From Olsenella phocaeensis (GTDB taxonomy: Bacteria; Actinomycetota; Coriobacteriia; Coriobacteriales; Atopobiaceae), in contig NZ_LT635494.1 in assembly GCF_900120385.1 (NCBI RefSeq), positions 1,599,606-1,647,265 of the forward strand: DNA of 47,660 nucleotides. Direction: 5' to 3'. The position numbers were made by a program, and so were the translations under genes. The notes below the pieces were generated by a model. That model did not search any database. It worked only from the letters and a program-made list of their open reading frames with translations, and was not told where the DNA came from. Below are positions 1 to 47,660 of the stretch, one piece after another; positions within the stretch are counted from its first letter, which is position 1, and each line of letters opens with the position of its first letter.

Positions 1-153
1 CACGTGGCGCGGCTCCGGCTGGGGGGCGGCGTCCTGCGCGGGCTCCTCGCCCGTCACGTCCGCACCCACCTCAGGGACCTGCGAGTCGGCGGGAGCCTGC
101 TGCTCCAGCTCCTCGTCCCCCTGTCGCTCGCTGCTGCGAAAGTGGTTGGCCAC
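1..153 (-). CDS. N-terminus of an unidentified protein, cut by the window edge
   Basis: Reading leftward from a GTG at 153 gives 51 residues (MANHFRSSERQGDEELEQQA and on) before the window ends. An AAAGGAG Shine-Dalgarno sits 6-7 nt upstream of the GTG, which supports the start. The visible part is hydrophilic, rich in Glu, Gln, Pro and Ala, and looks like a disordered leader rather than a folded domain. A TGCTAAAAT extended -10 lies about 45 nt upstream at 199-207. I do not recognise the family. The overlapping plus-strand reading frame has no ribosome site and is treated as a shadow. Confidence 0.6.
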   Translation of the reverse strand, partial: MANHFRSSERQGDEELEQQAPADSQVPEVGADVTGEEPAQDAAPQPEPRHV

Positions 154-198
154 AAGAGCTCCTTTTTCTACGTAGCGAAAACTGACAGATTCCGGTGC

Positions 199-207
199 AT
201 TTTAGCA
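199..207 (-). promoter_or_regulatory. Candidate extended -10 element for the left-edge gene
   Basis: The minus strand reads TGCTAAAAT here, a TGn-TAAAAT extended -10. It lies about 45 nt upstream of the GTG start at 153. No good -35 is visible at 16-18 bp. The rest of 208-318 shows no gene. Confidence 0.35.
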
Positions 208-318
208 AATGGCCCCAAAGCCGCAGCTTAGGGGCCAGCCACCGCACATATAAAGCACGCTGTGGCCCCGACCCCTAGGGGCGCGGGACTACAGCCATGC
301 CCATATGGCAGTCAGCTC

Positions 319-1260
319 CTAGTGGAGGAACTCCTCGACCTCGGCCTGGATGCCCCTTGCGTCCAGGCCATACTTGGCCAGCAGGTCCAACGCGGGTCCG
401 GACTCGCCGAAGACGTCACGCACGCCGACCTTGCGGACGGGCGTGGGGCAACTCGCACTGAGCGCGTCGCAGACGGCGCTGCCCAGGCCGCCGATGACGG
501 AGTGCTCCTCCACGGTGACGACCCTGCCGGTCTTCCTGGCCGAGGCGATGACGGTCTTCTCGTCGAGGGGCTTGATGGTGTGGATGTTCACGACCTCGGC
601 GCTGACGCCCCTCTCCGCGAGCGCCTCGGCGGCCTCGAGCGAGGCGGCGACCATGAGGCCGCAGGCGACGATGGTGACGTCCGTCCCCTCTCGCTCGACG
701 ATGCCCTTCCCCAGCTCGAACTCGTAGCTGGCGGGGTCGTGGAAGACGGGGCCGGCGAGGCGCCCGAAGCGCATGTAGACGGGACCGTCCAGCTCGTAGG
801 CGGCGCGGACGACCGCGCGCGCCTCGACGTCGTCGGAGGGGACGACCACGGTCATGCCGGGGATGGTGCGCATGAGGGCGATGTCCTCGTTGCACTGATG
901 CGTGGCACCATCCTCGCCCACCGAGATGCCGGCGTGCGTGGCGCCGATCTTGACGTTGAGGTGGGGGTAGCCGATGGAGTTGCGCACCTGCTCGAAGGCG
1001 CGACCGGCGGCGAACATCGCGAAGGTGCTCGCGAAGGCGACGCGCCCGGTGGTGGCGATGCCGGCCGACACGCCCATGAGGTTGCCCTCGGCGATGCCCA
1101 CGTCGAAGAAGCGGTCGGGGTAGGCCGCCTTGAACTTGCCCGTCTGGGTGGCGGCCGCGAGGTCCGCGTCCAGGACCACGAAGTCGTCGTGCTCGGCGCC
1201 CAGCTCGACGAGGGCCTCGCCGTAGCTCTGGCGCGTGGCGATCATCTTGGTGTCTGCCAT
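319..1260 (-). CDS. Transketolase, C-terminal subunit (pyrimidine-binding and C-terminal domains)
   Basis: 313 aa, matching the C-terminal half of transketolase as in two-gene transketolases. The catalytic-glutamate region reads GIAEGNLMGVSAG near residues 56-68, followed by FAAGRAFEQVRNSIGYPHLN and GATHAGISVGEDGATHQ, typical of the pyrimidine-binding domain. The C-terminal part (about 190-313) fits the transketolase C-terminal domain. The ATG at 1260 has a GAGGAGG site inside the end of the upstream half. Only 3 nt separate it from the stop of the N-terminal half, so the two are surely co-translated and form one heteromeric enzyme. It transfers two-carbon units between pentose and hexose phosphates, using the D-xylulose-5-P made by the epimerases encoded just upstream. 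Confidence 0.93.
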   Translation of the reverse strand: MADTKMIATRQSYGEALVELGAEHDDFVVLDADLAAATQTGKFKAAYPDRFFDVGIAEGNLMGVSAGIATTGRVAFASTFAMFAAGRAFEQVRNSIGYPHLNVKIGATHAGISVGEDGATHQCNEDIALMRTIPGMTVVVPSDDVEARAVVRAAYELDGPVYMRFGRLAGPVFHDPASYEFELGKGIVEREGTDVTIVACGLMVAASLEAAEALAERGVSAEVVNIHTIKPLDEKTVIASARKTGRVVTVEEHSVIGGLGSAVCDALSASCPTPVRKVGVRDVFGESGPALDLLAKYGLDARGIQAEVEEFLH

Positions 1261-1263
1261 CTG

Positions 1264-2082
1264 CTATGCCTCCTCGAGTTCTGCCATGGCCTGCGCGTAC
1301 TGCTCGTCGTTGGGGGCCTTGCCGTGCCAGCCCACCTGGTTCTCCATGAACGAGACGCCCTTGCCCTTCACGGTGTGGGCGACGACGCAGCTGGGAGAGC
1401 CCTTGGTCTGGCGCGCCTCGGCGAAGGCGGCGCGGAGCTGGTCGAAGTCGTTGCCGTCGGAGACCTCGACCACGTGGAAGTTGAAGGCCCGGAACTTGTC
1501 GGCGATGGGCTGGGCGGAGTTGACCTCCTCGATCGTGCCGTCGATCTGGAGCCCGTTGTTGTCGACGATGAGGCAGAGGTTGTCGAGCTGGTGGTTGCCG
1601 GCGAACATCGCGGCCTCCCAGACCTGGCCCTCCTCGATCTCTCCGTCACCCAGCAGGCAGTAGGTGCGGTAGGAGTCGCCCCAGTGCTTGGCGGCGAGCG
1701 CCATGCCCACCGCCGCCGAGACGCCCTGCCCCAGCGAGCCGGTGGTCATGTCGACGCCGGGGGTGTCATTCATGTTGGGATGGCCCTGCAGGTGGGAACC
1801 GATGTGGCGCAGGGTCTCGAGGTCCCCCGTGGGGAAGAAGCCCCTCTGCGCGAGCGTGGCATAGAGGCCCGGCGCGCAGTGGCCCTTGGAGAGGACGAAG
1901 CGGTCGCGGCTGGCCTTGCGGGGGTCGGCGGGGTCGACGTCCATCTCCTCGAAGTAGAGGTAGGTGAAGATCTCGGTCGCGGAGAGCGACCCACCGGGGT
2001 GGCCCGACTTGGCGGCGTGCGTGCCGGTCAGGATCCCCTTGCGGACCTCCCTGGCTATGGTCTTGAGCTCGTCATTGCCCAT
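1264..2082 (-). CDS. Transketolase, N-terminal subunit (thiamine diphosphate-binding)
   Basis: 272 aa. AKSGHPGGSLSATEIFTYL (about 24-42), LSKGHCAPGLYATLA (about 64-78) and GDGEIEEGQVWEA (the GDG diphosphate/Mg motif, about 144-156) with NNGLQIDG downstream are diagnostic for the N-terminal transketolase domain. The ATG at 2082 has a GAAGGAG site 6 nt upstream. It is the first gene after an intrinsic terminator at 2136-2171, so the pair either depends on readthrough from the transaldolase gene or has a promoter in the 100-nt gap. With the next gene it makes one complete transketolase. Confidence 0.93.
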   Translation of the reverse strand: MGNDELKTIAREVRKGILTGTHAAKSGHPGGSLSATEIFTYLYFEEMDVDPADPRKASRDRFVLSKGHCAPGLYATLAQRGFFPTGDLETLRHIGSHLQGHPNMNDTPGVDMTTGSLGQGVSAAVGMALAAKHWGDSYRTYCLLGDGEIEEGQVWEAAMFAGNHQLDNLCLIVDNNGLQIDGTIEEVNSAQPIADKFRAFNFHVVEVSDGNDFDQLRAAFAEARQTKGSPSCVVAHTVKGKGVSFMENQVGWHGKAPNDEQYAQAMAELEEA

Positions 2083-2135
2083 GGCGTCTCCTTCTGTCGT
2101 CTTGTCTTGCCAAGGGGGGTGCGCCCCTCTCGGCT

Positions 2136-2171
2136 AAAAAAGTCCCGGCCGGCAGAGACGCCGACCGGGAC
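2136..2171 (-). terminator. Intrinsic terminator after the transaldolase gene
   Basis: The minus strand gives a GTCCCGG/CCGGGAC stem, with an inner CGGC/GCCG helix, followed directly by six T residues. It lies 15 nt downstream of the transaldolase stop and upstream of the transketolase pair, so it should lower or separate transketolase expression from the upstream epimerase operon. Confidence 0.85.
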
Positions 2172-2185
2172 CTGCTGGTGCTTTC

Positions 2186-2869
2186 CTACGCCTCTGCGGT
2201 GACCTTGGCCCAGTCTGCGGCAAAGAGCTCGAGGCCGCGGTCGGTGAGTGGGTGGTGCACGCACTTCTTGAGCGCGCCGAAGGGCACCGTGGCGATGTCG
2301 GCGCCAAGGAGCGCCGCCTGGGTCACGTGGTGCGGCGTGCGCACGGACGCGGTGATGATCTCTGGGCCGTCCTCCTCGTCCCAGTAGCCGTAGCTGTAGT
2401 TGTGGACGGCGTCGATCATCTCCTCCAAGTGGTCGAGGCCCTCGTCACCGATGTCGTCGAAACGGCCGACGAAGGGGCTGATGTAGCGGGCGCCGGCACG
2501 AGCCGCAAGCAGCGCCTGGGGAGCGGAGAAGACCAGGGTGCAGTTGACGCGAATCCCCTCCTTGGCCAGGGTGTGCATGGCGGGCAAACTTGCCTCGCAG
2601 ATGGGGAGCTTGACCACGATGTTGGGTGCGAGAGAGGCAAGGCGACGACCCTCGGCGATCATGTCCTCGGTGGTCTCGGCGGTGGACTCTGCCGAGACGG
2701 GCAGGCCCTCGCAGATCTGGCAGATCTTGACCATGTGGCCCTCGAAGTCGGCGAGCTTTCCGCCGGTCTTGGCATAGAGGCTCGGGTTGGTGGTCACGCC
2801 AGAGAGGCAACCCCAGGACTCCGCCTCCTTGATCTCATCGAGGTCCGCGGTATCGACGAAGAACTTCAT
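2186..2869 (-). CDS. Transaldolase / fructose-6-phosphate aldolase family protein (TalC/MipB type)
   Basis: 227 aa from the ATG at 2869, which has AAAGGAGCTCTTC in front; longer upstream starts lack a site. MKFFVDTADLDEIKEA at the N-terminus, GVTTNPSLYAKTGG (about 23-36), NIVVKLPICEA with the Schiff-base lysine (about 82-92), NCTLVFSAPQALLAARAGA and YISPFVGRFDD are the standard motifs of the small class I transaldolase/FSA family, which is usually about 215-230 aa. It would rearrange sedoheptulose-7-P and glyceraldehyde-3-P, or cleave fructose-6-P; sequence alone does not settle which. A TAATAT -10 candidate at 2942-2947 and an inverted repeat GGGATA-gcc-TATCCC at 2951-2965 lie upstream. Confidence 0.9.
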   Translation of the reverse strand: MKFFVDTADLDEIKEAESWGCLSGVTTNPSLYAKTGGKLADFEGHMVKICQICEGLPVSAESTAETTEDMIAEGRRLASLAPNIVVKLPICEASLPAMHTLAKEGIRVNCTLVFSAPQALLAARAGARYISPFVGRFDDIGDEGLDHLEEMIDAVHNYSYGYWDEEDGPEIITASVRTPHHVTQAALLGADIATVPFGALKKCVHHPLTDRGLELFAADWAKVTAEA

Positions 2870-2941
2870 GAAGAGCTCCTTTCGACGCGCCCGCCAACGG
2901 GCGACTTCCACCGTACTTGAGCGAAGTGGCCAGATGGCACC

Positions 2942-2965
2942 ATATTACAAGGGATAGCCTATCCC
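2942..2965 (-). promoter_or_regulatory. Candidate -10 and adjacent inverted repeat upstream of the transaldolase gene
   Basis: The minus strand has TAATAT at 2947-2942. Immediately upstream, overlapping the 3' end of the ulaE-type gene, is the perfect repeat GGGATA-GCC-TATCCC (2951-2965). The layout suggests an internal promoter with an operator in the -35 zone. There is no clear -35. Confidence 0.35.
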
Positions 2966-3819
2966 AGCTCTGCCATCGCGGCGTCGATCTTTTCGCGGAC
3001 GAACTCGGATGCATGGGCCACGTCGTCCCTCCAGGCATCGGAGCCGAGGTACCACATCTCGCAGACGTAGCGACGAACCCCCTGGGGGACGAGCTGGGAG
3101 AGGGCGCCCTCGTAGTCGGTCGTACCCTGCCCGAAGAGCATGTCACGATACTTGCCCGCCTCGGTCGCCTTCATGTGAGCCGCGAAGATGTGCCCGGCGC
3201 CAGTCGCGATGTCATCCGCGACCGACTTGCCATAGATCAGCGAGGCATTGGTCAGGTTGCCCGCGTCGGGATAGACGCCCAGGAAGGGGCTGCCCACGAG
3301 GTCGACGTAGCACATGGCCTTCTCGACCGTGTCCATGAAGGGAGTCTCCATGGTCTCGAAGCCCATCACGACGCCCGCGCTGGCCGCCATCTCGGTTGCC
3401 TTGGCCAGGTTCTCGGCGAAGTACCTCTCGGAGTCGGCGTGAGCGTCCTCCTCGTAGTAGGCGTCGTAACCGGCCAGCTGGATGATGTGCAGGCCGAGGT
3501 CGCAGGCGAGGTCGAGCGCCTTGTCCATCATGACCAGGGCGTACTCGCGCTTCTTGGGGTCCTTTGCCCCGAGGGGCCACTTGCGGTGGCCCGAGAGGCA
3601 CATGGAGCCCAGGGGCACGCCCGTGTTGCGCATGGCCTCGACCACCGCGCCCCTCTCCGCAGCAGTCCAGTCCAGGCGTGCCTGGCGGGCGTCGGACTCG
3701 TCGACCGAGATCTCCATGTAGTCGAACCCGGCCTCGGCAGTCACCTGGAGACGCTCCTCCCAGCTCAGGTCCTGGGGGGTCGCCTTCTCGTACAGTCCCA
3801 GCTCGTAGCTCTTGCCCAT
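2959..3819 (-). CDS. ulaE: L-ribulose/L-xylulose-5-phosphate 3-epimerase (UlaE/SgbU type)
   Basis: 286 aa TIM-barrel epimerase. The N-terminal YELGLYEKATPQDLSWEERL and AGFDYMEISVDESDARQARL match UlaE/SgbU closely, and the length equals the family's (about 284). Metal-site regions include FETMETPFMDTVEKA, YPDAGNLTNAS, HIFAAHMKATEAGKYRDMLF and VCEMWY. It interconverts L-xylulose-5-P and L-ribulose-5-P in ascorbate and L-xylulose catabolism. The ATG at 3819 has a GAAGGGAG site. It follows the 4-epimerase gene with a GC hairpin in the 72-nt gap (3837-3865). Confidence 0.92.
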   Translation of the reverse strand: MGKSYELGLYEKATPQDLSWEERLQVTAEAGFDYMEISVDESDARQARLDWTAAERGAVVEAMRNTGVPLGSMCLSGHRKWPLGAKDPKKREYALVMMDKALDLACDLGLHIIQLAGYDAYYEEDAHADSERYFAENLAKATEMAASAGVVMGFETMETPFMDTVEKAMCYVDLVGSPFLGVYPDAGNLTNASLIYGKSVADDIATGAGHIFAAHMKATEAGKYRDMLFGQGTTDYEGALSQLVPQGVRRYVCEMWYLGSDAWRDDVAHASEFVREKIDAAMAELG

Positions 3820-3836
3820 GGGGCTCCCTTCGTAGC

Positions 3837-3865
3837 GCCGCGGGACGGAGGCCCAGCCCCGCGGC
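3837..3865 (-). other. GC-rich intercistronic hairpin (4-epimerase / 3-epimerase gap)
   Basis: Perfect 8-bp arms GCCGCGGG (3837-3844) and CCCGCGGC (3858-3865) with a 13-nt loop. There is no T tract, so it is more likely an RNA-stability element or weak attenuator than a full terminator. Confidence 0.5.
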
Positions 3866-3891
3866 CGGATGACATGCCCTTGCGCGACGCC

Positions 3892-4608
3892 CTACTTCCC
3901 CTGGCCGTAGTAGGCGTTGGGGCCGTGCTTGCGCATGTAGTGCTTGTCGAGCAGATACTGCGGGGCCTCTGCCTCCTTGACCGGCTTGCCCATCACGCCG
4001 CAGAGGGTCTCGGTGCGCAGGCCCATGAGCGCCGTCTCTTCCATCACCTTGGCGTGGTAGACAGCCTGCGCCGCGTCCTTGCCCCAGCTGAAGGGTCCAT
4101 GGTTGCGCACGAGGCAGCCAGGCTGGGCGATGGGGTCCAGGGCCTCGAAGCCCTCGGCGATGACCTTGCCGGTGTTGAGCTCGTAGGCCTCCTCGATCTC
4201 TTCCTTGGTAAGGCCCCTCATGCAGGGGATGGAGCCATAGAAGTAGTCGGCCTGCGTGGTGCCGTAGCAGGGGATGGAACGACCGGCCTGGGCCCAGGCC
4301 ACGGCGCAGTTGGAGTGGGTGTGGACGATGCCGCCGACCTTGTCTCCCCAGACCTTGTAGAGGTAGGCGTGGGTGGGCGTGTCGGAGGAGGGGTTGAGCT
4401 CGCCCTCCACCACCTTGCCATCGAGGTCGCACACCACGAGCTTGTCGGGCGTGAGCTCGTCGTAGTCGACGCCGGAGGGCTTGATCACGAACAGGCCGCT
4501 CTCGCGGTCGAGCTCGGAGGCATTGCCCCAGGTGAAGACGACCAGGTCGAACTTGGGAAGGTCCATGTTGGCCTCGTAGACCTTCTCGCGCAGTTCCTTG
4601 AGCATCAT
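3892..4608 (-). CDS. ulaF: L-ribulose-5-phosphate 4-epimerase (AraD/UlaF/SgbE)
   Basis: About 238 aa, class II aldolase fold. Visible motifs are FTWGNASELDRESGLFVIKP, SGVDYDEL, PSSDTPTHAYLY, IVHTHSNCAVAWA (zinc His-Thr-His near residue 95), YGTTQADYFYG and LVRNHGPFSWG (third zinc His). It makes D-xylulose-5-P from L-ribulose-5-P. Two adjacent ATGs (4608 and 4605) follow GAGGGG; family alignment slightly favours the second, MLKEL. The frame stays open upstream to 4839, but that part is not family-like. No other araD is visible although araA and a kinase occur at 34-37 kb, so this enzyme probably serves both the ascorbate/xylulose and arabinose routes. Confidence 0.93.
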   Translation of the reverse strand: MMLKELREKVYEANMDLPKFDLVVFTWGNASELDRESGLFVIKPSGVDYDELTPDKLVVCDLDGKVVEGELNPSSDTPTHAYLYKVWGDKVGGIVHTHSNCAVAWAQAGRSIPCYGTTQADYFYGSIPCMRGLTKEEIEEAYELNTGKVIAEGFEALDPIAQPGCLVRNHGPFSWGKDAAQAVYHAKVMEETALMGLRTETLCGVMGKPVKEAEAPQYLLDKHYMRKHGPNAYYGQGK

Positions 4609-4708
4609 TGTGACCCCTCTCGTCGGGTTCCATGCTTCGGTCCGTCTCGGCAGCAGCCGTGGAGAACGACTCAATTCTAGCGCGGGGAGGACCCCGTGCC
4701 CTTTCCCG

Positions 4709-6262
4709 CTACGCCTTTGCCAGACCCTCGGCCTGTAGTTGGGCAAGCTCCTCCATCTGGGTCCAGAGGCCATCCAGGCAGTCGACCGTCCGCTGGTAGA
4801 GTCGGTACTTCCGGTCATAGACATTGCGGAGCCTCGCATTGGGCTCGAAGCGGCCGCCCACCTCGACCATGTTCCTCACGGCGTCGTCCATGCTTGCGTA
4901 GGCGCCCGTCGCCACGGCGCCTGCGATGGCGCACCCCAGGGCGCCGGCCTCGTCTGCCACCACGGTCTCGATGGGCGTCTGCATGACGTCGGCGAACATC
5001 TGGGCCCAGACCTTGGAGCGCGCGGCACCGCCCGAGAGCCTGATGACGCAAGGTGCGCTCTCGCGCGACGCGAGCAAGCGCTCGTAGTGCACGCGATGGC
5101 AGAAGGCTATGCCCTCGTACACCGCCCTTGCCATGTGCCTGCGCGTATGCGAGACGTTGAGCCCCACGAAGGCCGACTTGGCGTTGGGATGCGCGTTGGT
5201 GCCCATGAGGAAGGGCAGGAACACGGGCACGAAGGCATGTGGCCCAACGGACTCCACCCAGCCGTTCACCACGTCGTAGACGCTCGACCCGCTCGCCTCC
5301 GCAGCATCCGCGAGCTCGGGAAGCAGCTGGCGCACGAACCACTCGTTGTTTCCCGCCGAGGTTGAACTCGACTCCTCGACGAGGTAGTAGCCGGGCAGGC
5401 AGTAGAGCGAGTTCATGGCGACGCTGCCATCCACCACGGGGTCGCGCCTCACGTACTCGTTGATCGACCAGGTCCCCGCGATCATGCAGACGAGCTCCCC
5501 CGAGGTGACCCCGGAGGCCAGCGCGCAGGCGTCGATGTCAAAGAAGCCGCCCACCACCGGCGTGCCGGCGACGAGTCCGCAGGCGGCAGCGGCCTCTTCG
5601 CTCACGCCACCCGCGACCTCGTCGGAGCCGCAGAGGGGGGGAAGGGCGTCCCAGACCTCCGTGATGCCGAAGAGCTCGAGGAGCCGGTGGTCGTAAGCGC
5701 GGGTGCGCAGGTTCATGAGGTTGCTGCCCGAGTAGTCGGTGAGCTCTCCGCGGGCCTCCCCCGTCAGCCGGAAGCGAATGTAGTCCTTGCACTCGAAGAC
5801 ATAGCCCACGTTGGCATAGACCTCGGGCTCGTTGTCGCGGATCCAGGCGAGGAGCGCGGGAGGCTGGCAGCTCATGACGTGCTGGCAGGAGAGCTCGAAG
5901 GCCCTCTCCTCCGTGCCGCCCTCGCGCCAAGCGCCGACGTAGGCGAAGGCACGGTTGTCGGTCGAGGAGATGGCCCTGCGTGCAGGACGGCCGTCCCTGC
6001 CCCAGAGGTAAAGCCCCTTGCCGTGGCCACACACCCCCACGCTGGCGATCTCGCTGGCGTCCGCGCCAGAGCGTTCGACGACCTCGCGGACCACCGCGCA
6101 GTTGGCATCCCAGAGCTCGTCCATGTCGCGCTCCACGAAGTCAGGGCGTGGGGTGACGGAGGGCGTCGCGGCGGACGCCGAGCAGAGCTGCCGCCCCCTC
6201 TGATCGAAGAGGGCGGCCTTGGTGGTGGTTCCGCCGTTGTCCAGTCCCAGGTAGTAGCTCAT
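4709..6262 (-). CDS. FGGY-family carbohydrate kinase, L-xylulose kinase (LyxK)-like
   Basis: 517 aa, a full-length FGGY kinase. The N-terminal phosphate motif is LGLDNGGTTTKAALFDQ. Other motifs are FVERDMDELWDANCAVVREV, GVCGHGKGLYLWG, GTPVVGGFFDIDACALASG, the ATP-side MIAGTWSINEY, and IRLSGGAARSKVWAQMFADV near residue 420. The pattern (ERDM-ELW, HGKGL, DNRA) is closest in my memory to LyxK and related L-xylulose/3-keto-L-gulonate kinases. With the epimerase genes downstream, phosphorylation of L-xylulose to L-xylulose-5-P is the best guess; 3-keto-L-gulonate is the main alternative. The ATG at 6262 has GAAGGAG upstream. The 100-nt gap to the next gene holds only a small GGGG/CCCC hairpin near 4683-4696. 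Confidence 0.82.
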   Translation of the reverse strand: MSYYLGLDNGGTTTKAALFDQRGRQLCSASAATPSVTPRPDFVERDMDELWDANCAVVREVVERSGADASEIASVGVCGHGKGLYLWGRDGRPARRAISSTDNRAFAYVGAWREGGTEERAFELSCQHVMSCQPPALLAWIRDNEPEVYANVGYVFECKDYIRFRLTGEARGELTDYSGSNLMNLRTRAYDHRLLELFGITEVWDALPPLCGSDEVAGGVSEEAAAACGLVAGTPVVGGFFDIDACALASGVTSGELVCMIAGTWSINEYVRRDPVVDGSVAMNSLYCLPGYYLVEESSSTSAGNNEWFVRQLLPELADAAEASGSSVYDVVNGWVESVGPHAFVPVFLPFLMGTNAHPNAKSAFVGLNVSHTRRHMARAVYEGIAFCHRVHYERLLASRESAPCVIRLSGGAARSKVWAQMFADVMQTPIETVVADEAGALGCAIAGAVATGAYASMDDAVRNMVEVGGRFEPNARLRNVYDRKYRLYQRTVDCLDGLWTQMEELAQLQAEGLAKA

Positions 6263-6283
6263 CGGTCGCTCCTTCGCGTAGGC

Positions 6284-6319
6284 CAGGAAGGGCGGCCATG
6301 TAGACGGTCGCCCTTCCTG
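6284..6319 (-). other. GC-rich intercistronic hairpin (TIM-barrel gene / FGGY kinase gap)
   Basis: Perfect 11-bp arms CAGGAAGGGCG (6284-6294) and CGCCCTTCCTG (6309-6319) with a 14-nt loop filling most of a 63-nt gap. No T run follows. Confidence 0.55.
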
Positions 6320-6325
6320 GGCAGA

Positions 6326-7249
6326 CTAGTACTCCATGCCCGCTAGGTCGAAGCAGCGCTGCAGGAACTTGCGGGCGTGCTCCTCGACGAGCCAGAGGTG
6401 GGCTCCCGGGTATCCGTGGATCTCGACCGAGGCGTACACGTCGCTCACGCCCTCGGGCTTGTCGAAGGAGGCGACCTTGCTCACGATCTGGGCGCCGACC
6501 TCGGGGGTCAGGAAGCCGTCGGTCTGCCAATCGGGCTCGTAGGCGCAGTCCATGTGGAGGTCTCCGAAGCAAGGGTGCGTCACGTCGGTGATGGCGTCGC
6601 AGAGGTGGAACTGCGCCAGGTAGGGCGAGGCGAGTTCGAGGGACCTCATGAGGTCGATCCCGCCCAGGGCCTCATGCGCGCTGTCCCAGTGGATGTAGGC
6701 GTTGGCGCACTGCTCGTGAATGGGCTTGAACCAGACGACGTCCTCCTCCATGGGGCCGATGAGCTGCTTCTTGTACGCATAGCGGTCCAACGGCTCGATG
6801 GTCAGCTTGAGCCCCAGGCCGTCCAGGTGCTCGGCAAGCTCACAGACGGACTCAGAGAGCACGGCCTTGGCCAGGCCGCGCAGGGCCGCCCCGGGGTCGT
6901 CTCCGCTGGGGATGCAGATGTTGGTGTAGCCGCAGTCCGCCGCGTACTCCGAGAGCTGCTTCACCAGGGCGACGGCGCGCCTGCGGCCGGCCTCGTCCAG
7001 GTCGGCTAGGCTCAGGCCTTGCGCCTTCACGTAGGGGGTGACTGATGTGCCGCCAAAGAGGCCCTGGCCGTCGATGAGCGAGCGGATGGCCTTGCGGTTC
7101 TCGGCGTCGAAGAACACGGGGAGCTCCACGCCACGATAGAAGCCGAGGCTCGTGGCCTTGCGTGCCACCTCCAGCATGCGCGCCTCGTCGTACATGTAGG
7201 GCATGAACATCTCTAGCAGGTGGGCCGAAGTGAGAATCCTTTGTGACAT
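6326..7249 (-). CDS. Sugar phosphate isomerase/epimerase-like TIM-barrel protein
   Basis: 307 aa, AP-endonuclease-2/xylose-isomerase-like TIM barrel. Putative metal ligands fall in the usual order: LTIEPLDRYAYKK (Glu, about residue 152), YIHWDSAHEALGG (Asp/His, about 187-190), LAQFHLCDAITD (His, about 215) and YASVEIHGYPG (Glu, about 273). It is the first gene of the epimerase/kinase operon, 63 nt ahead of the kinase, with GAAAGGAG in front of the ATG at 7249. It may isomerise the free sugar to the ketose that the kinase uses. The substrate cannot be read from the sequence. Confidence 0.8.
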   Translation of the reverse strand: MSQRILTSAHLLEMFMPYMYDEARMLEVARKATSLGFYRGVELPVFFDAENRKAIRSLIDGQGLFGGTSVTPYVKAQGLSLADLDEAGRRRAVALVKQLSEYAADCGYTNICIPSGDDPGAALRGLAKAVLSESVCELAEHLDGLGLKLTIEPLDRYAYKKQLIGPMEEDVVWFKPIHEQCANAYIHWDSAHEALGGIDLMRSLELASPYLAQFHLCDAITDVTHPCFGDLHMDCAYEPDWQTDGFLTPEVGAQIVSKVASFDKPEGVSDVYASVEIHGYPGAHLWLVEEHARKFLQRCFDLAGMEY

Positions 7250-7526
7250 GACTTCTTGCTCCTTTCGATCCTTCTGACATACCAGAGCGCACTAATCCGC
7301 AACGAACCGGTAGCTGGACACAGTCTGATTTCTGTACCGTCCCTGCTTGTTGTAAGACTTTGAACCAAGTGTAATATCAATTCGAGCTCATCTATATGAG
7401 CGGTCTAATATAGAGTTCAAACGGATATTTTTGGCGATTGCCCCTGCTTTTCATTGCCTGTTCAGCCATACTGATGTAGAGAGTTTTTTTCTTTGGTATT
7501 CCAGTACGTAAGGGAGAGGAGCCAAA
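7250..7526. promoter_or_regulatory. Divergent control region between the C5-sugar operon and the PanE-like gene
   Basis: AT-rich 277-bp gap with no gene. It holds a perfect inverted repeat GCTCAT-CTAT-ATGAGC (7386-7401) and a 7-bp inverted pair TTTGAAC (7359-7365) / GTTCAAA (7415-7421). For the plus-strand gene, TTGCCT-N17-TAGAGA (about 7456-7484) is a possible promoter. TTTGAAC also occurs in the ula control region at 20.8-21.2 kb, hinting at a shared regulator. Confidence 0.45.
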
Positions 7527-8459
7527 TTGAAGATCACAGTCATCGGCTGCGGGGCGATGGGCGGCCTCTACGGGGCCTATCTCAGCCGCAACAACGACGT
7601 CACCGTCCTGGACGTCGCCAAGGACAGCATCGACGCCATCAAGAGGGACGGCCTCGTGATCGAGGAGCCTGACGGAAGCTCCCAGGCCTACCATCCCAAC
7701 GCCGCCACCAACACCGACGACATGGGTCCCCAGGACCTCGTGATCGTCTTCGTGAAGGCCATCTTCACCGAGTCCGCCCTCGAGGGCGACAAGAACCTCA
7801 TCGGCCCCGACACCTACCTCATGACCCTGCAGAACGGCGGTGGCCACGAGGCGATCCTGAGCAAGTTCGCGGACAGGTCCCATGTGGTCATCGGCACCAC
7901 GCAGCACAATGCCGCGCGCACCGGCGTCAACTCCGTGCGCCACGGCGGCAGCGGCAAGACCACCATCGGCGCCGCCGACGGTTCGGTCGAGAAGCTCGCC
8001 CCCATCGTGGAGGCCCTGAGCTCCTGCGGCCTCGAGGCCGGAACCGACTCGGACGTCCAGCGCCTCATCTGGAACAAGATCTTCACCAACGTCTCGGCCA
8101 GCGCGCTGACCGGCATCTTTCAGATGCCCCTGGGCTTCATCGCCCAGGACCCCAGCGCCTGGAAGCTCTGCCAAACGCTCGTCCGCGAGGCTGTCGACGT
8201 CGCCGCCGCCTCCGGCTATGACTTCGACTACGACCAGAAGCTCGCGGAGGTCCGCCACGTCTGCGAGGCGAGCCCCAAGGGCGTGACCAGCATCCAGGCG
8301 GACATCGCCGCCGGCCGCCGCACCGAGGTCGACACCATCAGCGGCTACGTCGTCTCCTGCGCGCACGAGCACGGGGTGCCCGCGCCGAGCCACGAGTTCG
8401 TGGTCTCAATGATCCATGCGCTCGAGGGCAAGGCGCGCCTGACAGCCGCCAACAACTAG
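7527..8459 (+). CDS. Ketopantoate reductase family (ApbA/PanE-like) NAD(P)H-dependent reductase
   Basis: 310 aa. The N-terminal Rossmann motif MKITVIGCGAMGGLYGAYLS is followed by LVIVFVKAIFTESAL and LMTLQNGGGHE, as in PanE-type 2-oxoacid reductases. The C-terminal helical domain includes LIWNKIFTNVSASALTGIF, where the conserved lysine is expected. The start is a TTG at 7527 with AGGGAGAGGA upstream. Alternatively it reduces a sugar-derived 2-keto acid rather than ketopantoate: it stands in a sugar-acid region with no pantothenate genes nearby. An intrinsic terminator follows at 8474-8500. Confidence 0.85.
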   Translation: MKITVIGCGAMGGLYGAYLSRNNDVTVLDVAKDSIDAIKRDGLVIEEPDGSSQAYHPNAATNTDDMGPQDLVIVFVKAIFTESALEGDKNLIGPDTYLMTLQNGGGHEAILSKFADRSHVVIGTTQHNAARTGVNSVRHGGSGKTTIGAADGSVEKLAPIVEALSSCGLEAGTDSDVQRLIWNKIFTNVSASALTGIFQMPLGFIAQDPSAWKLCQTLVREAVDVAAASGYDFDYDQKLAEVRHVCEASPKGVTSIQADIAAGRRTEVDTISGYVVSCAHEHGVPAPSHEFVVSMIHALEGKARLTAANN

Positions 8460-8473
8460 TCCGATCCTGGCGG

Positions 8474-8500
8474 GCGGCAGAGATGCTGCTCGCCTTTTTA
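8474..8500 (+). terminator. Intrinsic terminator after the PanE-like gene
   Basis: Stem GGCGGCAG (8474-8481) with CTGC-T-CGCC (8487-8495, one bulged T), a 5-nt loop, then five T residues. Confidence 0.8.
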
Positions 8501-8517
8501 ACGGGGGGAGGCGTTTC

Positions 8518-8958
8518 ATGAGATGCTTCGAGTCGCCGGCTGGCGGAAGGGTCATGGTGGTGAGGCTCAACCGGGGCGACCTGCTGCGCGAGTCCATCGA
8601 GCAGGCGATAGCCGAACACAACATCAGTGACGGGTGCCTGGCGTGCGGCTATGGAACCCTGGACAACTGCACCCTGCACATGATCAACACCATCGAGGAG
8701 TTCCCCGCCCGGGAGGACTTCGTCAGCTGGAAGGGCTACCCCCTGGAGCTCGTCTCGATGACCGGGGTCATAGCCGACGGCGTGCCGCACATCCATGCGG
8801 TGGTGTCCGACAAGGGCAAGGCTACCGGCGGCCACCTGGAATATGGCTGCTCGGTCATTTACCTCGCCGAGATAGTGATCTACGAGCACGCGGGCATGTC
8901 CCTCACCCGCGAGTCGAGCGACTGGGGTCCCCTGGAGCTCGTGGAGCGCCAGGGGTAG
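8518..8958 (+). CDS. PPC/DUF296 domain protein
   Basis: 146 aa, made almost entirely of one PPC (plant and prokaryote conserved, DUF296) domain. It has MVVRLNRGDLLRESIEQA at the start of the fold, then GCLACGYGTLDNCTLHMIN, LVSMTGVIADGVPHIHAVVS and ATGGHLEYGCSVIYLAEIVI, with the family's H-x-H and GGHL features. Prokaryotic PPC proteins form trimers; their function is poorly known. The start has a long G/A-rich site 6-7 nt upstream, placed right behind the preceding terminator, so the promoter must be very close to or inside the preceding gene. Confidence 0.85.
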   Translation: MRCFESPAGGRVMVVRLNRGDLLRESIEQAIAEHNISDGCLACGYGTLDNCTLHMINTIEEFPAREDFVSWKGYPLELVSMTGVIADGVPHIHAVVSDKGKATGGHLEYGCSVIYLAEIVIYEHAGMSLTRESSDWGPLELVERQG

Positions 8959-8982
8959 CCCCGTCCCCTCCGTCGCATATGC

Positions 8983-9435
8983 CTAGCGACGGACCTTGAC
9001 GACGACCTTGCGGATGGGCTCCGGGTCACCCACGGCGCAGCGGGGCTTGTGACCCTGCTCGGGAGGCACCACGACGAGGTCTCCGGGGTTGAGGATGACC
9101 TCGGAGCAGGTGGCGGGCTCCTCGTAGAAGCTGATGTCATTGGAGGGGTCCACCTCGACGGGCACGAGGCCGTCACGCTCCACGACGCCGAAGCGCTCGT
9201 GGCCGCTGATCACGTACTGCACGTCGTAGTAGACGTCGTGCGTCTCGAAGCGCAGGTCCTCGGCGGGAGCGGTGCTGTACTCCTGGACGTTGGCGATGAC
9301 GTCGTCGCCGTCCACGGGATAGCTCCCCACCTTCACCGCATCAAGGTCAGTGGTCCTCAGCCACTCGTAGGCCTTCTGGAAGCGCTCGGACAGGTAGTCG
9401 TTCGAAGAGACGTTCTCGAGCTTGCAGGCAAGCAT
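8983..9435 (-). CDS. YhcH/YjgK/YiaL family protein (copy 1)
   Basis: 150 aa, single cupin-like YhcH/YjgK/YiaL (DUF386) domain. Family signatures are GSYPVDGDDVIANVQEYST, DLRFETHDVYYDVQYVISG, DISFYEEPATCSEVILNPGD and PPEQGHKPRCAVGDPEPIRK, with the His/Glu residues expected to hold a metal. In E. coli yiaL sits in the L-xylulose/2,3-diketo-L-gulonate operon, which fits this neighbourhood. It ends convergent with the PPC gene, 24 bp away; an inverted repeat CCGTCGC/GCGACGG (8970-8992) spans the junction. A second family member is at 15296. Confidence 0.9.
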   Translation of the reverse strand: MLACKLENVSSNDYLSERFQKAYEWLRTTDLDAVKVGSYPVDGDDVIANVQEYSTAPAEDLRFETHDVYYDVQYVISGHERFGVVERDGLVPVEVDPSNDISFYEEPATCSEVILNPGDLVVVPPEQGHKPRCAVGDPEPIRKVVVKVRR

Positions 9436-9472
9436 GTCGTTCCCTCTCTGTTGTTGGTCCTCTTCTTGCTAG

Positions 9473-10291
9473 CTAGTCATTCGCTGGCTGCCACTGCGTG
9501 GCCAGCTCGCCCTCCATGTCCTTGGGCTGGTATCCCATGACCTCCCTGTAGAGGCTGGTTCCCGCCATGGCGGAGTAGGAGTAGGTGAGAAGCACGTCGA
9601 GCACGTAGGGGCTGTAGGGCAGCCCCGTGAGCTCCTGCGCAAATGCCATCGCGCAGAGCTCGCTCAGGATCACGAGCCTGGATCGGTTGTGGAAGGGGCC
9701 GAAGCCCACGTCCACGCGATGCGTCTGGGACCAGACCTCGTCCGCATGGGAGAGCTCCACCAGGTGGTAGGCCTCATGCGCGACGAGAAGGGGCTGGGGA
9801 CGAAGCCGCGAGCCCACCAACTCCCTCACCTCGGGCTTGTCGAGGAGCCCCTGTGCCTTGTCGAGCGCGTCACCGTACACGAAGATCTGGTCGGGCTCGA
9901 CGAACTCGGCAAAGAGCACGCGGTCCTGGCCGTGGGGACGCTCCTCGAAGGCCACGCTTGCCCCAAGCCCACGTGCCACGTCCAGCGGGTCCGAGCTCCC
10001 CAGCTCCCCCGCGATGCGTCTCGCCCAGCTCGTGCCGCAGCCGTACGCGGCCTCCATCAGCTCCTTGCGCTGGACGTCATCCAGGCGGCCGTTAAGGGGC
10101 TCGCGCGCGAAGGCGTAGTCGCGCCAGTCGTCCCAGCCCAGGGCACAGACGTCTCGTGCGACGTCTTCGATGGGCGCGACGTCGAGGTCAGCCGGGATGG
10201 GACTGGCCCCGCTGTAGTCCTCCTCGCCGAAGAGCGTCTTCTTCACGGGACGGATGATGGCGTCGGTCCAACGCTTACGAGGGCCTTCCAT
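9473..10291 (-). CDS. Putative zinc metallopeptidase-like protein (HEAYH motif, ImmA/IrrE-like)
   Basis: 272 aa from the ATG at 10291 (AAGGAAG site); the frame stays open 27 nt further up without a site. The centre reads RPQPLLVAHEAYHLVELSHA (HExxH near residue 174), and about 40 residues later SELCAMAFAQELTGL supplies a plausible third ligand, the E-x-x-A-x-x-F-A pattern of ImmA/IrrE (M78-like) zincins. The N-terminal part is charged and unrecognised. The C-terminus has aromatic, mildly hydrophobic stretches but no clear membrane helix. It lies 37 nt before copy 1 of yhcH and 72 nt after the hydantoinase gene, the latter gap filled by a strong hairpin. I do not recognise it as a named family. 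Confidence 0.6.
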   Translation of the reverse strand: MEGPRKRWTDAIIRPVKKTLFGEEDYSGASPIPADLDVAPIEDVARDVCALGWDDWRDYAFAREPLNGRLDDVQRKELMEAAYGCGTSWARRIAGELGSSDPLDVARGLGASVAFEERPHGQDRVLFAEFVEPDQIFVYGDALDKAQGLLDKPEVRELVGSRLRPQPLLVAHEAYHLVELSHADEVWSQTHRVDVGFGPFHNRSRLVILSELCAMAFAQELTGLPYSPYVLDVLLTYSYSAMAGTSLYREVMGYQPKDMEGELATQWQPAND

Positions 10292-10319
10292 GCTCTTCCT
10301 TCCGAGTCTGGCTTGCAAA

Positions 10320-10348
10320 GGGCCGCCCGGCTGGTCTCCGGGCGGCCC
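10320..10348 (-). terminator. Strong hairpin between hydantoinase and zincin genes (attenuator or terminator)
   Basis: Perfect 11-bp arms GGGCCGCCCGG (10320-10330) and CCGGGCGGCCC (10338-10348) with a 7-nt loop. On the minus strand the stem is followed by TTTG only, so termination is likely partial. Confidence 0.6.
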
Positions 10349-10363
10349 CGATTCTACGCTGCG

Positions 10364-12502
10364 CTACAGAAGGTCGTTCTTCTCGCAGATGACGATGACT
10401 TCCTCGTCCGGGTCGCGGTCATCCAGGTCGAGGCCCATCATGAGCTCGAGCTGCTCCAGGTTGATCGCGGAATAGTCGCAGACGCGCGGCCCCACGCAGA
10501 TGAAGTAGTCGGGACGCATGACGCTGTCGGCGGTGAATACCGACGCCTCCTCCCAGAGGCGCTCGACCTCGTCCTTGTAGGCGGCGACCGTCGTGCGCGA
10601 GACCACGGCATTGGAGACCTGCACGCGGATGAATCCCTTCTTGTCCACCACGCGAACGGGCCTCTGCTCCTTCTTCTGTCCTTGGAAGACGAAGAAGTGC
10701 CCCGTCTTGTCGAGCAGGCCGATGTCGCTCACGCGCTTGCCGAAGTCCTCCGTCGCGAGCTCGAGTGCCTCGGGCTCGTCGACCTCCTTCTGGAGGTCGG
10801 TGGTCTTGACCTCGGTGGAGCCGGTGGCGATGGCGGTCACCTTGCCCGTGGTGCTGTCGATGTCGATGTGCACCTCGACGGTGTCGGGGTCGGCGCCCGA
10901 GCTGATCGCCTGGTCGACGGCCTCCTGCTTGATTGCGCGGATGTCATCCTGCATCGGGTTGGGCATGACGCGTTCGACGACGTCGCGGACCATGGCAAGG
11001 GCGACGCCGATGGACGAGATGACCTCCGCGTTCTCTGGGATGGAGTACTGCAGGCCCATCTTCTCGGCGCAGTAGGGCACCAGGGACGCGGCACCACCGC
11101 CGCAGCCGACGAGGCGCATGGCCTCGGCGTCGAGCTGGTACTTCTCCGCCAGGGCGTCGATGCAGGCCTTGACCTTCTCGTAGTCCTTGTCGAGAATCTT
11201 GGTCGCCAGCTCCTCGACAGTGATGCCCAGCCTGTCTGCCACGGGCTGCATCGCCTTGCGTGCCGATGCGACGTTGCCGTGGGCGAAGTACTTCTCGTCC
11301 ACCAGGCCCAGCACATTCGCCGCGTCGGTGTTGGTGAAGCAAACCATCTTGCCATTGGACAGCTTGATCGCGACGTAGTCGTTGGGGTCGCCCTCCTTGG
11401 GGCTCAGCATCACGATCTGGGGGTCGACGATCTCTTCCTCAGGCGTGAAGCAGGCGTACTCGCAGCCGGCGATATGGGCGGAGCGGGGCCCCACGTCGAT
11501 GACGTCGGAATCGCTGATGCGGACCATCGAGCCGCCAGCGCAGCCCAGGATACGCACGTCAAGCGAGCTGATGTAGGTGTCATGACCGCCTATGTTGGCA
11601 TAGTCGACGCCAGGACGACCGTTCTTGATGACGCCGATGTTGGTGGTGGTTCCGCCGACCTCGAAATAGATGGCGTTGGACGCGCGCAGGTACATGAGCG
11701 AGCCCATGACCGACGCCGCGGGGCCCGAGAGCGCCGTCAGGATCGGACGCTTGCGCATCTCGCTGATCTCCATGACGCCGCCGTCGCCACGCATGATCAT
11801 GAGGGGCACGGTGACGCCGGCCTCGCGCACGGAGCTCTCCGTCGCGTTGGCGGTGGCCATCATCTTGGGGAGAATCGCCGCGTTCATCGCCGCAGTGCGG
11901 GTGCGACGGGTGAGGCCATAGAGCTTCGTGATGTCCGACGCCATGGTGACGGGGAGGTCTCGAGCCTGGACGCGCTCCTGGATCCGCTGCTCCTCGGCCA
12001 TGCTATCCACGCCGAAGGCCATGGAGGCCACGATGACCTCGGAGCCCGCACCCACGAGCTCGTCGAGGGCGGCGTCGATGGTGGCATCGGTGAGCTGCTT
12101 CTTCTTTATGAAGGTGGAGGTCACGGGAATCTTGCGGCCCACCTCCTCGTCCAGCATGATGTCACCCAGGTTGAGCTGGCGCTTTGCCAGGAGGCCCTCA
12201 AGGCCGCCTCCGGCGACGCCCACGATGCCCACGAAGGCGACGTCGCCCTCGATGAAGGCGTTGGTGGCCTGGGTAGTGGAGTGGGCGACGAAGACGACGT
12301 CCTCGGGCGCTATGTCGTTCTCGGCGAGGCAGTTGCGGAATGACGCGACGACGCCCGCCGCGACGCCCCTGGGGTCGTCGTGCGTGGTCTTCACCTCGTT
12401 CTTGCCGATGATCTTGTGGGTAAGGTTGTCGAGCGCGACGCACTTGGTGTAGGTGCCACCGACGTCGATGCCCATGCGGACGCTGCGGTGTCCTTCGCTC
12501 AT
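10364..12502 (-). CDS. Hydantoinase/oxoprolinase family protein, HyuA-type subunit
   Basis: 712 aa. The actin-like ATP-binding motif MGIDVGGTYTKCVALD is at about 10-25, followed by VFVAHSTTQATNAFIEGDVA, SGPAASVMGSLMYLRASNAI, FEVGGTTTNIGVIKNGRPG and LVGCGGGAASLVPYCAEKMG, all hallmarks of the hydantoinase A/oxoprolinase family. The family uses ATP to open lactam or hydantoin rings or to activate ketones. No HyuB-type partner lies beside it. The last ~150 residues (from about 560) do not match what I know of HyuA and may be a lineage-specific domain. The ATG at 12502 has AGGAGGAAG. A perfect 12-bp hairpin separates it from the permease gene upstream. Confidence 0.88.
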   Translation of the reverse strand: MSEGHRSVRMGIDVGGTYTKCVALDNLTHKIIGKNEVKTTHDDPRGVAAGVVASFRNCLAENDIAPEDVVFVAHSTTQATNAFIEGDVAFVGIVGVAGGGLEGLLAKRQLNLGDIMLDEEVGRKIPVTSTFIKKKQLTDATIDAALDELVGAGSEVIVASMAFGVDSMAEEQRIQERVQARDLPVTMASDITKLYGLTRRTRTAAMNAAILPKMMATANATESSVREAGVTVPLMIMRGDGGVMEISEMRKRPILTALSGPAASVMGSLMYLRASNAIYFEVGGTTTNIGVIKNGRPGVDYANIGGHDTYISSLDVRILGCAGGSMVRISDSDVIDVGPRSAHIAGCEYACFTPEEEIVDPQIVMLSPKEGDPNDYVAIKLSNGKMVCFTNTDAANVLGLVDEKYFAHGNVASARKAMQPVADRLGITVEELATKILDKDYEKVKACIDALAEKYQLDAEAMRLVGCGGGAASLVPYCAEKMGLQYSIPENAEVISSIGVALAMVRDVVERVMPNPMQDDIRAIKQEAVDQAISSGADPDTVEVHIDIDSTTGKVTAIATGSTEVKTTDLQKEVDEPEALELATEDFGKRVSDIGLLDKTGHFFVFQGQKKEQRPVRVVDKKGFIRVQVSNAVVSRTTVAAYKDEVERLWEEASVFTADSVMRPDYFICVGPRVCDYSAINLEQLELMMGLDLDDRDPDEEVIVICEKNDLL

Positions 12503-12525
12503 TTTCTTCCTCCTGGGTTGTACGA

Positions 12526-12565
12526 GGCGGGCATGCCGGAACCAGGTCCCTGTGGCATGCCCGCC
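12526..12565 (-). other. GC-rich intercistronic hairpin (permease / hydantoinase gap)
   Basis: Perfect 12-bp arms GGCGGGCATGCC (12526-12537) and GGCATGCCCGCC (12554-12565), 16-nt loop, no T tract. Confidence 0.55.
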
Positions 12566-12630
12566 TTCTGGTGGACGGTCACGCTCTTGCGCTGGAGGCG
12601 CACGCGACCGGCTGTTGCCGTCTTACCTGC

Positions 12631-14019
12631 TTACACGAACCAGGCGGTGCCGAGGTTACTCATGGTGATGTAGGTCAGCACGAAGAGCAGGGTGCCGCCG
12701 ATGTACAGGGTCGGGACGGAGAGGCGCAGGAAGTCCTTCGACTCGACCTTGGTGTACGAGAGGCCCCAGGCGGTCCAGCTCTGCGTGATGCAGGAGCCCA
12801 GGTTGCCGGTGATGGTGGGGATGGCGAACACGCAGTACATAAAGGGCACGGAGAAGCTGGAGACGTTCTTCAGGACGCCGAGGGTCGCGGCGCCGCAGCC
12901 GACGAGGGTCAGCGGGCCACGGAAGAGGCTGAAGAACAGGAGGACGGTGAAGAGCACGCAGATCATGAGCGGCGAGGTGGGGATGATGGGCCCGAGCACG
13001 GCGCTGAAGTACGGGGAGGCGTACTTGGCGACGGTGTTGAACATGGGCAGGCAGACCAGGAAGCCGACCATGGGGGCGGTGTCGACGGTGCCGTCGTACA
13101 TGAGCTTGTTGAGGTACTGGATGTTCTCGCGGAAGCCCTTGTCAAACTTGCCGCAGAAGAAGAGGGCGAGCAGGCCCGCGAGCAGGAAGCCGCCGATGAC
13201 CGAGAAGTTGAAGGCGATGTTGAGGATGACGGGGACGAGCGGGAGGATCAGGGTGTAGCCAGGAGCGTCCTTGCGGGCCTGAGGTGCGGCCTGGGCTGCC
13301 CAGGCGTGGCTCTTCTTGCTGCCGCGGAGGTAGATGGCGGTCATGACGATGGAGACGACGACCATGATCGCGGTCGCGGCATAGCCCCACTGGTGCGCGT
13401 ACCAGCCAAAGGTGAAGTCGGGAAGCTCGCTGGGGTCGATCACGAAGGCGCGGTACTGGGCAAAGAACACGGGGTTCAGGTAGCTGCCGGCACCGACGGA
13501 CGCGATGAAGGTGAAGAGCGAGATGGCCTTGGGGATGCCCAGGGACATGAGGATCGGCAGGACGATGACGCCCACGGCCATGACAGGGCCGGCGCCGGTC
13601 ATCGAAGTGAAGATGATGGCGGTCACGACGTCCAGCAGGATGACGGTGATGAGGGGCTTGTCACCGCCGAGCTCGACCGTCTTGCGGATGATGGTGCCCG
13701 CGATGCCGGTGTCCATGAGGACGCGGCCAAACCAGGCGCCGAAGAGGAAGTTGATGAGGATGGTACCCCAGCCCTCGGGACCGGACTGATAGACGGTGTT
13801 CAGCACCTTGACGAGGCTGGTGTCGGTGCCGGCTCCGAACTGGAGGACGGGGTTGGCCTCGATGAACGCCGGGGAGGCGCCGAGGGTGCCGAGGAGAGAC
13901 AGGACGAGCCAGAGCGTGGCCATCGTGAGAAAGCCCGCCATGAGGTTGTAGCCTTTGACGCAGTAGAACGCAAAGCCGAAGAACGATGCAATCAGAAGTA
14001 GACCAATCGCGAATTCCAT
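12631..14019 (-). CDS. Integral membrane transporter, ion-transporter (GntP/CitMHS-like) type
   Basis: 462 aa from the ATG at 14019 (GGGAG site); the longer frame to 14130 is GC-rich shadow. About 10-12 hydrophobic segments are visible, starting MEFAIGLLLIASFFGFAF. Gly/Pro-rich re-entrant-like stretches FTSMTGAGPVMAVGVIVLP (about 130-148) and TFIASVGAGSYLNPVFFAQY (about 164-183) resemble the paired hairpins of the ion-transporter superfamily (gluconate, citrate, C4-dicarboxylate carriers). It likely imports the acidic or cyclic substrate acted on by the hydantoinase encoded directly downstream. I cannot name the exact family. Confidence 0.7.
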   Translation of the reverse strand: MEFAIGLLLIASFFGFAFYCVKGYNLMAGFLTMATLWLVLSLLGTLGASPAFIEANPVLQFGAGTDTSLVKVLNTVYQSGPEGWGTILINFLFGAWFGRVLMDTGIAGTIIRKTVELGGDKPLITVILLDVVTAIIFTSMTGAGPVMAVGVIVLPILMSLGIPKAISLFTFIASVGAGSYLNPVFFAQYRAFVIDPSELPDFTFGWYAHQWGYAATAIMVVVSIVMTAIYLRGSKKSHAWAAQAAPQARKDAPGYTLILPLVPVILNIAFNFSVIGGFLLAGLLALFFCGKFDKGFRENIQYLNKLMYDGTVDTAPMVGFLVCLPMFNTVAKYASPYFSAVLGPIIPTSPLMICVLFTVLLFFSLFRGPLTLVGCGAATLGVLKNVSSFSVPFMYCVFAIPTITGNLGSCITQSWTAWGLSYTKVESKDFLRLSVPTLYIGGTLLFVLTYITMSNLGTAWFV

Positions 14020-14200
14020 GTGCACTCCCTTTCCAAGAACGCTGGAACGACCTAAAGACCCGCTCCCCCTTCTCCCGAGCACCGTCGTGCGTCTTGCTGC
14101 CACCTCTGCGGGACAACACGTGCCGGTCAAATGCCTGACAGATACGAACGATATCTGGAATATTAGTTTTTGCTAGATAGAAAATTCACAACTTATTCTA
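14020..14200 (-). promoter_or_regulatory. Promoter/operator region of the permease-hydantoinase operon
   Basis: AT-rich leader. TAATAT on the minus strand near 14159-14164 is a -10 candidate; TGAATT lies 17 bp upstream. Just downstream of that -10 is the inverted repeat CAGATA-N7-TATCTG (14139-14157), well placed for a repressor site. The GntR regulator encoded next door is the obvious candidate. Confidence 0.45.
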
Positions 14201-14257
14201 GTTCGAAACACGAAAGGTCAATATTCCGCCGCGAACGGCAGGAATCTGGATGAAATA

Positions 14258-14294
14258 GCCCCTCTCGTCTTCACAACCTTTGGGTGAGAGGGGC
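14258..14294 (-). terminator. Likely terminator after the GntR gene
   Basis: Perfect 9-bp arms GCCCCTCTC (14258-14266) and GAGAGGGGC (14286-14294), 19-nt loop. On the minus strand it is followed by TATTTC, 43 nt downstream of the GntR stop. Confidence 0.6.
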
Positions 14295-14336
14295 GCTTGT
14301 GACCAAATTGTTGTATTTCTTTTTTTCCGCGGCCTC

Positions 14337-15197
14337 CTATTGCTCCGTATCCCCGGGAACGGGACCAAAGTCAAAGAAGTCCGGATGGTCGACGACCATC
14401 TGGTTGAAGTAGTCCACGTAGTGGTTGAGGTGGCCGTACACGAAGGTATAGATTTGGTCCCGAGTGAGCCGCGTGCCAAACGAAAGCCTCTTGTAGAGGT
14501 CAACATGGTCGCGATAGATGGAGCCGAGGTCGCTCAGGCCGTACACGAGGCCAAGGAAACGCACGCGATTGTAGTGGGTGGCGGCAGCCTGGATCGACCG
14601 CCAGGTGAACTCCATGCCCGAACCCTCGAACACCATGCGATGGAACTCGTCATCAAGGGTCGCGAACTGATATACGTCCACCTCCTCGACCTCCATGACC
14701 TCGCGTTGGCGCATGAGGCACTCCCCCAGACGAACGATGTAGTTGCTGGGCAGGCGGCCGGCCATCCTGTTGAGCGTCGCCGCCTCGACGTCCGTCCTGA
14801 GCAAGGACCCCTGACGCATGGCGCTTACGTTGATGCGCGAGATGTGTGTGGCGCTCTGGGGCGCCACGTCCACGAGCAGCTGCTCGCGAAGGATGCCCAC
14901 CGCCTGGTGCACAGGCGTCTTTGACACCCCAAGGCGCTTGGCGACGGACGCTTCCCTCAGGAGCGCCCCGGGCTGCATGTGAAACATGAGTATGTTGTAG
15001 CGAAGGGTGCGATACGCGTAGTCGAAGTTCGTCTCGCCTTCGATCTGGGACAGCACCTTCATGCTCGCCGCCGCGTCATCGCCCCCGCGTCGGGCGAGCT
15101 TGGCAGATTCCGCCTCGGAGACGGCCTGCGCGATGCCTATTTCCACCATATGGCCTACCATTCGCGTGCTTCTGCGGGTGTTTATGGTCGTACTCAT
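14337..15197 (-). CDS. GntR-family transcriptional regulator (FadR/FCD-like)
   Basis: 286 aa. A GntR winged helix occupies about 58-125: YRTLRYNILMFHMQPGALLR, ASVAKRLGVSKTPVHQAVGI as the helix-turn-helix, then LREQLLVDVAPQSATHISRI. The C-terminal alpha-helical effector domain contains LDDEFHRMVFEGSGMEFTW and the downstream His-rich YGHLNHYVDYFNQMVVDH, as in FCD metal/ligand-binding domains. The N-terminal ~50 residues are extra. Start choice is uncertain: ATGs at 15197, 15161 and 15149 all lack a strong site. It lies between the permease operon (same strand) and copy 2 of yhcH (divergent), so it probably controls both. Confidence 0.85.
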   Translation of the reverse strand: MSTTINTRRSTRMVGHMVEIGIAQAVSEAESAKLARRGGDDAAASMKVLSQIEGETNFDYAYRTLRYNILMFHMQPGALLREASVAKRLGVSKTPVHQAVGILREQLLVDVAPQSATHISRINVSAMRQGSLLRTDVEAATLNRMAGRLPSNYIVRLGECLMRQREVMEVEEVDVYQFATLDDEFHRMVFEGSGMEFTWRSIQAAATHYNRVRFLGLVYGLSDLGSIYRDHVDLYKRLSFGTRLTRDQIYTFVYGHLNHYVDYFNQMVVDHPDFFDFGPVPGDTEQ

Positions 15198-15295
15198 GCA
15201 GAATATCAGACAAGGGTCAACGACCCGTAAGAGCCTTTACCCACTGTCTAATCTGGCGTAACTGTAATATTTCAATTATTGGAGAGGAGCTCAAC
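15198..15295. promoter_or_regulatory. Divergent control region, GntR / yhcH copy 2
   Basis: It holds the perfect inverted repeat GGGTC-AAC-GACCC (15214-15226), an operator candidate, and TAATAT at about 15266-15271 as a -10 for the plus-strand gene. GGAGAGGAG precedes the ATG at 15296. Confidence 0.45.
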
Positions 15296-15787
15296 ATGCT
15301 TTGCGGAAACGTGAACGAGCAGCCCGCTTGCTGGGCAACGTACCCCGAGCCCATTCGCCGCGCCCTCGGCATCCTTGCCTCAGGGGTGCCCGCAGCCTGC
15401 GAGCCTGGCGTCTACCATCTGGACGGCGACCGGATGATCATGCAGGTAATCGAACAGGAGACCCATCCCCGTGAAGAGCTGAGACCCGAGTCCCACCGCA
15501 GATACATCGACGTGCAGTTCCTCGCCGCCGGCGGACCAGAGCTCATGGGCTGGTATCCAGACCTGGGCAACGATGTGCCCGACGAAGACCTCCTGGACAC
15601 CCCGCGTGACATCTGCTTCTGGAAGGAGAACCCCAACTCCCATGAGAGCAGGCTCGACATGCAGCCGGGCGGCTACGCCATCTTCTTCCCATGGGACATG
15701 CACATACCCGCCATCCAGGCGTCAGAGTCCCCCGCCAAGATCAAGAAGATCGTCATCAAGGTTGAGCTCGCAAGCTGCGTGGGATAG
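15296..15787 (+). CDS. YhcH/YjgK/YiaL family protein (copy 2)
   Basis: 163 aa, same cupin-like family as 8983-9435 but clearly diverged. Signatures are GVYHLDGDRMIMQVIEQET, LRPESHRRYIDVQFLAAG, DICFWKENPNSHESRLDMQP and FFPWDMHIPAIQ, with the conserved His/Asp pattern. GGAGAGGAG is well placed before the ATG. It is alone on the plus strand, divergent from the GntR gene, and ends at the strong hairpin 15819-15853. The family is linked to sugar-acid and sialic acid catabolism, in sugar-anomer or ring-opening roles that are not firmly settled. Confidence 0.88.
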   Translation: MLCGNVNEQPACWATYPEPIRRALGILASGVPAACEPGVYHLDGDRMIMQVIEQETHPREELRPESHRRYIDVQFLAAGGPELMGWYPDLGNDVPDEDLLDTPRDICFWKENPNSHESRLDMQPGGYAIFFPWDMHIPAIQASESPAKIKKIVIKVELASCVG

Positions 15788-15818
15788 CCATCCTGCAGGG
15801 CATGCCCTCTCGCCAAAA

Positions 15819-15853
15819 AAGGACCCCGGGCGCAGCCAACGCCCGGGGTCCTT
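15819..15853 (-). terminator. Intrinsic terminator of the ula operon (possibly bidirectional)
   Basis: Perfect 14-bp arms AAGGACCCCGGGCG (15819-15832) and CGCCCGGGGTCCTT (15840-15853), 7-nt loop. On the minus strand the T tract is six residues long. It lies 30 nt after the ulaG stop and 32 nt after the stop of the convergent yhcH copy 2, so it can serve both. Confidence 0.9.
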
Positions 15854-15882
15854 GCTAGGCAGCAGTGCCTACGTGGGCTTCG

Positions 15883-17001
15883 TTACAGGACGGAACGATA
15901 CGGCACGTTGGGCTCGTGGTCGAAGCAGTCATGGAAACCACGGTCGTACATGTACTCCTTCTTGCCCTTGTCGAGGGGGTACGTGTAGTCTCCGCCCACC
16001 TGCCAGTAGTAGGGATGGAAGCTGTAGTTGAGGCGCTCCTTGCGCATCTGGTACAGGACCTCAATCTCGCGCTGGTCGGCCATGAAGTTGGTCCAGACGT
16101 CCCAGTGGATGGGGATGACGACCTTCGCCTGCAGGGCCTCGGCCATGCGCAGGATGTCGGACGCCTCCATCTTGTCCTGCATGCCGAGCGGGTTGCAGCC
16201 AAAGGACCCAAAGGCCACGTCGACGCCACCGTACTCCTTCATGATGTCCTTGCCGTGCTTGGCGAAGTAGATGGAGTAGTGGGAGTCGCCGCTGTGGTAG
16301 ATGTTGCCACCGGGGGTCACGAGCAGGTAGTTGACGGCCTTCTCGTCCATGTCCATCGGGCACTTGCCCCAGAGGTCCTCGCGGTCGGGGCCAGTGGAGT
16401 CGGTCGTGGTGATGCAGGTGCGATCGAAGGAGTCCATGACGACGATCTCGAGGTCCTTGATCTTGATCTTGTCGCCGGGCTTGACGACGGTGATGCGGTC
16501 CTCGGGGACGCCCCACTTGCGCCAGAAGTCAGCGGACTTCTCGGGCCCGATGAACGGCACGGGAATCTCGTTGCCGTTCTCGTCCGTGGTGGTCATGCCG
16601 GACTGGATGACATGCGCGGCCCACTCCTTGGACATGTGGTCCTGGTGGTAGTGGGTGGCCAAGACGGCGTCCACGTGGTGGAAGCCGAAGGGGTCGAAGA
16701 CATAGGGGATGTTGCGCAGGTTGGGCTGCATGGCACGGCAGCCGGCCATGTTGGCCATCTGGTGGCCGACCTTCATCTTGCCGTCGCCGTGGGTGCGCTT
16801 GCCGTTGCCCGTCCACAGGTCAATGGTGATGTTGGCGTTGCCGGGGGTCTTGACCCACATGCCGGTGCAGCCGAGCCACCACATCTTGACGTTGCCCTCG
16901 GGAACGACTGCGTTCTCGATGTCCTCGTTGAGCCAGGTCCCCCACTCGGGGAAGGTGCTCATAATCCAACCCTCGCGAGTGACGTCATCGATTGCGGACA
17001 T
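15883..17001 (-). CDS. ulaG: L-ascorbate-6-phosphate lactonase (UlaG)
   Basis: 372 aa from the ATG at 17001 (GGAGGTAAGA site); the frame stays open upstream into a shadow. The metallo-beta-lactamase motif is LATHYHQDHMSKEWAAHVIQ (HxHxDH, about 113-118). Later ligands lie in YHSGDSHYSIYFAKHG and VVIPIHWDVWTNFMADQREI. The N-terminus MSAIDDVTREGWIMSTFPEW and the length agree with UlaG (about 354 aa). It opens the lactone ring of L-ascorbate-6-P to 3-keto-L-gulonate-6-P in the cytosol, and is the last gene of the ula operon. Confidence 0.96.
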   Translation of the reverse strand: MSAIDDVTREGWIMSTFPEWGTWLNEDIENAVVPEGNVKMWWLGCTGMWVKTPGNANITIDLWTGNGKRTHGDGKMKVGHQMANMAGCRAMQPNLRNIPYVFDPFGFHHVDAVLATHYHQDHMSKEWAAHVIQSGMTTTDENGNEIPVPFIGPEKSADFWRKWGVPEDRITVVKPGDKIKIKDLEIVVMDSFDRTCITTTDSTGPDREDLWGKCPMDMDEKAVNYLLVTPGGNIYHSGDSHYSIYFAKHGKDIMKEYGGVDVAFGSFGCNPLGMQDKMEASDILRMAEALQAKVVIPIHWDVWTNFMADQREIEVLYQMRKERLNYSFHPYYWQVGGDYTYPLDKGKKEYMYDRGFHDCFDHEPNVPYRSVL

Positions 17002-17023
17002 TCTTACCTCCTTGTTGTGTGTA

Positions 17024-17050
17024 TGCCACCCGGCGATTGGCCGGGTGGCA
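17024..17050 (-). other. GC-rich intercistronic hairpin (propeller gene / ulaG gap)
   Basis: Perfect 11-bp arms TGCCACCCGGC (17024-17034) and GCCGGGTGGCA (17040-17050) with a 5-nt loop, placed between the stop of the propeller-like gene and the ulaG ribosome site. No T tract. Confidence 0.6.
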
Positions 17051-17065
17051 TGGTTGGGCGTGACG

Positions 17066-18127
17066 CTAGGCGCGCACGGTGTAGAGCGCGGCCTCGTCCG
17101 TCTCGCGGTTGGTGGAGATGATGTGGTCCACGCCCTCGGAGTCCCTGAAGACCCAGCAGTTCGCGGGCCCGCGGTCGTGGTCGATGACTTCGACCTCGTA
17201 CTCGCCGTCCTCGAAGTGGAGCCTGAGGAGGTCGCGCTCGTCCTTGCGGTTGCCGATGACGGCGCACTTGCTACCGCAGAGGTCACCCGACCAGATGGCG
17301 TGGAGGAAGCCGCGCTTCTGGGGGTCAGTCCACACGAGCTCGTACTTGTCCTCGACGTCGGTCTCGTGCCACACGGAGAGCGTATCTCCATGGAACTTCG
17401 AGATCGTCACGATCTCGTCCTTGCCATCACCGTCCAGGTCGATGGGAGTCATGTCGCTCGTGGGCTGAACGACGAGGCACCTGACCGTCCAGTCCTCGCC
17501 GTCGCTCGCGGGCGGAACGTAGCGAAACACGCCGGCGGCAGTGCCGACGAGCGCGAAGGAGCCGTCAGGGGCGGAGTAGAAGCCGTGGTTCTGCAGCTGG
17601 TAGTCGGCGAGGCAAGTCAGCTCAAGCTGGTGTTCCTCGTCGTAGTCCTCCAGGCGCTCGGGCAGCTTCGCGACATACACGGCGCCAGGAACGAGCCAGT
17701 CGTCCTTCACCCCGTTACGACAGGCGCTCTTGATGGTGCAGGCGAAGAGCCACTTCTGGCCATCGGCACCCGTGAGCACGCCAAAGCGGTGGACGTAGGG
17801 CAGGTCGCAGATTACGGAGCGCTTCCAGCTGCCGTCAACCTGCTTGGTGTAGCTGACGATCTTGGCGTCATCGGCACCGAAGTTGGGCGAGAAGAACTGG
17901 TAGGTCGCCATGAGCTGGTCACCGCGCCCGGGGGTCTGCATGACGGTCATGACCCCTCCGGGGCCGTCGCACACGTTCTCGTGCGCATTGCCGTCCAGGT
18001 CGAAGCGACGGATGGGACCGTCCTTCTCGGTCGCGACCACGAAGCCCTCGAAGTCGTCGGCGTCAAACATGCCGATGGCGTAGCACTTGGGCATGTCGGT
18101 TGCCAGAATCTTCTTTTCGTAGTTCAT
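17066..18127 (-). CDS. Uncharacterised cytosolic beta-propeller-like protein in the ula operon
   Basis: 353 aa with no signal peptide or membrane segment. The sequence is made of short beta-strand-like repeats with tryptophans (GSWKRSVICDLPYVH, SDGEDWTVRCLVVQPTSDMT, DKYELVWTDPQKRGFLHAIW). It holds one clear FG-GAP/VCBS-type loop, IDLDGDGKDEIVTISKFHGD (about 228-247), where the DxDGDGxxE residues usually bind calcium. Others are partial, such as GMFDADDFEGFVVAT near the start. This suggests a propeller of about 6-7 blades. The gene lies between ulaB and ulaG, 39 and 64 nt from its neighbours, with GGGAG before the ATG, so it should be co-expressed with ascorbate uptake. I know no named function; a role in sensing or handling ascorbate products is inference only. 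Confidence 0.7.
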   Translation of the reverse strand: MNYEKKILATDMPKCYAIGMFDADDFEGFVVATEKDGPIRRFDLDGNAHENVCDGPGGVMTVMQTPGRGDQLMATYQFFSPNFGADDAKIVSYTKQVDGSWKRSVICDLPYVHRFGVLTGADGQKWLFACTIKSACRNGVKDDWLVPGAVYVAKLPERLEDYDEEHQLELTCLADYQLQNHGFYSAPDGSFALVGTAAGVFRYVPPASDGEDWTVRCLVVQPTSDMTPIDLDGDGKDEIVTISKFHGDTLSVWHETDVEDKYELVWTDPQKRGFLHAIWSGDLCGSKCAVIGNRKDERDLLRLHFEDGEYEVEVIDHDRGPANCWVFRDSEGVDHIISTNRETDEAALYTVRA

Positions 18128-18166
18128 ACTGTGCAGCTCCCAGCTGTTTGGATTGGGCGAGGCGTC

Positions 18167-18478
18167 CTACTTGGCGAACTTCTTGTCGAGGCCGTTCTCG
18201 ACGAACTTCTCCTCGACCTCCTTGTCAGAGAGGACGTTCTTCAGGGGGATGCAGACGACCTTGCCAGAGGCCTTCACGGCATCGAACATGTTCTCGAAGT
18301 TGCGGGGGAAGCAGACGACATCGAAGTTCTTGGCGGTCGAGGTGCCCTCGGCGAGGGCGCAGTGATGGACCTGGGTCACGTCCATGCCGAGCTTGTTGGC
18401 AACGCGCTCGACGGTGAGCTGCATCATCAGGGAAGTGCCGGAGCCGTTCGCGCATGCGCAGAGAATCTTTGCACCCAT
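18167..18478 (-). CDS. ulaB: PTS ascorbate-type IIB component (UlaB)
   Basis: 103 aa from the ATG at 18478. The phosphorylation loop ILCACANGSGTSLMMQLTVE carries the active cysteine at about residue 9 in the C-x-N-G-x-G-T-S pattern of UlaB/SgaB. The rest (VTQVHHCALAEGTSTAKNFD, VVCFPRNF) fits the small IIB fold. It passes phosphate from IIA to ascorbate during transport by UlaA. An upstream extension to 18637 overlaps a hairpin and is not credible. Confidence 0.93.
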   Translation of the reverse strand: MGAKILCACANGSGTSLMMQLTVERVANKLGMDVTQVHHCALAEGTSTAKNFDVVCFPRNFENMFDAVKASGKVVCIPLKNVLSDKEVEEKFVENGLDKKFAK

Positions 18479-18550
18479 CGTAAAGTTCCTTTCTGTTGGT
18501 CCCACTCTTTGGATGTTGCCCCACGTGCCTGATGGTGCGCGGGGCAAGGT

Positions 18551-18582
18551 TCCGGTCCGGCGGTTCGGCCCGTCGGACCGGA
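18551..18582 (-). other. GC-rich intercistronic hairpin (ulaA / ulaB gap)
   Basis: Perfect 9-bp arms TCCGGTCCG (18551-18559) and CGGACCGGA (18574-18582). A second GCCCC/GGGGC hairpin follows at about 18517-18545. They fill the 112-nt gap and could set different IIC and IIB expression. Confidence 0.55.
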
Positions 18583-18590
18583 GTGAAGCC

Positions 18591-20204
18591 TTATGCAGAG
18601 ACGGACTCGCCCTTGGCCTTATCGCGGAGCTCGACATACTTGTCGTAGTCCTCGACCTCGAGGAAGTACGCGCTCTTGCCGTTCTCGTCCTTGGGGGCGA
18701 AGTGGTACTGGAGCTGCGGGATGGCGATGAGGATGAGAGCCACGACCGCGACGCCGGCCCAGCTGAGGTAGTGCATGATGACCGTGAACGCAGGCCACAC
18801 GACCGCCCAGTCGAACATGCCCAGGTAGCCGCCGAACTGGTACATCTGGACCCAGGAGGCGATGGCGGCGGAGCCGAAGACCTGGCAGAGGCCGCAGATG
18901 AACGGAATGATCAGGCAGGCCTTCAGGCCACCCTTGTTGTTGGCATAGACGCCCAAGGTGGCGTTGTCGAAGAACAGGGGCACGAAGCCTGCGATGACCA
19001 GCACGGGGCTCTTGGCCAGGATCAGCACCGCGATGGCGATGAACTGACCGACGGCGCCGGCCATGAAGCCCAGGGTCACGGCGTTGGTGGAGCCGAAGCC
19101 AAAGGTGACGGCGCAATCGACGCCGGGCACGGAGCCCTTGATGAGCTTCTGGGTGATGCCCTGGAAGGAGGCGGTGAGCTCGGCAACGAAGGTGCGGACG
19201 CCCAGCTGCAGGATGGTCAGGTACACCGCGAACTGGAAGCAGTTGTAGAGGACGTAGAAGAAGAAGTCCTTGCCGGGCTTGAGGGCGGCGTTACCGGTGA
19301 GCAGGAAGGCCTTGTCGGTCTGTGCGGGGTCGGAGAGCTTGATCAGGAACTCGGGCCCGATGACGCACAGGATGATGCCGAAGAAGAGCGTCATGAGGAT
19401 GGCGGTCGAGACCATGTTCTCGTTGAACATGGAAAGCCAGCCGGGAAGCTCGATGTCCTCGAGCTTCTTGTCGAAGACGGACTCCTTGCCAGGGTTCTTG
19501 GCACGACGAGCATCGTCACGCTTCGCCATCCAGCCGGCAGCCTTGGAGGCCAGGAAGATGCCGAACATCTGCTGGTGGCCGATGGAGAAGCCGGCGCCCT
19601 CGGTAAGCTCCTGGGTCGGGCCGATGGTGATGTTGGAGCCGACGGCCCAGTAGAGGCCGAGGAGAATCGTCATGACGACCAGCGCGGGACCACTCATGAG
19701 CTGCGGGAAGCAGAACATGATGAGCCAGAGGGCGGTCGCCGCCTGCTGCACCTGGACGTTGCCAGTGGTGAAGATGGCGCGCATCTTCGTGTACTTCTTC
19801 AGGGCCACGAGGGTGATGTTGAGGATGTACGCGAAGAGAAGGAGCAGCATGTACTGTGAGATGTTGGCACCCATCAGGAAGCTGACGGAGGCGTTGCCCT
19901 CGGCAGCGGCCTTGACGCCCGCGTCGACGGCATTGTTGCCGAAGTAGGGGTCGATGACCATGGCCTGCAGGCCAAAGCGCTGGCCAAGGCCGACGGTGAC
20001 GGGGCGGAACGCCGACACGAGGCCGCCGGAGCCAACCTGGAGGATCATGTAGCCGACGGAGGCCTTGATGAAGCCCGCGATGACCTCATACCACTTCTTG
20101 CCCAGCAGGGCATAGCCCACGATGACGATGAGACCGATGATCCAGGCAGGCTGAGACAGAATGGTGCTGGCGAACCAGTTGACCGCTGCCATCAATATGT
20201 CCAT
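18591..20204 (-). CDS. ulaA: PTS ascorbate-specific IIC permease (UlaA/SgaT)
   Basis: 537 aa, somewhat longer than E. coli UlaA (about 465), mainly through the loop at about 220-260 and a charged C-terminal tail. Around 10-11 hydrophobic helices. Signature segments are PAWIIGLIVIVGYALLGKKW, GFIKASVGYMILQVGSGGLV, IGPTQELTEGAGFSIGHQQM and VPGVDCAVTFGFGSTNAVTL. GGAGAGGAAATG marks the start. It moves L-ascorbate through the membrane with phosphorylation by UlaB/UlaC. It is the middle gene of ulaC-ulaA-ulaB. Confidence 0.95.
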   Translation of the reverse strand: MDILMAAVNWFASTILSQPAWIIGLIVIVGYALLGKKWYEVIAGFIKASVGYMILQVGSGGLVSAFRPVTVGLGQRFGLQAMVIDPYFGNNAVDAGVKAAAEGNASVSFLMGANISQYMLLLLFAYILNITLVALKKYTKMRAIFTTGNVQVQQAATALWLIMFCFPQLMSGPALVVMTILLGLYWAVGSNITIGPTQELTEGAGFSIGHQQMFGIFLASKAAGWMAKRDDARRAKNPGKESVFDKKLEDIELPGWLSMFNENMVSTAILMTLFFGIILCVIGPEFLIKLSDPAQTDKAFLLTGNAALKPGKDFFFYVLYNCFQFAVYLTILQLGVRTFVAELTASFQGITQKLIKGSVPGVDCAVTFGFGSTNAVTLGFMAGAVGQFIAIAVLILAKSPVLVIAGFVPLFFDNATLGVYANNKGGLKACLIIPFICGLCQVFGSAAIASWVQMYQFGGYLGMFDWAVVWPAFTVIMHYLSWAGVAVVALILIAIPQLQYHFAPKDENGKSAYFLEVEDYDKYVELRDKAKGESVSA

Positions 20205-20251
20205 TTCCTCTCCTAACTAAAAACCGGTGTTGCCTTGGGGCGTGGGGAGAA

Positions 20252-20716
20252 TTACTCGTCCCCGGCAAGCGCGTCGATCTCGAGAAGCTCCTCGGGGCTC
20301 TGGATGTTCTTGAGCCTCTCGACCACCTCTTCGTTCGACATGATCACGGCGAGATGCTGCATGTTCTGCAGGTGGGACTCGGCATCGACGTCGCTGAGCG
20401 TAAAGAACGCCTGGGCAGTGGTGTCTGGGTCGTCCTCCGCGCCGAAGTGCACGGGCTCCTTGACGCGCATGAAGCCAATGGCGGAGCGGTTGGTTCCGAC
20501 GGCGCCCTCCATGGCGTGCGGCATCGCGAGACCGGGAAGGAGGACGATGTAGGGACCATGGTCCTCGACGTTCTTGATCAGGCAGTCCGCGTACTCGGGC
20601 TCGACGCTGCCATCCGCGATCAGGGGCTTCACGCCCTCACGAAGGGCGTCCCTCCACTCGAGGGGGCCGTCGACGAGGGTGTAGCGCTTGAGCTCGTAAA
20701 GCTGGCGAAGTAGCAT
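20252..20716 (-). CDS. ulaC: PTS IIA component, ascorbate/mannitol type (UlaC)
   Basis: 154 aa from the ATG at 20716, which has AAGGGGGG 7 nt upstream; the GTG at 20725 overlaps that site and is rejected. The phospho-acceptor region is GPYIVLLPGLAMPHAMEGAV, with the active His in L-x-M-P-H-A (about residue 67). The upstream KNVEDHGPY is also typical of PTS EIIA type-2 domains. As first gene of the ula operon it receives phosphate from HPr and hands it to UlaB. Confidence 0.92.
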   Translation of the reverse strand: MLLRQLYELKRYTLVDGPLEWRDALREGVKPLIADGSVEPEYADCLIKNVEDHGPYIVLLPGLAMPHAMEGAVGTNRSAIGFMRVKEPVHFGAEDDPDTTAQAFFTLSDVDAESHLQNMQHLAVIMSNEEVVERLKNIQSPEELLEIDALAGDE

Positions 20717-21181
20717 TTCTTGCACCCCCCTTCAGAGCACTCGTAGCTGCGCAAACGAGGGGTGGACATGGCATGCCCCTCTGCTGTCAGGAGAATTATA
20801 TGCCTTTTCTGAATTTTGCCGTACCTGAATTTATGTTTTGAACGATTTTATCTTTCTTTTTTATCGTTTAAATGTTCTAATCGTTCATATATAAGGACTC
20901 CAAAACATGTAGCTGCGATTTACCTATTTGAGAAGCTGGGACACATCCTTTGGGGGCGGGGGTAAGGCAATGGCGAGCGGCTTGTTTTTTGGGTGTGAGC
21001 GGCAACTTGAAATCTTTCGAATTACCCTTGTTTAACTGGTATTTCGCGATGATTGACCAAGCTCTTCCCTTGCACGGCATCCAATCACAGGCAGACTTCC
21101 TCGTCCAGCCTGCACTTTTTCTCGGCTTGTAGGATACTTTGATTGATTTGAACGCTTTAAGCAGTCTGAGGAGATGAGAAG
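20717..21181. promoter_or_regulatory. Divergent control region of the ula operon and its DeoR regulator
   Basis: A perfect TATAAT -10 for the ula operon is at 20795-20800 on the minus strand, with no good -35, suggesting an activator or heavy regulation. Upstream lies a cluster of related sites: TTTTGAACGATTTTATC (20836-20852), a minus-strand TGAACGATTAGAAC within 20861-20887 overlapping a second CGTTTAAA-type half, and TTTGAACGCTTTAA (21147-21160) just before the regulator. The shared core TTTGAACGNTTTA is a likely DeoR-type operator. The leader of the ulaC mRNA can also form a GAGGGG/CCCCTC hairpin. The middle part (20900-21130) holds no gene I can support. Confidence 0.6.
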
Positions 21182-21955
21182 ATGAGCAGGAGTGGCTCCC
21201 TGGTAGACCACCGCCGCAAGGCAATCATCGACTATCTGACGGTCACCGGCAGGTGCCGCATCGCTGACCTCGCCGTGCGCTTTGGCGTCTCGCCTCTCAC
21301 CATCAGGCGCGATCTCGACGAACTCGAAGGCCAGGGTGTCGTGCACCGTAGCTATGGCATCGCAGAGATCGCAGACCCCTTGGGAAGCCCCATCAGCTCG
21401 CGCATGGTCATGGCGAAGCGCAGCATTGCTCGGGCGGCAGCCCAGCTTGTGGAGGATGGCGACACGGTCTTTGTGAACACCAGCTCCACCGCGCTGGCAG
21501 TGCTCGAGCACATCAGGGCCGAGAACGTCACCATCGTCACGAACAATGGCAAAGCCCTGCAGGCACGGCCGTCCTCGTCCATCTCCGTCATCCTCACCGG
21601 CGGGGAGATTCGCCTCCCCAAATGGTCGATGGCGGGTGAGTTTGCCCTCGACAGCATCTCGAAGGTGAGCGCGGCAAAGGCGATTCTTGGCTGTTCGGGC
21701 CTCTCCGCCGAGGAGGGCCTGACGACCTTGGTTTCCCATGAGACCAGCATCAACGCCCTCATGCTCGAGAGGTCGGAGCGACACATCATCGTGGCGGACA
21801 GCGGCAAGCTAGGGGCCAACTCGAGCTTCTGCTACGGCAGCCCCTCGCAGGTCGACACTCTTGTGACGGACGCGTCCGCCAATCCTTCGCTGTTGGAGTC
21901 CCTCCTGGATGCCGGCGTTGGCACCATGATGCGCGTCGAGGTGCAGAACGACTAG
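21182..21955 (+). CDS. DeoR-family transcriptional regulator (UlaR-like role)
   Basis: 257 aa. The N-terminal DeoR helix-turn-helix is HRRKAIIDYLTVTGRCRIAD followed by LAVRFGVSPLTIRRDLDELE (about 10-50). The C-terminal sugar-phosphate-sensing domain shows VEDGDTVFVNTSSTALAVLE, VTIVTNNGKAL, VILTGGEIRLPKWSMAGEFA and HIIVADSGKLGANSSFCYG, the standard DeoR layout and length. It is transcribed away from ulaC over a region with repeated TTTGAACG sites, so it most likely represses the ula operon and itself, responding to an ascorbate phosphate intermediate. GAGGAGATGAGAAG precedes the ATG. Confidence 0.92.
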   Translation: MSRSGSLVDHRRKAIIDYLTVTGRCRIADLAVRFGVSPLTIRRDLDELEGQGVVHRSYGIAEIADPLGSPISSRMVMAKRSIARAAAQLVEDGDTVFVNTSSTALAVLEHIRAENVTIVTNNGKALQARPSSSISVILTGGEIRLPKWSMAGEFALDSISKVSAAKAILGCSGLSAEEGLTTLVSHETSINALMLERSERHIIVADSGKLGANSSFCYGSPSQVDTLVTDASANPSLLESLLDAGVGTMMRVEVQND

Positions 21956-21997
21956 GCGCCACTCCTCGTCGCACTCCTCTTGACCCCTCAACATAGG

Positions 21998-22036
21998 GCA
22001 GGGTCCCGATCGCAAGCAATGCGACCGGGACCCTGC
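21998..22036. terminator. Hairpin between convergent DeoR and IIB genes, probably a shared terminator
   Basis: Arms GCAGGGTCCCG (21998-22008) and CGGGACCCTGC (22026-22036) are perfect, with an inner TCGCA/TGCGA helix. There is no strong T tract on either side, so the terminator role rests on position and stem strength. Confidence 0.65.
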
Positions 22037-22065
22037 GTCCACAACAAGGTTGGCCAACGGTGAAG

Positions 22066-22365
22066 TTACGCCTCGACGGCCTCGAGGAAGGCCTCGAGCT
22101 GCTCCTTGATCTCCTTCTTGTCCACGATGTTGCGAATACCGGCGACATGCGCGATCTTGGCGTCGGCCAAGAGCTCCTCCGCGAGGTCGCTCATGGTGAT
22201 GACCAGATCCCCGTCGAAGTCCTGGATGGCATCGAGGTTGCCGGCCTCGGTCGCGATGGAATAGCCCTCCTCGTTAATGACCTGGTCGCACTTGATCTTG
22301 AGCATGGCGGAGGACCCCATGCCGGCACGGCAGCAGACCAGGGCACGATACTTGGCAGAAGACAT
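22066..22365 (-). CDS. PTS IIB component (second, IIC-less pair)
   Basis: 99 aa. The phospho-cysteine loop ALVCCRAGMGSSAMLKIKCD (about 9-28) matches the C-R-x-G-x-G-S-S type found in ascorbate/galactitol/mannitol-type IIB proteins. It is distinct from UlaB at 18167, which reads CANGSGTS. The ATG overlaps the stop of the upstream IIA gene as TAATG, so translation is coupled. No IIC gene is adjacent, so its membrane partner is unknown. Confidence 0.88.
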   Translation of the reverse strand: MSSAKYRALVCCRAGMGSSAMLKIKCDQVINEEGYSIATEAGNLDAIQDFDGDLVITMSDLAEELLADAKIAHVAGIRNIVDKKEIKEQLEAFLEAVEA

Positions 22366-22820
22366 TAGTTGCTCCTTTCCGCGTTGCGGACGGCGTCCAC
22401 AACTTCCTTTGGAGAAGACGCCTCGTCGAGCACGGCGAAGAAGTCCTCGTCTGACAACAGCTCCACGAGCGACGCCAGCGCGTCCAGATGCCCGCTCGCG
22501 CTGGTGGCGCTCAGGGGGAACAGGTAGCGGACCGGGTCGTTGTCGGCACTGCCAAACTCGACCGGTTCGTCCAGGACCGTTACCCCCAGGGCGTCTTCCA
22601 GCGCACCGCACTCGGGGCGAGCGTGCGGCAGCGCGACCCGTGGCGTGACGACGAAGTAGGGACCATGTTGCTCGGCGCCCGTGATTACGTCGTCCACATA
22701 CTCCTGCGTGACCGCGCCGGACTCCAGGAGGGGGGCAAGTGAGAGACGCGTCGCCTCTCGCCAGTCGGACGCCTTGACGCCCAACCTCACGTACTTCTCC
22801 TTGAGCAGGTCGAGCAGCAT
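22365..22820 (-). CDS. PTS IIA component, type-2 (second, IIC-less pair)
   Basis: 151 aa. QHGPYFVVTPRVALPHARPE carries the expected phospho-histidine in A-L-P-H-A (about residue 66), and the flanking SDWREATRLSLAPLLESGAV aligns in layout with UlaC. The spacing from GAGG to the ATG is long (about 11 nt). TATCAT at 22865-22860 on the minus strand is a -10 candidate. It forms a two-gene operon with the IIB gene downstream. Confidence 0.88.
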   Translation of the reverse strand: MLLDLLKEKYVRLGVKASDWREATRLSLAPLLESGAVTQEYVDDVITGAEQHGPYFVVTPRVALPHARPECGALEDALGVTVLDEPVEFGSADNDPVRYLFPLSATSASGHLDALASLVELLSDEDFFAVLDEASSPKEVVDAVRNAERSN

Positions 22821-22948
22821 GGGAACACCCGCCTCATCGAATCCGAAGCAATCTTATTCATGATACCGAATGCGGGAGCACGCATCACGCGCCGTGACAG
22901 ATCACCAACACCTCATGCAACCCCTCGCCCGAGAGGTGAAGGGCCCAG
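22821..22948 (-). promoter_or_regulatory. Gap between yitT and the IIA-IIB pair
   Basis: 128 bp with no gene. On the minus strand TATCAT (22865-22860) is a possible -10 for the IIA-IIB pair. A weak CACCTC/GAGGTG pair at the left of yitT could be part of a terminator, without a T run. Confidence 0.3.
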
Positions 22949-23828
22949 CTACTCCCTGAGGCTCCCAAACCCCTCGCCAAAGGCCTCGTGCACCTCGGAG
23001 ACGAAGACGATCGCCTCGGGATCGATGGAGGCGACGATCTCCTTCAGCCGCATGGTCTCGGTACGGCCAAGCACGCACATGAGGACGGGGCGGTCGTTGC
23101 CGCTCCACACGCCACGTGCCTGCAGCTCGGTGCAGCCGCGACCCATGGAGTAGAGAATCTCGTTCGCAATCTTCCCGTGCAGGTCGGAGATGATGTACGC
23201 GACGCGGGCCATGTTGGGGCCGTCCACCACCACGTCCACCAACCTGCCGCCAATGTACATGGCCACGCCCGCATAGAGCGCGTTCCTGATGGAGAATACG
23301 GGGGCCGACGCGAGCACGATGGCACCGTCCACGATCACTATGAGCGTGCCCAGGGGCATGCCCGTCCTCCTGGCGATGAGCTGGGCGATGATGTCCGTTC
23401 CACCCGTGTTGCCCCCCCGAGAGGAACACGATCCCCACGCCGACGCCCACGAGAACTCCGCCCCAGATTGCCGAAAGCAGGAGCTCCCCCTCCGCGAGCA
23501 CGGGCAGCAGCGGCGCCAGGAGGTCGGTGAAGAAGCCCGAGACCAGCATTCCGGCGACGCTCTGTGCCACGTAGCCCTTGTCCTTCGTGGTGAGGTAGAC
23601 ATATCCAAGGAGCAGCGCGTTCATCACGATGGTCTGGATGCCCACGGGCAGATGGAAGCCGGCCTTGGCGGCAAGGGCCGAGGTGATGGTGGCGAGGCCC
23701 GTGAGCCCACCTGCGGCGAGGCCGTTGGGGACCTCGAAGCAGTCGATGCCGACGGCATAGACGAGGGAGCCCAGCACTATCAGCCAGGACTTCCGGAAGA
23801 CGGACCTCCAGGGCGGCAGCGCGCTCAT
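22949..23828 (-). pseudogene. YitT family membrane protein (DUF161 + DUF2179), frameshifted in a G7 run
   Basis: The first frame starts MSALPPWRSVFRKSWLIVLG and encodes about five hydrophobic helices. It leaves the family pattern after GVGVGIVFLSGG. The family then continues in another frame as NTGGTDIIAQLIARRTG, a further hydrophobic stretch (LGTLIVIVDGAIVLASAP) and a DUF2179 domain ending HEAFGEGFGSLRE. The switch falls in seven Cs at 23412-23418 (G7 on the coding strand). Removing one G restores a 292-aa YitT protein with the normal S/G-x-x-GGTD motif. The ATG at 23828 overlaps the prfB stop (ATGA), so it is translationally coupled to prfB. A true mutation, phase variation at the G run and a sequencing slip are all possible. 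Confidence 0.85.
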
Positions 23829-25016
23829 CGCCCCTCTCCCCCGCCGACGGACCAGCGGTGGTAGCCCACGACGAACTTGTCCAGGTCCCCGTCCGAGAGG
23901 ACGGAGTCCACGTTGCCCGTCTCGACCCCCGTACGCAGGTCCTTGACCAGCTGATAGGGATACAGGACGTAGCTCCTGATCTGGTTGCCGAAGCCGATCT
24001 CTCGCTTGGGGCCCCTCAGCTCCTCCAGCTCCGCATCCCGCTTCGCCTTCTCCAGCTCGTAGAGACGGCTGCGCAGGATGTTCATGGCGAAGGCCTTGTT
24101 CTGGAGCTGGCTGCGCTCGTTCTGGCAGGTCACCACGGTACCGGTGGGAAGGTGCGTGATGCGCACCGCGGAGTCGGTCGTGTTCACGCCCTGGCCGCCG
24201 TGCCCAGAAGCGTGGTAGACGTCAATGCGCAGGTCGTTGGGGTCTATGTCAACCTGGACGTCCTCGGGCAGGACGGGGAGCACCTCGACGCCGGCAAAGG
24301 TGGTCTGACGGCGCTTCTTGACGTCAGTGGGAGAGATGCGCACGAGGCGATGGACGCCCTGCTCGGCGCGAAGCATCCCATAGGCATTGGTTCCGGAGAC
24401 CGTGAAGGTCGCGCGGTCGAGGCCGATGACCTCCGCGTCGCTGACGTCGTTGAGCGTGACCTTCCATCCCCTGCGACCGCAGTACGCGAGGTACATGCGG
24501 AAGAGCATCCCGCACCAGTCCTGGGCCTCGAGTCCGCCCTGGCCAGGTGTCACCGTGACGATGGCGTCGCCATGGTCGAGCTCGTCAGTGAACCAGCTCG
24601 AGAGCTCGAGCTCGGACAGGTCGGCCTCGAGGGAGTCCCTGAGGCTCGCGGCCTCCTCGAACAGCTCGTCCTCGCCGGTCTCCTCGCCCAGCTCGAAGGC
24701 GGCGAGCACGTCGTCGAGGCGCTCGCGGGCGCCTGCCATGCGGTCGATGTCGTCACGCAGCCGCGTGAGCGAAGGCGGCGAGCACGTCGTCGAGGCGCTC
24801 GCGGGCGCCTGCCATGCGGTCGATGTCGTCACGCAGCCGCGTGAGGCGCGTCATGGTGCCGCCCGCCCCATCCGCGTCGTCCCAGAACCCGGGCTCCGCG
24901 CTCCTCTTCTGGAGCTCGTCGGCCTCGGCCCGCTTCTGATCGAGGTGGAGGTAGCCTTCCACCTCGTCAAGCCTGGCGGAGAGCCCTTCTATGTCGGCAC
25001 GCGTAAGGTCCGCCAT
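23825..25016 (-). pseudogene. prfB: Peptide chain release factor 2, interrupted by a 76-bp tandem duplication
   Basis: The N-terminal frame runs from ATG 25016 (abutting the secA stop) through MADLTRADIEGLSARLDEVE to VLAAF, then AHAAA and a TGA at 24755-24753. The rest of RF2 is in another frame to 23825, with the catalytic YHASGHGGQGVNTTDSAVR (GGQ) and SAVRITHLPTG. The break is caused by a perfect 76-bp duplication (24694-24769 = 24770-24845). Deleting one copy gives an intact 371-aa RF2. The usual RF2 programmed frameshift near codon 25 is absent. The tripeptide loop that reads the stop codon is RISPTDVKKRRQ, SPT rather than the common SPF. RF2 is normally essential, so an assembly artefact or a very recent, reversible duplication is likely. 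Confidence 0.92.
24694..24845. repeat. Perfect 76-bp tandem duplication inside prfB
   Basis: 24694-24769 and 24770-24845 are identical base for base. The bases beyond differ (T versus G on the left side, C versus G on the right). Since 76 is not a multiple of 3, it shifts the prfB frame by one. Confidence 0.97.
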
Positions 25017-27746
<2,730 letters not shown>

Positions 27747-27896
27747 GGCGCTCCTTTTCGTGCGTGGAACCTTAGTTCCAAGGAAGAGTCTTCAGCTCTT
27801 TAACTTTATCAATAGCATCCGTCACGCCCGTGCCCGTTGCGTCCTCTCACCAAAACGGCACCGCACTGACAGTACAACCGCAAGGCGTCGCAACTC

Positions 27897-30881
27897 TCAT
27901 TTGCCAGGCTGGCGGTCCCCTTCTGTCTCGTCGTCGCCCCGCGATTCGAGCGCCTCGCGGAAGATCCTGTCAAACGTCGATGCGGCTTCGGCCGCTGCCC
28001 CTCCCCTGCGGCCAGAGCGGGCGTACTCGTCCCACATCTCCCGAATCTCCTCGAAGCGACCCATCATCGCCAGCGCCTTGACAAGGGCCTCCGTGGCGTC
28101 CTCGCTGCGCCCGCCCTCCTGGATTGCCGACCTGGCAAAGAGGGAGGACATGTAGGGCCTCCCCTCCCTGAGCGCCGCGGAGGCGGCGCTCACCATGGCG
28201 TCGCTATACGTCCTCCGCAGCTTTCTGGCCTGCCGCCCGTATGCCCCGGTGACGTCAGGCACCGCCCCGACGACCGCCCCGCCCCCGTAGAGCCTGCGCG
28301 CCCGCGCCGCGTGGGCCAGGAGGAAGCGATCGCTGCCCTCCTGTTCGAATACGCCGTCGAGCTCCGCCCTCAACTCGTCTATGTCAACCGAGACGAGCTC
28401 CTCGTTGAGCTCCAGGCTCCCGTTCGTCCTGTTGCTGACGAGAGGGTCCATCCCATCGTGCCGACCGCCCAGGATCGACCTGAGCGTAGACACGCACTCG
28501 TAGAGCTTTTGCATGCCACGAACGTAATCCCGGTCTCCCCAAATCGCCTCGAGGGCCTCGTGCTTTCGAAGCCTATGGCCCCTTGCCATGGCGAGGAGAC
28601 AGAGGAGCTCACCCGCATGCCTCCTGCCCAGCCGGGAGATGGGCACGGCAATCCCGTCCACGCTCACGTTGAGCCCGCCCAGCAGCCTCACGCTCGCCCT
28701 GCGCGCGGGAGGTCGATAGAACCCCGCGGCGTCGAGGGCGATCTCCCCTTCCAGATTATCGCCCCCGCATCGCTCGCCCATGCAAACGGGAGGGGTTGGA
28801 ATGGCCTCGAGTGCGCGACTCCAGCTGTCGGGAAGGCTCAGGCGCAGGGCCGCGGAAGCAGGGCCACAGCGCGTCGCGACCAAGCCTAACGCCCACAACA
28901 GCTCGCGCGGGAAGCTCTTTGACGAGAGGCCACGCATGCTCCCGACGCGCACGCGCTCGCCATGACTCGCCTTCACCAGCATCACCCCAAGCTGGTCAAG
29001 CGGCGTCAGGTCCACGATCTTTCGCTGGACTGGCGGCTTTTCGCCCATCGCTATGCGCGCGGCGAGCAGAACCAACCGGGCTGCCGAGGCGAGGTATTTC
29101 GAATTCGCGGCATCAGCAAGCTCGATTGCGCGCGTGGCGCGCACGTGCGCCCTCGAGCAAGAGTCGGCCCCCAGGTCTCCCACGGCGCCAGAGACGAGCA
29201 ACGCTGCCTCAACGAGCAGGTCCCCGTACTCTCCAGCCCGGGCGATGGCGAGCTCGAGCCCCTCTATGGATTCCCTCCTGCCCATGAGGATGCTGGCGGA
29301 GGACTCCAGCGCCTTGCGATAGATCGACAGCCTCTTAGGCGAGCAGCGCTCGATGACCTCCCGGGCCACAACGAGCTCCCCTTCCTCCTCTGCGGTGGCG
29401 GCCTCGCCCATGAGACATCTTAGAAATGAGAAGTCGAGGCACGCCAGGGCGGACGGCAAATCCTTCGGGCTTCTTCTCCTTGGCTCGTCGAGCAGCAGCG
29501 CGAATGCAGAGGTCAGCTCTCCTCCTGCGCAAAGTCCGAGCACCGTCGCATGGAGGCGCAGGAGACGTGACCACTCGTCATCGTCCGCGCTTTTCGCACA
29601 GAGAGGGCGTGACACCCTGCCAGAGAGCACGTCCCTAACGTTTCCCAGCAAGCTCACGTACCTTGTCGCGGGACCATACCCCTGCGCCAGCTCGGTACGC
29701 GCGTAGCCCATCGCGAGTCTTCCCCGCGCATACTCCGACGTGGTGCCCGATAGCTCCAGCATTGCCTGACGAGTCACCACTGCGGGCATGCAAAGGTCCT
29801 GCCCTATGGGAGTGCCGGCATTTTGAAGGCCCTCGCATTCGGCCAAGCGGCCCGACAGGATATACCCCACTCCATACGACGCCGCCAGGGCAAGGGCATC
29901 CTCGTCCACGCAGAGCCGAGCGAGCATGGCGGAGCGCACGTATTCACCTCTGCGCGCAAGCAATTCCGCACAGCTCTTACAGAGTTCGGACGCAATGGCT
30001 CCATACTCCCCTAGCACGGAAGCAAGCCCAGGGAAAATCTCCTGGTCATCCGCTCCAACAACAGAGAATCCGTCGGCCACAAAGTCGATTCCCAGCGCAG
30101 GAGCGCACTCATGCATCCAAAGGAGGGTCTCGCCATCAGGTCGCAGCCCCAGTTCACCAAGGTCGTCAAAGCTGCCTCTACCAAGGAGGATCATCGCAAG
30201 ACGAAGCATAAGATCCTCGTCGGACAGGCTCGATCGTAAGTGCGAGATGATCAGGCGCTTGAGCGCGTCAAGATATCTAACAGATGAGAATCGCCCCTCC
30301 AGCAGACCTCCAGACACAAGAGCGGCACAAAGGGAGGGCACACCATGCGACAGGTGCAACGCCTGGTCCTCGTCGGGGAATTCGCTAAAGTCGCGGATGC
30401 AAAGATCCTGGCCAGTGAACCTGATGGCGTCATCCAAGCTCTCGAACAAGACCGCCGAATCAGGACTGATGGTCATCGCCACCAGCGCTCCGGCACCTAG
30501 CATCTTGCGTATGGCACGGAGCTCGCGACCCACGTCCGACTCGTCTCCGGGAGGCACGCCCTCAAGGAGCACGGCCACTCGTTTGCCGGCCCTGCGGGAG
30601 GCAACGACCTCGCGGGCAATGCGAACGATTCTCCCCGGCGCCGAACTGGCGTCCTCTGGCACGAAAAGCGAGTATTTGACGCAAGAGCCCGCGCGGGTCT
30701 CAATGGACAGAATTGACTTGAGAAGTCTCGTCTTTCCCATTCCGCACTCAGAACAAAACACGACGCAACGAGCCTCGTCGTCACTGCGTCGTCTGCATGA
30801 GCGCAGTAAGTCCTTACGCAGAAAGGAATCCCAAATCGCATCCTGAGAAGAACTGGCTGGCAGCATCTTGTCATTCACCAC
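27897..30881 (-). CDS. Large ATPase/wHTH/BTAD transcriptional regulator (SARP-like)
   Basis: About 994 aa from a GTG at 30881, chosen because AGGGAG lies 7 nt upstream; the frame is open to 30923. The N-terminal ~45-200 looks like a STAND/AAA-type NTPase: CVVFCSECGMGKTRLLKSIL (Walker A variant, about 40-60) and RVAVLLEGVPPGDESDVGRE (Walker B-like). A long alpha-helical, TPR-like middle follows. A winged helix starts near residue 730 (VRLLGGLNVSVDGIAVPISR, then RLRKHEALEAIWGDRDYVRG), with a BTAD-type helical domain to about 960 (RKLRRTYSDAMVSAASAALR). AfsR-type SARPs carry wHTH-BTAD first and NTPase second; here the order is reversed. It is monocistronic. Its targets are unknown, with the adjacent repeat/kdgT region the nearest candidate. 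Confidence 0.82.
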   Translation of the reverse strand: MVNDKMLPASSSQDAIWDSFLRKDLLRSCRRRSDDEARCVVFCSECGMGKTRLLKSILSIETRAGSCVKYSLFVPEDASSAPGRIVRIAREVVASRRAGKRVAVLLEGVPPGDESDVGRELRAIRKMLGAGALVAMTISPDSAVLFESLDDAIRFTGQDLCIRDFSEFPDEDQALHLSHGVPSLCAALVSGGLLEGRFSSVRYLDALKRLIISHLRSSLSDEDLMLRLAMILLGRGSFDDLGELGLRPDGETLLWMHECAPALGIDFVADGFSVVGADDQEIFPGLASVLGEYGAIASELCKSCAELLARRGEYVRSAMLARLCVDEDALALAASYGVGYILSGRLAECEGLQNAGTPIGQDLCMPAVVTRQAMLELSGTTSEYARGRLAMGYARTELAQGYGPATRYVSLLGNVRDVLSGRVSRPLCAKSADDDEWSRLLRLHATVLGLCAGGELTSAFALLLDEPRRRSPKDLPSALACLDFSFLRCLMGEAATAEEEGELVVAREVIERCSPKRLSIYRKALESSASILMGRRESIEGLELAIARAGEYGDLLVEAALLVSGAVGDLGADSCSRAHVRATRAIELADAANSKYLASAARLVLLAARIAMGEKPPVQRKIVDLTPLDQLGVMLVKASHGERVRVGSMRGLSSKSFPRELLWALGLVATRCGPASAALRLSLPDSWSRALEAIPTPPVCMGERCGGDNLEGEIALDAAGFYRPPARRASVRLLGGLNVSVDGIAVPISRLGRRHAGELLCLLAMARGHRLRKHEALEAIWGDRDYVRGMQKLYECVSTLRSILGGRHDGMDPLVSNRTNGSLELNEELVSVDIDELRAELDGVFEQEGSDRFLLAHAARARRLYGGGAVVGAVPDVTGAYGRQARKLRRTYSDAMVSAASAALREGRPYMSSLFARSAIQEGGRSEDATEALVKALAMMGRFEEIREMWDEYARSGRRGGAAAEAASTFDRIFREALESRGDDETEGDRQPGK

Positions 30882-30923
30882 GAACTCACTCCCTAGGAAC
30901 ACGGTACAGCGAAATTTGCACAC

Positions 30924-31330
30924 CTTCTATATATGGCTTATTAGCAGGAAAAATAAAAGGCAGAGTGCGTGTCGCATGGCAAACGGTAGGTTTATGATTG
31001 ATTTATTTAAGATGCATAATGCAATTTCAAATTATTTTAAACATTCAAGCTATTAAGCATGAAACCTACGCGACGTTTAGCATAATTAGGCGAACGGCAG
31101 ATATGCCAAAAAAAATGGTTGATAAAGGTGCCAGAGTCGCAAAACACTGTCCCCTCCCCGCGCGGGCCGGGGCCCCGGAAACGCGAGGAGGGGGAGGCCC
31201 CCCGGGACCTCCCCCTCCTGTCGAATGCCCGTCGCTGGTCGGCGGCGTCCTGCTCTCCCACGGGCTTGCCCCGCAGTACCATCGGCGCTCGGGGGCCACC
31301 CGTGCGCATGCCGCGCTCCGCCCGTGCACG
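30924..31330. promoter_or_regulatory. Upstream region of the SARP-like gene, with a very GC-rich hairpin
   Basis: 30924-31130 is unusually AT-rich and probably carries the regulator's promoter (minus-strand TATATA near 30935). It holds an inverted pair GTAGGTTT (about 30984-30991) / AAACCTAC (about 31062-31069). 31186-31219 is a 12-bp perfect hairpin AGGAGGGGGAGG/CCTCCCCCTCCT with a 10-nt loop. A similar GGGGAGGCCCC...GGGACCTCCCC hairpin recurs at 37333-37358. I see no gene. Confidence 0.5.
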
Positions 31331-31590
31331 AGCGCGTCCGACGCGTCCGCCTCGCGCTCGAAAGCGTCCAACGCGTGCGATACAAACGCGAAAACGTCCA
31401 ACGCGTCTTTGAGCTCACCGCCAACTGGGCAAACGTGAGGCTCTCAGACGCGTTGGACGTACTCGGCGGAAATTCAGACGCGTTGGACGTACTCGGCGGG
31501 CATTCGGACGCATCGGACGTACCCGGCGGGCATTCGGACGCATCGGACGTACTCGGCTGCAGGCTGCACGCGTTGGACGCCATCGCGAGA
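31331..31590. repeat. Palindromically organised 30-bp-period repeat array 1
   Basis: Three 30-bp units (31331-31420) carry the element as GTCCAACGCGT-type. A 20-bp centre follows (31421-31440), holding the 18-bp core CAACTGGGCAAACGTGAG (31422-31439). Five 30-bp units (31441-31590) then carry it as ACGCGTTGGACGT. Spacing is exactly 30 bp on both sides. From the nearest left element to the core is 15 bp, and from the core to the nearest right element is 8 bp. Between elements the sequence varies. It lies 36 bp beyond the kdgT stop. The geometry fits a protein-binding array or a long stepped RNA hairpin; it is not CRISPR. Confidence 0.9.
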
Positions 31591-31625
31591 CAAAGCGCAC
31601 GTGGCGCCAGGCGAGAGTCGCCCGC

Positions 31626-32621
31626 CTACGCCGTCGCGGGCTGCTGCTCCGCTGCGTCCTCCACGTGGTAGCGCTTGTACACGTAAGCCGTGATGAGCGG
31701 TGTCAGGATGGCCGTCACGATGGCGGCTGCCGCCACCTGCGCCGTCGCCGTGGCCAGCACGGCCCCGCCGAAGCGCTCGGCGCTGACGGAGGCCATGGCC
31801 GCCGGGGTGGCCACGTTGGCACCCGCGCAGCTCGAGATGGCCGCGCCAGCCACGCCGGTACCGCCCGTCGCACGGTCGGCGGCGACGGTCACGAGCGCGC
31901 CGCCCACGGAGCAGATGACGCCCAGCAGGATGCCGGGAAGTCCCGCCTGCACGATCTGGCTCAGGGTCATCGTGGAGCCCATCGCGAAGAAGGTCAGGAT
32001 GATGATGCCGGGAAGGCCGGCCGAGAGGGTCTTCTTGAGGCTGGGGAAGCAGTTGCCCAGCACGATGCCCAGCAGGATGGGCAGCACGGCACCTAGAAGG
32101 CTCCAGCCCAAAGGCGCCTGCCCGGCGGCACCCAGCACGATCATGGTGACGGGAGGGCCGACCACCAGGGTGGTCACGGCGACGGCACCACGCTCGACCT
32201 CGGTGCCGTAGTCTCCCATGAGCCCCGCGTAGAGCGAGTTGTTCGCGCCGGAGCAGGCGGCAAGGATGACCATGGACGAGAGTCCCAGCAGGTTGTCGCC
32301 CAGAGCGAACTGCACGATGAGCGCCAGCGCCACGCAGAAGACGACCTTGGTCGCGATGATGATCGCGCCACGGACGGCGGCCTTCGGCGCTGACTCGAAC
32401 GAGATTGTGGTGCCCACCATGACCAGGAAGGCGCCGACGAGCGCGCCCGTACCTCCGGTGGTCATGGCCGTGGTGAAGCTCCCCAGGGCGAAGACCTGTG
32501 GGAAGAAGGTGTTGATGGTGCAGGCGAGGAGCAGGGGCACGAGGATGTTGGCCCCGGGGATGCGGCCGAGCATCTTGAAGAAGCCGCCGCCCTTCTCCGC
32601 CTTGGTTGTTGCCTCGGACAT
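31626..32621 (-). CDS. kdgT: 2-keto-3-deoxygluconate permease (KdgT family)
   Basis: 331 aa from the ATG at 32621 (GGGAAG site). Around ten hydrophobic helices. KdgT-typical segments are GRIPGANILVPLLLACTINT, VGTTISFESAPKAAVRGAII, CSGANNSLYAGLMGDYGTEV and AAISSCAGANVATPAAMASV. The family imports 2-keto-3-deoxygluconate with protons; these come from pectin or glycosaminoglycan uronates. It is the second gene after the dehydrogenase, with a GC hairpin in the 90-nt gap. The kdgK and kdgA genes needed next are not in the window. Confidence 0.92.
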   Translation of the reverse strand: MSEATTKAEKGGGFFKMLGRIPGANILVPLLLACTINTFFPQVFALGSFTTAMTTGGTGALVGAFLVMVGTTISFESAPKAAVRGAIIIATKVVFCVALALIVQFALGDNLLGLSSMVILAACSGANNSLYAGLMGDYGTEVERGAVAVTTLVVGPPVTMIVLGAAGQAPLGWSLLGAVLPILLGIVLGNCFPSLKKTLSAGLPGIIILTFFAMGSTMTLSQIVQAGLPGILLGVICSVGGALVTVAADRATGGTGVAGAAISSCAGANVATPAAMASVSAERFGGAVLATATAQVAAAAIVTAILTPLITAYVYKRYHVEDAAEQQPATA

Positions 32622-32656
32622 GTGCGCTTCCCTTCGGTTTGCCTGCGCATGCTTCG

Positions 32657-32680
32657 GGGCCCTGGCCGAGCCGGGCCCCA
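32657..32680 (-). other. GC-rich intercistronic hairpin (kduD-like / kdgT gap)
   Basis: GGGGCCC (32657-32663) pairs with GGGCCCC (32674-32680), continued inward by GGC/GCC past one bulged T. No T tract. Confidence 0.5.
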
Positions 32681-32711
32681 ATTGGTCGTACGACGTGACG
32701 TGCGCGGATGC

Positions 32712-33467
32712 TTACCCGTCCATCACGATTCCTCCGTCACAGTCCCCCACCTCGCCGTTGACGAAGCTCGCGAGGTCGGACGCGAAGAAGAGCACCATCT
32801 GCGCGGGCTCGGAAGGCTCGGCGGCACGGCCCAGCGGGATGATCGAGATGACCTTGTCGTGCTTGACCGGGTCCTCGCTGAGCGCGGTGGTCATGCTGGT
32901 CAGGGTGAAGGAGGGGCAGACGGCGTTGCACGAGATGCCGTACTTGCCGCCCTCCTTGGCGATGGCCTTGGTGAGACCGTTCACGCCTGCCTTGGACGAG
33001 GCGTAGGCAGCGGTGCCCAGCAGACCCCCGCCGATCTTGCCGGCCACGGACGAGACGTTGACGATACGCCCGCCGCCGTGCTCCTTGAAGTAGGGGAAGA
33101 TCGCGCTGCACATGGTGAAGGTGCCCGTGAGGTTGACGTCGATGGTGCGCTTCCACTCCGCGTCGTCGACCTCCTCGAAGGGCTTGGCCGAGATGACGCC
33201 CGCGTCATTGATCAGGATGTTGATGCCCGGGACCTCATCCAGAATCTGCGCGACGGTCGCGCGCACCGCAGCGGGGTCTCCCACGTCGAGCCGGTAGTAG
33301 TGGTTGCCCTCCCCCAGCGACGCCACGAACTCCCTGCCGCGCTGCTCGTTGAGCCCGATGACAACGACGTGGCCGCCACCCTCGACGATGCCCTTGCAGA
33401 TCTCGGCGCCGATGCCGCGGGTGCCGCCGGTGACGATCGCGGTCTTGCCCGTGAAGTCAAAAGCCAT
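32712..33467 (-). CDS. SDR-family oxidoreductase, 2-deoxy-D-gluconate 3-dehydrogenase (KduD)-like
   Basis: 251 aa classical short-chain dehydrogenase. The cofactor motif is TAIVTGGTRGIGAEICKGIV (about 9-28). INILINDAGVISAKPFEEVD has NDAG in place of the usual NNAG. The catalytic Ser lies in IVNVSSVAGKIGG and Tyr/Lys in AYASSKAGVNGLTKAIAKEG. The partner permease is KdgT, so a KduD-like role on a deoxy-keto sugar acid is the best guess; other SDR substrates are possible. GGAAGGGAG precedes the ATG. Confidence 0.82.
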   Translation of the reverse strand: MAFDFTGKTAIVTGGTRGIGAEICKGIVEGGGHVVVIGLNEQRGREFVASLGEGNHYYRLDVGDPAAVRATVAQILDEVPGINILINDAGVISAKPFEEVDDAEWKRTIDVNLTGTFTMCSAIFPYFKEHGGGRIVNVSSVAGKIGGGLLGTAAYASSKAGVNGLTKAIAKEGGKYGISCNAVCPSFTLTSMTTALSEDPVKHDKVISIIPLGRAAEPSEPAQMVLFFASDLASFVNGEVGDCDGGIVMDG

Positions 33468-33750
33468 GCCCTGCTCCCTTCCATGTCGCAGCTTGTTTGC
33501 CGCAGAGAGCTTGGACCCTTTGGAGGCTGCATTTTATTCAGATTTGTAAACTATCGAATATTGTTCATGCGAAATTTGTATTCAGATTACTGGTCCTTTA
33601 CTTCGTCCTCAAAGGTCAGCGTCCTTCTCGACAAGCACGATTCGCATGCATTCTTTTATGAGAGCCACTGCATAATTCATTCGTTCACATTTCCTACACA
33701 AGACACGCCGGCGACGCGCGACATCATGACGGATGGCTTCGAGCACCCAC
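33468..33750. promoter_or_regulatory. Promoter region of the kduD-kdgT pair with a 44-bp-spaced direct repeat
   Basis: AT-rich and gene-free. TATTCAGATT occurs at 33535-33544 and again at 33579-33588, 44 bp apart (about four helical turns), a plausible dimer or tetramer operator. TAAAAT on the minus strand around 33531-33536 could be the -10. The repeat copy nearest the gene overlaps it, which would suit a repressor. Confidence 0.45.
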
Positions 33751-33985
33751 GACGTCAAACGCGCGTCTCTCAGCAAGAAATACGTCAAACGCGTCCGAAG
33801 CACTCACGTTTGCCCAGTTGAGCAGGCGAGAAAAAACGCGTTGGACGTAGTCGGGCATTTTTCGCACGCGTTCGACGTAGTCGAGTGTTCCTTGCACGCG
33901 TTAGACGTAGTCGGACAACTCTCGCACGCGTTGGACGTCATCGGCGGAGAGACGCACGCGTTAGACGTCGTGGGTGGGCAGCGAC
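33751..33985. repeat. Palindromically organised 30-bp-period repeat array 2 (core inverted relative to array 1)
   Basis: Two 30-bp units (33751-33810) carry the element as GTCAAACGCG-type. The core follows as CTCACGTTTGCCCAGTTG (33803-33820), the exact reverse complement of the array 1 core. Five units then start at 33836, 33866, 33896, 33926 and 33956 with ACGCGTT(G/C/A)GACGT. The left gap is 8 bp and the right gap 15 bp, the mirror image of array 1, so the spacing is kept relative to core direction. Sequence in the gaps is not conserved. It lies 94 bp beyond the stop of the araB-like gene. A heptamer repeat AGTGGTG/AGTGGTA/AGTGGTG (34049-34069) lies between. Confidence 0.9.
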
Positions 33986-34078
33986 GGCAACGCGAGGCGG
34001 GCGCCGACCAACCTGCGGCCGACGCCCGTGCGTCAATCAAATCTTCAAAGTGGTGAGTGGTAAGTGGTGAGACGTGGC

Positions 34079-35686
34079 CTACGCCAGCTGCGCCTCCGCG
34101 GCCTTCTCGGCCTCGTTGGCGCGCCTGAAGTCGGCGAGCCAGGCACGGTAGCCCGCGACGTCGTCGACATCGGGCTCCAGCGTCAGCTGCTCCATGCCGG
34201 CGAACACGCGCTCGTCCAGGAAGCTCGAGAGCGACTGTCCCTCGGCCCTGTTGACCATGTACGAGGCAGCGACCGCCTGGCCCCAGGCGCCTCCCTCCCC
34301 CGCCGTCGCCATGACGGTGACGGGTGCCTCGAGCGCCGCCGCGAGCAGGCCCTGCGCCACCTTGGGCGTCTTGAAGATCCCGCCGTGCCCGTAGAGCTTG
34401 TCGATACGCACGCCCTCCTCGCGCAGGGCCTCGTTGCCCGCGGCGAGAGCCCCGAAGGCCGCCATGATGTGACAGCGCATGAAGTTGGCCACGTCGAGGC
34501 GCGCGTTCTGCCGGCGCAGGAAGAGGGGAAAGCCCGTCTGGACGCCCATGACCGTCTCGCCCGAGACGAAGGGCACGGACACCAGGCCACCCGCGTCCTT
34601 CTCGCCCTCCAGGGCCGCATTGAACAGGGTGGCGAAGATGCTGGCCTTGTCCGCCTCCTGGCCCATGACGCGCAGGAAGTCGGCGAGGAGGTCGACCCAG
34701 GCGTTGATGTCGGAGCTGCAGTTGTTGCAGTGGACCATGGCGACGGGGTCTCCCATAGGGGTGGTGACGAGGTCGATCAGCGGGTTGGAGGGGTCCTTGA
34801 GCGCGTGCTCGAGCACGACCATCGAGAAGACGGAGGTCCCAGCCGAGACGTTGCCCGTGCGCGGGGCCACCGCGTTGGTGGCGATCATGCCGGTGCCGGC
34901 GTCGCCCTCGGGCGGGCAGACGGGGCAGCCCGCCTCGAGGTCCCCGTCGTGGTCGAGGAAGCGCGCGCCCTCCTCGCTCAGGTGTCCCGCGACCTCCCCG
35001 GCAAGCATCACGCGAGGGAGAAGGTCCTCGGCCTTCCACACGACCCCCCTTTGGGCCACGAGCTCGTCGAACTTGGCCAGCATGCCCGCGTCGTAGTCCT
35101 TGGTCGCGGAGTCGATGGGGAACATGCCGGAGGCGTCGCCCACCGAGAGCACGTGCTCGCCCGTGAGCCTGCGATGCGCGTAGCCTGCCAGGGTGGTGAG
35201 GCTCGCGATGCGTCCCACGTGCTCCTCGTCGTCGAGCACGGCCTGGTAGAGGTGGCTCACGCTCCAGCGCTCGGGGATGTGGAAGCCGAAGAGGCCCGAG
35301 AGCTCACGGGCGGCGCGGGTCGTGGTTGTGTTGCGCCAGGTGCGGAAGGGCACCAGGAGCTCGCCTACGGCGTCGAAGGGCAGGTAGCCGTGCATCATGG
35401 CACTCACTCCCAGGCCCGCGACGCGGCGCAGGGTCACGCCGTAGCGTGCGAGCACGTCCGCCTTGAGCGCGGCGTAGGCGGCCGCGATGCCCTCGTCCAG
35501 CTCCTCCTGGGCGTAGGTCCAGTAGCCGTCGACCAGGGAGTTCTCCCAGTCGAAGGCGCCGATGGCGACGGGCTGGTCGTCCGCGTCGTCCAGGACGGCC
35601 TTGATGCGAGTGGACCCGTACTCGATGCCCAGGGTGCACTTCCCCGCCTCGAGCTCCTGGGCGATCTGCTGTGTGGTCTTCGTCAT
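34079..35686 (-). CDS. FGGY-family kinase, L-ribulokinase role (AraB-like)
   Basis: 535 aa. The first phosphate loop is CTLGIEYGSTRIKAVLDDAD (about 17-36), with LGVSAMMHGYLPFD and ELLVPFRTWRNTTTTRAARE after it. The C-terminal half has MIATNAVAPRTGNVSAGTSV and KLYGHGGIFKTPKVAQGLLA. It belongs to an FGGY subgroup that differs from classic E. coli or Bacillus AraB. Its position 100 nt after araA, at the end of the arabinose operon, makes L-ribulokinase the best role; xylulokinase is the alternative. GGAGGAGAC precedes the ATG. Confidence 0.82.
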   Translation of the reverse strand: MTKTTQQIAQELEAGKCTLGIEYGSTRIKAVLDDADDQPVAIGAFDWENSLVDGYWTYAQEELDEGIAAAYAALKADVLARYGVTLRRVAGLGVSAMMHGYLPFDAVGELLVPFRTWRNTTTTRAARELSGLFGFHIPERWSVSHLYQAVLDDEEHVGRIASLTTLAGYAHRRLTGEHVLSVGDASGMFPIDSATKDYDAGMLAKFDELVAQRGVVWKAEDLLPRVMLAGEVAGHLSEEGARFLDHDGDLEAGCPVCPPEGDAGTGMIATNAVAPRTGNVSAGTSVFSMVVLEHALKDPSNPLIDLVTTPMGDPVAMVHCNNCSSDINAWVDLLADFLRVMGQEADKASIFATLFNAALEGEKDAGGLVSVPFVSGETVMGVQTGFPLFLRRQNARLDVANFMRCHIMAAFGALAAGNEALREEGVRIDKLYGHGGIFKTPKVAQGLLAAALEAPVTVMATAGEGGAWGQAVAASYMVNRAEGQSLSSFLDERVFAGMEQLTLEPDVDDVAGYRAWLADFRRANEAEKAAEAQLA

Positions 35687-35755
35687 GTCTCCTCCAAGGG
35701 AAGGACCGCAACCCGCGAGGGGCTGCGGCCCAGGTCAGCCAGAGATGGGGGCGGT

Positions 35756-35775
35756 GGCGGGCATGTCGGCCCGCC
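35756..35775 (-). other. GC-rich intercistronic hairpin (araA / araB-like gap)
   Basis: Perfect 7-bp arms GGCGGGC (35756-35762) and GCCCGCC (35769-35775) with a 6-nt loop, just after the araA stop. Confidence 0.5.
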
Positions 35776-35786
35776 GTCCGCGGGGC

Positions 35787-37283
35787 CTAGCGGTAGTACA
35801 CCTCGCCCAGCTTGAGGTCGCGCTGGAAGTCGCGGAGCCTGGTGTTCTCGTCGATCACCACAGCCTCGATGCCCATGGCCTCGGCCCAGTCGACCATCTG
35901 GTCGGCCGAGAGGTCGTAGGACATGGCGGTATGGTGCGCGCCGCCGGCATAAATCCAGGCGGTGGTGCCCACCTTGAGGTCGGGGCGCGGCGTCCAGAAG
36001 ACGGTGCCGGTGGGCAGGAGCGGCATGGGCTTCTCGACCTTCTTGCAGTCCACGTCCTGGATGATCAGGCGGAAGCGGTTGCCCAGGTCGACGAGGGAGG
36101 TGGCGATGGCGGGGCCGGTCTTGGCGGTGAAGATGAGGCGCGCGGGGTCCTCGCGGTCGCCCATCGAGAGCGGGGTCGCGCGGATCGAGACCTTGCCGTC
36201 GGCCACGGAGGGGTCGACCTCGGTCATGTGGGACTCGAGTATGCCCTCCTTGCCCTTGACCAGGTTGTAGGTGTAGTCCTCCATGAGCGCGGAGCCCTTG
36301 GCGCCCGCCATGCCGGCGGTCATGACCTTCATCAGGCGCACCATGGCAGGGGTCTTCCAGTCGCCCTCGGGGCCGAAGCCGTAGCCCTTCTGCATGAGGC
36401 GCTGGATGGCCAGGGACGGCAGCTGCTTGAGCCCGCCCAGGTCGCCGAAGTGGTCCGAGAAGGCGTTGTAGCCGTGCTCGACCAGGAAGCGCTCGATGCC
36501 GATCTCCTGGGCCGCCTGGACCTCGACGTGACGGCGGAACTCCTCGGGGTCACGGCCGTCCAGCACCAGGTCGTAGCTGTCGTAGTACTCGTCGGTCAGG
36601 GCCTTGGCCTCGGCATCCGTCACGCCCTCCACGTAGGGGACGAGGTCGTTCACGGGCCAGGCGTCGACGGTCCAGCCAAACTTGACCTCCGCCTCGATCT
36701 TGTCGCCGTCGGTCACCGCGACGTTGCGCATGGTGTCGGCGAAGCGGGCCACGCGGATGTTGCGGCTCTCGTTGACGCCCACGGCGACGCGCTGCCAGGC
36801 GCCCAGCTCGGCCTGGGCCTCGGGGTCCTTCCAGAAGCCGAAGACCACCTTGTGGTTCCAGCGCATGCGGGCGAAGATGTGCCCCAGCTCGCGCTCGCCG
36901 TGGGCGGCCTGGTTCTCGTTCATGAAATCCATGTCGATGGTATCGTAGGGAATCTCTTCGTTGTACTGGGTCGCGAACTGGCAGAGCGGCTTGCGCAGGT
37001 CCTGCAGGCCCAGGATGTAGGACTTGGCGGGCGAGAAGGTATGCGCCCAGGTGATGATGCCGGCGCACTCGTCGTCCACGTTCGCGGCGTTGAAGGTGGC
37101 GCGGATGACATCGCTGGTGAGTAGGTTGGGCTTGAGCACGACCTCGAAGGGGACGAGCTCGCTGGCGTTGAGCTCGGCTACGACCTCGGCCGCGTGGTGG
37201 GCGACGTGCTCGAGCACCTCGTCGCCATAGAGGTCCTGGGTGCAGGGGCAGAACCAGAACTTGTACTGCTTGATCTTCAGCAT
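35787..37283 (-). CDS. araA: L-arabinose isomerase
   Basis: 498 aa, the normal AraA length. Motifs are YKFWFCPCTQDLYGDEVLEH at the start, CAGIITWAHTFSPAKSYILG (about 77-96), the catalytic-site stretch GFGPEGDWKTPAMVRLMKVM (about 300-319), KGSALMEDYTYNLVKGKEGI, HMTEVDPSVADGKVSIRATP and WIYAGGAHHTAMSYDLSADQ, which includes the conserved His. It converts L-arabinose to L-ribulose in the cytosol. AAAAGGAGG precedes the ATG. The upstream gap to the permease gene carries a hairpin (37333-37358). Confidence 0.96.
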   Translation of the reverse strand: MLKIKQYKFWFCPCTQDLYGDEVLEHVAHHAAEVVAELNASELVPFEVVLKPNLLTSDVIRATFNAANVDDECAGIITWAHTFSPAKSYILGLQDLRKPLCQFATQYNEEIPYDTIDMDFMNENQAAHGERELGHIFARMRWNHKVVFGFWKDPEAQAELGAWQRVAVGVNESRNIRVARFADTMRNVAVTDGDKIEAEVKFGWTVDAWPVNDLVPYVEGVTDAEAKALTDEYYDSYDLVLDGRDPEEFRRHVEVQAAQEIGIERFLVEHGYNAFSDHFGDLGGLKQLPSLAIQRLMQKGYGFGPEGDWKTPAMVRLMKVMTAGMAGAKGSALMEDYTYNLVKGKEGILESHMTEVDPSVADGKVSIRATPLSMGDREDPARLIFTAKTGPAIATSLVDLGNRFRLIIQDVDCKKVEKPMPLLPTGTVFWTPRPDLKVGTTAWIYAGGAHHTAMSYDLSADQMVDWAEAMGIEAVVIDENTRLRDFQRDLKLGEVYYR

Positions 37284-37332
37284 GAAGAGCCTCCTTTTGC
37301 GAGCCGCGTTTTCGCGGCGATGCCGTTCGGGA

Positions 37333-37358
37333 GGGGAGGCCCCGGGCGGGACCTCCCC
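37333..37358 (-). other. GC-rich intercistronic hairpin (ABC permease / araA gap)
   Basis: GGGGAGG (37333-37339) pairs with CCTCCCC (37352-37358). The sequence between resembles the hairpin at 31187-31218. No T tract; it likely separates transport from catabolic expression. Confidence 0.5.
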
Positions 37359-37367
37359 GAGAGAGGG

Positions 37368-38357
37368 CTACTTGATGACCTGGTTGCCCTCGCGGTCGGA
37401 GAAGAGCGCCAGGAAGATGAGGAACACGACGCCCATGATGAGCTGCTTGGGGGCCGCCTCGAAGCCCATCATCGAGAGGCCGCGGTCCAGGATGCAGTAG
37501 GTCAGGACGCCCACGACGATGTTGGAGAAGCGCACCTTGGCGCCGCCCGAGATGGGCAGGCCTCCCAGGACGAGGGCGAGCATGATCTGGGTCTCCATCA
37601 TGTTGCCACCGGTGGCCGTGACCGAGCCGTTGCGGATGGCCAGGATGAAGGCGGCGAATCCCGTGATGCAGCCTGCCGCCACGTAGACCAGGACCTTGGT
37701 GCGCTGGACGTCGATGCCCGCGAAGCACGCCGCCGTCTGCCCCGCGCCGATGGCCTTGAGGTTCGAGCCCAGCGGCGTGAAGGTGAACACGGCATAGAAG
37801 ACCACAAGGCAGGCGATGGTGATAGCCATGAGCAGCGTGGGGTTGTTGAGGTCGGCCTGCAGGTAGCCGGCACCCTGTGCGGGCGAGTTGGTGGTGAGGA
37901 AGGCCACCACGCCGCGGAGCAGGAACATGGTGCAGATCGTGACGATGAACGAGGCTATCTGCCTCCGCACGTGGAAGTACGCGTTGACCGCGCCGATCGC
38001 GGCGCCCGTGGCGATTCCGCCCAGGACGGCCAGGACCGGGTTGACCTGCGAGAGGTAGCACACCACGATGCAGCAGACGCCAATCATGGAGCCCTGGCTG
38101 AAGTCGAGCGAGCCCATGGACATGATCATGAACACGCCGATGGCCGCGATCATGAGCACGTAGGTCGAGTTGAGGATGAGCCTGATGTTCTTGACCTGGA
38201 CGAGCTTTCCGCCGGTGGCGACGGCAAAGAACAGGAAGATCAGGAGGAAGCCGAGCAGCGGCAGGATGGATCGCACGTTGATCTTGGAGAGAAGTCCGGA
38301 CTTGGTCTGCTCGTCACTCTCGCCTGCCACGGTGGCAACGCCGTTGGTTTCAGTCAT
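37368..38357 (-). CDS. Sugar ABC transporter permease (second permease of the arabinose operon)
   Basis: 329 aa, BPD_transp_2/RbsC-type permease with 8-10 hydrophobic segments. Typical stretches are VLMIAAIGVFMIMSMGSLDF, SQGSMIGVCCIVVCYLSQVN, LKAIGAGQTAACFAGIDVQR (the cytoplasmic coupling loop, about 206-225) and GGLPISGGAKVRFSNIVVGV. The first ~30 residues are cytosolic. It follows the ATPase gene by 12 nt and has GGAGGCGAACAAGATG. It pairs with the permease at 39880. Confidence 0.9.
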   Translation of the reverse strand: MTETNGVATVAGESDEQTKSGLLSKINVRSILPLLGFLLIFLFFAVATGGKLVQVKNIRLILNSTYVLMIAAIGVFMIMSMGSLDFSQGSMIGVCCIVVCYLSQVNPVLAVLGGIATGAAIGAVNAYFHVRRQIASFIVTICTMFLLRGVVAFLTTNSPAQGAGYLQADLNNPTLLMAITIACLVVFYAVFTFTPLGSNLKAIGAGQTAACFAGIDVQRTKVLVYVAAGCITGFAAFILAIRNGSVTATGGNMMETQIMLALVLGGLPISGGAKVRFSNIVVGVLTYCILDRGLSMMGFEAAPKQLIMGVVFLIFLALFSDREGNQVIK

Positions 38358-38369
38358 CTTGTTCGCCTC

Positions 38370-39863
38370 CTAAACCATCAGAGAGATGAGGTCTTGCTCG
38401 CTCAGGTCGCGGGAGCGCTTGAGTTCGCCGTTGATCTTGTGGTCCTTCATCACGAGGATGCGGTCGCACATGCCGATGAGCTCCATGATCTCTTCCGAGA
38501 TGACGAGGATGGCCTTGCCGTCCCTGCGCATCTGGTCCATGAGGGCGTAGATGTCGGCCTTGACCTTGATGTCGATGCCGCGGGTGGGCGAGTCGAGCAG
38601 GAGGATGTCGGACTCGGCGCCCAGCCAGCGCGCCAGAACGACCTTCTGCTTGTTGCCGCCCGAGAGCGCGGAGACGAACTGGCTCACGCCGACCATCTTG
38701 ACCGACATCTCCTTGGCGTAGCGCTCCGCGAACTCGCGCTGCCTCTTGGCCGAGAGGGGCAGCCCCATCTTGCGCAGCGAGGGCAGCGTGACGTTGTCCT
38801 GGATGGTGTCGGCGATGAGGAGCGATTCGTTGTCGCGGTCCTTCGAGGCGTAGGCGATGGAGTGGTCGATGGCGCAGTTGATGCTGTCGACGCTCGTGCC
38901 GTCCGAGAGCGTGACCTCGCCCGTGCGCTCGTAGGAGGCGCCGAAGAGGGCCTTGCCCACCTCGTGCATGCCGCACTCGGAGAGGCCGCCGATGCCCAGG
39001 ATCTCTCCCCTGTGCAGCTCGAGCGAGACGTCCTCGAGCTGGCCGGGGACGCTGACGCCCCTCATGGAGAGGGCCACGCCGGCGGCGAGCGACTCGCCGT
39101 AGTCCTCGCGGTAGTAGTGACCACTCATCTGGCGGCCGACCATGAGGGTCTTGAGCTCCTCCTCGGTCACGTCCTTGGCGCTGACGGTCTTGATGAACTC
39201 GCCGTCGCGCAGGATGCTGATCGTGTCGGACATCGAGAGGACCTCGGCCATGTCGTGGCTGATGAAGATCACGGTGCGACCGTCGTCGCGGACCTTGTTC
39301 ATGACGCTGAAGAGCTTGTAGCGGCCGTTCTGGCTGAGGGCCGTGGTGGTCTCGTCCACGACGAGGACCTTGGGCGCGAACCAGGTGGAGCGCACGATCT
39401 CGACGAGCTTGCGGTCCTCGAAGTTGTAGTTCTCGATGGGGTCCGAGGCCTTGATGTAGTCCAGGCCGTAGTCCGCGAGGAGCTCCTGCGCCTTCTTGTA
39501 CATGGCGCGGGTGTTCTTGATCCCGCCGCTGATGAACTGGTCCTCGTCGCCGAGGAACATGTTCTCGGCAACGGTGAGGCCGTCGAGGGTGCCCTGCTCC
39601 TGGACGATGACGGCGGCGCCGTGGTGGTTGGCGTCGACCTGGTTCCTGGGGGCGATCTTCTGGCCGTCCAGCTCGAACGTGCCCTCGCCGATGGTGATGA
39701 TGCCGGTGAGCATGTTGGTGAAGGTCGACTTGCCGGAGCCGTTCTCGCCTATGAGGGCGTGCACCTCTCCCTTGTAGAAGTCCAGGGAGACGTGGTCGAC
39801 CGCGTGCGTGGGCCCGAAGCGCTTGTCGATGCCCACGGCATGGAGCATGATTTCCCTTGCCAT
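38370..39863 (-). CDS. Sugar ABC transporter ATP-binding protein (duplicated ATPase, MglA/RbsA/AraG type)
   Basis: 497 aa with two ABC cassettes. In the first, Walker A is HALIGENGSGKSTFTNMLTG (about 34-53), with VRSTWFAPKVLVVDETTTAL as Walker B and HDMAEVLSMSD later. The second cassette (about 255-497) has a degenerate Walker A region around GIGGLSECGMHEVGKALFG, LSGGNKQKVVLARWLGAESD as signature and LLLDSPTRGIDIKVKADIYA as Walker B. This active/degenerate split is usual in the family. It energises uptake with the two permeases and the binding protein. GGAAGGGAGG precedes the ATG. Confidence 0.94.
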   Translation of the reverse strand: MAREIMLHAVGIDKRFGPTHAVDHVSLDFYKGEVHALIGENGSGKSTFTNMLTGIITIGEGTFELDGQKIAPRNQVDANHHGAAVIVQEQGTLDGLTVAENMFLGDEDQFISGGIKNTRAMYKKAQELLADYGLDYIKASDPIENYNFEDRKLVEIVRSTWFAPKVLVVDETTTALSQNGRYKLFSVMNKVRDDGRTVIFISHDMAEVLSMSDTISILRDGEFIKTVSAKDVTEEELKTLMVGRQMSGHYYREDYGESLAAGVALSMRGVSVPGQLEDVSLELHRGEILGIGGLSECGMHEVGKALFGASYERTGEVTLSDGTSVDSINCAIDHSIAYASKDRDNESLLIADTIQDNVTLPSLRKMGLPLSAKRQREFAERYAKEMSVKMVGVSQFVSALSGGNKQKVVLARWLGAESDILLLDSPTRGIDIKVKADIYALMDQMRRDGKAILVISEEIMELIGMCDRILVMKDHKINGELKRSRDLSEQDLISLMV

Positions 39864-39879
39864 CCTGCGTCCTCCCTTC

Positions 39880-40830
39880 CTACTTGACGACGGCGCCGTT
39901 GCGACGCTTGGTGGTGAGCGTGACGATGGCGAGCAGCGTCGCGCCGGTGACGATGTTGTTGACGGTTGTGGGCATGCCCAGGGCGACGAAGCCCGCGAAG
40001 ATCATGGCCACGATGTACTCGCCGATGAGGATGGACACCACGGGGTGGCCGTACTTCTTGAAGGCCAGGCCGAAGAAGGTGCCCATGAGCGGCTGGAAGT
40101 TGAGCGCCTGCGAGAGCATGCCGGTCTGGGGCGTCTGCGCGGTGCCGTAGCCCAGGTAGAGGATGGACATGATGCCCATGAAGGTGCCGCAGAGCATGAA
40201 GGCGATGGCCTTGTAGCGGTCGACGTCGACGCCCATGTTCTTTGCTACGAGCTCGTTGGCTCCGATGGCGTTGGTGTAGGTGCCCACCTTGGTGTACTTG
40301 AGGATGAACCAGCAGAGCAGGAAGGCGAGCAGCGCCACCACGAGGTTCCAGGGGTAGGAGCCGAAGAGCTTGTAGGAGTCGCTCAGGCGCGTGCCGTTCA
40401 CGTTGGCAATCCAGACGGAGAAGCTCTCGTAGATGAGCGAGAGGCCCGTGGTCACGATGATCGACGGGATGTGCATCTTGATGTAGGCAATGCCGTTGCA
40501 GAAGCCCAGGGCGAGGCCGACCAGGATGGGCACGACGATGACCGAGACCCAGCCGAGCTGGGGCGTCAGGGCGATGGCCGCGAGCTCTGAGACGATCAGG
40601 ATGGAGCCGATGGAGAAGTCGAAGAGTCCCATGACGCAGATGAAGTACATGCCACAGCCGCCCACCGCGTAGATGAGGGCGGTCTGCAGGTACGAGGTGA
40701 GCTTGTCGGGCGAGCCGAAGGTGTCGGGAGACGAGACCTTGAACACGGCCCAGATCGCCGCGGCGATGAGCAGGAGCAGCCCCACCCCGTACCACTGGCT
40801 CTGCCGGGCCTTCTTCAGAAACGATTGCAT
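39880..40830 (-). CDS. Sugar ABC transporter permease (first permease of the arabinose operon)
   Basis: 316 aa from the ATG at 40830, preferred over 40848 because AGGAAGGGG lies 6 nt before it. RbsC-type permease: WYGVGLLLLIAAAIWAVFKV as first helix, AVGGCGMYFICVMGLFDFSI, GSILIVSELAAIALTPQLGW, TYTNAIGANELVAKNMGVDV (coupling loop) and GEYIVAMIFAGFVALGMPTT. It begins the membrane and ATPase part of the operon, separated from the binding-protein gene by a long hairpin. Confidence 0.9.
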   Translation of the reverse strand: MQSFLKKARQSQWYGVGLLLLIAAAIWAVFKVSSPDTFGSPDKLTSYLQTALIYAVGGCGMYFICVMGLFDFSIGSILIVSELAAIALTPQLGWVSVIVVPILVGLALGFCNGIAYIKMHIPSIIVTTGLSLIYESFSVWIANVNGTRLSDSYKLFGSYPWNLVVALLAFLLCWFILKYTKVGTYTNAIGANELVAKNMGVDVDRYKAIAFMLCGTFMGIMSILYLGYGTAQTPQTGMLSQALNFQPLMGTFFGLAFKKYGHPVVSILIGEYIVAMIFAGFVALGMPTTVNNIVTGATLLAIVTLTTKRRNGAVVK

Positions 40831-40871
40831 CAATCGCCCCTTCCTCATGTTGCTGACAGGCGTTTCGCAGT

Positions 40872-40913
40872 GAATCGGAGGGAATCCGAGGACTCTCGGG
40901 CTCCCTCCGATTC
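40872..40913 (-). other. Long hairpin between the binding-protein gene and the first permease
   Basis: Arms GAATCGGAGGGA (40872-40883) and TCCCTCCGATTC (40902-40913) are perfect. They are continued inward by CCGAG/CTCGG across a small internal mismatch. With no T tract it probably protects the 3' end of the binding-protein mRNA and lowers downstream expression, the common arrangement for ABC operons. Confidence 0.75.
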
Positions 40914-40970
40914 GGATGCCGCTATGGTGCCGGCCTGGCCGACGTCAGGCGCTGCCCGGGCGTTGCGGGC

Positions 40971-42167
40971 CTAGGCGTGACGGGTCTTGACGTCCTCGAT
41001 GCTGAGCGACGTGGCGGCCTTGTTGAGGTCGTCGAAGCTCTTCTCCGCGAGTGCCTTGATCTCGTCGTCGGTGTAGGGGGCGTCGTTCACGAAGTACTTC
41101 TCGTAGTCGGCGTACTCATCGGAGCTCGAGACGTAGACGTAGGGGAACTTGATCTCGGCGCCGAACTCGCCCTCCTTGACCTCGAGCTTGCCGGTGCAGG
41201 CCTGGTAGGTGAGCATGAAGGCGTACAGGGGGTCGCAGAAGTGGCCGCCGGACTCGGCGAAGATGCCGCCGGAGGTGAGCTGGTCGGCGAGGTCGGACAG
41301 GAAGTCGGTGGAGACGACCGAGATCTTGCCCGTGAGGCCCATGTTGGCGAGCTGGCCGATGGAGCCCACCAGCGGGTCGCCGCCGCCGCCGGCGACGATC
41401 AGGGCGTCGATGTCCGGGTTGGTGTTGACGAACTGCTCGGTGACCTTGGCGCCCTCGGCCGAGGAGGTGTTGGCGTAGACGGGCTCGGTCATGGTCGCCT
41501 GGTCGCTGGGGTGAGCGGCGTTCCACTCCTCGAGGCCCTCCTTGTAGCCCTGCCAGCGCAGCTGGAAGGTGGCGTCGCCGACGGTCCATCCCTCGAGGCA
41601 GATGTGGCGGGCGCCGGTCTTGTTGGGGCCACCCTTCTCGAGCAGGAGGCCCATCAGGGTCTTGCCGTTGAGGACCTCGTCCTCGTGGACGGCTCCGACG
41701 TAGTACTTGGAGCTCTTGGCCGCGGCGTAGACGTCGGGCGAGGCGGTCTCGGAGATGATGCGGTAGAACTGCGTGACGTACATCTCGTTCTCGTTGCAGG
41801 TGTTGATGACGGAGGTCATCTCGGAGTCCGCGGAGTTGCAGATGATCATGCCGTTGCAGCCGGCCGCGGCGAGGGTCTCGGCGGAGGCGGTGACCTGCTC
41901 GGAGACGTGGCCCTGGTCGACGACGGTGGTCTCGACGCCCAGGATGCTCGCGGCCTTCTTCACGATGTCGACCGAGAGGGAACCAAGTGCGTCGGTGGAG
42001 CTCCAGATGGAGACGCCGATCTTGACGTCCTTGCCCGACGCGTCGGAGCTGCCGGAGTCGGAGCTGCCGGACCCGCCGCTGCAGGCCGCGAGCACGGATG
42101 CCGCGCCCAGGCCCGCGCCGGTGACGCCCGAAAGCTTGAGGAAATCGCGCCTAGAGAGATTGCCCAT
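40971..42167 (-). CDS. Sugar ABC transporter substrate-binding lipoprotein (Tat-type signal)
   Basis: 398 aa from the ATG at 42167 (GGGAG site); the frame is open to 42371 without a site. A twin-arginine signal SRRDFLKLSGVTGAGLGAAS leads to the lipobox LAAC (Cys29), and a Ser/Gly linker follows. The mature part is a type-1 periplasmic binding protein: DVKIGVSIWSSTDALGSLSV, GCNGMIICNSADSEMTSVIN, NPDIDALIVAGGGGDPLVGS and ISVVSTDFLSDLADQLTSGG. As first gene of the operon with araA and an FGGY kinase it likely binds L-arabinose at the outer membrane face. Tat export of a lipid-anchored binding protein is less common than Sec. Confidence 0.9.
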   Translation of the reverse strand: MGNLSRRDFLKLSGVTGAGLGAASVLAACSGGSGSSDSGSSDASGKDVKIGVSIWSSTDALGSLSVDIVKKAASILGVETTVVDQGHVSEQVTASAETLAAAGCNGMIICNSADSEMTSVINTCNENEMYVTQFYRIISETASPDVYAAAKSSKYYVGAVHEDEVLNGKTLMGLLLEKGGPNKTGARHICLEGWTVGDATFQLRWQGYKEGLEEWNAAHPSDQATMTEPVYANTSSAEGAKVTEQFVNTNPDIDALIVAGGGGDPLVGSIGQLANMGLTGKISVVSTDFLSDLADQLTSGGIFAESGGHFCDPLYAFMLTYQACTGKLEVKEGEFGAEIKFPYVYVSSSDEYADYEKYFVNDAPYTDDEIKALAEKSFDDLNKAATSLSIEDVKTRHA

Positions 42168-42691
42168 TCCAAGTACTCCCTTCAAGAACCTTCCCGACCA
42201 AACAGTCGCCTTCGTGGGTGCCGTGGCACCCGTCTGCGGACCCTCTCGCCTGTCGTCCCCTGGCCCCTGTTGTTTAGGTCTCTGTTTACTGCCCACAAGA
42301 GAGAAAAACGACGGTCCGGACCTCGAAGAACGCCCCCCATGTAAGAAAGTTCCGCAGAACATGCGGGTCAATGTGACGTGTTTCGTTCATCGACCCTTTG
42401 CCTAACAACGTTGTAGCCTCTCTGGCACGTTCGCGAAACTCATTTGCCCGCGAACGGTTACAAAACAGTTGTGAACGGAGAAACATCAGTTAAATGGCAG
42501 TGTGTGAGGACTATTTTAGTAATTCGAAACTGAACATTTATGGCTTTGTTCACCTAACAATTTGGATGGGTGCCAGAGAGTTGGTCTGGCAGGAGGAGCC
42601 CGGGAGGAGTCGGGCCCCTCTGCCCCACACGCGGCCCGCCAATACGCAACAATAGCCAGTGCAATAGAGCGCGGAAGAGAGAAGGAGCCCC
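42168..42691. promoter_or_regulatory. Divergent control region between the arabinose operon and the DUF711 gene
   Basis: 524 bp with no gene. It holds the perfect 10-bp palindrome ACAACGTTGT (42405-42414), of the LacI-family operator type (central CG). A 7-bp inverted pair GTTCGCG/CGCGAAC sits at about 42429-42455, and TGAACA-N10-TGTTCA at 42531-42552. All are plausible regulator sites. The regulator itself is not in the window. Promoter hexamers are not clear on either strand. Confidence 0.5.
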
Positions 42692-44056
42692 ATGGCAATC
42701 ACCCCCGAAGAGGTCCGCGAGACCCTCGACATGGTCTCTCGCCAGAACCTCGACCTCAGGACCATCACCATGGGCGTCTCGCTCTTCGGCTGCGCCGACG
42801 AGGACATGGCGCGCATGTGCACCAAGATATACGACCGCATCACGACGACGGCCGAGCGCCTGGTGCCCGTCGCCAGCGAGCTCGAGCGCGAGTACGGCAT
42901 CCCCATCGCCAACAGGCGCGTCTCGGTCACCCCCGTGGCGCAGATCGCTGCCGCCTGCCCCGACCGGGACCTCTCGCCCATCGCGCGGGCGATGAACCGC
43001 GCGGCCGAGACCCTGGGCATCGACTTCATGGGCGGCTTCTCGGCGCTCGTCCAGAAGGGCATGGGAGCCACCGACCGCCGCCTCATCGACTCCATCCCGA
43101 CGGCGCTCGCCTCCACCGAGCGCGTCTGCTCCAGCGTCAACGCGGCCAGCCTGCGCGCCGGCATCAACATGGACGCCGTGCTGCTCTTGGCCCAGAAGAT
43201 GGTGGAGTGCGCCGAACTCACCCAGGACATCGACTGCTACGGCGCCGCGAAGCTCGTGGTCTTCTCCAATATGGTAGAGGACTCCCCCTTCATGGCGGGC
43301 GCCGTCCATGGCGGCGGCGAGGCCGACGCGGTCATCAACGTGGGCGTCTCGGGCCCGGGAGTGATGGCCGCAGCCCTCGGGGAGCTGCCACCGGACGCGG
43401 ACCTCACCGAGGTGGCCGAGCGCATCAAGCAGACCGCCTTCAAGATCACCCGCGCCGGGGAGCTCATGTGCCGCGAGGCGGCGCGGCGCCTGGGCGCCGA
43501 GAGGGGCATCGTGGACCTGAGCCTGGCACCCACCCCGTCGGCGGGCGACTCCGTGGCCCAGATCCTCGAGATCATAGGCGTAGGCGAGTGCGGGGGGCCC
43601 GGCACCACCTGCGCCCTCGCCCTGCTCAACGACGCCGTCAAGAAGGGCGGCGTCATGGCCAGCTCCATCGTGGGCGGCCTGTCCGGCGCGTTCATCCCCG
43701 TCTCGGAGGACGCGGGCATGATCCGAGCCGCCCAGGACGGGGCCCTCAGCCTCGAGAAGCTCGAGGCCATGACCTGCGTCTGCTCCGTGGGGCTCGACAT
43801 GATCGCCATCCCCGGTGACACCTCGGTCGAGACCATCGCCGGCATCATCGCCGACGAGATGGCCATCGGCGTGATCAACGCCAAGACCACGGCCGTGAGG
43901 CTGATCCCCGCCATAGGCAAGCGAGAGGGCGACGTCCTCGAGTTCGGCGGCCTCTTCGGCTCCGCCCCGGTCATGCCCGTGAACCGCTTCGCGGGAGACG
44001 TGCTGGCGCATCGCGGCGGCCGCTTCCCCGCCCCGCTCAACTCGCTCAAGAACTAG
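42692..44056 (+). CDS. DUF711 / UPF0210 (PFL-like) family protein
   Basis: 454 aa, the usual length for UPF0210. Signatures are [100 protein letters not shown] and a Gly-rich C-terminus with [20 protein letters not shown]. The protein resembles glycyl-radical/PFL folds in structure but lacks the radical site; its reaction is unknown. An ACT-domain gene usually sits directly upstream in other bacteria; here upstream is only the control region. AGAGAAGGAG precedes the ATG. Confidence 0.9.
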
Positions 44057-44068
44057 CCCGGGGCTGGG

Positions 44069-45049
44069 ATGGAGCCCAGGCCGAGGCCGAGGGGACCCAA
44101 GGGCCGCGAGCCCCTGCTCCCCTACAACTTCCTCGAGGTGTCGCTGGTGACCCTCTCCATCGCCGCCCTGAGCCTCGCCTGGCCCCTGGGTCTGGGCGAG
44201 CTCGTGGTCGGGACGCACGACGGGACCGAGGCTGCGGCCGCAGACCCCGGCGAGTCGCTGCCCTCGGACGAGCTCCTCTCGCTCGAGCTCCCCGACGCGT
44301 ACCTCACGGCTCTGGGGCATCCCCGACCGCAGACCATAGCCTGCATGAGCGCCGTCCAGGAGGAGATCGTCCGCCTCGCCGCCCATGGGGTGGACGTGGG
44401 CTTCTGCCTGCGCGACCTCGACGGCAACGAGTTCGTGGCCTACCAGGCGAACAGGGACTTCTACACCGCGAGCAGCATCAAGGGGCCCTACGTGGCCTCG
44501 CTCCTCGAGCGGCGCGTGGACGGGGGCGACCTCCCCCTGAGCGACGTCGCCTCCCGCGTGAGGAGCATCGTCCTCTATTCGGACAACGACGCCTACGCGA
44601 GCCTGGTGGACCAGTATGGCGAGGAAGGCTTCGCAGGATGGCTCGAAGAGGCCGGCGTCGACACCGGCGTCTACGACGACCTCGGCGCGTACGCGGAAAC
44701 GAAGTACCCCCGAAGCACCCCCTCGCAGCTGGCAGACGAGTGGGAGGGCATCCATGCCTACCTGGGCCACAGGACGAAGGCCTCCGAGCTCCTTGCGGGC
44801 CTCTTCGAGGAACGCGAGACGAGCCCCATCAGGGATGCGCTGGGCAGCGACGCGCGCAGCTGGTCGAAGGCGGGCTGGTTCCCCACGCGCGAGAGCGATC
44901 TCGTGACCCCGGCGGCCAACGACGCCGGCATCGTGCTCCACAAGAACGGGAGCGGCTACGTGCTGGCCGTCATGTCAACCTCACCAGCTGACCTCGACGC
45001 ACTCGAGGGCCTCATCCGGGCGCTGGACGAGCTGAGCCTCAGCCTCTGA
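44069..45049 (+). CDS. Membrane-anchored serine hydrolase, class A beta-lactamase/DD-peptidase-like
   Basis: 326 aa. One hydrophobic helix at about 22-42 (FLEVSLVTLSIAALSLAWPL) with a basic N-terminus suggests a type II membrane anchor with the domain outside. The serine hydrolase motifs are in order: S-x-x-K in YTASSIKGPYVASLL (Ser135, Lys138), S-D-N in LYSDNDAYASLVDQYGEEGF (about 168-170), and K-A-G in RSWSKAGWFPTRESD (about 272) in place of KTG. It starts 13 nt after the DUF711 stop, so it is likely co-transcribed; its own ribosome site is weak. A cell-wall role is more likely than antibiotic resistance, but this is not shown. Confidence 0.8.
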   Translation: MEPRPRPRGPKGREPLLPYNFLEVSLVTLSIAALSLAWPLGLGELVVGTHDGTEAAAADPGESLPSDELLSLELPDAYLTALGHPRPQTIACMSAVQEEIVRLAAHGVDVGFCLRDLDGNEFVAYQANRDFYTASSIKGPYVASLLERRVDGGDLPLSDVASRVRSIVLYSDNDAYASLVDQYGEEGFAGWLEEAGVDTGVYDDLGAYAETKYPRSTPSQLADEWEGIHAYLGHRTKASELLAGLFEERETSPIRDALGSDARSWSKAGWFPTRESDLVTPAANDAGIVLHKNGSGYVLAVMSTSPADLDALEGLIRALDELSLSL

Positions 45050-45137
45050 CCTTCCCGCGGCATGGCAGGGACTCGCGGGCCAGGCGCCCGCGGTCCTCTC
45101 GCCCGGCGCACCCTTGTCTGCCGAGGCGTCGGCACCC
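45050..45137. other. Convergent gap between the serine hydrolase gene and murB
   Basis: Holds GCGGGC/GCCCGC (about 45084-45101) and TGCCGA-GGCG-TCGGCA (45119-45134), the latter 4 nt from the murB stop. Both could help termination; neither has a T tract. Confidence 0.4.
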
Positions 45138-46061
45138 CTAGCCCAGGAAGAGCACCTCGGGCTCGAGCCTCACGCCGAACTGGCGCATGACCTCGTCCTG
45201 CACGTGCTCGATCACGGCATGGACGTCCGCTGCCGTGGCGTCGCCCACGTTGACCACGAAGCCGGCGTGCTTGGTCGAGACCTCCGCGCCGCCCGAGCGC
45301 CAGCCCTGCAAGCCAGCGTCCATGATCAGCTTGCCAGCAAAGTGGCCCTCGGGGCGCTTGAAGGTCGAGCCGGCGCTGGGAAGCTCCAGGGGCTGCTTCT
45401 CCTCGCGACGGTGGGTGAGGTCGTCCATCGTCGCGCGAATCCGGGCGGGGTCCTGAGGCTCGAGGTCGAAGGTCGCGGACACGACTACCAGGTCGTCGGT
45501 GCGGATGCGGCTGGTGCGGTACCCCAGGGCGAGCTCGCCTGCGGGGATGGTGGCCAGGCTGCCGTCGGGCATGACCACGCGCACGCTCGCGAGGACGTCG
45601 GACATGCTGCCGCCGTAGGCTCCGGCGTTCATGAAGCAGGCACCGCCGATGGAGCCGGGAATGCCGCAGGCGAACTCGAGGCCAGAGAGCCCCAGCTCGC
45701 AGGCCATCTCGGCCGCCTCCTTGAGGGTCACGCCTGCCTGGCAGGTCATCTGGGTGCCGTCGACGGACACGTTGACCAGGCCTTCGGCCATGGCCACGAT
45801 GACGCCGCGGTAGCCCTCGTCAGAGACGAGCAGGTCGCTCCCGCGACCGAGGACGAAGTGGGGCACCCCCGCCTCGCGGCAGGCGGCGAGCACGTCACGC
45901 AGCTCCTCGACGTCCTCGGGGATGACATAGAGGTCGGTAGGCCCGCCGATCTGGAAGCTGGTGTGCCGGCTCATGGGCTCGTCTTCCAGGACGTTCTCCT
46001 CGCCCACGATGGAGCGCAGCCTCCAGGCGAGTCCCTGCAAGTGGTCGCCGCTCTCTGACAT
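45138..46061 (-). CDS. murB: UDP-N-acetylenolpyruvoylglucosamine reductase (MurB)
   Basis: 307 aa, type II-length MurB. The FAD-binding domain has SRHTSFQIGGPTDLYVIPED, FVLGRGSDLLVSDEGYRGVI and GIPGSIGGACFMNAGAYGGS. The C-terminal domain has the catalytic serine in SAGSTFKRPEGHFAGKLIMD and ends with the conserved Glu in RLEPEVLFLG. It makes UDP-MurNAc for peptidoglycan. The ribosome site is unremarkable (GGGGAG about 11 nt upstream). TATAAT at 46145-46140 on the minus strand is the -10 candidate. Confidence 0.96.
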   Translation of the reverse strand: MSESGDHLQGLAWRLRSIVGEENVLEDEPMSRHTSFQIGGPTDLYVIPEDVEELRDVLAACREAGVPHFVLGRGSDLLVSDEGYRGVIVAMAEGLVNVSVDGTQMTCQAGVTLKEAAEMACELGLSGLEFACGIPGSIGGACFMNAGAYGGSMSDVLASVRVVMPDGSLATIPAGELALGYRTSRIRTDDLVVVSATFDLEPQDPARIRATMDDLTHRREEKQPLELPSAGSTFKRPEGHFAGKLIMDAGLQGWRSGGAEVSTKHAGFVVNVGDATAADVHAVIEHVQDEVMRQFGVRLEPEVLFLG

Positions 46062-46139
46062 CCCGAATCACTCTCCCCGGCGCGCTCCCCGGCGCGGCTC
46101 GTCTGGCACGACGCCCTCGTGGCGCCGCCGTCGCAGCAG

Positions 46140-46145
46140 ATTATA
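46140..46145 (-). promoter_or_regulatory. -10 element candidate for murB
   Basis: The minus strand reads TATAAT, about 80 nt upstream of the murB ATG. No convincing -35 is seen at 16-18 bp. Confidence 0.5.
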
Positions 46146-46200
46146 GGTTGCCTGGCGATGGCGGGGGCCGTTTGAGACGACCGTACTCGGACACCCCGCC

Positions 46201-46312
46201 AAAAACTGCGCACGGAAGCTCCGAATTATGGAGAGACGCATTGTGTACAAAGTCGCTAGCTGGACATATGCAGCAAGACGTCCCTCTTGCGAAAATCCCG
46301 TGCGCAGTTTTT
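46201..46312. repeat. 112-bp element bounded by perfect 15-bp inverted repeats
   Basis: AAAAACTGCGCACGG (46201-46215) and CCGTGCGCAGTTTTT (46298-46312) are exact reverse complements, 82 bp apart. Inside are further hairpins CTCC/GGAG (about 46220-46233) and GCAAGA/TCTTGC (about 46273-46290). The element sits between the divergent murB and ribU promoters; its right arm reaches the -35 zone of ribU. It could be a small non-autonomous element (MITE), a structured RNA gene or an operator loop. No target duplication is obvious. Confidence 0.75.
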
Positions 46313-46329
46313 CTCGGCACGAGAAGTGC

Positions 46330-46335
46330 TATAGT
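46330..46335 (+). promoter_or_regulatory. -10 element of the ribU transcript
   Basis: TATAGT, placed about 13 nt before the start of the FMN riboswitch, so transcription should begin just ahead of the aptamer. Confidence 0.6.
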
Positions 46336-46347
46336 CACGCAGACAGT

Positions 46348-46478
46348 TTCGGGGCGGGGTGAGATTCCCCACTGGCGGTGATGGGCGCGAAGTTCGCCCG
46401 AGTCCGCGCGCCGCACAGAAAAGAGCGGCTGACCTGGTGAGATCCCAGGACCAACGGTCAAAGTCCGGATGAGAGAAA
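46348..46478 (+). promoter_or_regulatory. FMN riboswitch (RFN element)
   Basis: Classic RFN sequence blocks appear in order: CGGGGCGGGGTGAGATTCCC and ACTGGCGGTGA, then AGTCCGCG, then TGACCTGGTGAGATCCCAGG with ACCAACGG, and finally TCAAAGTCCGGATGAGAGA. It lies directly before the riboflavin transporter gene. The aptamer ends about 10 nt before the ATG and there is no obvious downstream terminator, so control is probably at translation start, shutting off ribU when FMN is high. Confidence 0.97.
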
Positions 46479-46488
46479 CGAGGCCACC

Positions 46489-47067
46489 ATGGCACAGGAC
46501 TCCACCATGCGTCACGACACCCACTCCACCACCGAGCAGCGCGGCTGGTCGACCAAGCGCATCGCCGTCACGGCGCTCTTCTGCGCCGTCGCTGTCATCG
46601 CCACCCTCTTCCTGGAGTTCCCCATCCTCCCGGGCGTGTCCTGGCTCAAGTACGACCCCTCCGGCATCGTGGCCCTCATCGCGGGCTTCGCCTTCGGCCC
46701 CGCCACCGCTGCCGCGGTCTCCGTCATCCCCTACCTGGTGCACCTGGCGACGGCCAGCGGCATCTACGGTGTGATCATGGCCGTGCTGGCGACCTTCTCG
46801 CTCGCGGTCCCCGCAGCCCTCGTGTACCGTCGCGACACCAGCCTGCGCGGCGCCATCCTGGGCATGGTCGTGGGTGCCGTGGTCTGCCTGGTCGCCTGCA
46901 TCCTGGGTAACGTCGTCATCACCCCCTTCTACGCGGGCATGCCCGTCGACGCCGTCGTCGCGCTGATCGTCCCCGCGCTCCTTCCCTTCAACCTGATCAA
47001 GATCGCCCTCAACTGCGTGGTGTGCGCGCTGGTCTACAAGCCCGTCACCAAGGCCCTGGGCAACTAG
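46489..47067 (+). CDS. ribU: Riboflavin ECF transporter substrate-binding protein (RibU)
   Basis: 192 aa with six hydrophobic helices. ITALFCAV-type first helix (KRIAVTALFCAVAVIATLFL), then FPILPGVSWLKYDPSGIVAL, the RibU hallmark with the conserved Lys/Tyr/Asp, AGFAFGPATAAAVSVIPYLV, and a final LIKIALNCVVCALVYKPVTK. An FMN riboswitch directly upstream confirms the ligand. It binds riboflavin in the membrane and works with the ECF energising module, whose ATPase gene starts next. Confidence 0.95.
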   Translation: MAQDSTMRHDTHSTTEQRGWSTKRIAVTALFCAVAVIATLFLEFPILPGVSWLKYDPSGIVALIAGFAFGPATAAAVSVIPYLVHLATASGIYGVIMAVLATFSLAVPAALVYRRDTSLRGAILGMVVGAVVCLVACILGNVVITPFYAGMPVDAVVALIVPALLPFNLIKIALNCVVCALVYKPVTKALGN

Positions 47068-47075
47068 GCCGCGAC

Positions 47076-47660
47076 TTGGAACCTGCTGCCGCCAGAGGCG
47101 CCGCGGGCGACCCCGTGCTGAGGCTCTCGCACGTCACCCTCGACTACGAGGGCGGCGTGCGAGCGCTTGATGACGTGTCCCTGGAGGTCGCGCGAGGCGA
47201 GCGTCTCTGCGTCCTGGGCGCCAACGGCTCCGGCAAGTCGACGCTCGCGAGCGTGCTCTGCGGCCTGCTCGCACCCGACGCGGGCGACGTCGAGCTGGTG
47301 GGGCGGCGCGTGCTTGTGGGCGGAAAGGTCGACTTCGCCGCCTACCGCCTGGCCCGGCGCAGCCTGGGCCTGGTCTTCCAGAACCCGGACGACCAGATCG
47401 TGACCTCCGTGGTCGCGGAGGACGTCGCCTTCGGCCCCGAGAACCTGGGCGTCCCCTCGGAGCAGATTGGCGAGCGCGTAGCCCGGGAGCTCCACCGCGT
47501 GGCCCTGGACGACTTCGCCCAGGCCGACCCGACCCGGCTCTCGGGAGGGCAGAAGCAGCGCGTCGCCATCGCCGGGGCGCTGGCCATGGAGCCCGAGGCC
47601 CTCGTCCTGGACGAGCCCGGCGCCCTCCTCGACGTGCGCGGACGCCGCTCGATCATGCGC
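47076..47660 (+). CDS. ECF transporter ATPase (EcfA), cut by the right window edge
   Basis: 195 codons are visible from a TTG at 47076; a GTG at 47115 is the alternative start, and neither has a good ribosome site. Walker A is CVLGANGSGKSTLASVLCGL (about 45-64). The Q-loop region is LGLVFQNPDDQIVTSVVAED, followed by VAFGPENLGVP, which is very typical of EcfA. The signature is RLSGGQKQRVAIAGALAMEP and Walker B LVLDEPGALLD, where the usual DEPTAMLD Thr is Gly. It begins 8 nt after the ribU stop, so the ECF module genes probably follow beyond the window. Confidence 0.92.
   Translation, partial: MEPAAARGAAGDPVLRLSHVTLDYEGGVRALDDVSLEVARGERLCVLGANGSGKSTLASVLCGLLAPDAGDVELVGRRVLVGGKVDFAAYRLARRSLGLVFQNPDDQIVTSVVAEDVAFGPENLGVPSEQIGERVARELHRVALDDFAQADPTRLSGGQKQRVAIAGALAMEPEALVLDEPGALLDVRGRRSIMR

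Follow-up and report, generated by a model that had tools for sequence, protein, structure and literature searches.

Inverted Arm Sites at Fixed Distances from a Conserved Core: A Dispersed Family of Intergenic DNA Elements in Atopobiaceae

Introduction

Palindromic repeats of the REP/BIME kind have been known for decades, and their function and upkeep are still argued. The same questions are raised by a stretch of 47,660 nucleotides from Olsenella phocaeensis (contig NZ_LT635494.1, positions 1,599,606 to 1,647,265; this whole stretch is referred to here as the window), in which two arrays of short repeats are arranged in opposite orientation, each of them around the same core. What kind of element is it that keeps its distances so strictly, and what could recognise it? 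An earlier note on this DNA had seen in these constant lengths the mark of a protein-assembly site or of an RNA fold. The follow-up supports the first part of this claim but not the second, and points to docking sites for a putative protein complex rather than to an RNA. According to the reading that we consider fairly probable, both arrays belong to a family of double-stranded DNA elements that are dispersed among intergenic regions and would act as rigid nucleoprotein sites.

The Two Arrays in the Window

The coordinates that the earlier note had given for both arrays, and for their cores and arms, are correct to the base (Table 1). This also applies to the 18-bp core described as plus-oriented in array 1 and inverted in array 2: the 18-mer CAACTGGGCAAACGTGAG occupies positions 31422-31439 (+) and 33803-33820 (-), the core of array 1 being identical to that of array 2 up to 31439. 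In the family as a whole, the core is the 14-mer CAACTGGGCAAACG, and the TGAG tail of the 18-mer is not general. The arms, with 3+5 copies in array 1 and 2+5 in array 2, follow one another in steps of exactly 30 bp in every case, including the right ladder of array 1 and the five-arm side of array 2, and both arrays show the same gaps, 15 bp before and 8 bp after the core when read in its direction. Counted from the 14-mer, the innermost arms of array 1 are found at 15 bp on the left and at 12 bp on the right; in array 2, the five-arm side is the 15-bp side in core orientation. Alignment of 128 type-A units has revealed that the conserved arm comprises 18 bp, ACGCGTTGGACGTNGTCG, followed by a spacer of 12 essentially random bases. 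Each of the two arrays is located between minus-strand genes.

Table 1. Parts of the two arrays and genes adjoining them (positions in the window).
Feature	Coordinates	Strand	Details
Array 1, left ladder, three 13-bp arms	31334..31406	+	starts 31334, 31364, 31394; 30-bp steps
Array 1, core, 14-mer CAACTGGGCAAACG	31422..31435	+	
Array 1, right ladder, five inverted arms	31448..31580	-	starts 31448, 31478, 31508, 31538, 31568
KdgT-type 2-keto-3-deoxygluconate permease gene	31626-32681	-	array 1 lies downstream of the gene
Short-chain dehydrogenase gene	32712-33467		between the arrays, together with the permease gene
Array 2, two arms	33752..33794	+	starts 33752, 33782; 30-bp step; 12-bp side (core orientation)
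Array 2, core, same 14-mer CAACTGGGCAAACG	33807..33820	-	
Array 2, five inverted arms	33836..33968	-	starts 33836, 33866, 33896, 33926, 33956
FGGY carbohydrate kinase gene	34079-35686	-	array 2 lies downstream of the gene

Chance does not account for the arrays, because matches to the arm in the window amount to 25 against 3.15 expected, a number reached by none of 100 shuffles, and because the core is found 36 times with at most one mismatch on both strands of the 2.28-Mb assembly of the window (28 of the copies are exact, and some are assembly duplications, e.g., 1714797 and 1717711, beside runs of N), while the reversed core, used as a control, is found once. The two arrays hold 15 of the 25 arm matches. 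The core copy at position 421392 looks like a chance match in coding sequence.

G+C-rich hairpins are found near each array, at positions 31158-31222 and 33990-34028 of the window. They are candidates that could be the real transcription terminators of the neighbouring genes.

Arm Types and Spacing

Nearly every core copy is flanked by inverted arms, which in this genome belong mainly to type A (ACGTCCAACGCGT / ACGCGTTGGACGT) or type B (CACGCTCGAACGCAC / GTGCGTTCGAGCGTG), together with a few types restricted to a single locus. About six more arrays show type-A arms at the standard separation around a different centre, e.g., ACCTGCGGGTTT, indicating that arms and centre change separately; as these few loci keep their arms without the usual centre, the core is not indispensable. 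A second loop class, with a centre of the ACCTG[CG]GG.. type between type-A arms, has been observed at loci L194-L197 and L201.

In all 17 type-A loci, 15 bp separate the 14-mer from the innermost arm preceding it and 12 bp from the one following it, and 95 arm-to-arm steps measure exactly 30 bp, the other values being mostly two-step gaps or weak extra matches. Copies that keep the spacing, whose presence the earlier note had made the test of its reading, are thus found in this genome as well as in its relatives. Type B conforms to 15/11 in 10 of 10 loci, with steps of 30 bp (26 cases) or 31 bp (9 cases). Two other arm sequences occur in Tractidigestivibacter, where the 45 elements that bear them keep to 13/10 with hardly an exception; this spacing is seen in 17/17 loci for the class I arms (AGCTCCTTTTCTTAA), while the distance of the class II arms (TTCTTTAGCGG...GAGAAT) is constant in 27/28 cases on the left and in 28/28 on the right. 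The genome G079 combines 13/10 with a third, unrelated arm. Between genera, it is the sequence of the arms that changes and the geometry that is kept.

Some genomes depart from these values. In G089, the arms fall into three families, with spacings of about 41/38, 37/34, and 35/62; the third can be explained as the expected 35/32 with one extra step of 30. The genomes of the Olsenella profusa type (G006/G036) use one arm motif at both 15/12 and 16/22, one turn apart; in G016, the hairpins are short and their arms adjoin the core without a gap. A single symmetry axis, located in the core within 1 bp, is common to 47 of the 66 strong non-redundant loci. Most of the rare alternative axes are shifted by roughly 10, 20, or 30 bp, in keeping with turns of the DNA helix: eight loci show a shift of +10, three of -11, one of +20, and four of -30. 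When the phase of these axes was compared with uniform offsets, none of 20,000 draws gave an equal value, and this was also the case when each arm family contributed a single value; the list of families for this test was made by hand, and three to four loci do not fit.

The flanks of class II elements (L276-L278, L312-L351) are often rich in pyrimidines on the left and in purines on the right, and prolong the inverted symmetry.

Distribution among Genomes

Of 140 Atopobiaceae genomes, 60 carry the exact core, in numbers ranging from 1 to 51 copies, and 80 lack it, so that its carriage is patchy. Outside this family, the core is near chance level: a single match was obtained in each of 8 among 257 genomes from the other families of the order. 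Most of these matches are plausibly due to chance, and one of the eight genomes, G046, has true inverted arms. In a 17-mer scan of species-representative genomes, with strong inverted flanks defined by a score of at least 12.5, all the matches with such flanks among those listed came from Olsenella, Tractidigestivibacter, and their relatives, which places the element family in Atopobiaceae.

No published description of this repeat was found for Olsenella, Atopobium, or Coriobacteria, in a literature search that was thin on subscription papers. The family is apparently undescribed so far, and it would be the first such element reported for Coriobacteriia, as far as could be found.

Inheritance and Signs of Mobility

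Several features of the family are reminiscent of mobile DNA. The Tractidigestivibacter element is about 85-95 bp long and has sharp ends, and a 3-kb query containing two elements yields 9 to 51 matches per genome of this genus, a figure that also counts matches to the flanking genes. A comparison of one orthologous site across seven species showed the element in five of them and no element in two; four of the five have the core in the opposite orientation to the remaining one. In the genome of the window, small gene modules at L036 and L040/L041 (G000:C1, about 1000675-1001770 and 1433677-1435421), namely an MNT/HepT toxin-antitoxin-like pair (nucleotidyltransferase/HepT) and a winged-helix/DUF559-like gene, are framed by pairs of near-identical elements in inverted orientation.

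These multi-copy families with sharp ends, unoccupied sites, inverted centres, and paired elements around genes, together with arms that are homogenised in each genome, would suit a MITE-like or defective DNA transposon moved by a DDE or a tyrosine/serine recombinase, with the arms as its end-binding arrays and any host function being secondary. Nevertheless, we regard this explanation as unlikely. No target-site duplication was seen at the Tractidigestivibacter orthologous sites compared, and none could be defined. Of the G143 elements sampled, 7/11 are at the same place in G140, indicating that the elements are mostly inherited vertically. Moreover, a conserved centre between inward-pointing arrays differs from the layout of transposon ends, and no partner gene has been found. 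The winged-helix/DUF559-like gene, which is flanked by elements at two loci, was discarded as such a partner because full-length paralogues exist without elements; this gene has no Pfam or NCBIfam name, and the label DUF559-like is a tentative one, read from its sequence.

A phage or plasmid origin was also rejected, as no match was found, including in a phage collection and viral contigs. In attP sites of the phage type, a core site is flanked by arm-type sites for the integrase, and the elements described here resemble them in the central core, the arrays of arm sites, and the helical phasing. They differ in that there are tens of copies per chromosome, the core is asymmetric and lacks inverted core-type sites, and phage sequences provide no match.

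Y1 Transposases and REPINs

REPINs are doublets of inverted repeats, about 70-110 bp long and scattered through extragenic DNA, with ends more conserved than the spacer, compensatory changes, and a link to RAYT genes (PMC3116915). The elements of Atopobiaceae are likewise inverted doublets dispersed in extragenic space, so a single-strand hairpin copied in trans by a Y1 transposase (RAYT or IS200-type) acting on single-stranded DNA has to be considered. The size and sharp ends of the Tractidigestivibacter elements, their number per genome, and the orthologous sites without element agree with this explanation, as does the distribution of Y1 transposases. They are encoded in 95 of 140 Atopobiaceae genomes, and are commoner in carriers of the core (50/60) than in non-carriers (45/80; p 0.0009), an association that is confounded by phylogeny and genome size.

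A REPIN-type origin seems quite improbable, however. Ten carriers have no Y1 match, including G144, with 18 copies. The longer Y1 transposases are RAYT-like, and several of them are bounded by a palindrome of their own, e.g., TGAGACAAAGGGAC/GTCCCTTTGTCTCA, rather than by core elements, for which reason Y1/RAYT proteins were rejected as partners; the arm motifs searched for are absent from the RAYT loci, except for one weak match far from the gene (L306). A Y1 gene located about 250 bp from one element (G000:C1:1389483-1389839) is probably a coincidence. Contrary to REPINs, it is the centre that is conserved across genera, while the ends differ. The compensatory changes also fail, as neither type A nor class II shows covariation between the arms, class I being a partial exception among the types tested. 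Finally, a REPIN provides no role for the 30-bp ladder or the helical offsets.

RAYT-like transposases of Coriobacteriia with a C-terminal helix of the GLSIRQIERLTGIGR type were observed at L296, L297, L300, L302, and L311 (regions of G028, G139, G142, G011, and G013), with their own REP-like palindromes.

Sequence Motif or Base Pairing

If the inverted arms formed a hairpin, changes in one of them would be expected to be compensated in its partner at the same locus. This has not been observed for type A, in which left and right units match equally within and between loci (arms 1 and 2: z -0.8 and -2.0), as do the spacers (z -0.6 and 1.3). Covariation is likewise lacking in class II arms (z 1.1), in which a mismatch is even maintained consistently. 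Only class I arms exhibit some covariation (z 4.6), which counts against a pure motif reading. The check for compensatory changes proposed in the earlier note has turned out negative for type A and class II, with class I as an exception. Mismatches show no G.U bias (G.U versus A.C 182:165, p 0.39, over 130 loci), and no pairing was detected in the gaps between arms and core (z 0.8). According to the covariation, G.U, and gap tests, what has been conserved is a set of motifs on double-stranded DNA whose mutual distances are fixed. In other genera, many of the isolated copies possess inverted arms that are long, near-perfect, and locus-specific, resembling hairpins in this respect. The term palindromic, applied to the module, describes the layout of its sites correctly, but should not be taken to mean that a hairpin has been selected.

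Regarding the genomic context, genes were predicted with a codon-usage caller seeded with the genes of the window, which is crude but recovers known genes. By these predictions, 93 of 96 elements are intergenic; the flanking genes are convergent in 23 cases, tandem in 52, and divergent in 8. The elements favour the 3' ends of genes and avoid their starts, with median distances of 169 bp to 3' ends versus 308 bp to 5' ends, and with the nearest gene start more than 86 bp away from any element. At the sites between tandem genes, the core lies on the same strand as the genes in 27 cases and on the opposite one in 25. This random orientation, together with the intergenic context, makes a signal that works in one direction, such as a terminator, a leader, or a riboswitch, unlikely.

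A structured non-coding RNA, or a 3'-UTR or terminator hairpin with the core as its apical loop, was first suggested by predictions in which many copies fold very stably and place the core at the apex, and would fit the location near gene 3' ends, but it is highly improbable given the results of the mismatch, gap-pairing, and covariation tests, the absence of locus-specific complementarity in 17 type-A loci, a spacing that is rigid without pairing, the random core strand, and the lack of any Rfam family at the gathering cut-off for the element.

A peptide repeat was discarded too: although the 30-bp period translates into repeats of 10 residues in several frames, the arms are oriented in both directions and the loci are intergenic. 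The layout is not that of a CRISPR either, since the repeats invert about the core, and an 18-bp repeat alternates with a random spacer of 12 bp.

Proposed Model and Closest Known Systems

It is the geometry of these elements that suggests protein binding. In the nucleoprotein site proposed here, the asymmetric core of about 14 bp, conserved between inverted arms, would be the putative docking centre, recognised by one protein common to the whole family. The arms, which in this genome form ladders of 18-bp sites every 30 bp (about three helical turns), all of them oriented toward the core, may be bound on one face of the helix by a second protein or domain of faster-changing specificity. Contact between this arm-bound protein and the core complex would generate a rigid nucleoprotein node able to work in either orientation. 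Copies have probably been spread by past transposition in trans.

The closest working analogue is BIME-1 from Escherichia coli, in which two inverted REPs surround an inter-REP segment bound by IHF (PMC2817692). Both kinds of elements are dispersed, extragenic, and present in many copies, with inverted repeats around a central segment, which in BIME-1 is recognised by a protein. In contrast to BIME-1, the conservation of the centre here spans a bacterial family, while arms from different genera are unrelated and can form ladders at exactly 30 bp; no homology to REP sequences was seen, and the arms are not known REPs. As a class, BIMEs comprise two or more REPs in alternating orientation around a protein-binding segment, with IHF bound at the centre or gyrase bound by the element. 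The earlier statement that no named repeat class has this layout holds as far as has been checked, BIME-1 being the nearest one. By analogy with BIME-1, the likeliest job of the elements would be architectural, such as bending, supercoil handling, or insulation at the ends of transcription units. The patchy carriage, with 80/140 genomes lacking the element, argues against an essential architectural role.

The CGTC-tagged REP families, with stems of 8-9 bp and loops of 4-5 bp, have been described in Proteobacteria and four other phyla, in a paper that does not mention Coriobacteriia (PMC3733652). They are also interspersed palindromes without an associated transposase gene, and type-A arms happen to contain CGTC, but neither a conserved 14-bp centre nor a 30-bp ladder is known to be part of their description (PMC3733652).

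As a more tentative proposal, which is possible rather than expected, the specificity for the core may have been frozen while that for the arms has been repeatedly replaced under a constant helical geometry. If this is true, a conserved core-binding protein docks with arm-binding partners of rapidly changing specificity. The family represents a natural experiment in which the core and the kind of spacing are kept and the flanking recognition sequence is swapped between genera.

Other Features of the Window

Adjoining array 1, positions 27897-30923 (-) of the window encode a protein of 1008 residues with no Pfam or NCBIfam match, which resembles an ATPase regulator and seems to end in a SARP/BTAD-like domain. 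The 5' part of a prfB-like release factor gene contains a perfect tandem duplication of 76 bp (24694-24845), a length not divisible by three. The duplication may be an assembly artefact, or it may disrupt the gene in its start region. An FMN riboswitch (RF00050, 98 bits) is found on the plus strand at positions 46341-46484.
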